This document shows positions 1 to 64,000 of a stretch of 64,000 bases of DNA, one piece after another (position 1 is the first letter of the stretch; each line of letters starts with the position of its first letter). This stretch comes from Terriglobus albidus. GTDB lineage: Bacteria; Acidobacteriota; Terriglobia; Terriglobales; Acidobacteriaceae. Under the pieces are notes generated by a model. It was given only the letters and a program-made list of their open reading frames with translations. It had not been told where the DNA came from and did not search any database. The stretch covers positions 4,092,001-4,156,000 of the forward strand of contig NZ_CP042806.1 of assembly GCF_008000815.1 (NCBI RefSeq), in the 5' to 3' direction. The translations under genes were made by a program, and so were the position numbers.

Positions 1-12
1 AGATTCTCGCGT

Positions 13-993
13 CTAGTACCCGGCGTCGCCCACTATGTTTTCCAGGGGTTCTCGGTTGAGATAGCGTTCCATCTGCTTGCCGATGAAGCCGAATGCACGC
101 TCCATGAAGTTCGGTGTCAGGCCGGCGATATGCGGGGTAATCAGGCAATTGGGAGCGCTCCATAGAGGGTGCCCTTCGGGCAGAGGCTCGGGATCGGTTA
201 CATCCAGCGCGGCGCGGATCTTCCCTTCTGCCAGCACGGCCGTCAGGTCTTCAGTCACCACAATCGGTCCGCGGGCGGCATTTACCAGCAGTGCCCCCTC
301 TCGTAACCGTTCCAAACGTTCCCGTCCGAACATCCCCTGAGTCTCCGCAGTGAGCGGTAGCAGCAAGACCACCACATCCGCCTGCGGCAGCAGAGCATCC
401 AGATCACCGATCGCGTGGACTTCGACCGGCTCCTTCCGCGCTGAACGAGCGACACGGAGCACGTTCTTCACACCAAATACCTTCAACTTTTCTTCGGTTG
501 CAGCTCCGATCGATCCATAGCCGACGATCAATACTGTCCGGCCCCAAAGTTCTTCGCTGAGCACGCGATAGCGTCCGCGTGTATGGGTCTGCTCAGTTAC
601 GAAGGGGTTCCGCAGCTTCCAATCGCCGACCCACTTCCTCTCTTCCTGAGCCTTGGCGTACACCGGTAGCCACTTCATTGAGGCCAGAATGGCCGTCATC
701 ACCCACTCGCTGGTCGAAACATCATGGATGCCGCGTCCATCGCACAAGATTATGCCATCGCGCCTCCAGGGCAGGACCCAATCGACTCCGGCCATGGCGG
801 ACTGCATCACCTTCACGCCCTGCACAAACGGCATCTGGCCCTCGGCTTCGACGCGATTGAAGGGGAGTACCCAGAATTCGACCTCGACCGCCTCCCGTAG
901 GTCCTTCGGAAGCCTTACCAGCTCGATACCATTCCGCGGAAAGAACTCAAGCAACTCCTCCGGAAGATCCGCCTGCACCCCGACACGCACCAT
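13..993 (-). CDS. D-isomer-specific 2-hydroxyacid dehydrogenase
   Basis: NAD(P)-dependent cytosolic enzyme that interconverts a 2-keto acid and a D-2-hydroxy acid; the substrate cannot be read from sequence. The 326-residue length is normal. The Rossmann motif GYGSIG is at 158-163, and the catalytic set is visible as Arg241 (NAARGP), a Glu near 269 (DPEPLP) and His288 (TPHIAG). The first 150 residues are the divergent substrate domain. The ATG at 993 is preceded by a weak GAGG. No operon partner is visible: the next gene, rpsT, is divergent, and the 160 bp between them must hold both promoters. The family is certain; glyoxylate/hydroxypyruvate reductase-like activity is only a guess. Confidence 0.93.
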   Translation of the reverse strand: MVRVGVQADLPEELLEFFPRNGIELVRLPKDLREAVEVEFWVLPFNRVEAEGQMPFVQGVKVMQSAMAGVDWVLPWRRDGIILCDGRGIHDVSTSEWVMTAILASMKWLPVYAKAQEERKWVGDWKLRNPFVTEQTHTRGRYRVLSEELWGRTVLIVGYGSIGAATEEKLKVFGVKNVLRVARSARKEPVEVHAIGDLDALLPQADVVVLLLPLTAETQGMFGRERLERLREGALLVNAARGPIVVTEDLTAVLAEGKIRAALDVTDPEPLPEGHPLWSAPNCLITPHIAGLTPNFMERAFGFIGKQMERYLNREPLENIVGDAGY

Positions 994-1153
994 TTGCGAT
1001 TCCCTCTCCCTCTAAACACCCAATAACACACCCTAAACCTTGCACCTTATATCAAATTCCCGTATTCTTAATCCTCGTAGGGAATGTGGCGCGTGAGTAG
1101 CCGCAGCCTCTCCCCAAATCCCCGACAACCGGGTTGAAAGAAAAGGTTTATCG

Positions 1154-1483
1154 ATGGCGAATCACGTCTCCTCTCTCAAGCGCGCACGTCAGACGGAGCG
1201 CAAGACTGCGGTCAACCGCGCTAACAAATCCAAGCTGCGTGGTTCGCTCCGCGAGCTTCGCGAGTCCCTCGTCGCCGGCGACGCGACTGCAGCAGCTGAG
1301 CAGTTCAAGGCCACCGTTTCGGTGCTCGACAAGTCCGTCCAGAAGGGTGTACTGCACAAGAACACCGCTTCCCGTTACAAGAGCCGTCTGGCTGCCCGCC
1401 TGAAGAATGCGGCCACCGCGACTCCCGTGGCTGCTACCGCCGCCAAGGCTAAGCCGGCGAAGAAGGCTGCCAAGAAGGCCTAA
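1154..1483 (+). CDS. rpsT: 30S ribosomal protein S20
   Basis: Primary 16S rRNA-binding protein of the small subunit. The N-terminus [17 protein letters not shown] and the later [23 protein letters not shown] are typical of S20, where the conserved C-terminal helix carries the N/H-x-AARxKSRL pattern. At 109 residues it is about 20 longer than most S20 proteins because of an Ala/Lys-rich tail from about residue 90 (repeated AAK/KPAKKA units), probably disordered and RNA-binding. An AAGG sits 8 nt before the ATG. It is monocistronic with a UUCG-loop terminator just downstream. Confidence 0.97.
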
Positions 1484-1502
1484 GCTATTTCGATCTCTCT
1501 GC

Positions 1503-1528
1503 AAGCCCGCTCTTCGGAGCGGGCTTTT
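1503..1528 (+). terminator. Rho-independent terminator of rpsT
   Basis: A 9-bp stem AGCCCGCTC / GAGCGGGCT closed by a TTCG tetraloop and followed by TTTT. It lies 20 bp after the rpsT stop, in the gap to the convergent gene at 1537-2916. Confidence 0.9.
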
Positions 1529-1536
1529 GCATTTCC

Positions 1537-2916
1537 CTATCTATCCCCGTCGCCGCCGGTCAGATGGATCCGCGCCCTTCCTGGCCGAGGAGCTGCGGAC
1601 AAGGCGTGCTGGAGCTCCTTTTTTTCCTGCGCCGTCGGCTGCGGCAGGTTGAAGATCTCAATCGTCCGCCCCTCTGCGACTGCCAGGCGCGAGCCATCGG
1701 GTGACAGGTCGAAGTTCAGGCCTGCCTGCTGCGGAGGAACCGCAAGAATCTTCGCCAGTGGACGTCCGCTGCTGGTCTGGTAGACCTGAATCTCCTGCCC
1801 CTGCACCGTCTCAGGCGTATTGGAGCTGGGACCGCTTCCCATGATGCTCAGAAGGCGGCTATAAGCAAAACGTCCGGCTTTGTCGGCAGTTTTCAGGGCC
1901 GCCGAATTCGAGTCCCCAGCCAGCACCATCACCCACAAAGCTTTCCCCTCCAGGTTGAATGCGCCGATCTCGGAGTGCGCTACATCGCCGCGGCAACCTA
2001 CGCCAATAAATTCGAAGCCGCTGACAAACGCCGTCAGCGGAGGGCAGCTGGTCTCAAGACCCGCCAGGTCCACCGCCTGCTCTCCACCATACGGCTTCCA
2101 TTCAAACCCCCAGTGCTGGCTATCCTCCCGCACCATATCCAGCAAGCCGGCGGAGAGCATGGGAACCGAAGCGGCGCCCGCAAAGTCCGCATCTCCTCGA
2201 ACCTGGTAGGCAATCGCCCCATCCTTTTCCACCTGCTCCGCAAAGATGGCCTTCGTCTTCAAGCGTTGTTTCAACTTGCCTGGATCACCCTTCAGCGGAT
2301 CAGGCTGCTCCTGCATCTCGATCTGGAGGAAGGTCCCGTCTGGACTGACACCGATTCCTTTGAAGGCTCCTTCTGCAATCAGGAGCTCATTGTCCACGAA
2401 TGGTCTGTCCGCCTTCAGCGCTTCAAGAGGGGAGAAGGTCGAAAGCCGTCCGCGAATTCGTAGCAGAAACTGACCCCGCCCCAGCCGCCAGAGATATCGC
2501 CATCCATCGTGTAGACGCCACTTCGTCTCACCGACAACCGTCCCCGAAGGGAGCTCAATGAGCTGTGCCTTCACCATCCGGTCTTCATCGCTCTCCGGAT
2601 CATCGACGATACGCGGCAGCAGTTCCTTGACCGGGGAGGTCACCAGCAGATGCCGCTCGTCGACAAAGTCGATGGTCTGGTACACGGTGCGATCCAGAAG
2701 GAATCTGGCCTGCGGCAGTATCAAACCCAGGTCGATGCGGAGGTCCGCTTTTTGCGTCTTTGGGACCTGTAGCTGGTTGGGCGACGTCTTCTGCGGTCTT
2801 GGCGGCTGCAATGGAATCTGGGTCTGCGCAAACAGAGCAGTGTGCACACAGAGCACGACTAGAGCATTTTTCCTGTTGATGGGTATCCCGGAAGAGGCGT
2901 GCAACGGCGTTTTCAT
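1537..2916 (-). CDS. Secreted beta-propeller-like protein of unknown function
   Basis: Not recognised as a named family. With the ATG at 2916 it has 459 residues: an N-terminal signal sequence (basic NRK, hydrophobic run ALVVLCVHTALFA, cleavage near AQ), then a long beta-rich region with SPDGTFLQIE and LSPDGSRLAVAEGR, typical of WD40/TolB-like propeller blades. It is therefore probably a periplasmic propeller. The start is unusual: the open frame runs back to 3057, but everything upstream of the hydrophobic core lies inside the palindromic repeat at 2859-2973, and the chosen ATG sits in that repeat's central hairpin with no clear Shine-Dalgarno. The original start may have been lost. It is convergent with rpsT. 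Confidence 0.6.
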   Translation of the reverse strand: MKTPLHASSGIPINRKNALVVLCVHTALFAQTQIPLQPPRPQKTSPNQLQVPKTQKADLRIDLGLILPQARFLLDRTVYQTIDFVDERHLLVTSPVKELLPRIVDDPESDEDRMVKAQLIELPSGTVVGETKWRLHDGWRYLWRLGRGQFLLRIRGRLSTFSPLEALKADRPFVDNELLIAEGAFKGIGVSPDGTFLQIEMQEQPDPLKGDPGKLKQRLKTKAIFAEQVEKDGAIAYQVRGDADFAGAASVPMLSAGLLDMVREDSQHWGFEWKPYGGEQAVDLAGLETSCPPLTAFVSGFEFIGVGCRGDVAHSEIGAFNLEGKALWVMVLAGDSNSAALKTADKAGRFAYSRLLSIMGSGPSSNTPETVQGQEIQVYQTSSGRPLAKILAVPPQQAGLNFDLSPDGSRLAVAEGRTIEIFNLPQPTAQEKKELQHALSAAPRPGRARIHLTGGDGDR

Positions 2917-2973
2917 TGCGGAAAACGCCCATAGATACCGAATCCCTACACTACACCTACGGGAAAAATGCTC
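2859..2973. repeat. Palindromic dispersed repeat, copy 1
   Basis: About 115 bp with terminal inverted repeats (CTAGAGCATTTTTCCTGT at the left, ACGGGAAAAATGCTC at the right) and a central hairpin GGCGTTTTC-ATTGCG-GAAAACGCC at 2906-2929. It matches the copies at 5526 and 16457 over most of its length, in the same orientation. The element has no coding capacity of its own and resembles a REP/MITE-type sequence. This copy overlaps the 5' end of the leftward gene at 1537-2916. Confidence 0.88.
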
Positions 2974-3084
2974 CATTCCCGAGATCGCATTGGCCCATCG
3001 TATCTGCATCGTTTCGTGTGACTCCCACTCTTTCATAACGACGCTCTCAACCGCCACTCCCCTCAGGTGTGCGACATTGAAGAG

Positions 3085-4005
3085 ATGGCCCCTTCACGCA
3101 ACCGAGCATCAGGATTTCTGGCCTGCGCCGCCGCAGGCACCTTCTGGGGCATGGGTTTTTACTTTGGCAAGATCGCCCTGGCCGAGATGGCAGTAGGGCA
3201 CATGGTCTTCTACCGCTTCCTGTTCGCCACCCTGGCCATGCTTCCCGTCGTGCTGACACGGCGGCCGGGACTCTCGCGCCCCGAATGGGGCATATTGCTT
3301 CTCGGCACCTTTCTCGGGATTCCTCTGCAATTCCTCCTGCAGTTCAAGGGACTCTCTCTCACGACCGTTTCCCATGCCGCGCTGATGGTGGGCACGATGC
3401 CGGTCATTCTGGCCGTTGGGGCTACTCTCTTTGCGCACGAGCGTCTTGACTGGGTCGGCTGGTCTTCCCTGGCCGTCTCCACCACAGGTGCGGCACTCAT
3501 CGCTACTGGAGGACGCCACAGCCACGCTGCAGGCGATCCCACACTTGCCGGCGACATGCTGGTGGTTCTATCACTGCTGATCGCTCTTTTCTGGGTTCTG
3601 TGTAACAAACGACTCATGGGAAGTCATTCCGCACTGGTGGTCACCGCCTACAGCCTGTTGAGCGGCATGCTGATGCTCTGCCTGATTGTGCCCGCCATGT
3701 ATGGGTTGCCTCCGGTGCATGGCGTCTCTTTGAAAGCCTGGCTCGCTCTCGCCGCCAGCGGCCTTTTGTGTACGGCTGCCTCCACCTTTCTGTGGAACTA
3801 TGGCATCGCCCATGTTCCTGCATCACAAGCCGGCGTCTTTCTCAACATGGAGCCGCTCATGGGCTCCATCCTCGGCGTTACTCTTTTGAGAGAGACACTA
3901 GGACCTACCGGCATCACAGGCGGCATGCTGATCCTCATCGCCGCCATCACCCTTACCACCAAGTCCAGGGCTCGCGTCAAAGAGCCGGACTGCATCCCCA
4001 CCTAG
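3085..4005 (+). CDS. EamA/DMT-family transporter
   Basis: Inner-membrane exporter of the drug/metabolite transporter superfamily with two EamA repeats and about ten membrane segments. The first repeat begins SGFLACAAAGTFWGMGFYFGK and includes the FYRFLFA motif; the second begins near LLIALFWVLCNKRL and ends with QAGVFLNMEPLMGSILGVTLL. The substrate is unknown; relatives export amino acids or other metabolites. An in-frame GTG at 3067 is also possible, but the ATG at 3085, before APSRNRASG, gives a normal N-terminus. The HAD gene at 4015 follows after only 9 bp, so the two are probably cotranscribed. Confidence 0.9.
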   Translation: MAPSRNRASGFLACAAAGTFWGMGFYFGKIALAEMAVGHMVFYRFLFATLAMLPVVLTRRPGLSRPEWGILLLGTFLGIPLQFLLQFKGLSLTTVSHAALMVGTMPVILAVGATLFAHERLDWVGWSSLAVSTTGAALIATGGRHSHAAGDPTLAGDMLVVLSLLIALFWVLCNKRLMGSHSALVVTAYSLLSGMLMLCLIVPAMYGLPPVHGVSLKAWLALAASGLLCTAASTFLWNYGIAHVPASQAGVFLNMEPLMGSILGVTLLRETLGPTGITGGMLILIAAITLTTKSRARVKEPDCIPT

Positions 4006-4014
4006 AGAGTTCGC

Positions 4015-4938
4015 TTGCAGCAATCACCACGCCTCATCGCCATCGATATTGACGGCACCCTGCTCCCCCCGGAGGGCAAAGTCACGCAACGCACCATCGA
4101 TGCGTTGCTGCGTGCCCAGGAAGCCGGCATTCATATCGCCATTGCCACCGGCCGGCGGCACTGCTACGCGCTGCGCGTGCTGCGTGAGATCGGCCTGGCG
4201 CCCCACAATACCCTTATCTCTTCGAACGGAGCCGTGCTGCGCAATTTCAACCACGAGTTGCTGCATCGCTCCACGCTTGCCCGTGATACGTCCATCTGGC
4301 TCGCACAGCATCTCGCCGACTTCCGCAACACGCTGGTTCTCACCTTCGACCTTGTCGGCCCCGACGGCGAAGATGCCCGCGGCGCCCTCGTAGTTGAGCA
4401 CCTCGATCACCTGCACCAGTCCATCAGTCGCTGGATGGTCGCCAACGAACCTTATATCTCCCACGTCAACCCAATCGAAGATGCTCTCACCGGCGATTCG
4501 CCAATTCAGGCAATGCTCTGCGGCACTATCGATCACATGCAGCAAGCGGAAGCTCACCTGCTCGCGCATGAGCATGTTTACTCCGCCAATCACGATGCCC
4601 ACGAACGGCTGCACACGGCTCGTGTCGCCATCCATCGTACGGAGTATCCCGAGCGTGATCTCTGTATCGTCGACATTCTTCCCGCAGGCTGCTCCAAAGG
4701 CATTGCTCTGGAGCGACTCGCCCGCAGCCTGAATCTTCCCATGGGGCAGACACTCGCTGTCGGAGATAACTGGAACGATCTTTCGATGCTGCAGACCGCC
4801 GGGAGCGCCGCTCTGATGTCCAACGCTCCACCGGAGCTACTCGCTCTTGCGCGCCGGCACGGATGGCGCATTCTGCCATCACATGCGGAGGACGGCGTCG
4901 CACATCTTCTGGAAGATCTGCTCGGTACGGCAAAATAG
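4015..4938 (+). CDS. Cof-type HAD-IIB phosphatase
   Basis: Cytosolic HAD-superfamily phosphatase acting on sugar phosphates or related metabolites. Motif I DIDGTLL carries the nucleophile Asp near residue 11, TGRR is seen in the early core, and motif IV GDNWND has Asp251 and Asp255. The C2-type cap lies between about 85 and 200, and the length of 307 is a little above the family norm. It starts at TTG, 9 bp after the EamA stop with AGAGAG upstream, and ends 3 bp before the next HAD gene. The tight EamA-Cof-HAD order suggests one transcript; the substrate is unknown. Confidence 0.9.
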   Translation: MQQSPRLIAIDIDGTLLPPEGKVTQRTIDALLRAQEAGIHIAIATGRRHCYALRVLREIGLAPHNTLISSNGAVLRNFNHELLHRSTLARDTSIWLAQHLADFRNTLVLTFDLVGPDGEDARGALVVEHLDHLHQSISRWMVANEPYISHVNPIEDALTGDSPIQAMLCGTIDHMQQAEAHLLAHEHVYSANHDAHERLHTARVAIHRTEYPERDLCIVDILPAGCSKGIALERLARSLNLPMGQTLAVGDNWNDLSMLQTAGSAALMSNAPPELLALARRHGWRILPSHAEDGVAHLLEDLLGTAK

Positions 4939-4941
4939 AGT

Positions 4942-5529
4942 ATGGACACGAATGCTCTCGCCCTCCCAGCCGGAAACTTCAAAGCCTACCTTTTTGACAT
5001 GGACGGCACTATCGCCGATACCATGCCGCTGCATTTCGTCTCCTGGACGCAGGCCGTGGAAGAGGCCGGCGGCACTTTCCCGGAAGACCTTTTTTATGCC
5101 TGGGGCGGCGTTCCCCTCATCGGGGTGGTGGAGAATCTGAATCGGCATTTCGGCTATAAGCTCGACCCGGCCGCGGTTGCCCATCGCAAGGAAGACCTGT
5201 ATCTCAGCATGCTGGACCAGGTCACTCCCGTAGCCTCGGTGCTCGAACATGTCCATGCGCAGTATGGCAAAATCCCGTTCGCCATCGTCTCAGGATCTCC
5301 GCGCGATTCCATTCGCCGTACGCTCACCACGCTTAATCTGCTGAGCTACTTCCCTGTCATCGTGGGTGCTGAAGACTACAAGCAAGGCAAACCCAATCCC
5401 GAACCCTTCCTGACCGCCGCCGCGCGGCTAAACGTCGAGCCGGTAGATTGCCTCGTCTTCGAGGACGCCGATGCCGGTATCCGTGCCGCCGAGGCTGCCG
5501 GAATGCAATGGGTCCACGTCCCGAGCTAG
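4942..5529 (+). CDS. HAD-IA phosphatase, beta-phosphoglucomutase/YqaB-like
   Basis: Small-molecule phosphatase or mutase with a helical cap. Motif I FDMDGTIADT puts Asp19 and Asp21 at the active site, the second Asp acting as acid/base. Motif II is SGSPRDS, motif III KQGKPNP and motif IV FEDADAGIRAA. At 195 residues it is near the family length. The last codons are VHVPS followed by TAG, and this stop lies in the first bases (CTAG) of palindromic repeat copy 2, so the element sets the C-terminus and may have trimmed a few residues. It follows the Cof phosphatase by 3 bp. Confidence 0.9.
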   Translation: MDTNALALPAGNFKAYLFDMDGTIADTMPLHFVSWTQAVEEAGGTFPEDLFYAWGGVPLIGVVENLNRHFGYKLDPAAVAHRKEDLYLSMLDQVTPVASVLEHVHAQYGKIPFAIVSGSPRDSIRRTLTTLNLLSYFPVIVGAEDYKQGKPNPEPFLTAAARLNVEPVDCLVFEDADAGIRAAEAAGMQWVHVPS

Positions 5530-5635
5530 CGCATTTTGCTGGGTATCCCGGAAGAGAAGTGCAGCGGCGTTTTCATTGCGGAAAACGCCCATAGATGTGG
5601 AAGCCCGACATTGCACCTACAGGGAAAAGGCTCTA
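5526..5635. repeat. Palindromic dispersed repeat, copy 2
   Basis: About 110 bp, with the same central hairpin GGCGTTTTC-ATTGCG-GAAAACGCC and the same right end (ACAGGGAAAAGGCTCTA, one change) as copies 1 and 3. The left end is shortened (CTAGCGCATTTTGCTGGG). Its first four bases contain the stop codon of the HAD gene ending at 5529. Confidence 0.88.
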
Positions 5636-5654
5636 CCGTCCCACCCTGCAATTC

Positions 5655-5666
5655 TGAACCTGTTCA
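5655..5666. promoter_or_regulatory. Second, imperfect TetR-type operator candidate
   Basis: TGAACCTGTTCA shares the TGAAC-N2-GTTCA plan with the perfect palindrome at 5707-5722, about 45 bp downstream. Both sit in front of the membrane-protein/TetR pair. Confidence 0.5.
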
Positions 5667-5706
5667 AAAATTTGCGACCATAGTGTTCCTTGGCCGCATC
5701 TATTAA

Positions 5707-5722
5707 ACTGAACGCGTTCAGT
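5707..5722. promoter_or_regulatory. Probable TetR operator
   Basis: The perfect 16-bp palindrome ACTGAACGCGTTCAGT ends 27 bp before the ATG at 5750. The second gene of this unit encodes a TetR repressor, and such palindromes in front of a TetR gene usually mark autoregulation. This is inferred from position and symmetry only. Confidence 0.65.
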
Positions 5723-5749
5723 AAGACGCGCCGAAAGGAGAACCAAACC

Positions 5750-6172
5750 ATGTATCTCGTCGGTTGCTATATCGCCTATCTGCTGCTCAGCCTTGTCACT
5801 GTCGTCTGGGTCGCACGGACCCTTCATAAGAATGGCCGCGTCTTTCTGCTCGACGCTTTTCACGGCAACACCGGGTTGGCCGATTCTGTGAATCATCTCC
5901 TCGTCGTGGGCTTCTATCTCATCAACATCGGCTATGTGACGCTGGCTCTTCGCGAGGGCAATCCGGTCACAAATATGCAGCAGGCCATTGAGTTGATCAG
6001 CACCAAGATCGGAACCGTTCTGCTGATTCTGGGTCTGATGCACTTCTTCAACATCTTTCTCTTCAACCGCGCACGCAAGGCGGCACGCCATCCCAAGACA
6101 CCCGCGGAACAGGCATACTACACTCAACGCTTTGCGCCCCAGCAGGCAGAACCGCAGACCAACACACAATGA
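5750..6172 (+). CDS. Small inner-membrane protein
   Basis: Not recognised. It has 140 residues with three hydrophobic helices at about 3-22, 45-65 and 83-103, joined by short polar loops (LHKNGRVFLLDAFHGN; LREGNPVTNMQQA), and a charged, proline-containing C-terminal tail. The ATG at 5750 has a good AGGAG 8 nt upstream and is preferred to an upstream in-frame start, which would place the operator palindrome inside the gene. Its stop overlaps the ATG of the TetR gene (ATGA), so translation is coupled. It is probably what the TetR repressor controls; its function is unknown. Confidence 0.8.
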   Translation: MYLVGCYIAYLLLSLVTVVWVARTLHKNGRVFLLDAFHGNTGLADSVNHLLVVGFYLINIGYVTLALREGNPVTNMQQAIELISTKIGTVLLILGLMHFFNIFLFNRARKAARHPKTPAEQAYYTQRFAPQQAEPQTNTQ

Positions 6173-6840
6173 CCACCAAGACGCAGAAATCCGAAGAGAC
6201 GCGGGCGCTGATCCTCTCCACGGCGCTCGCTCTCTTTCGCGAGCAAGGCTTTGAAAAAACCACCATGCGCGAGATCGCCGCTGAAGCCGGCGTCGCCCTG
6301 GGAGCAACGTATTACTACTTCGCCTCCAAAGATGCGCTTGTTCTTGCCTTCTATGCTCAATCGCAGGCGGAGCTTGAGCCGCTGCTCTCCGAGGTGCTTA
6401 CTCGCAAGCATAAAAACCTTCAGGCACGCCTGCATGCTCTCATCACGACCAAGCTCGAATACTTCCGGCCGAACCGTTCTCTGCTCTCAGCCCTGGCGGC
6501 CCATACCAACCCCGGCCACTCGCTCTCTCCCTTCAGCGAAGACTCTCGGGCTATCCGGGAGCGCGATGTTCAAACCTTCCAACAGGCGCTCGATGTCGAT
6601 AAGGTGAAATACCCGGCCGACCTGGCGCCCCACCTCCCGGCCGTGCTTTGGATCTACCAGATGGGCATCATCCTTTACTGGGTCTACGATCCGAGTCCCG
6701 CGCAGCGGCGCACTTTCAAACTCCTGGACAAGTCGTTGCCGATTGTCACGAGGCTCATTCAGATCTCTACGCTTCCGCTGATGAAGCCGCTCCGCAAACT
6801 CACGGTTGAGTTGCTTGAAACTATCTATGGCCCTGACTAG
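6169..6840 (+). CDS. TetR/AcrR-family transcriptional regulator
   Basis: DNA-binding repressor of 223 residues. The N-terminal helix-turn-helix covers about 10-60 (ILSTALALFREQGFEKTTM, REIAAEAGVALGATYYYF, SKDAL), which is the classical TetR pattern. The remainder is the all-helical ligand and dimer domain, with WIYQMGIILYWVYD near 165-180. It overlaps the membrane-protein gene by 4 bp. The palindromes at 5655 and 5707 are its likely binding sites, and the signal molecule is unknown. Confidence 0.95.
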   Translation: MTTKTQKSEETRALILSTALALFREQGFEKTTMREIAAEAGVALGATYYYFASKDALVLAFYAQSQAELEPLLSEVLTRKHKNLQARLHALITTKLEYFRPNRSLLSALAAHTNPGHSLSPFSEDSRAIRERDVQTFQQALDVDKVKYPADLAPHLPAVLWIYQMGIILYWVYDPSPAQRRTFKLLDKSLPIVTRLIQISTLPLMKPLRKLTVELLETIYGPD

Positions 6841-6907
6841 AGCGTCGTGAACGCCCTAGCAACCCCGCACACGGTTCTCCCCTCTCATCTCCCCCAGGAG
6901 ATGGATT

Positions 6908-7270
6908 ATGTCGCATAGACCCAACCTTGTCCGAGGGCTTCTGATTGGCGCCACTGCCGGTATTGCCGCAACCCTCGTCATGGATCAGTTTCAGAAATTT
7001 GCGGACGCCGGACAGAAAGCAGTCGAAAAGCAAAAGAAGCTTGCGGAAGGCGAGTCGGAGTGGGCGATTGCGCATGAACACCGGTGGCGGAACTGCCTTC
7101 GGCACACTTCTCTTCCTGGGTGCGGATGAGATCGTAGTACCTGCCTTCAAGCTATCTCCACCGCCCAACATGACTCCAGTAGGCTCACACCTGCAACACT
7201 GGGCTGCTCACGTTGTTTTTATGGAGGAACCCTGGAGCTGGCACGCAATCTGCTCCGCCACATCGCATGA
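6908..7270 (+). pseudogene. DUF1440-like membrane protein, frameshifted
   Basis: The start MSHRPNLVRGLLIGATAGIAA has an AGGAG upstream and reads like the first helix of DUF1440 (YagU-like) proteins, but this frame loses homology near 7080. The match continues in another frame as GGGTAFGTLLFLGADEIVVPAF, then returns to the first frame after a T run near 7215 as YGGTLELARNLLRHIA and a stop at 7268-7270. The central part found in family members also seems missing. Two compensating frameshifts plus a deletion point to a decayed gene rather than a sequencing slip. The family assignment is from memory of the GTAFG...GADEVAVPA signature. Confidence 0.6.
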
Positions 7271-7276
7271 AGCACA

Positions 7277-7792
7277 ATGGAAGGTATGGCACAGGATCTC
7301 GCTGGTACCTTCCTCTCTTTTTCAGAACGCCGCATGGGACTTGCGGTAAAGAACATTCACGACTGCATCGCCCGGCTCACTGACGATCAGCTTTGGCAGC
7401 GCGGCGGCGACCATGAAAACTCCGTTGCCAATCTCCTGCTGCACTTGGCCGGGAACATCCGCCAGTGGATTATGCATGGCGTCGCGGGACATCCTGACAT
7501 TCGTCAGCGCGACGAAGAGTTTTCCCTTACGGTTCGTCTGCCGCGTGAGGCCGTACTGCGCATCTTCGACACAACACTGGAGGAAGCGCGCAGCATCATC
7601 GCCACTCTGCCGCACGATGATCTGATGACGATCACCGACCCGCAGCCGGGCGCCAGCTGGGGAGCCGTCACCAAGTTAGAAGCCATCTACCTGGTCGTCG
7701 GCCATCTGCAGCAGCACACCGGTCAGATCATTCTGCTTACCAAACAGATGACCGCCACGGATCTGGACCTTACGATGCCAAGAAGGCGCTAA
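7277..7792 (+). CDS. DinB-like/DUF1572 four-helix-bundle protein
   Basis: Soluble 171-residue protein of the DinB/YfiT superfamily, DUF1572 type. The likely metal-binding histidines are in HENSVANLLLHLAGN and GHLQQHTGQI, at the usual places on helices 2 and 4. Relatives include thiol transferases that use bacillithiol or mycothiol, but most have no known role. It starts 6 bp after the remains of the DUF1440-like gene and is convergent with the VWFA gene; the long hairpin at 7809-7887 fills the gap. Confidence 0.85.
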   Translation: MEGMAQDLAGTFLSFSERRMGLAVKNIHDCIARLTDDQLWQRGGDHENSVANLLLHLAGNIRQWIMHGVAGHPDIRQRDEEFSLTVRLPREAVLRIFDTTLEEARSIIATLPHDDLMTITDPQPGASWGAVTKLEAIYLVVGHLQQHTGQIILLTKQMTATDLDLTMPRRR

Positions 7793-7808
7793 AAAGCGCG
7801 GTGGAACT

Positions 7809-7887
7809 GTTGAATAGTTGAATGGTCGCTTCGCGTTCAGAACTGAGCGAACGCGGCTTCACTATTCAACCATTCAACTATTCCAAC
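7809..7887. repeat. Nested inverted repeat between convergent genes
   Basis: The left arm GTTGAATAGTTGAATGGT (7809-7826) pairs with the right arm at 7869-7887 with one extra base; inside lies a second stem CGCGTTC / GAACGCG (7832-7838, 7849-7855). The arms are built from tandem TTGAATAG-like units. The structure can serve as a bidirectional terminator for the DinB-like and VWFA genes. The last four codons of the VWFA gene (GAA GTT GAA TAG) are made from the same unit. Confidence 0.7.
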
Positions 7888-9038
7888 TATTCAACTTCTC
7901 TACGTGCTGTATAACCATCACGCGCGATGATGGAGTACTTGAGCTGCTTACCCTTTTCATCGATCATCTTCAGTGGCTGGCCCTCGTTATCGACCAGAGT
8001 CACCTTGATCTTGCGATAGCTGCCGTCCTGGTTGGGGTTAGAGGGCTTATAGCTCAACACGTACTGGTTGCGGATGGAATCGTTGATCGACGCGAAGATA
8101 TCCGGCAATGCTCCCTGGAACTGTGGGAAGAACGACAGGCCGCCTGTCATCGAGGCAAAGGTCTTCATCTGATTGTCGGCCTGCAGGTAGTCCAGCCGCT
8201 GGATGCCGCCCATACCGGGCTCAGCCATCGTACGCACTAGCTGGCCGGTGCCGATGGCGAAGATAGTGACATTCGGCGTGGCCTTGATCTTCTTCAGAAT
8301 GGTGTCGAGGTTGATCTTGGAGAAGGTATCGCGTCCGCTGCCCACCAGGACGATGTACTTACGGCCTTCGATACGGCTCACGCGGTCCAGCGTCTCATAC
8401 AGCGCGTCAAATAGATTCGTGTCGCTGAACCCCGGAATCGTCAGGGTCTGCAGCGCCTGCAGGGTCATCATTTTGTCTTTGGTGAAGTCAGTCAGGATGC
8501 GGGTGCGGAGGTCGTAGGTGATGACGGCAATATAGTCATCCTCTTTCAAGGAGCGGAAGAAGGCCGCAGCCGTATTCTGCATGTCCTGGATGAAGTACCA
8601 GTTGTTCGCGGCGAACTCCAGCAGCATCACCGCCGTGATCGGAGCCTTCATCGTCCGTAGATCGCTCACCGGCTGCGGTACACCGTCCTCGGTCACACGG
8701 AAGTTGCCCACCTTCAGCCCAGGGACAAACTGCCGGTTCTTATCGAGCAGTACGCTTACATCCACGGTCACCACCGGCACATTGACGCGGATGACCGGAA
8801 GATCCAATCCCTTTGGATTCTTGATCTTCTCCTCGGCGGGAGCTGGGGGCGGAGGCGCCTTGTCGTCTTTCGGCTGCTTCTTTTTCAGCACAATGCCGTC
8901 ATTCTGCTGCACCGGGCCGCTGTCATCTCCTGTGGGCGCCGGCGTCGTCGGCTGCTGTTGCGCCACAACTGTACCTGCAGACAAAACAATTCCCAGAAAT
9001 GCAGCAACTGCCAAACGGATGAGATCTCGCATGTTCAT
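7887..9038 (-). CDS. VWFA-related secreted protein
   Basis: 383 residues: a signal peptide (about 1-26, ending VVAQQ), a Pro/Lys-rich linker, a beta domain with VPVVTVDVSVLLDKN and VPGLKVGNFRVTEDG, then a von Willebrand A fold ending in NQYVLSYKPSNPNQDGSYRKI. This layout matches the VWFA-related proteins common in Acidobacteria. The metal-site motif DxSxS is not present at the expected strand (ITAVMLLEFAANNW), so metal-dependent adhesion may be lost. It lies 77 bp after the CorE-like sigma gene on the same strand and may belong to that unit. Its C-terminus is formed by the inverted repeat at 7809-7887. Confidence 0.85.
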   Translation of the reverse strand: MNMRDLIRLAVAAFLGIVLSAGTVVAQQQPTTPAPTGDDSGPVQQNDGIVLKKKQPKDDKAPPPPAPAEEKIKNPKGLDLPVIRVNVPVVTVDVSVLLDKNRQFVPGLKVGNFRVTEDGVPQPVSDLRTMKAPITAVMLLEFAANNWYFIQDMQNTAAAFFRSLKEDDYIAVITYDLRTRILTDFTKDKMMTLQALQTLTIPGFSDTNLFDALYETLDRVSRIEGRKYIVLVGSGRDTFSKINLDTILKKIKATPNVTIFAIGTGQLVRTMAEPGMGGIQRLDYLQADNQMKTFASMTGGLSFFPQFQGALPDIFASINDSIRNQYVLSYKPSNPNQDGSYRKIKVTLVDNEGQPLKMIDEKGKQLKYSIIARDGYTARREVE

Positions 9039-9115
9039 CGATATCGACTCTACTCCACTCGCCGCTCAAAGGTGTACCGAGGGCAGACGGAGTATCCCAT
9101 CCGTGTAGACGAGCT

Positions 9116-9670
9116 TTAAACGGAAATGTTCTGCGAGCGGCAGGTGCAATCGATGCAGCCATGCTCGGAGCAGGCGCCACAAGTCCTGGTCAACTGCTTC
9201 CGCAGCGCTGCCCTTGCCCGATGAGCCCTAACGGCGGCATTTCCGGCCGAGATTCCCTGTTCTGCCGCAAACTGCTGCAATGGCCTCTCCCCAAGATCGA
9301 CGGATTTCAATAGACCAGCGTAATTCGCTGGGAGCTGATCCAGCACTTTGCTAAGGCACGCACAGATTTCATTTCGAAGCTCGGGAGCTGGAACCACCTC
9401 GGCTTCCATCTCTTTCCCCCAGGCCGAAAGCGCCTTGCTCTCCGTCGTCTTACGACGGTACTGGTCGATGACGGCATTGCGAAGGATTCGGTAAAACCAT
9501 GCCACCACAGACTCTTCGTCCTGCGGCGTCCCTTCGGACTTCAGGGCGCGCAGGTAGGCGCCCTGAAGCAGGTCCTCGGCAAGCTCCTGGTCCTGGACGC
9601 GGCGACGCACAAACCCCAGGAATTGCTGCCTATGCGACAAAAGCGTATTCAGATTTGTCTCAGTCATCAC
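9116..9670 (-). CDS. ECF sigma factor with Cys-rich C-terminal tail (CorE-like)
   Basis: RNA polymerase sigma factor of 184 residues with region 2 at about 10-80 (ELAEDLLQGAYLRAL, WFYRILRNAVIDQYRR) and region 4 at about 105-160 (LDQLPANYAGLL, AAVRAHRARAALRKQL). It ends in a tail with Cys164, 167, 172, 175 and 177 plus His170 (CGACSEHGCIDCTC). Such tails occur in CorE-type (ECF44) factors, where in Myxococcus bound copper, cadmium or zinc switches the sigma factor without an anti-sigma protein. No anti-sigma gene is present. The first codon is GTG 9670 or ATG 9667, with no clear Shine-Dalgarno. Upstream on the same strand is a Cys-rich micropeptide; downstream is the VWFA gene. Confidence 0.9.
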   Translation of the reverse strand: MMTETNLNTLLSHRQQFLGFVRRRVQDQELAEDLLQGAYLRALKSEGTPQDEESVVAWFYRILRNAVIDQYRRKTTESKALSAWGKEMEAEVVPAPELRNEICACLSKVLDQLPANYAGLLKSVDLGERPLQQFAAEQGISAGNAAVRAHRARAALRKQLTRTCGACSEHGCIDCTCRSQNISV

Positions 9671-9685
9671 AAATATTGGATTATT

Positions 9686-9716
9686 ACCGCGGAGGAAGGA
9701 ACCACCCCCCCGCGGT
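9686..9716 (-). other. Hairpin between Cys-rich peptide and sigma gene
   Basis: ACCGCGG / CCGCGGT arms with a 17-nt C-rich loop lie in the 57-bp space between the two genes. There is no U tract, so it is more likely a partial attenuator or RNA-processing element than a full terminator. Confidence 0.5.
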
Positions 9717-9727
9717 TCGGTTCGGCT

Positions 9728-9805
9728 CTAACGGCGGCTGGCGCAGTTGCAAATCGGGCAGGTGCAGCTGCTTCCGCAGGGGCAATTGTCACATTTCAGA
9801 CGCAT
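9728..9805 (-). CDS. Cys-rich micropeptide, metallothionein-like
   Basis: A 25-residue frame too short for most gene finders: MRLKCDNCPCGSSCTC followed by PICNCASRR. Seven of the 25 residues are Cys (5, 8, 10, 14, 16, 19, 21) in CxxCxC and CxC spacing, as expected for a small metal-thiolate cluster. Translation is well supported: ATG at 9805 with AGGAG six bases upstream and a TAG at 9728. It is the first gene of a leftward unit, 57 bp before a sigma factor whose own tail carries the same CTC motif. A metal-binding or metal-signalling role is inferred; no homologue is recognised. Confidence 0.7.
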   Translation of the reverse strand: MRLKCDNCPCGSSCTCPICNCASRR

Positions 9806-9820
9806 TGGACTCTCCTTTCG

Positions 9821-9837
9821 ACCGGGGCCATCCCGGT
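9821..9837 (-). other. Leader hairpin upstream of the Cys-rich peptide
   Basis: ACCGGG / CCCGGT arms with a 5-nt loop end 4 nt before the Shine-Dalgarno AGGAG of the micropeptide. It may tune translation. The rest of 9806-9966 must hold the divergent promoters of this unit and of the S55 peptidase gene. Confidence 0.45.
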
Positions 9838-9966
9838 TTCTGTCCGTAAAGACGCAGAGGACCGTTACCGATTACACTTCGTCGTCAAGTTACCTGTGAC
9901 ACTTCTTCGCTAACTGGCCGAAAAACGATCCGTCGAATCTCGTACACTGCTCTTTAAGTTAAACCG

Positions 9967-11715
9967 ATGTTTCGTGCCGCTCTCGCTTTCGTCCTGGTCA
10001 CCCTCCCGCTGACCTCAATTAGCCAATCAGCGGGCACGGCTCCGCCTACGACCACGAGTTTCTATCCGCTCGGAGATGTTCACCGCGGCCAGCATGCCAC
10101 CGCATGGACGGTTTTCGAGGGGATCACGCCTGAACCGATGGATGTTGAGATCCTCGGCCTGCTCCGCAACGCCATCGGGCCGGGACAGGACATGATCCTG
10201 GCACGGCTGCATGGTGCAAAGCCGGAGTACACCGGCGTAGTTGCCGGTATGTCCGGATCTCCGGTGTATATCGACGGCAAGCTCCTCGGTGCACTCAGCT
10301 ACCGGATCGGCCAGTTCAGTAAGGAACCCATCGCCGGCATCACGCCCATTGAGCAGATGCTGCAGGTACGCAACTCGGCTCTACCTGTGATTCCTGCCAC
10401 ACCGGCTACCACCTCAGGAGCCCCGGATCCTACGCTCCGGCCAACATCCACCTCAGGTGAGATTGTCCCGATGGAGACCTCACTCGTCTTTACCGGCTTC
10501 TCGCAGGACACTGTCGCGCTTTTCCAGGATCGCTTCACCTCGCTAGGCCTGCACCCCGTAGCGGGCATCGGTTCGGCGTCGCCTGGAGAGAAACAGCCGG
10601 AGCCGATCGTGCCCGGCTCGGCCGTTTCAGCCGTGCTTGTCGATGGCGATCTCTCCATCGCCGGCACATGCACGGTCACGTATGTCGACCCGAAGCAGTT
10701 GCTCGCCTGTGGTCATCCGATCACGCAATACGGCAACATCTCCATGCCGATGACGAAGGCCCAGGTGCTGGCCACGCTTTCGTCGCCCCTGAACTCCTTC
10801 AAGATCGTGAATACGACGGAGACCGTTGGCGCCTTCACCCAGGATCGCGCTTCGGCTATCCTCGGTCAGTTCGGTCAGACCGCGGAGATGATCCCGGTCA
10901 CAGTTGCAGTTAATGGCGGCAAGCCGATGCACTTCCGGGTCCTCAACAACCGGGAGCTCACTCCTCAGGCTCTGCTGGCCTCGGTATATCAGGCAATCCA
11001 CGGAACCAATACCTACGCGTCGGAGCTCTCCTATCGGGTGGGTGGAACGATGAGCCTCGCCGGTTATCCGCCGGTAAGCTTCTCGACTGTCGCCGCGCAG
11101 ACGGAACTTGCTCCCGCTGCGATTGTTGCGGCTCTCGCCGTCAATGATCGCTTCCAGCCCATCTACAACTCTCCGGCCGAGCAGCCAACGATCACCGGTC
11201 TGAACCTGAGAGTAGAGACGCTTCCCGGTCGCCGTACAGCCCAGCTCGAAGCGGCCCGCCTCAGCGTCGTCGAGGCCTCCCCTGGCGATGAGATTACCGT
11301 CGAGACGACGGTCACTCCCTATCAGAGCGCCGCGAGAATCATTCGTATCCCGGTAAAGCTACCCTCCACGCTCGACCCCGGTCCAGTGCGCATCCTGGTC
11401 TCAGATGGAGCGACTCTCGACCGTCTGCTTGCCCAGCAACTTCCCTCGTCACTCCCCCTGCGCGACACCATCGCGCAGCTCAATGAGCGGCATCCAAACG
11501 ACCGGGTATACGTGACCGTGCTGGACCACGCAGCTCAGGCGGTCATCAATGCGCAGGCGCTACCCCAGGTCCCACTCTCCATCGCCAACATCTACCAGCC
11601 GCTTCAGGACTCGCGGCGTATGAACCTCAACGGAGAAAGCCTGCGCGAAGCCGGCTCAGCCCCCACCGATAACGCCCTGACCGGTTCCCAGGTTCTGACT
11701 TTGAATATCCGCTAA
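9967..11715 (+). CDS. Secreted SpoIVB-type (S55) serine peptidase
   Basis: 582 residues with a signal peptide (cleavage near 20). The serine motif GMSGSPVYIDG is at 94-104 with Ser96 the likely nucleophile, followed by LLGALSYRIGQFSKEPIAGITPI, a hallmark of S55-domain proteins outside spore formers. ACGHPI near 245 resembles the family's His motif. The C-terminal 250 residues are beta-rich and may be PDZ-like or adhesive. In Bacillus SpoIVB triggers a signalling cascade; here the partner is unknown. The next gene starts on the very next base after its TAA, so the two are cotranscribed and probably coupled. Confidence 0.85.
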   Translation: MFRAALAFVLVTLPLTSISQSAGTAPPTTTSFYPLGDVHRGQHATAWTVFEGITPEPMDVEILGLLRNAIGPGQDMILARLHGAKPEYTGVVAGMSGSPVYIDGKLLGALSYRIGQFSKEPIAGITPIEQMLQVRNSALPVIPATPATTSGAPDPTLRPTSTSGEIVPMETSLVFTGFSQDTVALFQDRFTSLGLHPVAGIGSASPGEKQPEPIVPGSAVSAVLVDGDLSIAGTCTVTYVDPKQLLACGHPITQYGNISMPMTKAQVLATLSSPLNSFKIVNTTETVGAFTQDRASAILGQFGQTAEMIPVTVAVNGGKPMHFRVLNNRELTPQALLASVYQAIHGTNTYASELSYRVGGTMSLAGYPPVSFSTVAAQTELAPAAIVAALAVNDRFQPIYNSPAEQPTITGLNLRVETLPGRRTAQLEAARLSVVEASPGDEITVETTVTPYQSAARIIRIPVKLPSTLDPGPVRILVSDGATLDRLLAQQLPSSLPLRDTIAQLNERHPNDRVYVTVLDHAAQAVINAQALPQVPLSIANIYQPLQDSRRMNLNGESLREAGSAPTDNALTGSQVLTLNIR

Positions 11716-13866
11716 ATGAAGCTAAAGATTCTATCTCTCCTGCAAATTGCTACTGTAACTACACTTAGCGCTCAAGGAACACGTCAGTGGACTCAGTCCC
11801 GCTATGACGAATTCGAACGTGGCAAACCGAGCGGGGTGGCCATACGCTCTGACGGCAGCCTGTTGCCGGCGCCGTCCACTCGCCTGGTCTTTACCAGTGA
11901 TGGCAATTACCTTTGGACCGCGGCGGTAGATGCAGCCGGCAATACGTATCTGGGAAGTGGAGCTCTTTCTGGCGGAACCGCGGCCGTCCTAAAAGTAGAT
12001 GGTCAAGGAAAATCCGAAAAGATATTCGAAACAAAAGAGATGGCTATCCAGGCGGTGCGCATCGCCGCAAATGGAAAGCTCTATGCCGCGACATCTCCGG
12101 ACGGCAAGATCTATCGGATTGATGGCCCCGGCCAGTCGTCGGTGGTCCTCGATACGGCCACTCTTCCCGAGAAACCCAAGTACCTGTGGGATATCGCTCT
12201 GTCCTCGAAAGGCGACATTTACGTTGCGACCGGAGCTCCGGCAGCCGTCTATAAGCTGACTGCCGGTGGGAAACCCGAGCTCCTGCTCAAGTCCGGCGAC
12301 CAGCATATTCGCTGCCTGCTGCTCGGCCCTGACGGAACACTCTATGCGGGCTCTGATGGCGCGGGCGTGATCTACCGCATCAAGCCGGGCGAGAAGCCAT
12401 TTGCAATTTATGACGCACCGCGGCATGAGATTACGGCCCTGGCACTCGGGCCCGACGGCATGCTCTATGCGGCAGGCGTCGGCGACAAGCGCAGCCCCAA
12501 CCTTCCTCCCCTGCCCGTCCAGGGAAATCAAGCCGTCTCGGTCACCATTCTTCCCGGCTCGGCTAACGCCGCATCCTCGAACACCCTGATCCCCGAGGGA
12601 TCAGAGATCTACCAGATCGCTCCGGACGGAACGCCACGCCGGCTGCTGACGCTGCGCGAAGATGTGATCTACGCCCTCACGATGCGCAGCGGCCAGCTGC
12701 TCATCGCCACCGGCAATCGCGGCCGCATCTACTCCACGGACCCTGCGGTTCCCGGCGTCTTCACAGATGTCGCCCACCTGGACGCCTCTCAGGGAATGGC
12801 TTTCACTCCGACGGCAACGGGAGTCTACATCGCCACCAGCAACTCGGGCCGGCTGTTCCGCCTGGAAGACAAGCCAGCAACGAGTAACACCTATCTTTCC
12901 GATGTCTTTGACGCCGGTGTCTTTTCGCAGTGGGGCCGGATCGAGCTGCGGGGCTCCCAAGCGGCAGAACTCTACCTCCGCTCCGGGAATGTCGAGAACC
13001 CTGAAATCAACTGGACCGACTGGATAAGGGTCACTCCAAATACCAAACCTTCCGCATTAACGAATGCTCGCTATACCCAATGGAAGGCGGTACTTAGCCC
13101 CGATTCAAGAATCGACTCCGTCACATTGAACTACCTTCCAAAAAACCTGGCTCCAATGGTCGATGATCTGGTCGTGCAGGCAGGAGCGCGCATGAATCCG
13201 CAACCTGCGGGCCAAGGCCAGACGGTACAGATCACCTTCCCGCGCGCGAGTGTGAATCCTGGTTTCGTCATTCCTCAGGACCCGAACCCTCCCTTGATCG
13301 CGCAGAAGGACAAGAACTCGATTACAGCTCGCTGGGCCGCCCATGACGATAACGGCGACGATCTGATGTATTCGATCTATTACCGGGGAGACAACGAGAC
13401 GGCCTGGCGATTGTTGAAAGACCAGGTCAACGAGAAGTACTACTCATGGGATGCAGCGCAGCTTCCGGACGGAGGCTATACGCTGCGGGTGGTTGCATCT
13501 GATGCGCCCAGCCACAATCCCGGAGAGACGCTCGCGGGAGAACGGGTCAGTGAACGTTTCGAGGTCGACACCACGCCTCCTGTTCCAGGCCAGTTGACTG
13601 CAACGATGGCGAATAACCAGATTCACGCCTTACTGGAAGCAACCGACGCCACTTCAGCTATTGATCATGCCGAGTATTCGCTCGATGCGGGACCGTGGCA
13701 GTATCTGGAACCTGCGGGCAAACTGTCGGACTCACCTACGGAGCACTACGACTTTACCCTGCCAATAACCGGATCAGCGGCTGAACACACCCTGGCGGTG
13801 CGGATCTACGACCGGTTTGAAAACGTAGCGACCGCGAAGACGGTTATTCGGTCCGCCGGTCGATAA
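11716..13866 (+). CDS. Secreted beta-propeller protein with C-terminal Ig-like domain
   Basis: 716 residues: a signal peptide (cleavage near SAQG, residue 20), then about 350 residues of propeller blades (DAAGNTYLGSG, APDGTPRRLLTLRED, GPDGTLYAGSDGAGVIYRI, GPDGMLYAAGVGD) of NHL/SMP-30-like type, a beta-sandwich with KSNP-like spacing (VNPGFVIPQDPNPP), and a C-terminal fibronectin- or Ig-like part (VDTTPPVPGQLTATM). It lacks a Shine-Dalgarno and starts directly after the S55 peptidase stop. Binding of a periplasmic ligand or partner is likely; the function is unknown. Its 3' end overlaps the convergent FliM-like gene by 23 bp. Confidence 0.8.
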   Translation: MKLKILSLLQIATVTTLSAQGTRQWTQSRYDEFERGKPSGVAIRSDGSLLPAPSTRLVFTSDGNYLWTAAVDAAGNTYLGSGALSGGTAAVLKVDGQGKSEKIFETKEMAIQAVRIAANGKLYAATSPDGKIYRIDGPGQSSVVLDTATLPEKPKYLWDIALSSKGDIYVATGAPAAVYKLTAGGKPELLLKSGDQHIRCLLLGPDGTLYAGSDGAGVIYRIKPGEKPFAIYDAPRHEITALALGPDGMLYAAGVGDKRSPNLPPLPVQGNQAVSVTILPGSANAASSNTLIPEGSEIYQIAPDGTPRRLLTLREDVIYALTMRSGQLLIATGNRGRIYSTDPAVPGVFTDVAHLDASQGMAFTPTATGVYIATSNSGRLFRLEDKPATSNTYLSDVFDAGVFSQWGRIELRGSQAAELYLRSGNVENPEINWTDWIRVTPNTKPSALTNARYTQWKAVLSPDSRIDSVTLNYLPKNLAPMVDDLVVQAGARMNPQPAGQGQTVQITFPRASVNPGFVIPQDPNPPLIAQKDKNSITARWAAHDDNGDDLMYSIYYRGDNETAWRLLKDQVNEKYYSWDAAQLPDGGYTLRVVASDAPSHNPGETLAGERVSERFEVDTTPPVPGQLTATMANNQIHALLEATDATSAIDHAEYSLDAGPWQYLEPAGKLSDSPTEHYDFTLPITGSAAEHTLAVRIYDRFENVATAKTVIRSAGR

Positions 13867-14743
13867 GGTGAGCGCCTCGGCGCTCACCTACGGCGATTGC
13901 ACTGGCCGTCCAGACTCGTTCGCCGGAGATGACAAAGAGGAAGTCTGTGCCTTCATTGATTCCGGTGCGCACGATGGCGCCCGGCTCCAGCCCGACGATC
14001 TCCTGGGCGCTGACTTTGAAAGGGAGGGTTTCGAGGGCCCCCTCAATATTCATGTTGGAAAGGCGCGTACGTAGAATCTGCCGTGTTGCTGGATTCTGCA
14101 CCCTCTTACTGTCCTGCCGCACCAGTTCGCGCAGCACCGTTTCGCTGACCGCGGTCGCTAGAGCGATCTGCATCACACCGCTCATGTTGCCGATGTGCAT
14201 CCGGTAGGTGACGCAGAGCATGTCTTCTGTACGGGGAAAAAGTCTGCCCAGGGTAGCGGGAAGAATGCGCTGGCCATACTCGCTGCGCAAACCGCACTGC
14301 GCCCAGAGCTGATTCAACTCTCCACAGAGGCGAGTCATCAGAATGTCCATGATCGCCACATCAATATCGGTCAGCTCGCGGGGCTCTTCAATCTCGTCCG
14401 AGTCCACCCCTCCAAGTCCGAGATGAATCACGGGGGCAATCAGCTTCAGCTCCATTGAAATGATGGCTGCGCCTTCCACGGGGGAGAAATGGCAGAACGA
14501 AAAATAGGTGTGGTCGACATCGATGTTTTCGAGCAGGGTCGTAAAGACCTGGCGCTCGGCCCCCATCATGCTGATCTGGACATTGGCTCCCAACCAGGCG
14601 GAGAGACTCAGGCTGAACGTTCGTGAAAACGCCTGGTTCAGCTCCTGAAGGGCCTGCATCTGCGCCTTCGTGATCGTCTTCCGGGTTGCCAGGTTAAGTG
14701 TTGTTGGGGAGTTTGTCGTGCCCATGCCCATATCGATACACAT
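13844..14743 (-). CDS. FliM-like C-ring protein (SpoA domain at C-terminus)
   Basis: 299 residues from the ATG at 14743. The frame is open to 14827, but that start would leave only 14 bp to the divergent gene. The middle domain has FliM features: LNQAFSRTFSLSLSAWLGAN, a CheC-like FDHTYFSFC equivalent (VDHTYFSFCHFSP), LTDIDVAIMDILMTRLCGELNQLW. The C-terminal SpoA domain runs from about 215 (LETLPFKVSAQEIVGLEPGAIVRTG). The canonical EIDALL-type CheY-P binding N-terminus is not visible. FliM forms the flagellar switch, but no other flagellar operon genes are here apart from two small SpoA proteins read divergently. Its last codons contain the hairpin at 13867-13888. Confidence 0.78.
   Translation of the reverse strand: MCIDMGMGTTNSPTTLNLATRKTITKAQMQALQELNQAFSRTFSLSLSAWLGANVQISMMGAERQVFTTLLENIDVDHTYFSFCHFSPVEGAAIISMELKLIAPVIHLGLGGVDSDEIEEPRELTDIDVAIMDILMTRLCGELNQLWAQCGLRSEYGQRILPATLGRLFPRTEDMLCVTYRMHIGNMSGVMQIALATAVSETVLRELVRQDSKRVQNPATRQILRTRLSNMNIEGALETLPFKVSAQEIVGLEPGAIVRTGINEGTDFLFVISGERVWTASAIAVGERRGAHLIDRRTE
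13867..13888. terminator. Perfect hairpin between convergent overlapping genes
   Basis: GGTGAGCGCC-TC-GGCGCTCACC, starting one base after the TAA of the propeller gene and inside the 3' end of the FliM-like gene. The 10-bp perfect stem suits a terminator for the rightward transcript, although no U tract follows. Confidence 0.6.
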
Positions 14744-14841
14744 GAAGGGCCATGTCTGGGCCGGGAAGTTGAGAGATCTCTTATTAAGGACGCCTAAGAC
14801 CTGAATCGGCGGAATGGCACCGCACATGCTCCGCTACCGGT

Positions 14842-15159
14842 ATGGAAAGCGTAATCGAGACCGAACACCCCGGCTCCCCCGAACTTGGAGCAAGCGAGCA
14901 GAACCCGGCTCCGGAAGAGTGGACTTCCCTGGCGCACCTGTCAGTGCCACTCTCGGTCTCGATCCCTCTCCCTCATATCTCCCTTGGGGGGTTGATGGCA
15001 CTGGCTCCAGGTCAGGTCCTTGTGAGCCACTGGCCCACCAACCACGATGTTCCCCTGAGTGCCGGCGAGGTATTTGTGGCGATGGTCGACTTTGAACGGG
15101 TGGGAGATCAGCTTGGTGTTCGTCTTTCCGGTTTCCAGATGAAAGCGCAGACGACATGA
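14842..15159 (+). CDS. Small SpoA-domain protein (FliN/YscQ-like), first of two
   Basis: 105 residues: an acidic, Pro-rich N-terminal 25, then one SpoA-type beta domain (LAHLSVPLSVSIPLPHISLG, LMALAPGQVLVSHWP, VFVAMVDFERVGDQLGVRLSGF). It lacks the FliN N-terminal helix. Start ATG 14842 has no good Shine-Dalgarno. It overlaps the next SpoA gene by 4 bp (ATGA), so the two are translationally coupled and likely form a heterodimer, as the SpoA domains of FliM/FliN and of type III secretion sorting platforms do. Confidence 0.72.
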   Translation: MESVIETEHPGSPELGASEQNPAPEEWTSLAHLSVPLSVSIPLPHISLGGLMALAPGQVLVSHWPTNHDVPLSAGEVFVAMVDFERVGDQLGVRLSGFQMKAQTT

Positions 15160-15416
15160 GCGAAAAATTCCATGACCTGCGCCTGCCGTTGACCCTATGC
15201 TTCGGCACGCGAAACATGCCGTTGGGAGAGGTGCTGGAACTCACCCAGGGCGATGTATTTTCTCTGGAAAGGACGCTCGACGAACCTGTCCGCATCCTTG
15301 CCGGAGGAAAAGAGATCGCAAAAGCAGAGGTCGTGGCGGTGGACGGCAATTACGCCGTCCGCATCCTGTCCACTACTACTGCATCAGAGACTCTTCAGAC
15401 GAGCGCGAACGAATAA
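15156..15416 (+). CDS. FliN-like SpoA-domain protein, second of two
   Basis: 86 residues consisting almost only of a SpoA domain: LRLPLTLCFGTRNMPLGEVLELTQGDVFSLERTLDEPVRILAGGKEIAKAEVVAVDGNYAVRI in pieces, with the conserved L-x-L-x-x-GDV and (A/G)EVV...G-Y-AVRI ends. FliN builds the lower ring of the flagellar C-ring. The start overlaps the preceding SpoA gene by 4 bp. Its last 41 bp overlap the convergent glycosyltransferase gene. Flagellar versus other secretion use cannot be decided here. Confidence 0.83.
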   Translation: MSEKFHDLRLPLTLCFGTRNMPLGEVLELTQGDVFSLERTLDEPVRILAGGKEIAKAEVVAVDGNYAVRILSTTTASETLQTSANE

Positions 15417-16353
15417 CCTGGTCCACGGCATACGGCGCGCGATGCTGCGTCGAATGGAAGTGGCGCACCTGCAGTTCGCCCAGCAGACCGATACCGATCA
15501 TCTGAATACCGGCCAGGACGAGCACACCGGCGAATCCCATCGCCGGTCCATGTGCGGCCATGATGTGCTGGTGCAGAAAAAGCTTAAGCACGGCGAGCCA
15601 GAGCGCAATGGCTCCCCCGGTGACAAACCCCGCCAGACCGATACGGCCGAAGAAATGCAGCGGCCGGGTCATGTACTTCAACAGGAAGCGGATCGTCAGC
15701 AGATCGAAGAAAACGCGGATCGTGCGTGAGATGCCGTAGTGACTCTTGCCATGCTCGCGATTGCTGATCTTAATCGGCAACTCACAGATGCTGGCTCCAT
15801 ACCAGCTTGCAAGTGCGGGGATAAAGCGGTGCATCTCCCCATAGAGCGGGATGGACTGAATCAACTCGCGGCGGTACGCCTTGAAGGTTGTGCCGAAATC
15901 GTGGATCTCTACACCGCTGAGGCGCGCCATCGCCCAGTTGGCGATACGTGACGGAATCTGCCGCATGACGACATTGTCGAGGCGGCGGGCGCGCCATCCG
16001 CTGACCACGTCGTATCCCTCCTCCAGCTTGGCGAGGAAGAGCGGAATCTCCGCGGGATCATGCTGCAGATCCCCGTCCATGGAGAGGATAAAGTCTCCCT
16101 GGGAATGATCGAACCCGGCAGCCAGCGCCGAGGTCTGGCCGAAGTTGCGTCGCAGCTTGATCACGACGACGCGGCTATCGACTGCGGCCACCTCACGCAG
16201 CAAACGGTAAGTGCGGTCGCGCGAACCATCGTCCACGAAGACAAGCTCAAAGCTGTCACCGACCTGCTCCATCACCGCTTTCAGACGGTCATACAGCGCG
16301 GTGACACTCTCTTCTTCATTGTGAAACGGCACGACGACGGAGTATTTAGGCAC
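15376..16353 (-). CDS. Polyprenyl-phosphate glycosyltransferase, GT2 (GtrB/ArnC/DPM1-like)
   Basis: Membrane-attached GT2 enzyme of 325 residues that should transfer a sugar from a nucleotide donor to undecaprenyl phosphate. The start VVVPFHNEEES is typical, followed by VDDGSRDRT, the metal-binding DGDLQHDP and REHGKSHYG. Two C-terminal membrane helices (about 230-255 and 265-290) match the GtrB/ArnC type, as opposed to soluble GT2. The start codon is GTG 16353 (MPKYS). The C-terminal codons overlap the FliN-like gene by 41 bp tail to tail. Confidence 0.92.
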   Translation of the reverse strand: MPKYSVVVPFHNEEESVTALYDRLKAVMEQVGDSFELVFVDDGSRDRTYRLLREVAAVDSRVVVIKLRRNFGQTSALAAGFDHSQGDFILSMDGDLQHDPAEIPLFLAKLEEGYDVVSGWRARRLDNVVMRQIPSRIANWAMARLSGVEIHDFGTTFKAYRRELIQSIPLYGEMHRFIPALASWYGASICELPIKISNREHGKSHYGISRTIRVFFDLLTIRFLLKYMTRPLHFFGRIGLAGFVTGGAIALWLAVLKLFLHQHIMAAHGPAMGFAGVLVLAGIQMIGIGLLGELQVRHFHSTQHRAPYAVDQVIRSRSSEESLMQ

Positions 16354-16740
16354 GATTGTTAGTTTACGCCTTTGGGGCCGCCTTTGCTGGAATCTGAGCG
16401 TTTCATCAAGCGCAGATTTTCCCGTGCCCTTTGTCTTCCGTCATTCCAGCAGCCGGCTAGAGCGTTTTCCCTGTTACTGGGTATCCCGTGAGAGGGCGTG
16501 CAGCGGCGTTTTCATTGCGGAAAAACGCCCATAGATGCGGGAGCCCTACTCTTACACCTACAGGGAAAATGCTCTACGATTCTCTCCTCGCGCCACTCTC
16601 CCTGGTCTGAAGAAAATCCGCTCCTCCGCCACAAGTTGACGACGCGCCCTGGCATAAGTCCCAGAAAAGAGGTCCTCAAGTAGGTTCCACCCCGTGGACA
16701 AAGGCCACCTGCCCTCTGGCATCATGGAGACAGATATCCT
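16354..16740. other. Gene-free stretch with repeat copy 3
   Basis: 387 bp between divergent genes. It contains the third palindromic repeat (16457-16576) and should hold the promoters for the glycosyltransferase (leftward) and the gene at 16741 (rightward, GGAG 11 nt before its ATG). The short open frames here show no coding character. Confidence 0.6.
16457..16576. repeat. Palindromic dispersed repeat, copy 3
   Basis: About 120 bp with the best preserved ends: CTAGAGCGTTTTCCCTGT at the left and ACAGGGAAAATGCTCTA at the right, one mismatch over 17. The central hairpin has one extra A. It lies wholly between genes and is in the same orientation as copies 1 and 2. Confidence 0.9.
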
Positions 16741-17175
16741 ATGGCTCGCAAATTTATCGCCGCCGCGGTCGCAATTCTTCTTCTGTGGTTTGGCTACGTC
16801 GGCTATACCAACTGGCGCAAATCCCATTCCATGGCGAACGGCGAAATTACTTCTGTCAACGACGGAAATACCCAGACAGCGACTCCTGCCGCAAGCGAGC
16901 CTGAAAAACCGAAGACGCCGACGACAACCTTTGCCGCCCCTTCCTCCTCGACTCAGCCGATCGTGATTCAGCCATCAGCGCCTCTGACGGACTCTCAGCA
17001 GCCTAATGCTGTAAATGGCGCCCGTTTTGCCGGCTCCGGCAAATACCAGGTCTACCGTCAAGGCAATATCACGTACCGGATCGACACGGAGACAGGCCAG
17101 GAGTGCATCCTGCTTGCCACCAACGAAGAGTGGAAGAAACCGCAGGTCTACCAGCGCGGCTGCAAGACGAAATAA
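16741..17175 (+). CDS. Membrane-anchored periplasmic protein of unknown function
   Basis: Not recognised. 144 residues: an N-terminal membrane anchor at about 5-25 (FIAAAVAILLLWFGYVGY), a Thr/Pro/Ser-rich linker (about 30-90), and a short C-terminal beta module GKYQVYRQGNITYRIDTET followed by GQECILLATNEEWKKPQVY. Cys129 and Cys141 could form a disulfide. The gene stands alone and is convergent with the PVA-dehydrogenase-like gene, with 3 bp between the stops. Confidence 0.75.
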   Translation: MARKFIAAAVAILLLWFGYVGYTNWRKSHSMANGEITSVNDGNTQTATPAASEPEKPKTPTTTFAAPSSSTQPIVIQPSAPLTDSQQPNAVNGARFAGSGKYQVYRQGNITYRIDTETGQECILLATNEEWKKPQVYQRGCKTK

Positions 17176-17178
17176 GAG

Positions 17179-19047
17179 CTACTCTGCCAGCTCGAAAGCC
17201 AGCAATACATTTCCCCGTTGCGGTCCGCCGAAAAGATCGGCTGATCCTGAGGTAACAAAAAGCATTCCCCCGACAACTACAGGACCCGAGGCCCCTCCCA
17301 TACCTCCGCCTTTTGCTTCGACCTGATTGACCGTATCGAAGACACGGTTGGTGTCATAGCTCCAGAGCGACTGCCCCGTGGCGGCTGAGTAGGCGTGCAA
17401 GGCGCCGCTCGACGATCCGGAAAAGACGATACCGGGAATGACTGTAGCCGGTGCCTGTGCTCCAAGCGGAGGATCTGCCCGCCATATGACCTCCCCCGTG
17501 GCCAGCTTGACGGCGGCCATGCCGAACTTACCTCCGCCGCGAGTAACCGGGAAATAAGCATGCTCCCTGTCGGCGGCCGAGCCCCATTGCATGCCGCCGC
17601 CACCGTTCTCAAAGCTCGCGGTAAGCTGCCTGTTCCAGACAAGCTCTCCTTGTTTTTCAGGATCGAGGGCCCAGGCATTGCCATCCTTCTGCCCGACGAC
17701 AATCAAAGGACGTCCGTCCGGGAGTGTGCGCAATATAGGCGAGTTACCGAAGTCCACATCAGGCCCAAGCGAATCGGGGCATGTCTCGGAGCGCTGCGTC
17801 AGCGATACATTCGGCCGATACTTTCCCGGGCAGTCGCGCACATAGTGATCGTTCGCCAGCATCTGGTGAGCCCAAAGCCGCTTTCCGGTACGCATATCGA
17901 ATGCCAGGATCGCATCTGTCTCGTGCGCCGCAGGCTCGGTATATCCATTGCCCGTGGCGACGTAGATGGCATTGCGTTTCAAATCGAGCGTCGGTGACGA
18001 CCACAAACCCGCGCCGGCAGGCGCCCAGAGCTGCGTACCGATCGATGTCTTCCGAACGGGATGCGGCTCATCCTGAATCGTGTAGCTCTTCCAGATTAGT
18101 TTTCCGGTTGTAGCTTGATAGGCAGCGAGCGATCCGCGAAAAGTGCAGCAGGGATAGTTGGCATTTCCTCCTCCAGACTCTTCTAGAGAAGAAATCGGGA
18201 CAAAGAGCGTTCCGCGGTAAAGCACCGGAGCACCGGTAATACGGGCCAACGGATGCGTGTCGGTGCGCATTATCCATAGCTTCCGCCCGGAAAGTGCATC
18301 GACAGCATAGATATTCCCTTTGATGTCACCGAAGTAGGCAACCTCTTTCGCACCAGTTCCCTTCCCGGGTCCGATGACGATCGCTGTACGCACACCGGCG
18401 TTCGCGCGGAAGGACCAGAAGACACATCCACTCTTCGCGGCAATGGCGTATACGTACCCTGTATCAGAACTCACGAAGACCCGTCCGCCAACTACCGTCG
18501 GCTGCGTATATGCGGAGTTGCCATTCGGAAATCCGAATGCCCACTTGAGCTTCAATCTCGCAACATTCTGTGGGCTGATGGAAGTCTTCTGCTGATAGCG
18601 TGCATTCGTCCCATCCGCCCCCCATCCATTCCACTCAGTGGATGAAGAATCCTTCGCGGCGGTCGATACTTTGCACCGGTTCGGCATCTGAGTCGCGTCG
18701 CCGGCGGGAGAAGAAGCGAAAGGCCGCCCGGCTACATACACCGCCATGACACGCTTCTGAATCTCTGTGAGGTCAGCGGCATATTGCGTCATGGAGCCTT
18801 CGCTGATGCTTTTGAAGATATCTTCCGCGGTGAACCGGTTCAATTCATAACGGTCTGGAATGCCAGCGCGATGTGAATCATGACACCCGGCGCAACGCGC
18901 CGAAAATACATAGATTCCCAAGTTCGTCCCCTGAGGATGGATCAGATCATTCGCCGCATTCGGTGCAGCGGGACTCAATTGCGCAAGCGACACGACAGCG
19001 GTGAGCAGCATGGAAGCTGCCGGGGCGGCGAACGATGCGGTCTTCAT
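17179..19047 (-). CDS. PQQ-dependent, cytochrome c-containing dehydrogenase (polyvinyl-alcohol dehydrogenase-like)
   Basis: Periplasmic quinohaemoprotein of 622 residues. After the signal peptide (MKTASFAAPAASMLLTAVV) a haem c site CAGCH occurs near residue 50, followed by FTAEDIFKSISEGSMTQY, which fits a cytochrome domain with its Met ligand. Residues from about 120 on form an eight-bladed PQQ propeller with tryptophan-docking repeats (SGRKLW, TGKLIW, TGKRLW, TGEVIW, TGQSLW). Cytochrome domain before propeller is the polyvinyl-alcohol dehydrogenase order, so an alcohol substrate is likely but not proven. The ATG at 19047 was chosen over upstream GTG 19077 and ATG 19059 for its signal peptide. 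Confidence 0.88.
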   Translation of the reverse strand: MKTASFAAPAASMLLTAVVSLAQLSPAAPNAANDLIHPQGTNLGIYVFSARCAGCHDSHRAGIPDRYELNRFTAEDIFKSISEGSMTQYAADLTEIQKRVMAVYVAGRPFASSPAGDATQMPNRCKVSTAAKDSSSTEWNGWGADGTNARYQQKTSISPQNVARLKLKWAFGFPNGNSAYTQPTVVGGRVFVSSDTGYVYAIAAKSGCVFWSFRANAGVRTAIVIGPGKGTGAKEVAYFGDIKGNIYAVDALSGRKLWIMRTDTHPLARITGAPVLYRGTLFVPISSLEESGGGNANYPCCTFRGSLAAYQATTGKLIWKSYTIQDEPHPVRKTSIGTQLWAPAGAGLWSSPTLDLKRNAIYVATGNGYTEPAAHETDAILAFDMRTGKRLWAHQMLANDHYVRDCPGKYRPNVSLTQRSETCPDSLGPDVDFGNSPILRTLPDGRPLIVVGQKDGNAWALDPEKQGELVWNRQLTASFENGGGGMQWGSAADREHAYFPVTRGGGKFGMAAVKLATGEVIWRADPPLGAQAPATVIPGIVFSGSSSGALHAYSAATGQSLWSYDTNRVFDTVNQVEAKGGGMGGASGPVVVGGMLFVTSGSADLFGGPQRGNVLLAFELAE

Positions 19048-19326
19048 TTCGCTCAGCATACGTTGCAGCTGCAACACGATCTATTCGATTTAATCGATCA
19101 ACATAACGAAAAGCAGAATGAATGCCGAGGCTGTCTGCATGTGCGCAACAATCGAATTCCTTGCTGATACTGATCGGGATTTTGTCGCGATAAGAAAATG
19201 ATTCTGCGGGGCTTATCCAGCAGAGCGAAAGTGTTTGTCTCATTAGCCAGCTTCGGTCTACGATGGCCGCACACCGGCTTGATTTCAGGACAACAATCTC
19301 ATATCGAACGTTAGGAGCCTTGCTTC

Positions 19327-21174
19327 ATGAAACGTCGTCATCGTGCCGTACTCTCTCTTGGCGTTGCAGCCCTCTCCTTTGCCTGCACCTCGCTGCTGAC
19401 AGCCCAGGACCCCGATGGCGGCGGTGGACGAGGTCGTCCGCTGCCGGCATATCGTCCTAGCGTTCCCGCGATCCATGGCCTGGTCGCCGCCGGGCATCCG
19501 CTCGCAGCCATGGCCGGGCTGCAGATGTTATTGAAGGGCGGCAATGCATTTGACGCTGCGATCGCAGTGGGCACAACACTCAACATGATGGAACCGCAGA
19601 TGAACTCGATTGCGGGTAACGGCTTCATGACGATCTATGAGAAGAAATCCGGGAAGATTCTCTCGCTGGCTATGGCCGCAGGAGCACCGCTTGCGCTGAG
19701 AGCCGAAGAGATGACTCCTGAGACGTTGGACTGGGGCGTGAAAGCAGGTTTGCCACCTGGGAATATCGGCGGCTATCTCGTACAGTTCCAGAAATACGGA
19801 ACCATGAGTCTAAAAGATGTACTGGCGCCTGCGATTGACTATGCCGAACATGGATATCCGATGGACCGCACACTAGCAGCGGCGATTGCAGGTGCGCAGA
19901 AGCGGCTGATGCAGGCTCCAACTACGGCAAAGCTATTCTTTCCCGGCGGAAAGACACCGAAGGCCGGAGATACTTTCAAAAACCCCGATCTCGCCAATAC
20001 CCTGAAAAAGCTGGTGGAAGCCGAACAAGCAGCATTGAAGAAAGGTAAGTCCCGCCAGGATGCTATCCAGGCCGCGTACGACCGTTTCTACAAGGGCGAT
20101 ATCGCTGAGGAGTTCGAACGTTTCTTCAAGGAGAACGGCGGCCTGATCACCAAAGTCGACATGGCTGCAGTCAAGCCGGAGTGGTCTGAACCTTTACACA
20201 TCACCTATCGAGGCTACGACGTTTACAGCAATCCATCTTCGAGCCGTGGGGGCTTCGAGTTGGAGATGGCGCTTAACCTTGTAGAACCTTATGATCTGGC
20301 GAAGATGGGCAACATGAGCCCGGAAGCGTTGAACCTTGAAATGGAAGCAATCAAGGTCTCCAAGGCGGATATCTACCACTACGTTGCCGACACCCGAACG
20401 ACAAAGGTCCCGGTCGGGCAGCTTCTCTCCAAGGAGTTCGCGGTAGAACGAGGCAAGCTGATCCAACCGGGTAAGGCCATCACCTACCCTTCGTGGGGTG
20501 AATTATCGAAAGGCACAGCCACTGCCCAGGCGGCTCTGGAGCGCCCGAAAGGCCCACTCTTTCACGATGACTATGAGATCGAGCGGGACACGACGAGCTT
20601 CTCGATTGTCGATCCCTTCGGCAACGCCATCGCCTGCACACCGACCATCGGCGGCGGATTCGGCAACGGTGTGGTTGTCGGAAATACCGGTCTGCTGTTG
20701 AACAATGGCATGCGCCTTGGCTCAACCTCGCCCTATCCCGACAATGTGAACTATGTGAAGCCGGGTCAGCGGCCCCTCCTCAACAACTCTCCCGTGATTG
20801 TGTTGAAAGACGGCAAGCCAGCGTTTGTCTATGGCACACCCGGGGGAGAGACTATCGGTCAAACCGAGTTCGAGATGCTGGTGAATCTCATCGACTTCAA
20901 GCTACCTGTGCAACAGGCAGTTGAAAACCCGCGCTTCGCCGTAGACGCCAAACCCAACTTCTATAAGCCGGACTCTGAGATATCGATCACGATCGAGAAC
21001 CGTGTCCCTGCCAAAACCACAGAAGCACTGAAGGCCATGGGATACATCCTCAAGCCCGGAGGCGACTTCACAGCGGCTGTCGGCGGCATGCAGGCCATTG
21101 CCATCGATCCTGTTACTGGACAGATGACTGCCGGCGCAGATCCCCGGCGCACCGGCTATGCCGTCGGTTGGTAG
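19327..21174 (+). CDS. ggt: Gamma-glutamyltransferase
   Basis: Periplasmic Ntn-hydrolase that cleaves gamma-glutamyl bonds, such as those of glutathione. 615 residues with a signal peptide (to about 26), then GLVAAGHPLAAMAGLQMLLKG, GGNAFDAAIA and the processing site DTTSFSIVDPFGNA. Self-cleavage before the catalytic Thr (Thr422 or Thr423) gives the large and small subunits. GGFGNGVVV, RPLLNNSPVIV and YGTPGGETIGQTEF are conserved small-subunit features. The usual His after the Thr pair (TTHFS) is Ser here. It stands alone with its own terminator, divergent from the PVA-dehydrogenase-like gene. Confidence 0.94.
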   Translation: MKRRHRAVLSLGVAALSFACTSLLTAQDPDGGGGRGRPLPAYRPSVPAIHGLVAAGHPLAAMAGLQMLLKGGNAFDAAIAVGTTLNMMEPQMNSIAGNGFMTIYEKKSGKILSLAMAAGAPLALRAEEMTPETLDWGVKAGLPPGNIGGYLVQFQKYGTMSLKDVLAPAIDYAEHGYPMDRTLAAAIAGAQKRLMQAPTTAKLFFPGGKTPKAGDTFKNPDLANTLKKLVEAEQAALKKGKSRQDAIQAAYDRFYKGDIAEEFERFFKENGGLITKVDMAAVKPEWSEPLHITYRGYDVYSNPSSSRGGFELEMALNLVEPYDLAKMGNMSPEALNLEMEAIKVSKADIYHYVADTRTTKVPVGQLLSKEFAVERGKLIQPGKAITYPSWGELSKGTATAQAALERPKGPLFHDDYEIERDTTSFSIVDPFGNAIACTPTIGGGFGNGVVVGNTGLLLNNGMRLGSTSPYPDNVNYVKPGQRPLLNNSPVIVLKDGKPAFVYGTPGGETIGQTEFEMLVNLIDFKLPVQQAVENPRFAVDAKPNFYKPDSEISITIENRVPAKTTEALKAMGYILKPGGDFTAAVGGMQAIAIDPVTGQMTAGADPRRTGYAVGW

Positions 21175-21187
21175 ATCCGTAGGACGG

Positions 21188-21216
21188 TAAAGGGGCCGCT
21201 CCGAAGAGCGGCCCTT
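21188..21216. terminator. Bidirectional terminator between ggt and a TonB receptor gene
   Basis: Stem (A)GGGGCCGCTC / GAGCGGCCC(TTTT) with a CGAA loop, 14 bp after the ggt stop. A-rich on one side and T-rich on the other, it can serve both convergent genes. Confidence 0.85.
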
Positions 21217-21231
21217 TTGGTATTTCTATCC

Positions 21232-24192
21232 CTAATATCGGAACCGAGTACCCCACTGTAACTGCCGCGGATCGAGTGCGGCTGTTGGAATCATGTACGA
21301 GCTGGAATTCATAGAGGAGTTTGGCGAGTAACGGGTTGGATGGTTTGCCAGATTGAAGCCCTCGAAGAAACCTTCCAGAACCATGCGGTCACCAAGGTGA
21401 AACACCTTGGTAATACGAGCGTCCCAAGTTAACGTCGCATCCGGTACAAGGTCGGAACGAGCAATGGTCCGCGTGGCTCCGGCCAGAGAGCAGGTAGCCG
21501 TAGCGTAGTACAGAAACGCGCAGGGTCTGGTGCGATAGGCGTTGATGATGCCCAACTGGCCGTCGATGTCCCCTCGTCCCACGTACTGCGACAATCCGCG
21601 GGGTCTGTCGTTTGTGGCCTGTCCGTCGCCATCAAGGTCATATCCCGCGGAGGTCGCATAAGGGCTTCCCGAAAGGCCGCGGAAGATCGTGCTCATTTTA
21701 AATCCATGAAAAAACTCCTTCGACGCCGCCGAGATACTGAGGTTGTTGGGAGTATCCGTCGGGTTATAGGAGTAGTTCTGTGGCGTACGCTGCGTTCCGA
21801 CGTACTGCGAATAGTAGGTCGTGGAATTGATCATCGAGCGAGAGTATGCATACGAAACCACGAGTGTTTCCAAGTACTTTGGACGTGTACGGTACTGCAG
21901 CTCCAAAGCATCGTAACGAGATGAGCCATCGTTGAAGACCGAACCGAACTGGCTAAACCTCGATACCGGCCGTGATGCCAGGCTCGTTCCCGACGGCAGT
22001 GTCGTCGATGTATTTGGAAGCTTGATCACCCCTGTTGCCGGCAGGTTGAGATCGTGAGTTGCAATCTCACGTGCCGTACGGTCATGAACAAACGTCACGT
22101 TGAGCGATGACTTGTTATCGATCTGCCAACCGACACCGACGGTGTAGCTCATGGTGTATGGCAGCGCAAAATTATTTGCGAGCGTATTCGCTGCGCGTGC
22201 GCCACCAGTGTTCACATAGTCATCCAGTGACTTTCCATTCAGGACCGCAGGAATGTTCGGGTAGTTCTTCAACTGGTTCGGGTCTGTAATATTGACGGCA
22301 GCGCCGAGCGTCTGCGTCTGGTCCTGCAACCCCCAGTAAGGCCGCATACGGGTCTGATAGATCCCGAAGCCACCTTTGACGATCAACTTGCCCCGCCCAT
22401 CCACGTTGTACGCGAAACCGAAGCGTGGCTGCATGCCACCGACAAAGTCACTCCCGCGATCGGAGCTGATGAAGCTGTTGATACCGGCGAAGAATGAATT
22501 GTTCAGCAGGCCGGTATAGAACTTATTGTTTCTCAGGTTTGTATTGAAGTCGTACCGAAATCCGAGATTGAGCGTCAGGCGAGGTGTGGCCTTGAAATCG
22601 TCCTGAATGAATGCCGAATACTGCAGTTGGCGGTAGTAATAGTTCCCGTTTGATTGCTGAACAAATAGGGTTGGCCAGGTCGCCGAGTTGTTGATGTCAA
22701 ATGGAGCATCTGTGGTGAAGGTGAACTGGCCGTGCTCATAGTAGTGGGACTGATAGGTGCTGTAGACCTTGGTTGCTTCACCCCCTATCTTGATATCGTT
22801 CTTCGCTCCGGAGAGAAAAAGTGTGTCGCCGATCGTGTGATTCGTACGTGGAAAGTACTGCGGGAGTGTCGGATTCTGGCCAAAGGAATAGCTTGGGCGC
22901 ACGACCTCTGTGTCGTAGTTCGACGGAGTTGTGAAGAGGTTGTGCGACAGATAGTAGTACCGCGCCGTGTTTACGATCTTCGGGCTGATAACGTAGTCGT
23001 CTTCAAAGACCAGGCTGTGAGCGATGCTGTTGTCCGTTGTATTGTTTGCCGAGTTTACCGGACCTCCGCTCGGAAGGTACTGGTGGTCATAGGCATATCG
23101 TGCGTATGCTGAGTGGCTTGCACTGAAGGTGTGATCGACCTTTGTATCGCCAATGCTCTCCCACTGGGTGAAAGGAAAGTTCCCATTCTGCTGCGCCGCA
23201 AATGAATTGGAGCCAGGCAAAGCCGTAATCTGGGCGGAACCGATACGAAGGTACTCAAAGCTGCCGAAGAAGTGCGTTCCGCTGAGCTTCGGGACCGGAC
23301 CGCCCGTCGTCGCTCCAGTGCGCAACAGGGTGTACGGAGGCTTGGTCGTAGCCATCGCGTTGGTTGCGTTCAGATTGGCATTACGGCCGAAATAATACAT
23401 CGTTCCGTTGTATTTGCTACCGCCTGACAGCGTGACAACATTCACAACAGCGTTCAGTGCGTGACCGTACTGGGCATCAAACTGATGCTGATAAACCTTG
23501 AATTCCTGAATCGCGTCCTGAGAGATGTTGATGATCGGCGTTCCCCAGGTTGAGTCGTCGAGGGGTGTACCGTCAATGATGGTGGTATAGCCATTGCGCT
23601 GATCGGCATTTCCGCCAAACTTTGATACAGCAAACTTCTGCGTGATGCTCATGGCGCCGATCGGAGCAACCCCGGGCATGGTCTGTGCCACCGCGAGGAA
23701 ACTTCGATTGAGGACGGGAAGCACTGCGAGCTGACGGTTGTCGACGACAGCGGACGGCTGTGATTTTGTCGTTTCGATCAACGTGTCTGCGCCGCCGGCC
23801 TCCACCGATACAACTTCGGAAGTACCCGCTGTTCCCAACTCCATGTCAGCGGTAAGTTCGGACCCGACTAGCAGCTCAACGGTCTTTTTGCTATTGCCGA
23901 ATCCCTTTGCCTGAACGGCGATGCTGTACTGCGCCGGTGGCAGATTCACGGCCCGGTACTCTCCCTGCGATCCACTCTCCAGAATGCGCGCCTCGCCCGT
24001 AGCGAGATTCGTGATCGTAACCGAAGCTCCAGCGATCACGGCGCCCGTCGTATCTTTTACGCTGCCGGAGAGATTTGCTCCCACCTGCGCGTGGCCGCAG
24101 ATAGCTCCTGCGATGCAAATCATGAATATGACCATTGTGCGAGCGACTTGGTGTCGCAGCAAACCTGGGGAAAACCGGAGCAATTGCGGCAT
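21232..24192 (-). CDS. Oar-like TonB-dependent receptor 1
   Basis: Outer-membrane receptor of 986 residues. A signal peptide (to CGHAQ) is followed by a carboxypeptidase-regulatory-like domain (GSVKDTTGAVIAGASVTITN), a plug domain (about 110-230, with IIDGTPLDDSTWGT and YGHALNAVVNVVTLSGG), then a beta barrel ending in Tyr (GTRFRY), a BAM recognition end. The frame is open to 24234, but an AGGAGG 6 nt before ATG 24192 fixes the start. It is divergent from the PQQ dehydrogenase/amidohydrolase unit, so it may import that unit's substrate. Confidence 0.94.
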   Translation of the reverse strand: MPQLLRFSPGLLRHQVARTMVIFMICIAGAICGHAQVGANLSGSVKDTTGAVIAGASVTITNLATGEARILESGSQGEYRAVNLPPAQYSIAVQAKGFGNSKKTVELLVGSELTADMELGTAGTSEVVSVEAGGADTLIETTKSQPSAVVDNRQLAVLPVLNRSFLAVAQTMPGVAPIGAMSITQKFAVSKFGGNADQRNGYTTIIDGTPLDDSTWGTPIINISQDAIQEFKVYQHQFDAQYGHALNAVVNVVTLSGGSKYNGTMYYFGRNANLNATNAMATTKPPYTLLRTGATTGGPVPKLSGTHFFGSFEYLRIGSAQITALPGSNSFAAQQNGNFPFTQWESIGDTKVDHTFSASHSAYARYAYDHQYLPSGGPVNSANNTTDNSIAHSLVFEDDYVISPKIVNTARYYYLSHNLFTTPSNYDTEVVRPSYSFGQNPTLPQYFPRTNHTIGDTLFLSGAKNDIKIGGEATKVYSTYQSHYYEHGQFTFTTDAPFDINNSATWPTLFVQQSNGNYYYRQLQYSAFIQDDFKATPRLTLNLGFRYDFNTNLRNNKFYTGLLNNSFFAGINSFISSDRGSDFVGGMQPRFGFAYNVDGRGKLIVKGGFGIYQTRMRPYWGLQDQTQTLGAAVNITDPNQLKNYPNIPAVLNGKSLDDYVNTGGARAANTLANNFALPYTMSYTVGVGWQIDNKSSLNVTFVHDRTAREIATHDLNLPATGVIKLPNTSTTLPSGTSLASRPVSRFSQFGSVFNDGSSRYDALELQYRTRPKYLETLVVSYAYSRSMINSTTYYSQYVGTQRTPQNYSYNPTDTPNNLSISAASKEFFHGFKMSTIFRGLSGSPYATSAGYDLDGDGQATNDRPRGLSQYVGRGDIDGQLGIINAYRTRPCAFLYYATATCSLAGATRTIARSDLVPDATLTWDARITKVFHLGDRMVLEGFFEGFNLANHPTRYSPNSSMNSSSYMIPTAALDPRQLQWGTRFRY

Positions 24193-24778
24193 GGGACCTC
24201 CTGAATGAGCAAAAATTGGGACCCCTCGGAGCATCTACTCCGGTCCCTGTGTTTTGGACATGGCCTGGCTGAACGGCGCCGAGGGATACGGCGAGCGTCA
24301 AATCGCACTAACTGACACTGCAACGACGTGATGCGAACAGCAGCACTTCAGGCTCGGTTGCCAGATAGATCAACTTGGAATGATTCGAGCTGCCACAGCG
24401 AAAGAGGATGCTGCGCTTCGTCTTACGAGCAACAGAGACACAGAAACATGGGGACCGCGCCTTCGACTGCCGACTCTTGTTTCATGGATGACTGGATCGT
24501 AACCCCGATTGCGGTGAAGGTCTAATCGAAAGTTTTTTCCGATCCATAGTCATATTTTGTTGATATGTCGATCCACTAATCAAGCATGGCTATAGTCCTT
24601 ACAAAAATTTCGATTAGACGAGCCGAGCCGTTCTATTTATGGTTTGCACACACGCACGTTTCCCATCTGTGATGCGAAGACTCCTCGCGCACCTGAGTAC
24701 TCTTTGTACGCACACTTACTGTCACCGTCTTGAAGACCAGTAACCGTGGGTATCGCCCACGAGGAGAGAACGACGCAC
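24193..24778. promoter_or_regulatory. Long divergent control region with a 12-bp inverted repeat
   Basis: 586 bp between the TonB receptor and the PQQ dehydrogenase genes. GTCTAATCGAAA (24520-24531) is repeated inverted as TTTCGATTAGAC (24608-24619). The AT-rich DNA between them has smaller partial symmetries (CATAGTCATAT...ATATGTCGATC). Paired sites on either side of an AT-rich promoter suit a looping regulator; the LysR gene at 28242 is a candidate. No gene is visible. Confidence 0.55.
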
Positions 24779-26677
24779 ATGTGTTCCATCGATGCCAGGA
24801 GAATCGCCACAACAGCCGGGCTGATTCTCGCCTCCGTATTTGCCGGCGCTCAGAACGTGAACTGGCCCTACTACGGCGGAGATCAGGGAGGCATGAAGTT
24901 TTCCGCCCTGACCCAGGTCACCAAACAGAACGTCAGCCAGCTGAAACTTGCATGGGAGTGGAAGACAGACGAGAAAGACCTCAAGGAATTCGCTACGAAA
25001 CCTGGTGTCTTCGAAGCCACTCCACTCGTCGTGGATGGAACCATGTATCTGGTGACACCGTACAACCGGGTCGTAGCCCTGGATCCAGTTACAGGGAAGG
25101 AAAAGTGGAGTTACGACCCTGAGGCCTACAAGGACGGCCAGCCCCCCAATGGAACAGGATTCGTCCATCGCGGCATCGCGCTGCGCAAGGACTCAGCTAC
25201 AGGAACGTATACCGTTTATCTGAATACGCGCTCAACGCTGCTGGCGCTTAACGCTGCGACCGGCAAGTTGATTCCCACCTTCGGCAAAGACGGCAAGGTT
25301 AATCTGCTCGAAGGCCTGCGCTGGCAGGTTGATCCCAAGCGTTATACCAACACTTCTCCACCGGTGGTCTATAAGAATCTGGTCATCGTCGGCAATGGCG
25401 TTGGCGATCGCTTGATGTACAAGCAGGATCCTCCGGGTGACGTGCGCGCGTACGACGCTATCACCGGGAAACAGATCTGGTCGTTCCACACTGTGCCGTG
25501 GACCGGCGAATACGGCGCCGACACCTGGAAAGAAAACTCCAACGAATACACCGGACACACCAACGTGTGGGCCCCAATGACGCTCGATGAGAAGCGTGGT
25601 CTTCTCTACATGCCTGTCAGCACGCCAAGCAACGATTTCTATGGCGCTCGCAGAAAGGGTATGGGCTTGTTTGCGGACTCACTCGTATGCCTGGATGCCG
25701 CCACCGGCAAACGCAAGTGGCACTATCAGCTTGTCCATCACGGCCTGTGGGACTATGACCCGCCCTCTCCGCCAAGTCTGATCACCATCAAGATGGCCGG
25801 CAAAACCATTAATGCCGTGACTCAACCCACCAAGCAGGGTTATCTCTACACCTTTGACCGCGTCACCGGAAAACCGGTATGGCCGATTGTGGAGACCCCC
25901 GTTGAGCAGTCGACCATCAAGGGAGAAGAATCCTGGCCAACCCAGCCAATTCCTACGCTTCCTGAGCCAATCGCGCCTCAGGGAGTTTCCCTTGACGATG
26001 CGTTTGATCTCAGTCCGGAGCTGCACGCCGAAGCTATCGAGCGCCTGAAGACTTTGAAGCTGGGCCCTCTGTTCACTCCTCCCTCGTATCAGGGAAGCAT
26101 GATGCGCCCCGGCATTCTTGGTGGAGCCAACTGGGGTGGCGCAGCCTTCGATCCGCAAACCGGCATGCTGTACATCAAGGTCAACAACATGGCCGCGGTG
26201 GCCAAACTGGGCATCTTCGATCACACTGGACCGCGCGCCAAAGAGGTTGACTCCGACTATGTCACCGAGGGCCGGACAAACGGTCTGTTTCACGATGGCC
26301 TGCCGATTGTGAAAGGGCCGTACGGTCTGGTCACTGCGATCAATATGAATACCGGCAAGAAAGTGTGGCAGGTCCCCTTTGGAGATGATGCCGAGATGCG
26401 AGCCAATCCGGCACTGAAGGGCCTGAAACTTCCAGACAAGCTCGGCGCCGTGGGAACGATGGGGGCGATTGTCACAAAGACCGGTTTGCTCTTCGTCGGC
26501 GGTGGCGATGCCGCTTTCCACGCCCTTGACGTTGTGGATGGGAAAGATCTTTGGACCTTCGGCACGAAGGTTCGCACCGGGGGTACGCCGATGACCTACA
26601 TGATTGGCGGCAAACAATACATCGCCATTGCGGTTGGCTCCGGAGACAGCGCGAGTCTGATGGTTTTCACGCTTTAG
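24779..26677 (+). CDS. PQQ-dependent dehydrogenase (glucose dehydrogenase-like propeller)
   Basis: Periplasmic quinoprotein of 632 residues without a haem motif. After a signal peptide ending near AGAQN comes NWPYYGGDQGGMKFSAL, then QVTKQNVSQLKLAWEW, the standard first blade of membrane-type glucose, quinate and related dehydrogenases. Docking repeats include DPVTGKEKW, AITGKQIWSF, AATGKRKWHY and NMNTGKKVWQ; GGANWGGAAFDPQTGMLYI is the late conserved blade. Since it lacks both membrane helices and cytochrome, electrons must go to a separate carrier. ATG 24779 has GAGGAG about 11 nt upstream; an in-frame GTG at 24746 lacks one. It is probably cotranscribed with the amidohydrolase 25 bp downstream. 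Confidence 0.9.
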   Translation: MCSIDARRIATTAGLILASVFAGAQNVNWPYYGGDQGGMKFSALTQVTKQNVSQLKLAWEWKTDEKDLKEFATKPGVFEATPLVVDGTMYLVTPYNRVVALDPVTGKEKWSYDPEAYKDGQPPNGTGFVHRGIALRKDSATGTYTVYLNTRSTLLALNAATGKLIPTFGKDGKVNLLEGLRWQVDPKRYTNTSPPVVYKNLVIVGNGVGDRLMYKQDPPGDVRAYDAITGKQIWSFHTVPWTGEYGADTWKENSNEYTGHTNVWAPMTLDEKRGLLYMPVSTPSNDFYGARRKGMGLFADSLVCLDAATGKRKWHYQLVHHGLWDYDPPSPPSLITIKMAGKTINAVTQPTKQGYLYTFDRVTGKPVWPIVETPVEQSTIKGEESWPTQPIPTLPEPIAPQGVSLDDAFDLSPELHAEAIERLKTLKLGPLFTPPSYQGSMMRPGILGGANWGGAAFDPQTGMLYIKVNNMAAVAKLGIFDHTGPRAKEVDSDYVTEGRTNGLFHDGLPIVKGPYGLVTAINMNTGKKVWQVPFGDDAEMRANPALKGLKLPDKLGAVGTMGAIVTKTGLLFVGGGDAAFHALDVVDGKDLWTFGTKVRTGGTPMTYMIGGKQYIAIAVGSGDSASLMVFTL

Positions 26678-26702
26678 CCAACATCCGATGAAGGAGTGAC
26701 CG

Positions 26703-28067
26703 ATGCATTTGATATTTAGCAGACTGGCCATCACCGTTGCGGTACTCGCACTAGGTGCATCCGCCGTGCTCGCCCAGGCCCCAAAGAAAGTGGCGCTGGT
26801 CGGTGGCATGCTCATTACAGGACGTGAGGAACAGCCTCTCCATCACGCCGCGGTTCTGATTGAAGGAAATCGCATCGTCGCTGTAGGCCCCATGGACCAG
26901 GTAAAAATCCCTGCGGATGCAACGGTAATCGACACGTCCAATAAGACGATGCTTCCCGGCCTGATCGACACACATGTACACGTGGTACTCGTGGGTCACG
27001 GCGACTATCCTCGCTACTTCAAGTGGCTCGACGATCACAAGCAGGAGTATCCGCTCAGCCGCATCATGGATATCTCCGCAAAGCAGCTGCTGATGGCGGG
27101 TGTCACCAGTGGCGTCGATCTCGGCTCGCCATTGCAGGAGGTGCTGGACCTCCGCACACGCATCAATAAGGGAATGCCCGGACCACGCCTTCAGGTGAGC
27201 GGCCCGTGGCTAACAAGGCATGTTGCCATCTTCCCTGCAAACTATCAGATCGACGTGAAAAGCCCGGAGATGGCTGCGTCAGAGGTGGAACGGCTTGCAA
27301 ACGCCGGTGTTGATGTCATCAAGGCGCATTCCGGCCTTACCCGTGAAGATTACTTCGCCATCGTACAGGCAGCACACAAGCACAACATTAAGGTGCATGC
27401 GCATATCTATGACGAGGAGTCTGTTCGCAATGCCTTCGATGCCGGTGTGGACGTATTACAGCATGTCGGTTCGGCGGGCCTGCCGGAGTATTCCAAGCAA
27501 CTGCAGTACGACCTTGCCCGTTCGGGCCGTCCTGTGGTCCCGACCGTCTATCACCGGGCCTGGCTCTATCCGGACACGATCGACTTCCCTGAGCGTCTTG
27601 ATGATCCGGAGTTCAAGGAGGAGCTCGGGGAACCGCTGTACTCCGAGGTAATGGACTCCTTCAAGAACTTTGCCTCCCTCGGTTACTTCCAGCGTGTCGA
27701 CCGCGAACAGTTCTTCGGCGACAAATCCATCCGGCAGTGGATCGACGGCGGAGAGGTCGTCAGCATGGGCACCGACAACGGAACACCCGCCAACTTTCAT
27801 AAGGATGCCCTCTGGCGTGAGATGAAGGTCTTTGTCGACCACGGCATGTCGCCGATGCGGGTCATCATCGATGCGACTCGCGTCAATGCCCGCAATGTCA
27901 TGGGGATTCGTGACCTAGGCACTGTGGAGCCCGGCAAGCTCGCGGACGTGATTGCCGTTGACGGCAATCCCCTTGCCGATATCTCCGTTCTGGGGCGCGT
28001 CGATGTCGTCGTCAAAGACGGTGTCATTTACAAGGGCGCCCCCGCTCCTGCGACCAAAAAGAAATAA
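26703..28067 (+). CDS. Secreted amidohydrolase-superfamily metalloenzyme
   Basis: 454 residues with a signal peptide (to about 25, VLAQ). Metal ligands are visible as His91 and His93 (DTHVHV), Lys near 206 (VIKAHSG), His in VHAHIYDE, His in LQHVGS and Asp near 355 (MGTDNGTP); LGTVEPGKLADVIAVDGNPL is the closing motif. This set fits the imidazolonepropionase/prolidase-like branch with a carboxylated lysine. The substrate is unknown; relatives cleave cyclic amides or peptides ending in proline. GAAGGAG stands before the ATG. It follows the PQQ dehydrogenase by 25 bp and has a strong terminator. Confidence 0.9.
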   Translation: MHLIFSRLAITVAVLALGASAVLAQAPKKVALVGGMLITGREEQPLHHAAVLIEGNRIVAVGPMDQVKIPADATVIDTSNKTMLPGLIDTHVHVVLVGHGDYPRYFKWLDDHKQEYPLSRIMDISAKQLLMAGVTSGVDLGSPLQEVLDLRTRINKGMPGPRLQVSGPWLTRHVAIFPANYQIDVKSPEMAASEVERLANAGVDVIKAHSGLTREDYFAIVQAAHKHNIKVHAHIYDEESVRNAFDAGVDVLQHVGSAGLPEYSKQLQYDLARSGRPVVPTVYHRAWLYPDTIDFPERLDDPEFKEELGEPLYSEVMDSFKNFASLGYFQRVDREQFFGDKSIRQWIDGGEVVSMGTDNGTPANFHKDALWREMKVFVDHGMSPMRVIIDATRVNARNVMGIRDLGTVEPGKLADVIAVDGNPLADISVLGRVDVVVKDGVIYKGAPAPATKKK

Positions 28068-28100
28068 ATCGGGCACAATCGCACCCTAAGGCGTGTCATC

Positions 28101-28128
28101 AGGTGCCGGCCTCCGGCACCTGTTTTTT
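28101..28128 (+). terminator. Rho-independent terminator after the amidohydrolase
   Basis: AGGTGCCGG-CCT-CCGGCACCT followed by GTTTTTTT; a textbook structure that closes the PQQ dehydrogenase/amidohydrolase transcript. Confidence 0.95.
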
Positions 28129-28241
28129 TCCAAACGGCGAATTATAGGTTGACGACTCCAATGAAATCTGCGATTTTTCAGATAATTCCACGTACGCAGC
28201 CAGTTCCAGGCCAACCAATACAAGCAAGTCACGAGGGTAGG

Positions 28242-29198
28242 ATGGACTTCCGCATCCGGCAGTTGGAGTATTATCTCGTTCTGGCAGAACACCTGAATTT
28301 CGGTAAAGCAGCGCGTGCCCTGAACATCGCGCAGCCTACACTCTCATTCCAGATCAAGTCGTTGGAAACCTCGCTCGGCGTCAGCTTGTTTGATCGCACG
28401 CAGCGCCGTGTGCAACTAACCCCGGAGGGCGTGCGCCTGCAGGCCCACGCGAAAGCGATCCTGGAAGAAGCACGGCGAGCTCTGATCGATATGGAAGAGA
28501 AGCCCCGTGAGCACCTGACAATCGCCTGCGGTCCGGTAGGTCAGCACACCGTCCTTCCAGATGTGCTGCGCGAACTTCGGCTGCGCGGTACCGGACTCGA
28601 TCTCGAGGTTCTAATGCTGTCGCCGGAGGCTATGAAGATGGCCGCAGTCAACGGAACCGTCGATGCACTTCTGATGACGCCTGACTGGCAATTACGCGGT
28701 ATGGAGTTCACTCCGTTGCGCGCCGAGAAGCTCTCCGCGGTACTTCCTGAGCAACATCCCGCAGTGGAGCGCGGCTCCATTTCACTCGAAGAGTTTGCGA
28801 AAAGCCCGATCTTCATTGCATCTGCAAAAGACTGCCACAAGCATCGCGGATTCGTGACAGGACTGCTGGAACAACATGGCCTGACCGCCACTCTCGTCGA
28901 AGCCCCTCTGGAAACCGGAATTCGCTACGCCATGGTTGCAGCCGGCAGAGGTGTGGGACTGGCTGCGGGATCGATGGCCCGTGCCAATTTCCCAGGAATC
29001 CGGGTTATCCCCTTCGATCGTGCCATCCACAACATGGTGCTTGGGCTTGTCTGGCAGAAAGGGAATGCTTCTCATGCCCTTGAGATCTTTCGTGAAGTAG
29101 TCGAGGACGTGGTCAGCACTCAGAATGCTGCATTGATCCCCTTCCCGCCTGCACCGGTCGAAGCAACGCGGGCCGAACAGGAGATGCGGCCCGCTTAG
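28242..29198 (+). CDS. LysR-family transcriptional regulator
   Basis: 318 residues. The N-terminal winged helix (MDFRIRQLEYYLVLAEHLNF, GKAARALNIAQPTLSFQIKSLE) is standard LysR, and from about 90 a periplasmic-binding-protein-like effector domain follows (LTIACGPVGQHTVLPDVLREL). It belongs to the group that binds aromatic or small-acid inducers, but the inducer is not deducible. GAGG just before ATG 28242 selects this start over an upstream TTG at 28149. It lies after the PQQ dehydrogenase/amidohydrolase unit and is convergent with the MHS transporter gene, overlapping it by 86 bp. Confidence 0.94.
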   Translation: MDFRIRQLEYYLVLAEHLNFGKAARALNIAQPTLSFQIKSLETSLGVSLFDRTQRRVQLTPEGVRLQAHAKAILEEARRALIDMEEKPREHLTIACGPVGQHTVLPDVLRELRLRGTGLDLEVLMLSPEAMKMAAVNGTVDALLMTPDWQLRGMEFTPLRAEKLSAVLPEQHPAVERGSISLEEFAKSPIFIASAKDCHKHRGFVTGLLEQHGLTATLVEAPLETGIRYAMVAAGRGVGLAAGSMARANFPGIRVIPFDRAIHNMVLGLVWQKGNASHALEIFREVVEDVVSTQNAALIPFPPAPVEATRAEQEMRPA

Positions 29199-30477
29199 CA
29201 GGTGGCGCAATCGTCTGATCCGGCAGGAAGAAGAGGGAGACAAAACTGACGGCACACGCCCCCAGGAGATAGATCGCCGGAGATCGCGGATTACCGGTCA
29301 ATTGGACCAGCCCAGAGTAGATTGCAGGCGCGAACCCTCCGAATGCCAGCACAGCTACGTTATAGCTGGTCGCCACACCCACGCTTCGAACCTGCGTGGG
29401 AAAGATTCTGGCGATAATATAACTCTGCGGTGCGCTATAGATAGCGCCCAGCACCGTCAGGATGCTGCAGCCCACCAGCATGCGAGTCACCGATGGCTGG
29501 CGGGTCACCAGCACGATGGCCGGCCACACCGCGATCGTCAATAACAGCAGCGCCACGATCATGATCTTCCGGCTGTTCTCCGGCGTGGAAATACGCGCAA
29601 CCACCGGCACCACAATCATGTTGATGATCGATGTGATGTACATCAGAACGAATGGCGACCATTCAGGCAGGCCGAGAGTTTGACTGACAAACGCCGGCAA
29701 ATAGACGCGGAAGTAGATATTCGCCGTCAGCGCTGCGATGGTTGCCGCTGAAAGCAAGATCAGAGACCGGTAGTGATACATCAACCGGGCCGTCGAGACC
29801 TTCGCTCGTTCCACACTTAGAAATTCGTAGCTTTCATCCAGACGTTTGCGAATGTACACGCCGATTGGAGCCAATAGCAGGGGCATAGCCAGCATGCCGC
29901 GCCATCCCCAGCTTGCCCGATGGACCGGCGCAAGATTCGTAAAGATCACTCCCGCCGTCGCGGCCACAATGCCACCCAGGCCTTGACTGGCCAACTGCAG
30001 GCTTGCGAAGAGAGGTTTACGGTGAACCGGTCCCTGCTCCATTAGATACGCGGTAGCAGTACCCAGTTCGCCACCCAGGGCAAAGCCCTGCATAATACGC
30101 GCAACCAGCACAAGCAAAGGGGCCCAGATACCAATCGTGGCGTATGACGGTGTAGCGATCATCACCACGGTTCCGGCCAGTGTGATCTCCAGGGACAACA
30201 GGAGCGCCGCCCGTCGCCCTTTGCGGTCGCCATATGCTCCAATCACAATTCCACCAATTGGCCTGACTAGATAAGAGATGCCAAACATGCCAAACGTCAG
30301 CAGCATCGATACGGCGGGATCGTTGTGAGGAAAGAAGATAGGAGATAGCGTCACCGCAACGAACGCGTAGACCGTCACACTGTAGAACTCAAGTGCGTTA
30401 CCGAAACACGCTGCAAACACGACGCGGACAGGCAGGGGTTTACGAGAAACACCGGGGTCAGGGCGCGAGGAATGCAT
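29113..30477 (-). CDS. MFS transporter, metabolite:H+ symporter type
   Basis: Twelve-helix inner-membrane proton symporter of the MHS branch (relatives take up shikimate, alpha-ketoglutarate, proline or citrate). ACFGNALEFYSVTVYAF is the first helix, and the loop motif GAYGDRKGRRAAL with RPIGGIV before it is diagnostic. 454 residues from ATG 30477, which has GGAG 6 nt upstream; the upstream extension in the same frame is rejected. Its last 28 codons overlap the 3' end of the LysR gene on the other strand. It may end a leftward unit with the LanC-like and CHRD genes (99- and 42-bp gaps). Confidence 0.9.
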   Translation of the reverse strand: MHSSRPDPGVSRKPLPVRVVFAACFGNALEFYSVTVYAFVAVTLSPIFFPHNDPAVSMLLTFGMFGISYLVRPIGGIVIGAYGDRKGRRAALLLSLEITLAGTVVMIATPSYATIGIWAPLLVLVARIMQGFALGGELGTATAYLMEQGPVHRKPLFASLQLASQGLGGIVAATAGVIFTNLAPVHRASWGWRGMLAMPLLLAPIGVYIRKRLDESYEFLSVERAKVSTARLMYHYRSLILLSAATIAALTANIYFRVYLPAFVSQTLGLPEWSPFVLMYITSIINMIVVPVVARISTPENSRKIMIVALLLLTIAVWPAIVLVTRQPSVTRMLVGCSILTVLGAIYSAPQSYIIARIFPTQVRSVGVATSYNVAVLAFGGFAPAIYSGLVQLTGNPRSPAIYLLGACAVSFVSLFFLPDQTIAPPAKRAASPVRPALLRPVQAGRGSMQHSEC

Positions 30478-30576
30478 CTCGTCTCCGATCGTAGAAACAG
30501 GTTTTCCAGGGTGGCCAGCGAACGCTCGTGTGGCGCTAGTGTAGCGCACTTTGCGCTGATCGCCTGATAACACGCC

Positions 30577-32025
30577 CTAAAGCTTTGAACTCAGCGGAAA
30601 TGGATTGTCTGGCCACGAAATCGGCTGCCAACCACTGGAACCCGCGACAGCCGCATGCAATAGAGCGCTTCCGGTTCCTGCGGCGCCAAATGAATAACCC
30701 GTTTCCCACGTGTCGAACGGCGCAGGAACATGGCTGTAGCTGTCATACCAACGGCTGCGATGACCGTAGAAGTCCATCATCTGGATAGTCTGCCGCCCGA
30801 TACGATCCACCGCTTCCTTGTATCGTGTATCCCGTGTCACCTTCCCCATACCTAGAAGGAATTCTATTACGCCGGCCTTGCCCGAGTGCTGGCAAAGCAC
30901 ATTCTCTTCCGGCGCCATCGTCGTCAATGGGCGCTGCAATGCGCTCAGAATGCCGTCAGCCAGCTTCTCCGACATCTGGAAGAAAGCGTTATCGGCAGTA
31001 ACTTTGTGCAGCTGATAAAACAGGCGCGCGGTACCGGCTGCTCCCTGGCTGAAGCCAATTTGAAACGTGGTCGACTGCGCAGGAAGACAGTACGGAATCA
31101 GAACGCCTTCCTTCTGCCGGCAGGCAACGCGTTCAATACGAAGCGCGCCTTCGCGTGCTGCCTGCAGATAGTCAGCCTGTTCGGTATCCTCATACGCCCG
31201 AGCCAGCGTGTAGGCAATGCCTGCGGCGCCGTACTCAAAGTTGGGGACATACGTTCCATCCGTTTGCTGGATGCGGCGGGATGGAAGTTCACTCAGGTGG
31301 ACGCCGTTACCCGAATCTTGCAAAGCGACTAATCTGTCGGCCCCTTGTGCTGCTACATGACGGTAGCCGGAGTCATCCAGAGTCTGCGCGGCATACAGCA
31401 GATAGAGGATTACACTGCTGTCGCCCGCGATGCTCGATGTCTCTGACCAGCTAACACCGTCACTGTCGCGGACGGCTGACTCGCTCAGATAAGCGGTGAT
31501 GGCCTCTGCCGCGTGTTTAATCGATGTCTCCTGGCTGATGCGCCAGGTTTCCGTCAGCGCAAACCCTACACCGGACAGGCCGTCGTAGAACGAGTGCCGC
31601 GTTCCGGGAGTCACCTCCGGAGCCCGCAGCATCTGTGGCCAGGTAGCGGAGAGAAAGCGAGCGCCACTTACCGCGTCTTCGAGGTAAGTGGCGTCTCCGG
31701 TAGCTGTATACATTTCAAGAAGGAAGAGGAGAATTCCCGCGCTTCCCCGGCGGATGTTTCTGCTCTGCGCCGCAGAGAGCTCGCGGCTGGGATGAATCGG
31801 CTCGGGCAGCCAATACTTCCCCTGCGATGTCCTCATCTCTCCGGCACGGATCCATCGTGCGGCTTCCATGGCGCCGTGCAACAAATCGTTGCGCGTATCT
31901 GCAGACGACATCTTCGCCGGAACCGCCAGCGCAGACAACGAGCAGCCCGCAACCGCGGAAGCAACTGCGCCCTTGAGAAACGAACGCCTCGATCGATCCT
32001 GCTGCAGCAGATGTAACCGGTACAC
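30577..32025 (-). CDS. Tat-exported LanC-like alpha/alpha-toroid protein
   Basis: 482 residues. A twin-arginine signal SRRSFLKGAVASAVAGC ends in a possible lipobox (VAGC), so the product may be a periplasmic lipoprotein. The remainder shows the LanC-type repeated Gly motif in six helical hairpins: GSAGILLFLLEMY, GLSGVGFAL, GAAGIAYTLARAY, GAAGTARLFYQL, SGKAGVIEFLLGMG and GAAGTGSALLHA. In LanC cyclases two Cys and one His bind zinc; here only CQHSG near 382 resembles the Cys-His-Gly site, and the first Cys position reads FSQGAAG, so cyclase activity is doubtful. GTG start at 32025 with AAGGAG 6 nt upstream. Confidence 0.72.
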   Translation of the reverse strand: MYRLHLLQQDRSRRSFLKGAVASAVAGCSLSALAVPAKMSSADTRNDLLHGAMEAARWIRAGEMRTSQGKYWLPEPIHPSRELSAAQSRNIRRGSAGILLFLLEMYTATGDATYLEDAVSGARFLSATWPQMLRAPEVTPGTRHSFYDGLSGVGFALTETWRISQETSIKHAAEAITAYLSESAVRDSDGVSWSETSSIAGDSSVILYLLYAAQTLDDSGYRHVAAQGADRLVALQDSGNGVHLSELPSRRIQQTDGTYVPNFEYGAAGIAYTLARAYEDTEQADYLQAAREGALRIERVACRQKEGVLIPYCLPAQSTTFQIGFSQGAAGTARLFYQLHKVTADNAFFQMSEKLADGILSALQRPLTTMAPEENVLCQHSGKAGVIEFLLGMGKVTRDTRYKEAVDRIGRQTIQMMDFYGHRSRWYDSYSHVPAPFDTWETGYSFGAAGTGSALLHAAVAGSSGWQPISWPDNPFPLSSKL

Positions 32026-32067
32026 GGTTCTCTCCTTGCCTGCTACTTCCTTACTCGGCTTGCCCGT

Positions 32068-32514
32068 TTATTCCTTTACGACCTGTCCGCGAATTTCGCC
32101 ACCTGGATTCGCAGCGGTATGGACATTAAAGTACCATTTACCATCCAGCAGGTCTTTCGCTTGTTCCTGCGATAACGTCGCTGTACCTTCCAATGGACTC
32201 TCAATCGGGTTTACCTTGACGGGAACCTGCGGCTTTGCATTGGCGTCCTCGGCTGCCGGTCCGTGAAAGTGTGCTGCGGTGACCGGTCCGGTCAGGCCCT
32301 TGAAGGTCACACGGTATTTCAGCTCGCCTGTGTCCGTATCCAGGGTGGCTGTCAGCGTGCCTGTACCGGCGACATCTTTGGCCGGCACTTCATGGGAACC
32401 TGCCAGATCAGCTTTCAGTGATATCTGCGCTGCGAAAGCGCTCAACGATCCAAGGGACAAAACGGCGGCTGCTATGACGAAACGCATCGGAGTACGACTC
32501 TGTAGAAAAGACAT
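32068..32514 (-). CDS. Secreted CHRD-domain protein
   Basis: 148 residues with a signal peptide (cleavage near AFAAQ, about 30) and one CHRD domain: LKADLAGSHEVPAKDVAGTG, KYRVTFKGLTGPVTAAHFHG and the ending YFNVHTAANPGGEIRGQV. The family is named after chordin; bacterial members are small secreted beta proteins of unknown role. AGAGGA 8 nt before ATG 32514 supports this start. It is the first gene of a possible leftward unit with the LanC-like gene 42 bp downstream. Confidence 0.9.
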   Translation of the reverse strand: MSFLQSRTPMRFVIAAAVLSLGSLSAFAAQISLKADLAGSHEVPAKDVAGTGTLTATLDTDTGELKYRVTFKGLTGPVTAAHFHGPAAEDANAKPQVPVKVNPIESPLEGTATLSQEQAKDLLDGKWYFNVHTAANPGGEIRGQVVKE

Positions 32515-33128
32515 ACGATTTTCCTCTCAAACAACAAACAAGTTAGAGGGCCGGAACGGCCGGCGTGATGCTTCCAGGCAGCGTTGCGCACGGCATCGCT
32601 CAAGAAATAAAAATTCAAAATGTCAGGAAAAGGTGCCGCCTAACCAACGCGCGTGCTCAACCTGCCGGAAGCCAAAGAGGCCTAGCGGGAGCAACAACAA
32701 CGCCGATTGGTGCGACGCATCATGATCGTGATAGTAGAGTCCAGACTGCTCCACGTCAAGCCTACGAATCTGCCTCGGCATAAAGGGCGGAGTTCGAACG
32801 AAGTAGGTTGTGTTTTCTCCTGGTCTCGAACTTTGGTTAGACCTTAGATCGCCGCCTGACACAACGTTGGTCATGCCTTTTCAAATCGGAGAAGGGTCGT
32901 CGCATATCCAGTACGACTCCTCGCCGGTGACTGCTTTGCCCCGATAAATTCAAGTATTTAGAAAAGCTTTCTTTTCTATGCGTTTCATCAAAGGAAAAAA
33001 TCCAATAGAGGGACAAAATTTCCATTGACCCTCGTCCATTCAGCCCCCTATAGTTCCCTCCGAATTTTGGCAGCGATCAATCATGTCTCCCAAATTGGTC
33101 TGACCAGAATATCGCGAAGGAGCTTTGT
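32515..33128. other. Gene-free divergent region
   Basis: 614 bp between the CHRD gene and TonB receptor 2. The right end has the promoter at 33025-33054. The small open frames on both strands have no Shine-Dalgarno and no coding pattern, and no repeat or RNA structure is recognised. AT content rises toward 32940-33010, as expected upstream of a strong promoter. Confidence 0.6.
33025..33054 (+). promoter_or_regulatory. Sigma-70-type promoter of TonB receptor 2
   Basis: TTGACC (-35) and TATAGT (-10) with an 18-bp spacer, placed about 75 bp before the receptor's ATG. Found by eye; the match to consensus is good. Confidence 0.6.
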
Positions 33129-36100
33129 ATGACTTTTGGCCAACGACGTAAGATAACGCGTGTTTTTGCGTTCCTTCTTCTCTTCGTGACTGCACTCACA
33201 CTCCCCGCACAGACCGGCGGTACCGCCAGTCTACAGGGAGCGATTACCGATCCCACAGGCGCCGCCATCTCCGGCGCTAGTGTCACGCTCACGAACAACG
33301 ACACGAAAGTCGCGCGTAACACCACTACAGACTCAGAGGGTCGTTACTCGCTGCCCAACATCCCGCCGGGACCCTATACCCTGAGCGTCTCAGCAACTTC
33401 CTTCAAGGGCTACTCGCAGACAGGCCTCGTCCTCGAGGTCGGAAGCAGCATCACCATCAATCCCACGCTCAGCGTCGGTACATCGACCGAGACGGTTGAA
33501 GTAGCCGCTTCCGGAGTTGCGGTCGAAACCGAATCGGCAACTTACAAACAGGTCATCGATCAGAAGCGCATCACCGAATTGCCTTTGAATGGACGCCAGC
33601 CAACCTCTCTGATATTGCTTGCCGGAGGATCTGTCAATGCAAACAACGGCGACATGGTGGGCTCCAAGAACTACATCACTTCGGTGGTTATTTCGGTGGC
33701 CGGCTCCCAGGGAAACTACAATAATTTTCTGCTCGATGGCGGCGGACACACCGACAACTTCACCAACGTAAATCTTCCTTTCCCCTTCCCCGATGCGCTA
33801 CGCGAATTCTCGGTAGAATCCAACTCGCTTCCAGCACGCAACGGCCTGCATCCGGGAGCCCTGGTCAATGCCGTTACAAACTCCGGCTCAAATCAGTGGC
33901 ACGGGTCGGTCTTCGAGTTCATCCGCAATAACATCATCAACTCCACGAACTTCTTTTCCGGTGGCACGAAAGACACGCTCAAGCGTAACCAGTTCGGCGG
34001 CACCTTCGGCGGAAGAATCCTTACCGACAAGGCCTTCTTCTTCTTTGGCTACCAAGGAACCCGCAACCGCCAGGTAAACACCGGAACAACCTCCTGTATC
34101 CCGACCGACGCAATGTTGAGCGGTGACTTCAGCCAGATGCCCTCACCCAGTCAGAGCAGCAGAAATTGCCGTCGTGCCATTGCGGATGGCGGATACCTGT
34201 ACGATCCGGCAACTAAAAACCCGATCTCCACGACTCCAGGCACGACAAACTATCTGAAGATCCCGACCAGCAGCCTGAATCAGCAGGCTCTCAACCTGGT
34301 GAAGTATCTTCCATCCGGCCTGCGGGGAGCAGACGGCCTGGTCAATGTCGCTCTGCCGGCGAACTATACGGAAGACCAGTACATTGGTCGCGTGGACTAT
34401 ACCTTCAATAGCAACCACCAGATCTTCGGACGCTACTATCTGACCAACTACAAGCAGCCAAACTACTATTCACCCACCAATATCCTGCTGACGACAACCG
34501 CCGGCAACGATCAGCGCGTCCAGTCATTCACCCTGGGCGACACGCTCACGCTGACGCCGCACCTGGTCAATAGCTTCCATGGAACCTACTCACGCCGGCG
34601 CAACAATCGCGGACCGACATCCGGCGGTATCAACGCAACCACGCTTGGTGTGAACTTCTACAACTACGTCCCGGTGGACCTACGCCTGTCCGTCACGAAC
34701 TTCTTCTCGGCCGGGTGTGGAACTTGCTCTCCCGGATACTTTAATGTGAATACCGAGACCTTCGGTGATGACATCGACTGGGTCAAAGGAAGGCATCAGC
34801 TTGCGCTTGGCGGCGAATACATCCGCACAGGAGATAACACCAACGTAGGTTATCTGCAGAATGGCAACTGGAGCTTCAACGGCAATGTCAGTGGAGGAAA
34901 GTTCTACCCTCTTCCCGCTGCCCAGACCAGCTCCGGCGAACCCATCATTGACTTTCTCACCGGGCACATGAACACCTTCGGTCAAAGCCGAGCGCAACAG
35001 ACAACCTATCGTCAGAACATCATCAGCGGTTACGGGCAAGACACCTATCACATGACGCCGAAGCTCACCGTCAGCCTGGGCCTGCGCTGGGAACCGATGA
35101 TCTATCAAACCGATAAGTTCGGACGCGGCTCAGTCTTTGACATGGCGGCATTTCAGGCCGGCACCCACAGCATTGTCTTTCCGAATGCGCCAGCCGGTGT
35201 CTTCTACTACGGAGATCCTGGAATACCCAAGAAGTTCACCAACAATCGCTGGAACAACTTCTCGCCCCGCGTTTCACTCGCCTATGATCTGTCCGGCACC
35301 GGCAAGACTGTCTTCCGCGCCGGCGGAGCCATCATGTACGATTCGCCGAACCTGTATACGTCACAGCGTCTCACCTCGAATCCTCCCTATACGGACGAGA
35401 TCGATCTGACTGGCGATACACTCTTCGCGAATCCATGGTCCGGATATCCCGGCGGTAGTCCCTTCCCAGGAGTCTTTCCTCCGGATAAGACCGCAATCTT
35501 TCCGACCAGCACGCTCTACATCGTGATGCAGCGGAATGTTCACACACCAACCGTGAATCAGTGGACGGCCTCCGTGCAGCAGGATCTTGGCCATGGCTGG
35601 ATGGCTTCCATCAGCTATCTAGGCAACAAGAACACGCACCTTTGGCTTGGTCACGCATTCAACCCGGCGATCTATATTCAAGGTAATTCAAATGGCAGCT
35701 CGGGATGCGGAACACTAACCCCAAGCACTGGCCTGCCTGGCGCAGGCAAGCCCTGCTCCTCCACGGCCAATCAAAACAACCGCACTGTGCTGTCTTTGAT
35801 CAATCAGACCCAGGGGCAAAACTTTACTCCGACGGCTGTACTCATCTCCGACGGCTTTGATTCCAGCTATCACGGCGTCATTGCTGCAATTCAGCACCGC
35901 ATGTCCAATAACTTCAGCCTTCTTACCAACTACACCTGGTCGCACTGCCTCTCCGCCGGTGACGCACCCGGTGACGTTGCAGGCGTCTTCAACCAGAATC
36001 CCTTCAACCCGCGCGCCGACCGTGGCGCCTGCGGCTTCGATGTACGTCACATCTTCAATACTTCGATCGTGGCATCGTCACACTTTGCTTCGCTTCACGG

Positions 36101-36590
36101 CATTGCAGGGGCGTTGGCGAATGACTGGCAGCTTGCACCAATTATTCGCATTCTGAGCGGCACGCCATTCAATGTGACCTCCGGCGTTGATAATTCTCTT
36201 TCTGGACAAGGGCTTGACCGTCCGAACCCAGTGGCCGGAGTATCCCCATATCGCGGAACGAAGATTACCCCTGCCTCTCGCGGCTATCTGAATCCGGCAG
36301 CCTTCACTCAGAATGCCACCGGTACCTTCGGAACACTGGAGCGCAATGCCGTTCGGGGACCGAAGTACTACAACGTCGATGCCTCTCTGACACGTGTCTT
36401 CCCTGTTCATGAGCGGCTCAACTTCCAACTCCGCTTCGAAGCATTCAATATGTTCAACCATCCCTACTTCGGTCCTACCCCATTCAATAACTCGCCCTTT
36501 ACGCTCACCCTGAGTTCGGGAACCTTCGGCAACGCTAATGCTGCCGCCGATCCTCGCGTCTTCCAGGCTGCGGCAAAGTTCACCTTCTAA
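33129..36590 (+). CDS. Oar-like TonB-dependent receptor 2
   Basis: 1153 residues: signal peptide (to about 27), carboxypeptidase-regulatory-like domain (AITDPTGAAISGASVTLTN), a plug with ITELPLNGRQPTSLILLAG and NFLLDGGGHTDNFTNV, and a large barrel ending AAKFTF. AAGGAG precedes ATG 33129. Such receptors are thought to carry oligosaccharides or other large nutrients across the outer membrane with TonB-ExbBD energy, but no enzyme gene lies beside it to indicate a substrate. It is convergent with receptor 3. Confidence 0.94.
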   Translation: MTFGQRRKITRVFAFLLLFVTALTLPAQTGGTASLQGAITDPTGAAISGASVTLTNNDTKVARNTTTDSEGRYSLPNIPPGPYTLSVSATSFKGYSQTGLVLEVGSSITINPTLSVGTSTETVEVAASGVAVETESATYKQVIDQKRITELPLNGRQPTSLILLAGGSVNANNGDMVGSKNYITSVVISVAGSQGNYNNFLLDGGGHTDNFTNVNLPFPFPDALREFSVESNSLPARNGLHPGALVNAVTNSGSNQWHGSVFEFIRNNIINSTNFFSGGTKDTLKRNQFGGTFGGRILTDKAFFFFGYQGTRNRQVNTGTTSCIPTDAMLSGDFSQMPSPSQSSRNCRRAIADGGYLYDPATKNPISTTPGTTNYLKIPTSSLNQQALNLVKYLPSGLRGADGLVNVALPANYTEDQYIGRVDYTFNSNHQIFGRYYLTNYKQPNYYSPTNILLTTTAGNDQRVQSFTLGDTLTLTPHLVNSFHGTYSRRRNNRGPTSGGINATTLGVNFYNYVPVDLRLSVTNFFSAGCGTCSPGYFNVNTETFGDDIDWVKGRHQLALGGEYIRTGDNTNVGYLQNGNWSFNGNVSGGKFYPLPAAQTSSGEPIIDFLTGHMNTFGQSRAQQTTYRQNIISGYGQDTYHMTPKLTVSLGLRWEPMIYQTDKFGRGSVFDMAAFQAGTHSIVFPNAPAGVFYYGDPGIPKKFTNNRWNNFSPRVSLAYDLSGTGKTVFRAGGAIMYDSPNLYTSQRLTSNPPYTDEIDLTGDTLFANPWSGYPGGSPFPGVFPPDKTAIFPTSTLYIVMQRNVHTPTVNQWTASVQQDLGHGWMASISYLGNKNTHLWLGHAFNPAIYIQGNSNGSSGCGTLTPSTGLPGAGKPCSSTANQNNRTVLSLINQTQGQNFTPTAVLISDGFDSSYHGVIAAIQHRMSNNFSLLTNYTWSHCLSAGDAPGDVAGVFNQNPFNPRADRGACGFDVRHIFNTSIVASSHFASLHGIAGALANDWQLAPIIRILSGTPFNVTSGVDNSLSGQGLDRPNPVAGVSPYRGTKITPASRGYLNPAAFTQNATGTFGTLERNAVRGPKYYNVDASLTRVFPVHERLNFQLRFEAFNMFNHPYFGPTPFNNSPFTLTLSSGTFGNANAAADPRVFQAAAKFTF

Positions 36591-36606
36591 ACGTCACTGC
36601 TAACCA

Positions 36607-36637
36607 GAAAGGGCCACCGCGATGCGGTGGCCCTTTC
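36607..36637. terminator. Terminator of TonB receptor 2
   Basis: GAAAGGGCCACCGC-GAT-GCGGTGGCCCTTTC, a perfect 14-bp stem followed by GTTTGTT, 16 bp after the stop codon. Confidence 0.9.
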
Positions 36638-36728
36638 GTTTGTTATGCGAGGCGAACTTCCGCGGCTTTAGGAGCTGCGCCGCTGGATGAACGGGTAAGA
36701 AATATCTCTTCGTCACTTAAAAGGAAAA

Positions 36729-36761
36729 CTCCCGGAACATCGATGCTTGACGTCCCGGGAG
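36729..36761 (-). terminator. Terminator of TonB receptor 3
   Basis: Read leftward, CTCCCGG and CCGGGAG arms with an internal loop are followed by TTTTCCTTTT. It is 13 bp after the stop of the leftward receptor gene. Confidence 0.7.
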
Positions 36762-36774
36762 AACAGGAAGTTAG

Positions 36775-39700
36775 TTAGAAGAGGACTCTTCCGCCAACCT
36801 GGATGACGCGGTTGCTGAAGCTGCCACCTTGAATTGCAGAGTTGATCTGTCCGAAGGTAGCAGAATTCACTGTTGTTGAGGTTGGTGCCGGCAGGTTGGT
36901 CAGATTGAAGACGTTGGTCGACTCTCCGCGTAGCTGGAAGGTCAACCGCTCATAGATATGGAAGTCCCGGAAGAGCGAAGCATCGATGCTGCGGCGACCG
37001 GGGGCATCGACTGCGAACTGGCGAACGGTTCCATCCGATCCAGCAGGTCCTGCGCCTTGCTGCGGGCAGGCAGCGTTACCGGCGAGCACGCCGTTGAACT
37101 GGCAGAACTGAGCTGCGCTGATCCAGTTTTTGACCATGGCGCTACGTGAACCGCCGTTGTCCGTCACCTGTGCCCGGCTCACGCCCGGCACAAGATTCGG
37201 ACGATCATTGGTCACGCCGTCGCCATTGTTGTCGGTGCCCGTGGTTATGTTGAATGGAAGACCGCTCTGCAGCCTCACGATTGAGGTAATCGTCCATCCA
37301 TTCGCGAGGAAGCGAGCCGTACGGTTTTGGAAGTTGGCGTTTGGCTTCCACACGACCGAGAATGCGACGACGTGCCTCTGGTCAAAGCTCGAGCGCTGCC
37401 GATCGAGCCAGCGGTTGTTGTTATCCTCGGGCTGGGTATCTGCGCTGTTGCCGGTGTTGCCGCTGGTATCGAGGTTCTCGCTCTGCAGCGACTTCGACCA
37501 TACCCAGAAACCCTGCGCGCTGAAGCCGTGCGCCATACGCTTCTGCAGCATGACCTGCAGGCCATGGTAGGCGGAGCTCTCCGATGATTGAATCTGGGAG
37601 ATGGTCGAGAGGACCGGGTTCGATGCGGAGGCGGATGCAGTCGCCGCATAGGATTTTGCGTTGTAGGGGCGCCGGTTGTTGACGGTGCCACTGGCGTTTG
37701 CGTATGAGCAGGCGAGCGTGGTGTCGGTGCACGAAGTTCCCGATGCCCCCGCCGACGTCAGATTGAACTGGGGATAATTGAGGTCCCATTGATTCGGGAG
37801 CTTACGTCCTAAAGAGGCAACATAGCTGCTCCCGAACATAAATCCGTTCGTAAGCTGTTGCTCGAATCCGATGTTCATCTGATAGATCTCGGGCCAACGG
37901 AAGTTGGGATCCATGGGGATGATGGCTGCCGGCGTCACGACGTACTTCGGATTCTTCGGATCGTAGATAAAGGGATAGGGAGAACGGCCCACACCGCCGG
38001 CGATACATGCCGGATCGGCGTTGCAGAAGTCCTTGGGGTCGGTGGTGTATGGATCCGATACGTGAATCACGTTGCTGAACGTGGGTCGTCCGGAGAACGG
38101 CTGACCATTGGATGGATAGTTGAAGAGATTGCCTCCAATGGAGCCATAGAAGATACCAGCGGCCGCATGAATCACAGTGCGTCCGTTCGGGTAAGGGGTC
38201 CATGCCATACCGATGCGGGGGGAGACGTGATTCCACCGGGTGGAAACACCGCTACGCGGGACACCCGGATCGCCGGGCAGCAGCACTCCTTTTAAGTTGC
38301 CGGGAGCGACGGTCGACTGCACTCCTGGAACAAAGTTCATCGTCATGTTCTGGGTGTTGGTCGGCGCAGTCTGAATGTCGTAACGGATACCCAGGTTGAG
38401 GGTCAGGTTCGAGAGGATGCGCCAGTCATCCTGGAAGAACATCCCATAGTTGAAGTAGTTCGCGTTGGCGTAGACCGGCACGTCCTGTCCCATCGTGTTC
38501 GGACTGCCGAAGAAGAAGTCGGTAATTGCTGCGGAGGAACGGTTCGCCGTATTGGTGTGCGCGGTAAATCCAAAGACGCCGTAGTTGTTGAGCGTGGTCT
38601 GTTGTGCGTCGTTTTCGCGTCCGGCCTCGCCTCCGAAGTAGAGGGTGTGCTTTCCGTGGGTCGAACTTACTACGTCACGAAGGGCGTAGATGTTGCTGCC
38701 GGTAACCGGTCCGGTGATGGCGTTTCCTGCTTGAAACCAGCCGGTGACCGCCAGCTGAGGACGGGAGCAGCCCGCCTGCGCCGGGACGCCGCAGATCTCG
38801 CCGTTGGGCATCTGTTCGGCAAACTTGGAACCGTAGTTCGCGAGACTTTCCGAAGGACTGGGCACACGGCCGCCGATCAGGCGCGTGTAGTTAAGGCTGA
38901 TCTGGTTAACCGTGCTGCTGTTGATGGTCCATGTGTGAGCGATGTTGGCCTGATGCTGGTAAAACTTGTAGTTGTGCACGACCCAGCCGAGAATATTGTT
39001 TCCGGAGGGATTGACGATGTAGTCGCCCGTCTGGTGGAAGTAAGCCAGGGTGAGCCGCTGCATGGGCGTCATCTGGTAGTCACCCTTGTAGAGCTGTTCG
39101 TCGGTCTTCTGACTGTAAGGGCTGTACGTCTGCTGGGAGTAGTTTCCATTTCCTGCAGAGGGTTGAATGAGGCCTGCCTTGATGATGCCGGCGATTGCGG
39201 GATCAAAGGTAGAGGGATTGCAGATGTTGCCGGCGCACCACGCGTTGGCTTTATTGGCAATGTAGGGATTGCAGGCCCAGAATCTTGTTGTTGACTGTGC
39301 TGCGACGGTGCACTTTTGGTTATCCGGCGGCGCGGCTCCGGTAGGAATGTTCTCGGTAAAATTGCCCTGCATCATGGCAGCGCTTGGAACGCCTGCGGGA
39401 TTGAGGACGTTGGCTGAGATAAACCGGAAACCGGCGTATGAACCGAAGAAGAACAGCTTGTCGCGCTTGATAGGGCCACCAACCGTGAAGCCGAAGCGGT
39501 GCTGATTGTAGGGAGTCTTCTGTGTGCCGTTACGGAGGGTGGCGTTGAAGTTACGCTCGCGGTAGAACTCAAAGGCCGAGCCGTGGAACTGATTGGTTCC
39601 AGACTTAGTGATAACGGATACGACACCGGCAGAGTTGCGGCCGTACTGCGCGGAGAAGTTATTGGTGTCGATGCGGAACTCGCGGATGGCGTCAGGATTG

Positions 39701-40377
39701 GGTAGTGGGTTACCGGTGTTGCGGATACCGTTCATATTGGATCCGCCGTCGAGGTAGTAGGCGACCTGCCCAACGCCCGAGTCACTGGAACCGTTGATTT
39801 TGACGTGCTGTTCCGGTGAGCCAAGGGGATTGATAACGCCACCGTTGGCTCCGCTTCCGGCTTGATTGTTGTTTTGGACGCCGGGAGTGAGATCAAGCAG
39901 GGTGTATACGTTGCGGTCCACGAGCGGAAGGTTGTCGATCTCAACGTTACTGATGGTACGGCCAAGCGTGGAGTTGTTGGCGTTGATCAGGGGAACATCG
40001 GCGGTGACTTCAACGGTCTCGCCCGTGGTTCCGACCTCCAACTGAAGATCCAGGTCGGCGTTCTGGAGGACCGAGAGCGTGACGCCGGAGCGATCAAGGG
40101 TCTTGAAGCCGGTGGCGCTCACCGAGATCTTGTAGGGTCCGACGGGAAGGAACTCTTCGCGATAGGAGCCGTCGTTCTTGGTCTTCGCGGAGCGAACATA
40201 GTTCGTGTCTGTCTGCGTCAATGTAATAGATGCGTTGGGCACGACTGCGCCGGTGGAGTCGGTAATTGTGCCTGATAGAGTCGCCGTACTGAGTTGCGCC
40301 ATGGCACTGGACGAGAGTCCAAGTGCGAGCGCAAGTGGCGCCAGATGCCAGCCTCGAGAGAATAAGGCCTTGAACAT
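36775..40377 (-). CDS. Oar-like TonB-dependent receptor 3
   Basis: 1200 residues: signal peptide (ending SSSAMAQ), regulatory-like domain (SGTITDSTGAVVPNASITLTQ), plug (VEIDNLPLVDRNVYTLLDLTPGVQ in pieces; YYLDGGSNMNGIRNTGNPLPNP) and barrel ending in Phe (IQVGGRVLF). GGAGG before ATG 40377 sets the start; the frame is open to 40422. It is clearly paralogous to receptor 4: the two share the FLPVG, NATLGRT/NSTLGRT, RNVY-LL-LTPGVQ, IRNTGN and VTKSGTN-HGS blocks. A promoter with an operator in its spacer lies at 40456-40485. Confidence 0.94.
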   Translation of the reverse strand: MFKALFSRGWHLAPLALALGLSSSAMAQLSTATLSGTITDSTGAVVPNASITLTQTDTNYVRSAKTKNDGSYREEFLPVGPYKISVSATGFKTLDRSGVTLSVLQNADLDLQLEVGTTGETVEVTADVPLINANNSTLGRTISNVEIDNLPLVDRNVYTLLDLTPGVQNNNQAGSGANGGVINPLGSPEQHVKINGSSDSGVGQVAYYLDGGSNMNGIRNTGNPLPNPDAIREFRIDTNNFSAQYGRNSAGVVSVITKSGTNQFHGSAFEFYRERNFNATLRNGTQKTPYNQHRFGFTVGGPIKRDKLFFFGSYAGFRFISANVLNPAGVPSAAMMQGNFTENIPTGAAPPDNQKCTVAAQSTTRFWACNPYIANKANAWCAGNICNPSTFDPAIAGIIKAGLIQPSAGNGNYSQQTYSPYSQKTDEQLYKGDYQMTPMQRLTLAYFHQTGDYIVNPSGNNILGWVVHNYKFYQHQANIAHTWTINSSTVNQISLNYTRLIGGRVPSPSESLANYGSKFAEQMPNGEICGVPAQAGCSRPQLAVTGWFQAGNAITGPVTGSNIYALRDVVSSTHGKHTLYFGGEAGRENDAQQTTLNNYGVFGFTAHTNTANRSSAAITDFFFGSPNTMGQDVPVYANANYFNYGMFFQDDWRILSNLTLNLGIRYDIQTAPTNTQNMTMNFVPGVQSTVAPGNLKGVLLPGDPGVPRSGVSTRWNHVSPRIGMAWTPYPNGRTVIHAAAGIFYGSIGGNLFNYPSNGQPFSGRPTFSNVIHVSDPYTTDPKDFCNADPACIAGGVGRSPYPFIYDPKNPKYVVTPAAIIPMDPNFRWPEIYQMNIGFEQQLTNGFMFGSSYVASLGRKLPNQWDLNYPQFNLTSAGASGTSCTDTTLACSYANASGTVNNRRPYNAKSYAATASASASNPVLSTISQIQSSESSAYHGLQVMLQKRMAHGFSAQGFWVWSKSLQSENLDTSGNTGNSADTQPEDNNNRWLDRQRSSFDQRHVVAFSVVWKPNANFQNRTARFLANGWTITSIVRLQSGLPFNITTGTDNNGDGVTNDRPNLVPGVSRAQVTDNGGSRSAMVKNWISAAQFCQFNGVLAGNAACPQQGAGPAGSDGTVRQFAVDAPGRRSIDASLFRDFHIYERLTFQLRGESTNVFNLTNLPAPTSTTVNSATFGQINSAIQGGSFSNRVIQVGGRVLF

Positions 40378-40455
40378 GGTGTTACCTCCGAAGTCAAACG
40401 ATTGTCTTGAACTTCCGGCCAAAGCGGCCAGAGGCTTAATTTTTGGAATCGCCGA

Positions 40456-40485
40456 AAGTTAGTTCGTAGAACGAACAATTGTCAA
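40456..40485 (-). promoter_or_regulatory. Promoter with an operator in the spacer
   Basis: Leftward TTGACA (40480-40485) and TAACTT (40456-40461) with an 18-bp spacer. The palindrome GTTCGT-AGA-ACGAAC (40462-40476) fills that spacer, so a bound repressor would block RNA polymerase. It drives TonB receptor 3. The regulator is not identified. Confidence 0.6.
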
Positions 40486-40513
40486 TCGATACTTCACATG
40501 GAAAGTCACGAAA

Positions 40514-40831
40514 GTGTCATTTCTGGAACCAATGGATGGAAGTGGGAACGCGCTGGCTGCCGTGGATGTGCTCAAGACTGACGGGACCACTGTAACTGCA
40601 CCGCCGATGCTCAGCGCGCGATATGGTCATGGCGCAGTTCTATTGCAGGATGGCCGTGTTTTCGTGGCGGGAGGATACACCAAGGGCGGGGCCGTCTTGA
40701 ACAACGCGGAGCTTTTCGATCCCGATACGAATACCTGGGCGTCCGTACCGTATCCAATGGTTGAACCGAGGGCGCAGTTTACGTTGTCCCTGTCGGTTGA
40801 AGCTGGAAACCACGCCCGGAGTCCCGATTGA
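40514..40831 (+). pseudogene. Kelch-repeat protein fragment
   Basis: 105 codons containing one full kelch repeat (ARYGHGAVLLQDGRVFVAGGY, NNAELFDPDTNTW) and the start of a second (PRAQFTLSLS). Kelch propellers need four to seven repeats, so this is a remnant of a larger gene. There is no signal peptide and no convincing Shine-Dalgarno. After the PRAQFT block the frame loses its pattern and soon stops. Confidence 0.55.
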
Positions 40832-40864
40832 ATTGCCGGCAGCATCGCACGCCTAATAAAAGAG

Positions 40865-41542
40865 TTACTGTTGGTTCGCTTTGACGTTGTCTAAATACGC
40901 ATTCCGTGCCCGACGTAACTGTCGAATCTGCGTCTCTACCAAAGGCTGGGCTGAACCCAGTTGATGGGCGATCAGCGCCACCTGAGCAAGGTGTTCCACT
41001 GTTTCCATTTTCATGAATGCGTCGAGAAGAGTTTTGCCTGAACTTACGGCACCATGGTTTGCCAGGAGGATCGCATCATGTTCTGGAATGTAGGGCCACA
41101 GGCTGGATGCGACTTCGTCTGTTCCTGTCGTCGCATACGGTGCGAGAGGAACGGTACCGACGGTCATAATCGCTTCTTGACACAAAACCTCCTCTAGCGC
41201 GCGGCCAGAGCACGCAAAGGCTGTTGCAATCGGAGGATGCGAATGGATTACTGCATCCACATCCTGGCGCTGCGCATAGATTGCAAGGTGCATCCCAATT
41301 TCGCTTGTAACCCTCCTTGTTCCAGAAAGTAGCCTTCCCTGAAGATCAACGATGACAACATCAGTTGTTCTCATAAGAGCTTTGCTCACACCAGTGGGGG
41401 TCGCGAGCAAGCGTTCATGGTCCAGACGAACGGAAAGGTTTCCCGAAGTACCGGGAGCAAATCCAAGACGTGAAATCCATTTACTGAATCTAACGAGTTC
41501 TCGCCGTAACTTCACTTCATTGCTACTTTCTTTGTGCTCCAA
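40865..41542 (-). CDS. Class II aldolase/adducin-family protein
   Basis: 225-residue zinc aldolase of the FucA/AraD/Ald2 type, cleaving ketose 1-phosphates to dihydroxyacetone phosphate and an aldehyde. GTSGNLSVRL (31-40) binds phosphate, SEIGMH carries Glu81, and the zinc ligands are His100 and His102 (HSHPP) and His163 (ANHGA). The frame is open to 41653, but AAGGAG five bases before TTG 41542 marks a start 19 bp after the radical SAM gene stop. The rare TTG start would keep expression low. The pairing with a radical SAM enzyme is discussed in the findings. Confidence 0.88.
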   Translation of the reverse strand: MEHKESSNEVKLRRELVRFSKWISRLGFAPGTSGNLSVRLDHERLLATPTGVSKALMRTTDVVIVDLQGRLLSGTRRVTSEIGMHLAIYAQRQDVDAVIHSHPPIATAFACSGRALEEVLCQEAIMTVGTVPLAPYATTGTDEVASSLWPYIPEHDAILLANHGAVSSGKTLLDAFMKMETVEHLAQVALIAHQLGSAQPLVETQIRQLRRARNAYLDNVKANQQ

Positions 41543-41561
41543 TGTTTCTCCTTGGACCCAG

Positions 41562-42593
41562 CTAGCTTTGTAGAATATTGAACGGCGCAGGCGTGGGATT
41601 CGCTGCAGTTTTCCTGAAAAAGATACTCCGAAGGCTACGCCAGCGCTTGCCAAATCTGTCCGAGGCCATGAACAAATGGCCAGCTGTCAATCCTCCAGCC
41701 ACCTTATAGTGACCTACAGCAGCCAGGCCCATCGAAGCGATGCATCCGCATTGAGAGCAGTCGGGATTTCCACCAAACTGGCAAGGAGTGATTTGCGTTT
41801 TGAGATCAGCGGAGATCGTCTCTGTTGTGCGCGCGAAAATGCATTCGGCGGGATTAGAGGGGGGTGTCGCAATCTCATCGATGACAATATTGTGCATGTC
41901 GAGCTTCGGGAAGAGCGTCCGAAGACGGCGCAATTCCTCTATGACAGCGATGCGTTGCGAAGGTGAGAGAATTTCTGGGTCGGTGGCTCCGTACTGCGGC
42001 GTGAAGAGGCTGAACCATATCTTCGCAATGGCTGGATTTTCGCTCCAATAGCGCAGAAACTCTTCCAGATAACCAGCACGGGAAGCAATCTGAGACGTAA
42101 TCGTGGAATGGATCGTGACCTTCGCACCTTGAATGTTTTTGAGGATACGCTCATAGGTAGCTGGTTTACGGCGTTCATCGTGTTCCGGTTGTAAACCATC
42201 GATAGAAACTACCACGTTCAGCCTCTTGTATTTACGCCACTCCGTCGGGATGACACGAAAAGCGCTTGTAACAATCTGGGTATGAATACCACGAGCTTCG
42301 ATCTGTGGGATTAAGGTTTCGAGTTCACGATAGCGAACCAATGGATCTCCGCCTACGAGGGACAGGTGCAGAGGTTTGCGTTCGTCAAGAATCGCGAGAA
42401 TGCGGTTTACCAACTCATCCCCTTTGAAGTCGGAGAGTTGACGCAGCGAAGTTTCACTGCCGAGATGGGCCGCATCGAACGCATAACAACCCGGGCAACG
42501 CAGCGGGCACTCTTTGGTGATTTCGATGGATAAGGACGGTGCGCGTCCGGACAGGATTCTCGTCCAAGCATGCAGTATTTCGGACTTTTTCAT
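41562..42593 (-). CDS. Radical SAM protein with C-terminal auxiliary cluster
   Basis: 343 residues. CPLRCPGC (Cys29, 33, 36) is the CxxxCxxC site for the SAM-binding 4Fe-4S cluster, and VGGDPLVR is the following SAM-contact strand (GGE-like). The C-terminal Cys group (ECIFART, ITPCQFGGNPDCSQCGC) suggests a second, SPASM-like cluster. A radical reaction on a peptide, lipid or small molecule is expected; no precursor peptide was found nearby. ATG 42593 has AGGAG 5 nt upstream; the 60-codon open extension upstream is rejected. The class II aldolase follows in the same unit. Confidence 0.88.
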   Translation of the reverse strand: MKKSEILHAWTRILSGRAPSLSIEITKECPLRCPGCYAFDAAHLGSETSLRQLSDFKGDELVNRILAILDERKPLHLSLVGGDPLVRYRELETLIPQIEARGIHTQIVTSAFRVIPTEWRKYKRLNVVVSIDGLQPEHDERRKPATYERILKNIQGAKVTIHSTITSQIASRAGYLEEFLRYWSENPAIAKIWFSLFTPQYGATDPEILSPSQRIAVIEELRRLRTLFPKLDMHNIVIDEIATPPSNPAECIFARTTETISADLKTQITPCQFGGNPDCSQCGCIASMGLAAVGHYKVAGGLTAGHLFMASDRFGKRWRSLRSIFFRKTAANPTPAPFNILQS

Positions 42594-42753
42594 CTTCTCT
42601 CCTGTTCTGTTCGATGCATTTCTTTGGTCAAGCCAAAACCAGAGAGGAACGGGGTCCGGGTTGCGGCTTTCTACCCAGCCGTTACCAGCTACACCGCTGC
42701 CGATAGGCTGACGCGGCACACAATTGTCCTGCCCAGCTCCTACGTAGCCAAAA

Positions 42754-42790
42754 GTATAGTCATTCAGACTCAATCAAATGAGGACTATAC
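42754..42790. promoter_or_regulatory. Inverted repeat upstream of the radical SAM gene
   Basis: GTATAGTC (42754-42761) is repeated inverted as GACTATAC (42783-42790), and the symmetry extends with ATT/AAT inside. It lies about 160 bp before the radical SAM start; a regulator site or hairpin is possible. Confidence 0.45.
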
Positions 42791-42795
42791 AAAAT

Positions 42796-42810
42796 CGTAG
42801 CCATGCTACG
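42796..42810 (-). terminator. Weak terminator after the membrane regulator
   Basis: CGTAGC-CAT-GCTACG; read leftward it is followed by ATTTTG. It stands 27 bp past the stop of the gene ending at 42837. Confidence 0.5.
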
Positions 42811-42836
42811 GGATTGACAAACAAATGCGACGCCGA

Positions 42837-44060
42837 CTACCAGGTGTAGAAGGCCTCAACCGACGGCGCTCCAGTCTTTCCGTCGATTACGCTGGTCTTC
42901 AATACGACCTCGATGTTCTTCCGCCCAAGGCCATCTCCGATCTGTTGCTTAAGCCATTCCAGATAATCGGGGTTGCTGACGAACTCCGTCGCAGCCTCTG
43001 TACCGTTTCGTCCCAGACCCGCTAGCACCACAACAATATTTCCTGTAGTTTGATTGCGGAAACGCGCGACCAGGGCATAGTCATCGGCACTCGAGTAGGA
43101 ACGGGTACGGTCACGCTCCCAGTGCTTTGAGAGGTCCTGTTTGTCCAGAATGATTCCTTCCGGCTCCGTGCTGAAGTGATAGCGCAGATCGGAGAGCAGG
43201 CGGATGCTCCAGTCATTGTTGTATCCCCCCAGCAGAACCACCGGCCGGTCCCTCAACTCGGTCAACGGCAACGCAACCGACGACTGCACCTCGTACCGGA
43301 CACCCTCACGCTGCAACAGACCGCCGAGCTGCCCAATCGACGTCGCAATCTGCATCGAGACGAACGGATACTGAATATCCTTGCCTGCGGTGGCGACTCC
43401 CGATGCTCTCTCGGGAGCGAAAACCACACCTCCGGGACAGAGCAAAGTGCTGCGCCCCTCGCTTGCCACCGGACGCCAGAACTGATCGACCACATCTACC
43501 CGATGCGGCCGGAATCGCCATACACTGACCGCTACTGTTGCAAGCAGCAACAGACTGACGCCCGCGATCCAGCTACGACGTCGTTGGCTGGAAGAAGACG
43601 ATGCAGGTACCGCGTCCAGTCCCGGAAGCACCTCCACTGGAAGAGCCATAGCTAGCTCCTCCTTTAATACAGGAGTGCCGGCCGGCTCCTCTTCCGCAAG
43701 AAGGAACTCCGGCGTATACGAGCCTGTCGGCAGGACGATCTGCAAGCGTCCGTCCGAATGGTCACGGTAATAGAGCGAGAGCCGCTTACGAACTTCACCG
43801 GCTGTAAAGCGGACGATCGTATCCGCGTTGGTATCGTAATCCGCCGGACGTTGGAAGACCTCAATGCCAAGCGTCCGTTCTTTGAGGTCTCCCCGTCCGT
43901 TCAGAGAACTCTCCACCACATACCGCAGCAACGCCGGATACCGCTTGCTGTTGCAGAAGTGAGGGCTGGCGAGAATCGACTCCATCTCCCGCAGAACGGT
44001 CTCTCGATCCTGCGCGGTGACCGGCTGCCAAGCCGCCCAATCTGTCTTTGTGATGCTCAT
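42837..44060 (-). CDS. Membrane-bound regulator with Acidobacteria-type N-terminal domain
   Basis: 407 residues. The first 110 (ILASPHFCNSKRYPALLRYVV, KERTLGIEVFQRPADYDTNAD, VRFTAGEVRKRLSLYY, LPTGSYTPEF) match a domain I recall from many acidobacterial proteins annotated as winged-helix or adenylate-cyclase-like regulators. One membrane helix lies near 163-182 (SWIAGVSLLLLATVAVSV). The outer part (about 190-407) is an alpha/beta domain with VVLLGGYNNDWSIRLL and NIVVVLAGLGRNGT. This layout suggests a one-component sensor: DNA-binding inside, ligand-sensing outside. It is divergent from TonB receptor 4 and the polysaccharide locus, which it may control. Confidence 0.75.
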   Translation of the reverse strand: MSITKTDWAAWQPVTAQDRETVLREMESILASPHFCNSKRYPALLRYVVESSLNGRGDLKERTLGIEVFQRPADYDTNADTIVRFTAGEVRKRLSLYYRDHSDGRLQIVLPTGSYTPEFLLAEEEPAGTPVLKEELAMALPVEVLPGLDAVPASSSSSQRRRSWIAGVSLLLLATVAVSVWRFRPHRVDVVDQFWRPVASEGRSTLLCPGGVVFAPERASGVATAGKDIQYPFVSMQIATSIGQLGGLLQREGVRYEVQSSVALPLTELRDRPVVLLGGYNNDWSIRLLSDLRYHFSTEPEGIILDKQDLSKHWERDRTRSYSSADDYALVARFRNQTTGNIVVVLAGLGRNGTEAATEFVSNPDYLEWLKQQIGDGLGRKNIEVVLKTSVIDGKTGAPSVEAFYTW

Positions 44061-44340
44061 ATTCCGGGGCAGAGTTCATCATACGGCAATCGCAGACGGC
44101 CCGTCCCGACGTTTGAAACAAGCTGCAACAATATATTCATCTCATTCCATATAAAGCACTTACCAACCAACCCCTGGATACAAACCGTGAGTCACTTGCA
44201 AGTCGTTCTCACGGAAAACGATGGTGGGCGCTGCTTTGCCCATACACCCTGACAAGAGGTGAGGAGGCGGGCTCCGCTGCGTGGCGGAGGGCTCTGGCAC
44301 ATGCACAGGTTCAAACGCCAGGCCGCTTTAGGAGGTATAT

Positions 44341-47300
44341 ATGAAGATGTTCGGCAGACTGCTGCTGCTTTTCCTGCTTGTCGCAGGGATCGCTCAGGCA
44401 CAGCTCACCACGGCGACGATCGTCGGCAATATCCAGGACACATCCGGCGCGGTTATCCCCGGCGCCCAGGTCACAGCGACCAACCAGGAAACACAATTCA
44501 CCCGTCAGGTCACATCCGGCTCCGACGGAGCCTACCGTCTGGACTTCCTTCCCGTCGGCACCTATTCCCTGAAAGTTGAGGCTGCCGGCTTCCAGAGCAA
44601 GCAGCAGCAAGGGATCGTGCTGACGCTGAATGCCGAGGTCCATTTCGATGCCAGCCTGAATATCGGCGAGGCGACTCAGACCGTCGACGTTTCGTCCAAC
44701 GAGCTTCCTCTGGTTGAGACCTCGAACGCGACCCTGGGCCGCACGGTCACCAACCAGGAAGTCGACAACCTGCCGATCGTCAACCGGAACGTCTATGACC
44801 TGCTCACCCTCACCCCGGGTGTCCAGTCAAGCTCCAACGTCAATACCCTGGGGTACCCGCAGCAGGTGGTCTACATGAACGGCGGAACCGATAACTTCGT
44901 CGGCTCTGTCAGCTACTACCTTGATGGCGGACTGAACATGACCTTCATCCGCAATACCGGCAACGTGCTGCCCAACCCGGATGCTCTGCGCGAGTTCAAC
45001 GTCCAGACCAACAACTACAACGCCCTGTACGGCCGTATGTCGTCGGGTCTGGTCAACGTTGTGACGAAGAGCGGTACCAACAAAATCCATGGATCGATCT
45101 TCGAGTTCCACCGCGAGACCAACTTCGCCGCTGCTCCAGCCTTCAGCGCTCCTGGTCCGAAGGCTCCGCTGCACCGCAACCAGTTCGGAGCAACGCTGGG
45201 TGGCCCTATCTGGAAGGACAAGACCTTCTTCTTCGGCTCCTACGCCGGCCTTCGCCAGATCACGTCGAGCACCTACAATAGCGCCCTTGTCCCCACTGCT
45301 GCGCAGCGTGCCGGTGACTTCAGCGCAAACCTGCCCACGAGTGGTACGCCATCCAGCTGCCCCAGCAACACCTCCAGCGTTGTCTTCGTCGTCTGCGATC
45401 CTGTCACGCGCACGCCTCGCGCGGGCAACAAGCTGGCATCCAGCCAACTTGATCCCACGGTGCAGCGGCTCCTCGCCCGCATTCCCCTTCCCAACGCGAC
45501 CGGTATCGACACTGCCTCGGGCCGTACGACCTATCGCTGGCAGGGCATCATTCCGAGCACGTTGAATACGGACGAGTTCCTGATCAAGGTTGATCATCAG
45601 ATCGGCACTCATCGCCTGCAGGGGATGTACTTCAACACCGCCGGCAATCAGCAGCAGAGTCCCGGCGGCAATATCGACTGGTCACGCCAGAACTTCGTCT
45701 ATCGTCAGCAAAACGGCAACCTTTCCGATACCTGGACACCGTCGGCGAATGTCGTCAACCAGATCTGGCTGAACTACACGCGTATGATCGGCGGCCGTAT
45801 CAATACACCGCAACTGTCGTTGGCTGACTTCGGCTCCAGCTTCGGCATCCAGGGCGCGTCCATGCTGCCACAGCTCACCGTTAGCGGATACTTCACCGCG
45901 GCCCAGGCCATCAGCGGCCCTGTCACCGGCACCAACTTCTACTCTCTGCGTGATGTCGTCAGCATCACCCGCGGCAAACACACCTTTTCCTTCGGTGCTG
46001 AGACCTCGCTCAACAAGGATCTGCAGTACACCTATCTGAACAACTACGGTGTCTTCGCTTTCCAGCGCGCCACCGCTCGTACCAACGCGGAGATCTCCGA
46101 CTTCATCGCTGGTCTTCCGGCCACGATGAACCAGGACTCCCCTGTTCAGGCCGCCGATAATTCCTGGTTCAGCGGTATCTTCGCCCAGGACGACTATCGC
46201 CTCTTCCGCAACCTGACCATCAACCTGGGTCTTCGTTGGGATGTACAGACATCGCCGACCGACCCGAAGGATCGTCAGTCGACCTTCATCGCCGGACAGA
46301 AGTCGACGGTCTATCCCACGGCACCGACCGGCCTGCTGGTCGTCGGTGATAAGGGAGTCGATCGTGGCATCGTCGCGACGCGCTGGCACCACGTCTCGCC
46401 TCGCGTGGGTTTTGCCTGGGATCCCTTCGGTAACGGCCGCACGGCTGTTCGCGGAGCCTTCGGACTCTTCTTCGGCTCTGTCTCCGGCAACGAGTGGAAC
46501 GGCGTCTCGAACTTCCAGCCCTTTGCTGTCCGCAATCGTTATAGCTTCATCAAGTCGATGACGGATATCTACGGCGATGCTCGCTCCTTCCCCAATGGCA
46601 ATCCGTATCCCTATGTCTATGATCCGAAGAACCCGCGTCCGTTTATCTCCCCGGCACAGGTTCAGGGCATCGATCTGGATTACCAATGGCCGTATGTCTA
46701 TCAGACCAACTTCTCCGTCCAGCAGCAGGTGACGAACTCGATCGCTGTGTCCGTCAGCTATGTCGGCTCGTTCAGCCATGACGTCCCCTTTGCTCCGGAT
46801 ATCAACTACCCGATCTACGCCACTGCCACCAGTCCGGTGAATGGCGTGACGACGAGTACGACCAGCAACTATGATTCACGACGTCCCATCCAGGGAGGTC
46901 TTGGCATCATCAATCTCATCCAGTCAAAGCAGCGGGCCAACTATCACGGCCTGCAGATCACGGGCGAGAAGCGCCTGAGCCATCAGTTCTCGGTCAAGGC
47001 GTTCTATACCTGGTCGAAGACACTGTCGAGCGCCTCAGTGAACAACAGCGGCGCTGTGATCGGCACCGCGCAGGACTTCAACCGTATGCAGGATGAATAC
47101 GGCAGCAGCGATACCGATCTGCGTCACCAGGCGAATATCGCGGCTATCTGGAAGCCCGCTTTCTTCACCAGCTCACCACGTTATGTGCGTGAGGTCGTAA
47201 ACGGGTGGACGATCTCCGGCATTGCACAACTCAACGCCGGCACACCGTTCAGCGTAACCACCGGAGTGGATAACAACTTCGATGGCTACACGTCCGACCG

Positions 47301-47694
47301 CGCCAATCTTTCCGGCAACGCCGCCGTTGGCATCACCAGCGGACGCTCTCGCGCCGACAAGATCAACGCGTACTTCAATCCCGCGGCCTTCTGCTCGTAC
47401 ACCGGCAGCACGGCTAGCTGCCCAGCGGGCGTCGGACCGGGTGGACTGGACGGTACAACCCGCCGCAACAATTACTTCGGCCCTGGAAACCGTGTCATCA
47501 ATGCGGCGATCTTCCGCGACTTCGGTGTCTATGAAGCGGTGAAGTTCCAGCTTCGCGCTGAGGTCAATAACGTCTTCAACCTCGTCAATCTTAGTAATCC
47601 GACGACCTCGCTCAACTCCGGCAACTTCGGTAAGATCACCGGAGCCTACGGCGTGCCTCGTCAGATCCAGATTGGCGGACGAATCCTCTTCTAA
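44341..47694 (+). CDS. Oar-like TonB-dependent receptor 4 (polysaccharide locus)
   Basis: 1117 residues: signal peptide (ends IAQAQ, about 20), regulatory-like domain (GNIQDTSGAVIPGAQVTATN), plug (NLPIVNRNVYDLLTLTPGV; VYMNGGTDNFVGSVSYYLDG) and barrel ending QIGGRILF. A strong AGGAGG precedes ATG 44341. A small hairpin CTCCGC/GCGGAG lies in the leader at 44272-44289. The lyase-like, GH2 and GH88/105 genes follow at 17, 18 and -1 bp, so it is the import channel for the products of those enzymes. Confidence 0.95.
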   Translation: MKMFGRLLLLFLLVAGIAQAQLTTATIVGNIQDTSGAVIPGAQVTATNQETQFTRQVTSGSDGAYRLDFLPVGTYSLKVEAAGFQSKQQQGIVLTLNAEVHFDASLNIGEATQTVDVSSNELPLVETSNATLGRTVTNQEVDNLPIVNRNVYDLLTLTPGVQSSSNVNTLGYPQQVVYMNGGTDNFVGSVSYYLDGGLNMTFIRNTGNVLPNPDALREFNVQTNNYNALYGRMSSGLVNVVTKSGTNKIHGSIFEFHRETNFAAAPAFSAPGPKAPLHRNQFGATLGGPIWKDKTFFFGSYAGLRQITSSTYNSALVPTAAQRAGDFSANLPTSGTPSSCPSNTSSVVFVVCDPVTRTPRAGNKLASSQLDPTVQRLLARIPLPNATGIDTASGRTTYRWQGIIPSTLNTDEFLIKVDHQIGTHRLQGMYFNTAGNQQQSPGGNIDWSRQNFVYRQQNGNLSDTWTPSANVVNQIWLNYTRMIGGRINTPQLSLADFGSSFGIQGASMLPQLTVSGYFTAAQAISGPVTGTNFYSLRDVVSITRGKHTFSFGAETSLNKDLQYTYLNNYGVFAFQRATARTNAEISDFIAGLPATMNQDSPVQAADNSWFSGIFAQDDYRLFRNLTINLGLRWDVQTSPTDPKDRQSTFIAGQKSTVYPTAPTGLLVVGDKGVDRGIVATRWHHVSPRVGFAWDPFGNGRTAVRGAFGLFFGSVSGNEWNGVSNFQPFAVRNRYSFIKSMTDIYGDARSFPNGNPYPYVYDPKNPRPFISPAQVQGIDLDYQWPYVYQTNFSVQQQVTNSIAVSVSYVGSFSHDVPFAPDINYPIYATATSPVNGVTTSTTSNYDSRRPIQGGLGIINLIQSKQRANYHGLQITGEKRLSHQFSVKAFYTWSKTLSSASVNNSGAVIGTAQDFNRMQDEYGSSDTDLRHQANIAAIWKPAFFTSSPRYVREVVNGWTISGIAQLNAGTPFSVTTGVDNNFDGYTSDRANLSGNAAVGITSGRSRADKINAYFNPAAFCSYTGSTASCPAGVGPGGLDGTTRRNNYFGPGNRVINAAIFRDFGVYEAVKFQLRAEVNNVFNLVNLSNPTTSLNSGNFGKITGAYGVPRQIQIGGRILF

Positions 47695-47711
47695 CCACAG
47701 GAGCAAATTAC

Positions 47712-48938
47712 GTGCGAGACGCAATCATGGAAGTGTCCCGCCGTGCCTTCTGCACCGGCGCTACGGCGGCAGCTCTACTTGAGCTGCCGCCGGCCCGGCT
47801 TTGGGCACAGCATAACGCTGCCGGCTATGACCTGGTGGCCAGCACCGACCGTCAGCGCATCATGACGGCCGCCCGCAACTACCTTGCTCTGAAACCCGCC
47901 ACAGTCACGTCCTTTCCTTCTGACAGAAGCCCTGGCGGGCCGCATGACTTCTTCTCAGAAGCCGACTACTTCTGGCCGAACCCGGCCGATCCCAATGGCC
48001 CGTACATCAACCGTGACGGCCAGAGCAATCCGAACAACTTCAACGGCCATCGCAAAGCGATGATCGCGCTCTCGCTCCAGGTGCCGGCGCTCACGGCCGC
48101 ATGGCTGCTCACGCGCGATCGGCGCTACGCCGAACACGCCGCCAGCCATCTGCGCGCATGGTTCGTCACCCCCGATACGCGGATGAATACAAACCTCGAG
48201 TATTCGCAGGGTGTCCACGGTGTGACTACCGGCCGCAACTTCGGCATTATCGACACGCTGCACCTGGTTGAGGTCGCGCGGGCCGCGTCGCATATTGCCC
48301 CCGCCGTCATGAGCTCTGCGGATCAGCAAGCGCTGCGTGCGTGGTTCCGCGATTACCTGCACTGGCTGAAGACCAGTGAAAAAGGAATCGCCGAAAAGAA
48401 GACCCTGAACAACCACGCGGTCTGCTGGGCGCTGCAGGCCGCAGAGTTCGCTCGTCTGATCGACGATCAGCAGACCCGCCAGGAAGTCGCCGAACAATAC
48501 AAGACAGTCTTCATGCCCGACCAACTCGGCAAGGATGGCAGCTTCCCGAAGGAACTGGCGCGGACCAAACCGTATAGCTACTCCATCTTCAACTTCGATG
48601 TGGCTGCGATGCTCTGCCAGTCACTGCGTGACAGCAGTGAAAACCTCTACGAGTTCAAGCTGGCTGACGGCCGGGGAATCTGCAAGGCAGGGGAGTTCCT
48701 CTATCCCTACCTCAAAGACAAGTCCTCCTGGCCGTACAAGAAAGACGTCGAGCACTTCGATTCCCTGCCCGTCCGCTCCCCGGGACTTCTCTTCACCGGC
48801 CTGGAATGCAATCAGCAGCAGTACATCGCTCTCTGGAAGACCATGAATCCTGACCCGTCTGATGCTGAGATCATCCGCAACTATCCCGTACGGCAACCGC
48901 TGCTCTGGTTTCCGTCGCAACAGCGTAAAAAAGCCTGA
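47712..48938 (+). CDS. Secreted alginate-lyase-fold protein (PF05426-like)
   Basis: 408 residues with a Tat signal (SRRAFCTGATAAALLELPPARLWAQ in two parts) and an alpha/alpha-toroid lyase domain. The NNHAVCW motif near 235-241 holds the Asn-His pair that neutralises and abstracts the C5 proton of a uronic acid in alginate and glucuronan lyases. FFSEADYFWPNP and NFNGHRKAMIALSLQV are other conserved blocks. The exact polymer is unknown; a glucuronic-acid-containing glycan (PL38-like activity) is as likely as alginate. Start GTG 47712 has AGGAG 8 nt upstream; ATG 47727 is the alternative. Confidence 0.87.
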   Translation: MRDAIMEVSRRAFCTGATAAALLELPPARLWAQHNAAGYDLVASTDRQRIMTAARNYLALKPATVTSFPSDRSPGGPHDFFSEADYFWPNPADPNGPYINRDGQSNPNNFNGHRKAMIALSLQVPALTAAWLLTRDRRYAEHAASHLRAWFVTPDTRMNTNLEYSQGVHGVTTGRNFGIIDTLHLVEVARAASHIAPAVMSSADQQALRAWFRDYLHWLKTSEKGIAEKKTLNNHAVCWALQAAEFARLIDDQQTRQEVAEQYKTVFMPDQLGKDGSFPKELARTKPYSYSIFNFDVAAMLCQSLRDSSENLYEFKLADGRGICKAGEFLYPYLKDKSSWPYKKDVEHFDSLPVRSPGLLFTGLECNQQQYIALWKTMNPDPSDAEIIRNYPVRQPLLWFPSQQRKKA

Positions 48939-48956
48939 CACGGCAAAAAAGAACGA

Positions 48957-51422
48957 ATGACAATTACGCGACGCTCCTTTCTCGCAGGCGCTGCCTGCCT
49001 CGGAGTCATGAAGACTCCTCTGTTGGCCTCTGCACTGCAGGACACCCACTCGCAACCATCAACCGCTCAGCGTCTGACCGACGGCTGGGAGTTTTATCGC
49101 GGCCCGCTCGATCCGAAGTTTCAGGTATGGCATAGCGAAGAGCTGGTTACCTGGCAGAAGGTTGCGCTTCCCCACTGCTTCAATGCCTATGATGGTTGCG
49201 ATCCTGATACCCCCGCCTATCGTGGGCAAGGCTGGTATCGTAGAAAACTCGCCATCGATAACCCTTATCCCCAGGGGCGGACGCTTCTGCATGTTGAAGG
49301 CGCCGGTCAAAGTTCCGCGGTCTATATAGGCACGGAGCGCGCCGGCGAACACGTCGGCGGCTATGACGAGTTCATGGTCGATATCACCGACGCCTGTGGG
49401 CGCCAGAAAGACAGCAAGGCAGTCCCGATCGCGATTCTTTGTGATAACGGACGCGATCTAGATCGCATGCCTTCTGACCTGAGCGACTTCACGCTCTATG
49501 GCGGTCTCTACCGCAATGTCTCTCTCGTATACGTGCCGGCGCTCTCACTCGAGGCTGTCCATACCGCAGTGGCATTCGAGCCCGGCAAAGCAGCGCAAGT
49601 CACGGTGACGGCCCGTTTGTATGCACCGCAGCCGGTCTCCGGCACGTTCGATATCAAGCTCGCTATCGTCGATCCGGCCGGTAAGACTGTTCATCAGCAG
49701 TCGCTGCAACGCACTTCCTGGAATGGCGAGGTTGAGCTGGCATCCTTCGAGCTACCATCTCCGCAAGTCTGGGCACCGGAGACACCTAACCTTTACCGCT
49801 GTGACGTCACCCTGCAGTCTCCTTCGGGAACTGCATCCGCCTCGCATCGCTTCGGAGTTCGTCATACACGCTTTGAAGAACATGGTCCTTTCTACCTGAA
49901 TGGCGAGCGTCTGCTGCTGCGTGGAACGCAACGGCATGAAGACCACGCCGGCTACGCTGCGGCAACTCCGGAGTCAGTCCTACGTAAAGAGTTCGAGCTG
50001 ATCAAGGGAATGGGAGCAAACTTCATCCGGCTGGCGCACTATCAACAGTCCCGGCTCGTTCTCGAGCTCTGTGACGAACTCGGCATCCTGGTCTGGGAAG
50101 AGGTCCCCTGGTGCCGCAGCGGCATCACCAGTCCTCTGTTCCGCCAGCGCGGTCTTGATCTGATGCGGATCATGATCGACCAGCATCGCAACCACCCCTC
50201 TGTGTTGCTCTGGGGATTGGGGAATGAAGATGACTGGCCGAGCGAACCCGGCGGAGAAGACCATGCTCAGATTCGCGCGTACATGACCGAGCTTCGTGAC
50301 CTCGCGCACAAGCAGGATCCATCACGTCTTACCTCCTTCCGGCGCTGCGATTTCGCGAAAGATATTCCCGACGTCTACTCGCCGTCGATCTGGGCCGGAT
50401 GGTACAGCGGCAGCTACGTCGAATATCGCGAGGCGCTGGAGAAGGCGCGTACTGCGACTCCCTTCTTCTTCCACGCCGAGTGGGGCGCAGACAGCCATGC
50501 AGGCCGCCATGCTGAAGATCCCGATCCCATGCTGGCGCACATCCTTACCGGCCGCGGCACCGCCGAGAAGGGCTTCGATTACAAGCTCACCGGCGGAGCT
50601 CCACGCATGTCGCGCGATGGCGAGTGGAGCGAAACCTACGCCTGCGATCTCTTCGACTGGTACCTGCAGACGCAGGAGTCTCTTCCCTGGCTCACAGGCA
50701 CGGCACAGTGGGTCTTCAAGGATTTCACGACGCCTCTGCGCGTCGATAACCCGGTTCCTCGTGTCAACCAGAAGGGTGTCACCACCCGCGACCTCACGCC
50801 CAAGGAAGGCTATTACGTCTTCCAGTCGTACTGGACGAAAGAGCCGATGGTCCGCATCTATGGACATAATTGGCCGGTACGCTGGGGCAAGGCAGGACAG
50901 CAACGCATGGTACGCATCTACTCAAACTGTGCCGAGGTCGAGCTTTGGCTTAATGGCAAGTCAGTAGGCGTCAAAAAGCGTACAGCGGGAGATTTTCCCT
51001 GCAGCGGGCTAAGTTGGGACCTTTCCTTCCGCGAAGGTGAAAACGAGCTTCGCGCTGTCGGCAAGAGCGGCTCATCCCAAGCCAGCGACTCTGTCCGCTT
51101 CCAATATCAGACCGCAACATGGTCAAAGCCTGCGAAACTGACGCTGCGCACCGTACAAAGCGCGCCCGACCACGTGACCATCGAAGCCCGCATGCTGGAC
51201 GCAACCGGAGTTCCCTGTCTCGACTCTCGTACCGTCGTTCGTTTTTCACTTGCCGGTAATGGTGCCCTGATTGATAACCTTGGAACGCCCAACGGATCGC
51301 GTGTCGTGCAGCTCTATAACGGCCGCGCAGAGATCAGTTTGCGGCGTACCGGTCCGGTCGTCGCCTCAGTTCATGCCGAAGGTATTGAATCCGCATTCCT
51401 CACATTGGAGAACACACATTGA
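48957..51422 (+). CDS. Glycoside hydrolase family 2 enzyme
   Basis: Exported retaining glycosidase of 821 residues (beta-galactosidase, glucuronidase or mannosidase type). Tat signal TRRSFLAGAACLGVM; N-terminal jelly roll (WYRRKLAIDN, GGYDEFMVDIT, YGGLYRNVSLV), Ig-like domain, then the TIM barrel with acid/base Glu424 (LWGLGNEDD) and nucleophile Glu508 (FFHAEWGAD). GTQRHEDHAGYAAAT is the GH2 active-site entry (R-G-x-x-x-H-E-D). The C-terminal 250 residues are Ig-like. It is the middle gene of the receptor-lyase-GH2-GH88/105 transcript and overlaps the next gene by one base. Confidence 0.93.
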   Translation: MTITRRSFLAGAACLGVMKTPLLASALQDTHSQPSTAQRLTDGWEFYRGPLDPKFQVWHSEELVTWQKVALPHCFNAYDGCDPDTPAYRGQGWYRRKLAIDNPYPQGRTLLHVEGAGQSSAVYIGTERAGEHVGGYDEFMVDITDACGRQKDSKAVPIAILCDNGRDLDRMPSDLSDFTLYGGLYRNVSLVYVPALSLEAVHTAVAFEPGKAAQVTVTARLYAPQPVSGTFDIKLAIVDPAGKTVHQQSLQRTSWNGEVELASFELPSPQVWAPETPNLYRCDVTLQSPSGTASASHRFGVRHTRFEEHGPFYLNGERLLLRGTQRHEDHAGYAAATPESVLRKEFELIKGMGANFIRLAHYQQSRLVLELCDELGILVWEEVPWCRSGITSPLFRQRGLDLMRIMIDQHRNHPSVLLWGLGNEDDWPSEPGGEDHAQIRAYMTELRDLAHKQDPSRLTSFRRCDFAKDIPDVYSPSIWAGWYSGSYVEYREALEKARTATPFFFHAEWGADSHAGRHAEDPDPMLAHILTGRGTAEKGFDYKLTGGAPRMSRDGEWSETYACDLFDWYLQTQESLPWLTGTAQWVFKDFTTPLRVDNPVPRVNQKGVTTRDLTPKEGYYVFQSYWTKEPMVRIYGHNWPVRWGKAGQQRMVRIYSNCAEVELWLNGKSVGVKKRTAGDFPCSGLSWDLSFREGENELRAVGKSGSSQASDSVRFQYQTATWSKPAKLTLRTVQSAPDHVTIEARMLDATGVPCLDSRTVVRFSLAGNGALIDNLGTPNGSRVVQLYNGRAEISLRRTGPVVASVHAEGIESAFLTLENTH

Positions 51423-53707
51423 TGCATCTCAATAAAGCCGCTGCGGCCCTGCTTGCAGCGACACTCTGCACCTCGCTGGCTGCGCAGGAGAAGCCCATGA
51501 CCGGCCCTGCGATCTCCGCCGCTGCGGGCGATACCATTCCTGATGCCGGATCTCTGGCAACGGATCTTTCCGGCGCGGTAACGCGGCCCGCGATTCTGAA
51601 GGCGATGCGCAAGGTTGCTGACTGGCAACTCTCCTACTCGGAGAACAAGTACAACCAGGACTGGACCTACGGTCCGCTCTACCTTGGCCTGCTCGCCACC
51701 ACCGACATCACTGGTGATGCCAAATATCACGACCGCCTGGTAAAGCTTTTCGATCAGTTCCAGTGGAAGCTCTGGGCTAACCGCCAGTTCCATGCCGACG
51801 ATGAAGTGATCGCACAATCGTACGAGTTGCTCTACCAGGAGCACGCTGATCCGAAGCGCATCGCCGATGCCCGCGCTACCTTCGATCGTCTGCTGCAGCG
51901 GCCTGCCGACCCGGCAAAGGATCTCTGGTGGTGGTGCGACGCTCTCTTCATGGCTCCGCCTGCCCTGGCTCGTATGTCTGCCATCACCGGAGACCATCGT
52001 TACATCGACAAGATGAACCAGGAGTGGAAGCTCACCGAAGAGCACCTCTACGATCGCGAGGAACGTCTCTTCTTCCGCGACGGCACCTTCCTGAACAAAA
52101 AGGAAGCCAACGGCAAGAAGCTCTTCTGGAGCCGTGGAAATGGCTGGGTGCTCGCCGGAACCGCCAACGTACTGAAGGCGCTGCCGAAGAATGATCCTTC
52201 CCGCGCGCAGTACGTGAAGCTCTTCCAGGAGATGGCGGAGCGTATCGCCGGTCTGCAGCAGCCCAGCGGCCTTTGGCGCACCGGTCTGCTGGACCAGACA
52301 GCCTATGAACAGGACGAGATCTCCGGCTCCGGCTTCTTCACCTATGCCATGACCTGGGGCATCAATGAAGGCATTCTTCCCCGCGCCAAGTACGCTCCTG
52401 TGGTCGAGCGCGCCTGGGCCGCGATGGTGAAGCATGTCTTCGAGAGCGGCCGCCTGGGCGCCATTCAGCCGATCGGTGCGGCTCCCGGACAATTCACTGC
52501 GACCTCCAGCTATGTCTACGGCGTAGGTGCCTTCCTTCTCGCCGGCTCCGAGCTGGTGCGGTATGCACCGGCAGCCAAAACACATGCTGTGCTCCAGATC
52601 AACAACCCCACCAGCGACGCTCGTCGTGATGAAGTGCTTGATCTCCCGCTCACGGAGGTCAAGCGTCATATTGCGATCGATCCGGCGAAGCTTGTCGCAC
52701 GCGACCGTCTCACTGGCAAGCGCCTCCTCACCCAGGTCTATGCCTCTCTTCCTGGCGGCGCGCCAGATCGCTTTCTGATCCTCGAGGACGTTGCACCTGG
52801 AACCGCCACCAGCATCGACCTCTCTGTAGAAGAGGACGCTCCAGCAATGGCGTCCAGGGTCACAGCGCGTGACGTTCCCGAGCGCATGGACGACTTCGTG
52901 TGGGAGAACAACCTGGTCGCTCACCGCGTCTACGGCCCCGCGTTGCAGGCGACCGGTGAGATCACCTCTGGCATCGACGTCTGGTCCAAGCGCGTACCGA
53001 ACTTTGTCAGCACCGCCTGGTATGCCCGCGATAAGGAAGCCCAGCGCACCCACAACCCCGCCCTCTCCTATCACCACGACAACGGCGACGGTCTCGACTC
53101 CTACGAGGTTGGCCCCGCACGCGGGTGCGGCGGCACTGGTATCTGGGTCGATGGCAAGCTGGCGAACTCGAAGAACTTCACGCATTCGAAGATTCTGGCC
53201 ACGGGTCCCATCCGCGTCGACTTCATCCTTGAGTACGCCCCCTGGCAGGCGGGCACTAAGACCGTCAGCGAGAGCAAGCGGGTTACGCTCGACGCCGGCA
53301 CGCGCCTGAACCATATGCGCTCGACCTTTACCTTCGACGGCGGAGGAACCATCACCGCAGCCGCAGGCCTGGGAACGCATAAGGACACCGAGATCAAGCA
53401 GCTTCCTGAAATCGCTGCACTCTCGGTGTGGGATACACCGCAGACCGCTTCGGCCGGACGCTTCGCTACCGGCATCATTCTTGCCGGCAAGCAGCCCTAT
53501 CGCTACGAGAATGTGCCCATGCAGGGCAAAACACCCGGCGATGCTCTTCTGCTCTTTACGGCCCGTTCCGGCGTTGCTATCGACTACTACGCGGGCTCCG
53601 GCTGGTCACAGGACGATATGCCTGACTTCGCTACCTGGAACAGCTATCTCGCGGCACAGTCGAAGCGGCTGCAGGCTCCTGTGAAGGTGAGCTGGCTGGC
53701 ACGCTAA
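51422..53707 (+). CDS. GH88/GH105 unsaturated glucuronyl hydrolase fused to DUF4861
   Basis: 761 residues. After a signal peptide (ends SLAAQ) residues 40-370 form an alpha/alpha barrel with WWWCDALFMAPPALARM (Asp173 likely catalytic), FWSRGNGWVLAG and GSGFFTYAMTWGIN, typical of YesR/YteR-type GH105 that removes the unsaturated uronic acid left by a lyase. The C-terminal 290 residues (from VPERMDDFVWEN) are a DUF4861 beta domain, an accessory domain of unknown role. The fusion is typical for polysaccharide loci. It starts at ATG 51422, overlapping the GH2 stop (TGATG); TTG 51419 is possible. Confidence 0.9.
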   Translation: MHLNKAAAALLAATLCTSLAAQEKPMTGPAISAAAGDTIPDAGSLATDLSGAVTRPAILKAMRKVADWQLSYSENKYNQDWTYGPLYLGLLATTDITGDAKYHDRLVKLFDQFQWKLWANRQFHADDEVIAQSYELLYQEHADPKRIADARATFDRLLQRPADPAKDLWWWCDALFMAPPALARMSAITGDHRYIDKMNQEWKLTEEHLYDREERLFFRDGTFLNKKEANGKKLFWSRGNGWVLAGTANVLKALPKNDPSRAQYVKLFQEMAERIAGLQQPSGLWRTGLLDQTAYEQDEISGSGFFTYAMTWGINEGILPRAKYAPVVERAWAAMVKHVFESGRLGAIQPIGAAPGQFTATSSYVYGVGAFLLAGSELVRYAPAAKTHAVLQINNPTSDARRDEVLDLPLTEVKRHIAIDPAKLVARDRLTGKRLLTQVYASLPGGAPDRFLILEDVAPGTATSIDLSVEEDAPAMASRVTARDVPERMDDFVWENNLVAHRVYGPALQATGEITSGIDVWSKRVPNFVSTAWYARDKEAQRTHNPALSYHHDNGDGLDSYEVGPARGCGGTGIWVDGKLANSKNFTHSKILATGPIRVDFILEYAPWQAGTKTVSESKRVTLDAGTRLNHMRSTFTFDGGGTITAAAGLGTHKDTEIKQLPEIAALSVWDTPQTASAGRFATGIILAGKQPYRYENVPMQGKTPGDALLLFTARSGVAIDYYAGSGWSQDDMPDFATWNSYLAAQSKRLQAPVKVSWLAR

Positions 53708-53713
53708 GATTCC

Positions 53714-53770
53714 GCAACGTAAATAGAAACGGCCCGCGAGATACTCGCGGGCCATTTCTATTTACGTTGC
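53714..53770. terminator. Very long hairpin terminator between convergent units
   Basis: Two 27-nt arms with one mismatch and a 3-nt loop (ATA). The core is GGCCCGCGAG / CTCGCGGGCC, extended by AT-rich GCAACGTAAATAGAAA and its complement. It is symmetric, so it ends both the GH88/105 transcript and the leftward Gfo/Idh unit. Confidence 0.88.
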
Positions 53771-53788
53771 TCGTAGAAGCCACACTGC

Positions 53789-55114
53789 TTAGATGCGCGG
53801 CTCCCATCCCTTCTCGTACTCGCGCTTGCGCATCTTCGTTGCTTCTGCGTCGTCGACGAAGGCGCCGGTCTTGGTGTCGAGCTTCAACTCGCGGTTGAGC
53901 TCCCACGCGATGTTCGACATCAGCAGGATCGCGACCGAGGTGCTGGCATCCCAGATCGGCGAATTCAGCTTGGCTCCGGTTCGGATACCGTCGATGAGGT
54001 TGGCAAAGTGGAGGTCCGTCATCGAGTCGCGTCCGACCAGGTCGGCACTCGATGTCTTCTTGTCCTTGGGAATCTTGTACTCGTTCACAAGCTTGCCCTT
54101 CAGGTCATGCACCTCATAACCATCGCGGTCCAGGATGACGGTCCCTTCCGTCCCGTGAATGGCCGAGCCACGATCGCGGTTATAGAGAGGCATCCCGTTT
54201 GTGCTCATGTTCTCCCAGGAGATCATCTTGTCGTCGTACTCGAAGCTGGTCACCAGGGTGTCGTAGAACTGCCAGTCGTCCTTGAAATGGTAGCGTCCAC
54301 CGGATGCAGTGATACGCTCCGGCCATACGGTCTGCAGCGCCCAGCGGCAGACGTCCACTTCGTGCGTACCGTTATTCAGGGTTTCGCCGGTGCCATAGAT
54401 ACGCAGCCAGTGCCAGTTGTAAGGATGAACGTTGTCCATATACTGCTGGCGCGGAGCCGGTCCCTGCCACAGATCCCAGTCCAGGGTCGCCGGCACCGGG
54501 ACCACCTTACCCGTCCCCATCGTCTTACGTGTATTGCAGTACCAGGCCTTGGCGTAATACGCGCGTCCGATGAGGCCATTGTGAATCTTGTCGATGATCT
54601 CGATCGAGTGCGGCGATGAACGCTGCTGGTTGCCCATCTGTACCTGCTTGCCCATCTTCTTCTGCGCGGCAACCAGGAGCTCGACCTCATGAGGATTGTG
54701 GCTACAGGGTTTTTCGACGTAGACGTGCTTGTCGGCCTGCATGCCCAGGATGGCTATCGGCGTATGCCAGTGGTCTGGCGTTGCGATGGTGATCGCGTCT
54801 ACGTCTTTCGATTCCAGCAGCTTGCGGAAGTCTTTATCCGCCTTAGGAGCCGCTCCCATCGACTTCTCGGTCTCTCCGGCGAACTTCTGCAGGATCACCG
54901 AGTCCACGTCTGCCACGTGGGTAATGGCCGCGTTTGCCTTGTTGGTGGTCAGCGCCGACAGGTGGGCATAGGCGCGGCTGTTCAGACCGATCACACCAAA
55001 GTTCACCCGCTCGTTTGCACCGATCACGCGAGCATAGCTTTTTGCGGTGGAGCTCACCGCAACGCCCGCGGCGGCTGTTGTGACTAATTTTGAAAATTCA
55101 CGACGTGTCAGCAT
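53789..55114 (-). CDS. Tat-exported Gfo/Idh/MocA-family oxidoreductase A
   Basis: 441 residues with a Tat signal (TRREFSKLVTTAAAGVAV), then a Rossmann domain (VNFGVIGLNSRAYAH), the EKP motif (VYVEKPCSH, Lys near 135) and the catalytic-site block NNGTHEVDVCRWAL. Family members oxidise or epimerise sugars with NAD(P); exported ones (glucose-fructose oxidoreductase type) hold the cofactor tightly. The last gene of the leftward three-gene unit that includes a sugar isomerase and a second family member. Sugar substrate unknown. Confidence 0.92.
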   Translation of the reverse strand: MLTRREFSKLVTTAAAGVAVSSTAKSYARVIGANERVNFGVIGLNSRAYAHLSALTTNKANAAITHVADVDSVILQKFAGETEKSMGAAPKADKDFRKLLESKDVDAITIATPDHWHTPIAILGMQADKHVYVEKPCSHNPHEVELLVAAQKKMGKQVQMGNQQRSSPHSIEIIDKIHNGLIGRAYYAKAWYCNTRKTMGTGKVVPVPATLDWDLWQGPAPRQQYMDNVHPYNWHWLRIYGTGETLNNGTHEVDVCRWALQTVWPERITASGGRYHFKDDWQFYDTLVTSFEYDDKMISWENMSTNGMPLYNRDRGSAIHGTEGTVILDRDGYEVHDLKGKLVNEYKIPKDKKTSSADLVGRDSMTDLHFANLIDGIRTGAKLNSPIWDASTSVAILLMSNIAWELNRELKLDTKTGAFVDDAEATKMRKREYEKGWEPRI

Positions 55115-55128
55115 AACTTTCTCCTGCG

Positions 55129-55962
55129 CTAGGCGCTATATCCCATCTCGTTCAAGGTCTTGCGCATAAACGCAAAGCTCTTCAGCACACCCGGGAGCGG
55201 ATTGTCGCCGTTGATCTCGTACTCCAGATCCACATCACCCTGGTACTTCATTGCAATCAGGGTCTCGAAGATCTTGCGTACCGGCATGACGCCGTCACCG
55301 ACATCGCACTGGCTCTCCTTCTTCTTGCCATCGGCTAGATCCTTCATATGAATGCAAAGGAGTCTCGAACCGACCTCACGCAAGGTTGCGGGGATATCGT
55401 CACCGGCACGCATGGCGTGACCCACGTCAACGCAGCAGCCGACACGCTTGTCCATCTTGCCGATCAGCTTCAGGATGTCGTGCGGCGATGGCCACTCCTT
55501 ATCCTCAGGACCATGGTTGTGAATGGCGAGGCTGATGTCGTACTTCTTCACGAAGCTCTCCACACGTTCCAGAGCGGCATGGGACGGCGAACCGATAATG
55601 AGCTTGATACCGGCGGACTTTACATACTCGAACTTCTGCCGGATATCTTCATCCTCATCCTTCGGGAAGTAGATCGTGCCCGCGCCCGTAAGCTTGAGGC
55701 CTGCCGCACGATATGCCTCCGCCTGTTTGGCAGCGGCGCCCTCCGGCGTCATGGGAAGGTGAACGTCCTTCAGGTTCAGATACGGCGTCTTGATCTGCTT
55801 CATAAAGCCGATCAACTCTTCCGGCTTGAACTTACGGAAGGTATAGCTTGCAATTCCCAACTTCAGAGGGGCGGGGCCTGCTGCCATTGCCATTCCCGGA
55901 GCCATGAGACCCGCGGCCGCCAGACTGCCCATCTTCAAAACATCGCGACGTGTCGACTTCAT
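55129..55962 (-). CDS. Tat-signal sugar phosphate isomerase/epimerase-like TIM barrel
   Basis: 277 residues of the xylose-isomerase-like (AP_endonuc_2) fold. After a Tat-type signal (TRRDVLKMGSLAAAGLMA) come KLGIASYTFRKF, LAIHNHGPED, CCVDVGHAMRAGDD, LLCIHMKDL and VDLEYEIN, with the Glu, Asp and His metal ligands of the family at the strand ends. Probably a sugar (not phosphate) epimerase or isomerase in the periplasm, acting together with the two oxidoreductases around it. It lies 14 bp upstream of oxidoreductase A and 16 bp downstream of B. Confidence 0.88.
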   Translation of the reverse strand: MKSTRRDVLKMGSLAAAGLMAPGMAMAAGPAPLKLGIASYTFRKFKPEELIGFMKQIKTPYLNLKDVHLPMTPEGAAAKQAEAYRAAGLKLTGAGTIYFPKDEDEDIRQKFEYVKSAGIKLIIGSPSHAALERVESFVKKYDISLAIHNHGPEDKEWPSPHDILKLIGKMDKRVGCCVDVGHAMRAGDDIPATLREVGSRLLCIHMKDLADGKKKESQCDVGDGVMPVRKIFETLIAMKYQGDVDLEYEINGDNPLPGVLKSFAFMRKTLNEMGYSA

Positions 55963-55978
55963 TCTTATCCTTATCTCC

Positions 55979-57172
55979 TTAGGTCAGCTTGACCCACTTG
56001 GCCTGCATCTGCGCCTTGATCACTAGTTCAGCCGCCAATAGCGCCTGTTCCTGGTCTTGCGCGATATGCGTACGATTGACGATGTCTTCCACAAACTGGG
56101 GACCGAACGGCAGCGATACCTGGTTGCAATCGATATAGCGCTGCTGCTGCCCGTCCACCAGAAACAGGTTGTTACCGGCCTTGCTTACACCTACGTTGGT
56201 GTATTTACGCACCTCAATGTAGCCCTTCGTTCCCAGAATGAACAAACGGCCATCACCCCAGGTGCCAAGGCCATCGGGCGTGAACCAGTCCAGGCGGACA
56301 TAGCCAAAACCCTTATTGCCGCGAAGCACCATGTCTCCGAAGTCCTGAAACTTCGGGTGCTCCGGATGCGCGATGTTGGAGATCTGCGACTCCACAATCT
56401 CCGCGCTGGTGCTGCCGGTGTAATACAGGAACTGGTCGACCTGGTGCGAGCCAATATCGCACAGAATGCCGCCGTACTGCTCCGGAACCCAGAACCAGTC
56501 AGGACGCGGATCGGCCCCACCGGCGGCGCCGCCACCACCCTGCACGATCTGATGCGGGGCGATATTGATCGTCTGGATCACCTGGCCGATGGCGCCCTGC
56601 CGCACCAGCTCTCCAGCCTTGATCGCGCCCTTCACCTCCAGCAGCTCGCTGTACATGATGGCGTAGATCCGCTTGGTTTCCTTGACGGTCTTGCGAACGG
56701 CAGCAAGCTGCTCCAGGGTCGTAATGCCGGGCTTATCGGAGAGGAAGTCTTTGCCGGCCTTCATCGCGCGAACGCCCAGGGGAGCACGCTCGCTCGCAAT
56801 GGCGGAACTCAGCACCAATTGGATGGAAGGTTCGTGCAGGATTGCATCTTCCGACTCCATCTGCTTTGCATCCGGATACTGCTTCTTGAAGCGCGCAACC
56901 TTATTGGGCTCAGAGCCATAGAACGCTACCAGCTTGCCACCGCCGCGGATGATGGCGTTCGTCATGCCATAGATGTGGTCGTGGCTCATGCCACAGACGG
57001 CGAAATTGATGGAGTGCTTGGGCGCGTCGTTTTCCCAGGCAGCCGAAGCCGCTACCTCGTGCAGCACCGGCCCGGCTCCAACGGGCTGTGCCAGTCCCAT
57101 CTCCGCGAGGCCGCCCATCATACCCATGGCGCCGGCGGTGCGAAAGAAATCCCTGCGATTGAATCCGTTCAT
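55979..57172 (-). CDS. Tat-exported Gfo/Idh/MocA-family oxidoreductase B
   Basis: 397 residues, first gene of the leftward unit. Tat signal NRRDFFRTAGAMGMMGGL; Rossmann strand NFAVCGMSHDHIYGM, where SHDH replaces the usual Gly-rich turn; DKPGITT in place of the EKP motif; DIGSHQVDQFLYY at the substrate site. It differs clearly from oxidoreductase A, so the two probably do different steps, such as oxidation at C3 and later reduction. ATG 57172 was chosen from a frame open to 57304, as it begins the Tat signal and has GGAG 11 nt upstream. Confidence 0.88.
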   Translation of the reverse strand: MNGFNRRDFFRTAGAMGMMGGLAEMGLAQPVGAGPVLHEVAASAAWENDAPKHSINFAVCGMSHDHIYGMTNAIIRGGGKLVAFYGSEPNKVARFKKQYPDAKQMESEDAILHEPSIQLVLSSAIASERAPLGVRAMKAGKDFLSDKPGITTLEQLAAVRKTVKETKRIYAIMYSELLEVKGAIKAGELVRQGAIGQVIQTINIAPHQIVQGGGGAAGGADPRPDWFWVPEQYGGILCDIGSHQVDQFLYYTGSTSAEIVESQISNIAHPEHPKFQDFGDMVLRGNKGFGYVRLDWFTPDGLGTWGDGRLFILGTKGYIEVRKYTNVGVSKAGNNLFLVDGQQQRYIDCNQVSLPFGPQFVEDIVNRTHIAQDQEQALLAAELVIKAQMQAKWVKLT

Positions 57173-57480
57173 CGGAAAAACATCTCCATTGTTGCGTTCA
57201 GTATTGGTTTTGGAAGAAGAAACCGGGTCGGCGGAATTGTAGCAAGTCGCAACAATCTCTGGCCCGCATAAAGCGACCTCCATACTGTCGGCTCTCACAG
57301 ACAAAGACGCGCGAGCCTATGTCTTGGTTGAATTGATTTTTATATAAATCAATAATCGGAAAATATTTGTTATTTCCCGTTTCTGATTCGTCATAATAAA
57401 AAATCTGCTTGCAAAGTGTGCCGCACAGATGTTTCTATTCTCCCCGCAAAAAAAACCAACCCAATCGGGAGAACTTGCAG
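57173..57480. promoter_or_regulatory. Divergent control region with a palindrome
   Basis: 308 bp between the oxidoreductase unit and TonB receptor 5. ATTGATTT-N6-AAATCAAT (57332-57353) is a perfect palindrome in AT-rich DNA and the best operator candidate for both. No gene is seen. Confidence 0.55.
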
Positions 57481-60400
57481 ATGAACCTGTACCTCTTTCG
57501 GCCAGTTGATATATCAAGAAAATCCCTTCCCTTCCGCGGTAAACCAAACTCCTTATGGATCACCCTGCTTTTGGCGGCGATGGTGCTCTTCTCCGGGACA
57601 AAGGTGACTGCACAGGACACAACAGCCACCATTCTGGGCTCCGTCTCTGATCCTTCCGGAGCCGCCGTTGGAAATGCAGATGTCACCGTAACCAACACGC
57701 AGACCAACATCGCCGTTGATACGAAAACAACGGAATCCGGCGCCTACACCGTTCCGAACCTTATCCCAGGTACCTACAGCATCAGCATCAAGGTGCAAGG
57801 CTTTCAAACCATCAGCATCCAGAACGTCACAGTCGCAGCGGGTGATCGCCGGCGCGCTGACGCGGCGCTGGTTGTCGGCGCCGTCAATGAAACCGTGGAG
57901 ATCACTACTGCCGCACCGATCCTGCAGACAGACGCTTCCTCCGTCGGCGGCAACGTAACGGAACGCGCTGTACAGGATCTGCCTCTGAACGGCCGCAACT
58001 TCATCAACCTTGTACAAGTCATGCCAGGAGCGACCGAGGGCGCGCCAAATAGCATCAACAGTGGCAATCGCCCGGATGACCGCCGCCCTTCGTCCTCCAT
58101 CTCCATCAACGGTCAGTCTGAGGTGCTGAATGACCAGCTGGTTGACGGCCTCGACAACAACGAACGTGTCATCGGCACGATCGGCGTACGTCCGTCGATC
58201 GACTCCATCCAGGAAGTACGCATTCTGACCAACAGCTTTTCGTCTGACGGTGGTCGAGCCGGCGGCGGCCTGATCAACGTCATCACCAAGAGCGGCACGA
58301 ATAACTTTCACGGCTCGCTGTATGAGTTCTTCCGCAATGACAAGCTGAACGCCTATGCCTATCAGTTCGGCGCTCAGGCGGCAAAGCCTCGGCTGCGGCA
58401 GAATCAGTTCGGTGGCAGCCTTGGTGGACCGATCTTCAAAGACAAAGCCTTCTTTCACGGCGATGCCGAATTCTTCCGTCTGATCAAGGGAGGACTGCCG
58501 AGCAACCTGACGGTTCCTTCCGCCTACGAACTCGCACACCCTGGAGATTTCTCCGATGCCATCCCTGCCACGGGATGCGCCACCATTGCAGCATCGGTCG
58601 TCGATCCTACGCAGTCACACACCACCGGCTGCGTCTACGATCCGAACCCCACTCATACTGCGGATTACCTGCGTAAACCGATAGCAGGCAATATTATCCC
58701 GAGCAGCTATATCGATCCGGTTGGACTTGCGTACTTCAAGCTCTACCCCGCTCCCAATACCGGTAAAAACGGATACGTCGGAACGCGAAACCAGCAACAG
58801 TACTCCACGGTGTACGACGTTCGCGTGGACTATCACTTCGACACCAACAACCAGATCTTCGCTAAGTACATCGTCAACGACATCTTCACGTTCTCACCCG
58901 GAGCTCTTCCCATCTCAAGCGTGAATGGATTCGCCATCGATCCACAGACCGGCAATGGATTCGGATCAGCTCCGCAGATCGCGCGCAACACCGCTGTGAT
59001 CTACACGCATACCTTCACGTCGAACATGCTGATGAATATCGGTGCGGCGTGGACCCATATCAACAACGCATCGTACCCGCTGAACTACGGTGGCAATCCA
59101 AACACCAAGCTAGGCCAACCGAATGTCAACGTCAGCCAACTCACCTCAGGTCTTGCGGTCGCGTTGCCTACGGGCCTGACAGGACTTGGAGGAGGCAGCA
59201 ACTTTGTACCGCTACAGAACAAAGACAACAGCTATCAGCTCAATGGAAATATCTTCTATAACCGTGGCAATCACAGCTTCCGCATTGGCGCCGCGGGCAT
59301 CCGCCGTATCGCGCTGAACCTGCAGGACAACCAGGGCGAAGGCAGTTGGACCTTCCGCATGGGTGCTCCCGGCCTGCTGATGGGCATCTTCTCGGCAGCA
59401 ACACGCAATAACAACCTGTATCCGCCTACCTATCTGACATGGGAGCCCAGCGTATACGTCCAAGATGACTGGCACGTACGCCAGAACCTTACGCTCAACC
59501 TGGGCGTGCGCTATGACGTCTACACACCATTTACCGAGAAGCGGAACCACATCTCCAATTTCGATGAGGCGACGGGAACCATTGTGCAAGCCGGTGTGAA
59601 TGGTGTCAGCAATACGGCAAACGTCAAAACCGATTATTCAAACTTCGCACCGCGCGTAGGCTTTGCGTTGACAGCGACTCCAAGCCTGGTTCTCCGCGGC
59701 GGCTTCGGTTTCGCATTCTTCCCAAGCAATTACATGTCTCCAGTAAACCTGAAGAATCCCCCGAATATCTCGATCTACGGCAACTGCTCCTCTCTCCAGG
59801 CCGCGAATGGAACGAGCGGTTGCAATCAGTCCTTCACGCGGTTCAGCCAGGGCATGCCTCTACCCAACCAGAACCCGAGCACATTGCCGAAAGACCTTGT
59901 CGGTTCCATTCCGGCGACGGTCGACTACAACTTCCGTTCCGGCTATCTGGAGCAGTTCAATCTCACCGCTCAAAAAGACTTCAAGGGCAACACCCTGACA
60001 GTCTCTTATGTTGGGCAGTTAGGGCGCCACCTTTCTACCGGATTCGACATTAACCGTGCCCCATTGGGTAATGCTTCCGGCTCACAAACGCAACGTCACT
60101 ATTATGCAAAGGCAAACGGAGACCCGTGGCTACCTGGAGTTACCACCATCACTCGCACCTATTCGTCGGGCGCTTCGTCGTATCACTCGCTGCAGGCTGT
60201 CTTTGAGCGCCGCTTCCACAATGGTCTCGGATTCAACGTCAACACGACCTGGGCGCATCTGCTCGACAACGCTCCAAATATCAACGGACAGAGCGGAAAC
60301 GGCGTAGGCCAGGTATTGGCAACGCAGAAGTTCGATGATTATGGCAATGGCGACCTCGATGTGCGCAACCGCATTGTCGTTACTGGTAACTATGCACTGC

Positions 60401-60906
60401 CCTTCGGCAAAGGAGCGCACGGGCTTCGTGGTGCACTTCTCGGCGGATGGCGCACGAATGTTCTCTATCTCTGGTCAACCGGACAGACCTTCACCGTTCT
60501 TAATTCCACCAATGTCAGCGGCACCAGCCCTGGCGGTTCGGCTGATCGGCCGAATGTCAGTGGAGATCCATTCCAGAACATCACCCCAATCTTCTCGGGA
60601 GCCATGCAGTTCTTCCGTGCATCCGCATTCGTCGCTCAGCCGGCGGGCACTCTCGGTGTCGAACGCCGTAACCCCTATCACGGGCCGCACTTCCGGCACT
60701 GGGATATGTCGCTGTTCAAGGAGTTCACGGTCTATCGTGAAACCCACCTACAGTTCCGCGCAGAGGCATTCAACATCGCCAACCAGGCCAACTTCAGCAA
60801 CCCCGTAAGTGGCCTTGGTTCCACAACGACCCTGGGAGCTCTGACTTCCACACTTCCCTCGTATCAGCCGCGTCTAGTCCAGTTCGCGGTCAAGTACGAG
60901 TTCTAA
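57481..60906 (+). CDS. Oar-like TonB-dependent receptor 5
   Basis: 1141 residues: signal anchor region (to VTAQ, about 45, with a long basic N-terminus), regulatory-like domain (GSVSDPSGAAVGNADVTVTN), plug (VQDLPLNGRNFINLVQVMPG; SINGQSEVLNDQLVDGLDNN) and barrel ending FAVKYEF. GGGAG about 9 nt before ATG 57481. It is divergent from the exported oxidoreductase-isomerase unit and precedes a GH18 gene. It belongs to a different subgroup from receptors 3 and 4. Confidence 0.94.
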   Translation: MNLYLFRPVDISRKSLPFRGKPNSLWITLLLAAMVLFSGTKVTAQDTTATILGSVSDPSGAAVGNADVTVTNTQTNIAVDTKTTESGAYTVPNLIPGTYSISIKVQGFQTISIQNVTVAAGDRRRADAALVVGAVNETVEITTAAPILQTDASSVGGNVTERAVQDLPLNGRNFINLVQVMPGATEGAPNSINSGNRPDDRRPSSSISINGQSEVLNDQLVDGLDNNERVIGTIGVRPSIDSIQEVRILTNSFSSDGGRAGGGLINVITKSGTNNFHGSLYEFFRNDKLNAYAYQFGAQAAKPRLRQNQFGGSLGGPIFKDKAFFHGDAEFFRLIKGGLPSNLTVPSAYELAHPGDFSDAIPATGCATIAASVVDPTQSHTTGCVYDPNPTHTADYLRKPIAGNIIPSSYIDPVGLAYFKLYPAPNTGKNGYVGTRNQQQYSTVYDVRVDYHFDTNNQIFAKYIVNDIFTFSPGALPISSVNGFAIDPQTGNGFGSAPQIARNTAVIYTHTFTSNMLMNIGAAWTHINNASYPLNYGGNPNTKLGQPNVNVSQLTSGLAVALPTGLTGLGGGSNFVPLQNKDNSYQLNGNIFYNRGNHSFRIGAAGIRRIALNLQDNQGEGSWTFRMGAPGLLMGIFSAATRNNNLYPPTYLTWEPSVYVQDDWHVRQNLTLNLGVRYDVYTPFTEKRNHISNFDEATGTIVQAGVNGVSNTANVKTDYSNFAPRVGFALTATPSLVLRGGFGFAFFPSNYMSPVNLKNPPNISIYGNCSSLQAANGTSGCNQSFTRFSQGMPLPNQNPSTLPKDLVGSIPATVDYNFRSGYLEQFNLTAQKDFKGNTLTVSYVGQLGRHLSTGFDINRAPLGNASGSQTQRHYYAKANGDPWLPGVTTITRTYSSGASSYHSLQAVFERRFHNGLGFNVNTTWAHLLDNAPNINGQSGNGVGQVLATQKFDDYGNGDLDVRNRIVVTGNYALPFGKGAHGLRGALLGGWRTNVLYLWSTGQTFTVLNSTNVSGTSPGGSADRPNVSGDPFQNITPIFSGAMQFFRASAFVAQPAGTLGVERRNPYHGPHFRHWDMSLFKEFTVYRETHLQFRAEAFNIANQANFSNPVSGLGSTTTLGALTSTLPSYQPRLVQFAVKYEF

Positions 60907-60926
60907 AATACAAACACCACACCATG

Positions 60927-60958
60927 CGGCCTGCGTCTCATCCACGCAGGCCGTTCTT
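60927..60958 (+). terminator. Terminator of TonB receptor 5
   Basis: CGGCCTGCGT / ACGCAGGCCG with a 7-nt loop, followed by TTCTTTTT. It stands 20 bp after the receptor stop and just before the GH18 gene, so GH18 is probably transcribed separately. Confidence 0.9.
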
Positions 60959-60970
60959 TTTAATCTCGCG

Positions 60971-62305
60971 ATGTTGCCGAAACTACGCCGCCGCGCGTCA
61001 GATGGAAGAGTGCGTACTCCGGGTCCAATTGTCGCGGCCATCTTGCTCTTCGGGGCGTTGCTTTCATGCGCTCAGGCCGCGTCCTCACATCGGCGCAAAG
61101 CTACACCGCAGAGGCCTATCGTTGTCGGCTATTTTCCGCAGTGGCAGCTTTATGCCGATGACCCCTATTCCGTAAAAGCCATTGATCAGAGCGGCGGCGC
61201 CGGGCTACTGGATCAGATCAATTACGCGCAGGGCTTCGTTAAAGATGGTCACTGCTCGGTCGCAGATCCCAATGCTGATCTAAATACCATCTACACCGCA
61301 GCAAACAGCGTCAACGGCATCGCTGACGATTCCACATCGCGTTTCCATGGCTACTTCCATCAAATAGAGGAGTTGAAGCAGAAGTATCCGCACCTGAAGC
61401 TGCTCATCTCCCTCGAAGGCCGCGCCGCTGACTTCGCCGCGGATGCTCAACCTGCTGTCCGTAAACAATTTGTGCGCTCCTGTATCGATACCTTCATCCG
61501 CGGCCATTTCGCGGAAGGCATTAACGTGCCGGGTCTCTTTGATGGCTTCGATGTCGATTGGGAATCACCTCACCAGGAAGACGCGGAGAATTTCCGTGAC
61601 CTGCTGCGCGAGTTCCGGGAACAGATGAATGCAGTGCGGCCGGGGTTGAGGCTTTCTATCGCGGTCGGGCCGTCGCCACGCATGCTCGGCGGAGTCGACT
61701 TCCGATCCATCATTCCCTATCTCGACCAGGTGGGCGTCATGAACTATGACTATGCCGGTCCCTGGATGCAGCGCTCCGGCTTTATTGCACCGCTCTTCCG
61801 CGATCCGGCACATCCGGGCGGAAGCATCGACCGCGGCATGAACGACTACATCGCCGCCGGTGTCCCGGCGCATATGCTGCTGATGGGCATGCCCTTCTAT
61901 GGATACGGCTGGAAGGTTCCGGAGGGCGACAATCACGGTCTCTTTCAGGCTGGACCAGGCATCCGCAGTGAAGACTATCCTTATCACCGCATCCGGAGCA
62001 TGAAGGGCAAATACGTCCTCTACCGTGATCGTCTCTCGCACGCTCCCTGGCTGTACGACGGGGATACATTTTTCACCTTTGAAGACGCCTCCTCGCTCAG
62101 CTACAAGGCAGCATACGCCGCAAAACACAGCCTTGGAGGCGTGATGATCTGGGAGTTGAGCGGCGATACCTCCGATGGGGAGCTGTTGCATACCGTCCAT
62201 CGCTCCCTGAACCGCCCGCCGGCCTGGTACACCTTTCCGCCAGATGCCTCTCCCACAGGCGGTCCACAACAGACAGTGCGAACTCGGTCAGCCGAAGCAC
62301 CCTAA
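60971..62305 (+). CDS. Secreted GH18 chitinase-like glycosidase
   Basis: 444 residues with a signal sequence (hydrophobic 20-35). VGYFPQWQLYADDPYSVKAI opens the GH18 TIM barrel, and DGFDVDWE (191-198) has the full DxxDxDxE motif, with Glu198 the acid. MNYDYAG and GGVMIWELSGDTSDGELL are the later conserved blocks. The presence of the complete motif supports hydrolysis of chitin or related beta-1,4-GlcNAc chains, releasing oligomers. It has no carbohydrate-binding module. There is no clear Shine-Dalgarno before ATG 60971. Confidence 0.93.
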   Translation: MLPKLRRRASDGRVRTPGPIVAAILLFGALLSCAQAASSHRRKATPQRPIVVGYFPQWQLYADDPYSVKAIDQSGGAGLLDQINYAQGFVKDGHCSVADPNADLNTIYTAANSVNGIADDSTSRFHGYFHQIEELKQKYPHLKLLISLEGRAADFAADAQPAVRKQFVRSCIDTFIRGHFAEGINVPGLFDGFDVDWESPHQEDAENFRDLLREFREQMNAVRPGLRLSIAVGPSPRMLGGVDFRSIIPYLDQVGVMNYDYAGPWMQRSGFIAPLFRDPAHPGGSIDRGMNDYIAAGVPAHMLLMGMPFYGYGWKVPEGDNHGLFQAGPGIRSEDYPYHRIRSMKGKYVLYRDRLSHAPWLYDGDTFFTFEDASSLSYKAAYAAKHSLGGVMIWELSGDTSDGELLHTVHRSLNRPPAWYTFPPDASPTGGPQQTVRTRSAEAP

Positions 62306-62333
62306 GCTTTGCTACACTGGCGGCTCAAGCACA

Positions 62334-64000
62334 ATGACCATGGCTGAGAGCACCTTTGTTCCCATGAAGATGCTGCTGGAAGATCGCGGCAACCGCGTTC
62401 CCCGCACATTGGACCACGTGCCCTTCACCATCGGGCGTCTCACTGACCGCTCGCTTGTGCTGGACCACCCGTTCATCTCGCGCTCGCACGCACAGATCAA
62501 CTTCATCGACGGGCAGTACTTCCTCGAGGATCTGAGGAGCACCCACGGCACCTATCTGAACGGCCGCCGTCTGGACCCGATGGCCGGTCCACAGCAGCTC
62601 AATGCCGGAGACAAGCTTCGTTTTGGCTCCTCCGACGGCCCCCTGCTCCGCTTCGGCAAACCGGACCGTGACGTGGCCAGCCTGAAGGACCTGATGGGCC
62701 AGATGCAGTCCATCGCGATGCCGAGCGAAGGCTCAGACCTGGAGAAGCTGCGCTGGTTCCTGGAGGCTGCCCGGAAGCTCAACGCCGTCGGCGCCGTACA
62801 GGAGGTGCTGCAGTCGCTCGTCGAGATCACGCTCGATCTGACGCAGATGGAGCGCGGGTATGTCTATCTGCGCGACGCGGCGACCGGCGAGATGTCAATG
62901 GCCGTCGGACTCACACTCGCCGGGGAAAAGCTTGCAGATGACCGCGGTGTGGCTCAGTCGGCCATCCAGCAGGCGACACGCACCGCCGCCGAATTCATCG
63001 TCACGGATACGCTCTCACTCGATGGCGGGATGTCCGACTCTATGGTTGCCGGCAGCATTCGCACCGTAATCTGCATCCCGTTGCGCAGCCGTCACGGTGA
63101 TTTTGGCAGCGACGAAGACAGCAAGCCGGAGCTCGGTGGAGAGGTTCGCGGCGTCCTCTATCTCGACAGTCGCCTGAAGGCGGGTGCTCTCAATGAGGTC
63201 GATAGCGGCCTGCTGGAGACGATCGCCGGCGAAGCAGCATCCCTGATTGAAAACGCATCGCTCGCGCGCGCGGAAGAAGCTGCCCGCCGTTATCGTGAGG
63301 AATTAAACATCGCGGCACAGATCCAGCAGGGCCTGATGACCGTGCAGATTCCGGACATCCCGTACGCCCGCATCAATGCCCGCAACGTACCGTGCAAAGA
63401 CGTCGGCGGAGACTTCTTCGATGTCGTGGTCGATGAAGACGGAGTCTCGCTCGTGATCACGGACGTCTCCGGCAAAGGCGTCTCTGCGGCGCTTCTAGCC
63501 TCTACCCTTCAGGGACTGGTGTACTCCCAGTTAGCTGCCCGCCAGCCGCTGGAGCAGGTCGCACGCATGTGCAATCGCTTCATCTGCGCCAAGGACATCG
63601 GCAAATACGCCACCATGATCGTGCTGAAGCTCACCAGGAGCGGCAACCTGCAATACATCAACTGCGGTCACGTCATGCCCCTCCTGGTGGGAGAGGGAGT
63701 CGTTGAGAAGCTCACCGCGACCAATCTTCCCGTCGGCCTGCTTCCCGATGCCGAATATGAGACCGCCTATCTGAAGATGCCGCAGAACAGCCGTCTCATC
63801 CTGGTAACGGACGGAGTCACGGAGGCCGAAAATCCCGAAGGTGAGTTCTTCGGCGATGACCGGCTTGAGGGCGCTGCATCTCAGTTTGAGTCCATGACAG
63901 AGATGTTCGACTCCGTGCAACGCTTTATGAACGGGGCTCCACCGACGGACGACTGCACGATGATCGAGCTGCGGTACCACGATCGCCGCACAGAGAGTCG
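62334..64000 (+). CDS. FHA-GAF-PP2C (SpoIIE) phosphatase, cut by the window end
   Basis: Partial: 555 codons with no stop before the edge. An FHA domain (about 10-95: FTIGRLTDRSLVLDHPFISRSHAQI; STHGTYLNGR, in parts) binds phosphothreonine; a GAF-like domain follows (about 145-315; GYVYLRDAATGEM, RGVLYLDSRLKAG); the rest is a SpoIIE-type PP2C phosphatase with DVGGDFFDVVV, ITDVSGKGVSAALLAS, LVTDGVTEAENPEG and PPTDDCTM carrying the metal Asp residues. It is a sensor phosphatase probably acting on an anti-sigma-antagonist partner. ATG 62334 or 62340, both with weak Shine-Dalgarno. Confidence 0.93.
   Translation, partial: MTMAESTFVPMKMLLEDRGNRVPRTLDHVPFTIGRLTDRSLVLDHPFISRSHAQINFIDGQYFLEDLRSTHGTYLNGRRLDPMAGPQQLNAGDKLRFGSSDGPLLRFGKPDRDVASLKDLMGQMQSIAMPSEGSDLEKLRWFLEAARKLNAVGAVQEVLQSLVEITLDLTQMERGYVYLRDAATGEMSMAVGLTLAGEKLADDRGVAQSAIQQATRTAAEFIVTDTLSLDGGMSDSMVAGSIRTVICIPLRSRHGDFGSDEDSKPELGGEVRGVLYLDSRLKAGALNEVDSGLLETIAGEAASLIENASLARAEEAARRYREELNIAAQIQQGLMTVQIPDIPYARINARNVPCKDVGGDFFDVVVDEDGVSLVITDVSGKGVSAALLASTLQGLVYSQLAARQPLEQVARMCNRFICAKDIGKYATMIVLKLTRSGNLQYINCGHVMPLLVGEGVVEKLTATNLPVGLLPDAEYETAYLKMPQNSRLILVTDGVTEAENPEGEFFGDDRLEGAASQFESMTEMFDSVQRFMNGAPPTDDCTMIELRYHDRRTES

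Follow-up and report, generated by a model that had tools for sequence, protein, structure and literature searches.

A 64,000-nucleotide stretch of Terriglobus albidus DNA (the window) carries a gene for a 25-residue peptide with seven Cys directly ahead of a gene for a CorE-like ECF sigma factor, and this pairing of peptide and sigma factor is real and conserved. We think it likely that the cassette is a self-contained metal-homeostasis operon, in which a metal-activated sigma factor would transcribe a micro-metallothionein together with itself; our confidence goes no further because half of the sigma loci show no peptide.

The peptide and the sigma factor

The peptide frame (MRLKCDNCPCGSSCTCPICNCASRR; 9728-9805, minus strand) consists of 25 codons, seven of them for Cys, starts with ATG and is preceded by the Shine-Dalgarno sequence AGGAG (9812-9816, minus strand) 6 nt 5' of that ATG, exactly as an earlier, sequence-only reading had described it. 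Under fixed criteria (ATG start, Shine-Dalgarno sequence, 18-65 aa, at least six Cys and at least 16% Cys) it is the sole ORF on either strand of the window, and one ORF was returned from 141 kb of control loci (17 other ECF loci and 28 other stretches of the same genome). The genome holds a single copy of the peptide. Searching 61 genomes with the protein yielded nine matches at E <=0.05: eight adjoin a sigma gene, while the ninth (G009) has an internal stop. When the window is compared with its three nearest relatives, residues 12, 13, 22 and 23 vary, and the changes in Cys codons (residues 14, 19 and 21) are all silent, as is one in Arg codon 24; TGT makes up 104 of the 504 Cys codons in the set. 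That the frame is a functionless chance ORF is opposed by its conservation, by the promoter described below and by the silent Cys-codon changes; on these three grounds it was rejected, and we give it almost no weight.

Metallothioneins are very small, Cys-rich proteins with CxC and CxxC clusters and few or no aromatic residues or His. The make-up of the window peptide fits this description: 7 of 25 residues are Cys, with two-residue and one-residue Cys spacings, and there is no His, Trp, Tyr or Phe. Judged by composition, the peptide is most likely a metallothionein, i.e., a predicted metal binder. None of the 35 peptides scanned reached a Pfam or NCBIfam cut-off; three of them touched Pfam metallothionein models (PF02068 at 18.3 with cut-off 31.8, PF05522 at 15.9 with cut-off 23, and PF01439 at 11.1 with cut-off 23), and none gave any NCBIfam match. 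A profile of 22 short peptides retrieved six sequences from the PDB (E 0.029-6), five named metallothionein and one EC protein, and the window peptide by itself retrieved TRAF6 (E 3.5) and a metallothionein (E 9.5). Such matches are too weak for homology and fit convergence.

The sigma gene (9116-9670, minus strand; GTG start, alternative ATG at 9667) begins 57 nt after the peptide stop on the same strand. Its product passes the cut-offs of Sigma70_r2 (50.6 bits, cut-off 24) and TIGR02937 (73.8, cut-off 42.9) and falls just below that of Sigma70_r4_2 (23.1, cut-off 25.7); the best curated family is SigZ, also below cut-off (104.4 bits, cut-off 168.65). The claimed tail of five Cys and one His is present (CGACSEHGCIDCTC), as are the CTC and CxxC patterns that peptide and tail were said to share. 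The assignment as a CorE-like factor likewise holds: the tail residues C163, C166, C171, C174 and C176 are spaced like C181, C184, C189, C192 and C194 of CorE, and the linker between sigma2 and sigma4 has a CXC (C102 and C104), which, like the promoter and the hairpin below, was absent from the sequence-only reading. According to excerpts of published work on CorE, the linker CXC and the C-terminal Cys-rich domain are the two features essential for activity, the CXC being retained only in former ECF44 members of ECF238 (PMC8999054), and C189 is the main residue in copper activation (PMC3107203). In 12 orthologues of the window's sigma factor, C102, C104, C163, C166, C171, C174, C176 and H169 are invariant. 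Among the wider set of sigma loci introduced below, the linker CXC occurs in 128 of 128 and the tail Cys pattern in 125 of 128, shares that are not independent evidence because the loci were found with a profile holding those motifs.

No anti-sigma gene accompanies the pair, as had been noted before: the sigma gene's neighbours in the window are the peptide gene, a gene for an acidobacterial VWA protein of the TIGR03436 family (7887-9038, minus strand) and one for an S55-peptidase-like protein (9967-11715, plus strand), none of them anti-sigma. Nor is there a metal gene among these flanks of the cassette.

Conservation, promoter and hairpin

We collected 168 loci, which collapse to 128 distinct sigma loci, from three sources: i) 61 whole genomes, of which 14 matches of at least 45% identity were used; ii) 399 whole genomes, with all those at E <=1e-45 among the matches listed; and iii) a GTDB scan, from which the best 80 of 310 sigma relatives encoded were taken. 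A Cys-rich ORF (18-65 aa) lies within 330 nt upstream of the sigma gene at 58 of the 128 loci, on the same strand in 43 (22-45 aa) and divergent in 15 (39-53 aa). The remaining 686 kb of these loci hold five further ORFs of this kind: four are distant peptides with a promoter (L011, L045, L083 and L217), and the fifth (L238) has no promoter motif. Under looser criteria, two of the 66 remaining loci, L220 (divergent) and L239 (same strand, start ambiguous), have a Cys-rich frame with a promoter; both were kept out of the counts of 58 and four. With these two counted as having a peptide, none was seen near the sigma gene in 64 of the 128 loci, and the peptide is thus a frequent but non-obligatory partner of the sigma factor.

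The sequence-only reading had named, as the outcome that would speak against it, a frame and Cys pattern without conservation beside this sigma gene; the 58 of 128 loci represent the opposite. The pairing of a Cys-rich micropeptide with a CorE-like factor recurs beside sigma relatives in three phyla (Acidobacteriota, Nitrospirota and Gemmatimonadota), and a confinement of the peptide to near-identical strains was therefore rejected. The short peptides are chiefly operonic and found in Acidobacteriaceae, the longer ones chiefly divergent and found in other Acidobacteriota and in Nitrospirota, while the Gemmatimonadota loci L082 and L090 have operonic peptides of their own. The divergent type also occurs at L109 on the Nitrospira defluvii chromosome, whose sigma gene is presumably NIDE1902. 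N. defluvii NIDE1902 and four Acidobacteria were listed in 2011 as having Cys-tail sigma factors (PMC3107203, in excerpt). Mapping the four states onto a tree of the 128 sigma factors takes 17 changes, where shuffled states average 51.9; nine suffice for the operonic state alone, with gains and losses not separated by the tree.

At L246 (G006), an ORF that looks by eye like a glycosyltransferase gene stands between peptide and sigma gene, and the peptide's promoter and hairpin are retained. L031 (G005:C8) and L188 (G292:C1) share 3534 nt without a difference although their genomes are assigned to different genera, which reflects a cross-binned contig, a misplacement or a very recent transfer. 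Among the annotated genes of three of 31 records with plasmid copies of related sigma factors, whose gene tables are incomplete, there was no annotated metallothionein; one plasmid copy (L249) has a single promoter-like site 224 nt past the sigma match.

Reading the DNA upstream of the peptides revealed a common motif, TGTAA-N17/18-CGT. In the window it takes the form TGTAAT - 16 nt - CGTCTTT (9848-9876, minus strand), a predicted promoter with its -35 at 9871-9876 and its -10, CGTC, at 9851-9854 (both minus strand). The common form at operonic loci is A/G-G-TGTAATGTTT followed by CGTCAGC, and that at divergent loci is ACTGTAAGGTTT followed by CGTCAGC. A script placed the motif 5' of 56 of the 58 near peptides (spacer of 17 nt in 55 and of 18 nt in one), or of 57 when L005 is read from an inner ATG; L103 is the near peptide that has none. 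The motif was defined without 40 held-out loci, and there it precedes 23 of 23 near peptides; as the held-out loci have relatives in the first set, the test is not phylogenetically independent. Randomly placed control windows in the same loci contained the motif in 6 of 10,076 cases. The published CorE -35, as given in excerpts, contains AAC, with a -10 G 16-18 nt on, and neither confirms nor excludes TGTAA-N17-CGT.

In the 6.4-Mb genome the strict motif has one further site, within a long ORF that we read as presumably LptD-like, and the reversed control pattern has three. Allowing one mismatch gave 74 genome sites against 80 for the reversed control; at this setting the pattern is powerless, so no target beyond the operon can be named, and a wider regulon was rejected as a candidate. 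As to the sigma gene itself, the motif lies upstream of it on its own strand in 41 of 43 operonic loci, 0 of 15 divergent, 0 of 4 distant and 3 of the 66 remaining ones. Being nearly confined to operonic loci in this position, it leads one to expect autoregulation only in the operonic form.

Two smaller elements surround the window's promoter. A 17-bp direct repeat occurs in two copies 25 bp apart on the minus strand: the nearer (9864-9880) holds the -35, and the farther (9889-9905; GAAGTGTCACAGGTAAC), a tandem -35-like copy with TGTCA for TGTAA and without a matching -10, is possibly a second contact site for the sigma factor. In the predicted 5' leader, a small inverted repeat (9821-9837, minus strand) lies just 5' of the Shine-Dalgarno sequence. 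Leader folding gave z -1.1 in the window and z < -2 in 22 of 57 leaders alone, and a 5'-leader hairpin was left as suggestive rather than taken as a conserved element.

A GC-rich hairpin (9687-9715, minus strand) separates the peptide ORF from the sigma gene. In 34 of 39 operonic loci the stretch from the peptide stop to the sigma match folds with z < -2 (mean -4.1; four operonic loci with less than 25 nt of intergenic DNA were dropped), the window's own hairpin being weak against shuffles (z -1.0). In the 60 nt past the peptide stop, z < -2 was found at 34 of 42 operonic loci (L103 left out), 11 of 15 divergent and 4 of 4 distant ones, compared with 14 of 128 for the 60 nt past sigma stops. 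As it is present whether the peptide is operonic, divergent or distant, the hairpin belongs to the peptide gene. Since few of the folds inspected show a run of T past the hairpin, a role as an RNA end or stability element seems likelier than one as a strong intrinsic terminator.

Metal, mechanism and rival explanations

What else stands behind the promoter bears on the metal. At 38 of the 66 loci counted as lacking a peptide, an ORF of at least 35 aa with a Shine-Dalgarno sequence stands behind the motif, and the other 28 have no such motif-ORF site. Going by their sequence motifs, we take these ORFs to encode chiefly YHS-domain proteins, YHS or HMA P1B-ATPases, HMA proteins and cupredoxin-like proteins; the promoter motif is followed by efflux-adaptor-like ORFs at L075 and L086, by the peptide at L220, and by an ORF without a metal motif at L239. 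CPC precedes DKTGT in 20 of 21 motif-preceded ORFs of at least 500 aa, and the 14 complete ATPases have N-x6-YN-x4-P in every case and M-x2-SS-x5-N in 12, a combination that we presume to be the Cu+-ATPase signature. Such Cu+-type ATPases behind the motif point to copper as the usual signal, without being proof for the window. Seen from these sister loci, the metal sensed by the window's sigma factor is probably copper, an argument that is indirect because those loci belong to other sigma factors. At the YHS-ATPase loci (L074, L078, L091, L232 and similar ones) the promoter starts about +520 to +535 from the sigma match, i.e., at the end of the sigma gene and 5' of the ATPase gene, so that the sigma factor would drive its neighbour there and not itself. 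At L054 the same promoter precedes, at +632 from the sigma match, a 55-residue ORF with GGCC and CCCH Cys clusters, which is perhaps another kind of metal-binding output.

The same circuit might instead answer to zinc or cadmium in the manner of CorE2, a reading that we hold to be doubtful, if deserving of attention: against it stands the sister-locus promoter ahead of ATPases with the presumed Cu+ signatures (14 of 14 and 12 of 14). On its side are excerpts of two reports, in which CorE2 responds to Cd and Zn (PMC8999054) and bacterial metallothioneins are capable of tight Zn binding (PMC10612145).

In the homeostasis operon that we propose, the sigma factor (CorE type, with no linked anti-sigma gene) would become active, by analogy with CorE, once its linker CXC and Cys/His tail had bound a thiophilic metal, probably copper. 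It would then direct RNA polymerase to the conserved TGTAA-N17-CGT site at 9848-9876, and the genes, which lie in the order peptide first and sigma second, would be transcribed together. The hairpin may end or stabilise a short mRNA, in which case the peptide would be overproduced relative to the sigma factor, which would arise by read-through. The seven thiolates would chelate the metal, thereby protecting the cell and removing the activating ligand, and a negative feedback loop would be closed. The presence of the motif before near peptides in both orientations, and before distant peptides too, counts for this operon. So do the CorE marks of the sigma factor, the 58 Cys-rich upstream ORFs set against five elsewhere, the motif before ATPases and other metal-protein-like ORFs, the hairpin in every arrangement, the silent Cys-codon changes and, weakly, the profile matches to metallothioneins. 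On the other side stand the loci without a peptide, the family scores below cut-off and the weak folding of the window's own hairpins. At the 15 divergent loci the sigma gene is not under the motif, so autoregulation is not general. Three roles had been suggested for the peptide, i.e., that it competes for the metal, delivers it or is the output of the circuit. Output is the best supported of these, because the shared sigma-type promoter precedes the peptide gene whatever the arrangement; competition for the metal would follow from it, and delivery is kept as a lesser rival.

Delivery would make the peptide a metallochaperone or an anti-sigma-like partner that gives metal to the sigma tail, or keeps metal from it, by protein contact. 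Close linkage and the CTC and CxxC motifs common to peptide and tail suit such a partner; yet the tail is conserved while the peptides behind the common promoter are diverse, and half of the loci miss the peptide altogether, which makes direct contact unlikely in our view. We place somewhat below it a regulatory leader, in which the hairpin is opened by a stalled ribosome, or by the nascent chain as it binds metal, and the sigma gene can then be expressed, as in the copper uORFs of CutF/CutO or CruR. These uORFs are precedents, as far as excerpts of the literature describe them, and the hairpin found between peptide and sigma gene in 34 of 39 operonic loci looked supportive of a CutF-like leader. 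That candidate was nonetheless set back to a minor rival, as the hairpin also occurs behind peptides that have no sigma gene after them (11 of 15 divergent loci and all 4 of 4 distant ones, against 14 of 128 after sigma stops), a comparison that ties it to the peptide gene. By inspection, moreover, the window peptide lacks a Pro-rich or RAPP-like end and a signal peptide; it ends in CASRR and has no hydrophobic stretch. A precursor of a modified, methanobactin-like copper-binding peptide would be compatible with the length, which falls within the MbnA range of 22-40 residues (PMC7558416, in excerpt), but the only PF05114 (MbnB-type) gene of the genome is located 1.3 Mb away (G000:C1:5429114); with no linked gene of this kind, the precursor was rejected as highly improbable.

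Returning to the homeostasis operon, we see roughly even chances for a further proposition: that it is a homeostat in which the genome's one clear promoter of a direct metal-sensing sigma factor drives that factor's own negative regulator, among the smallest metallothioneins proposed, and in which promoter, leader and hairpin stay while the peptide is repeatedly replaced by very different Cys-rich sequences.

Known systems and wider meaning

Both parts of the cassette belong to known kinds, a CorE-like sigma factor and a metallothionein-like peptide. At 25 residues the peptide is as long as 1t2y, a eukaryotic copper metallothionein that the short-peptide profile matched weakly (E 3.8), with no significant homology; we take 1t2y to be the seven-Cys copper metallothionein of Neurospora crassa. 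The prokaryotic metallothioneins SmtA and BmtA are likewise small Cys-rich metal binders (a predicted property for the peptide), presumably of twice its size. Characterised SmtA/BmtA proteins have a zinc-finger fold and His ligands (PMC10612145, in excerpt), whereas His and aromatic residues are both missing from the window peptide. MymT of Mycobacterium tuberculosis is another small Cys-rich copper metallothionein and was long unannotated (PMC7558416, in excerpt); it differs in its size of 4.9 kDa and in being under the repressor RicR rather than under sigma factor control (PMC10141476, in excerpt). The CutF and CruR copper uORFs resemble the window in that a small Cys-containing ORF heads a metal operon and is followed by a hairpin or termination site. 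According to the excerpted literature, however, they rely on an arrest motif, and CutF also on export, and the hairpin described here also trails peptides with no sigma gene after them.

On the sigma side, CorE and CorE2 of Myxococcus xanthus (former ECF44, now around ECF238) share with the window's factor the ECF sigma type, the linker CXC, the tail spacing and the absence of a linked anti-sigma gene. The reported CorE targets comprise a multicopper oxidase, P1B-ATPases and a heavy-metal-associated protein (PMC3107203, in excerpt), whereas the first gene in the window encodes a predicted micro-metallothionein and is operonic with the sigma gene. According to excerpts of a 2021 review, CorE and CorE2 are the only metal-responsive members of their ECF group to have been studied by experiment (PMC8103513). 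The claim of an undescribed system stands for the literature searched, which took in neither the CorE2 paper of 2016 nor the ECF classification of 2021: the peptide types, the promoter and the sigma-metallothionein circuit appear undescribed there.

For relatives of CorE, the analysis supplies a conserved promoter together with a likely direct target, and a minimal reporter would now be enough to test whether a single sigma protein can act as the sensing switch. Metal biosensing, too, could draw on the cassette as a minimal feedback module of sensor plus sponge. Beyond this, it points to a class of metallothionein-like peptides of 22-53 residues that Pfam and NCBIfam miss and that may be common in soil Acidobacteriota. 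If the homeostat proposition is true, there would be many new, unannotated types of micro-metallothionein, for which the promoter, and not homology, would be the guide in a search.
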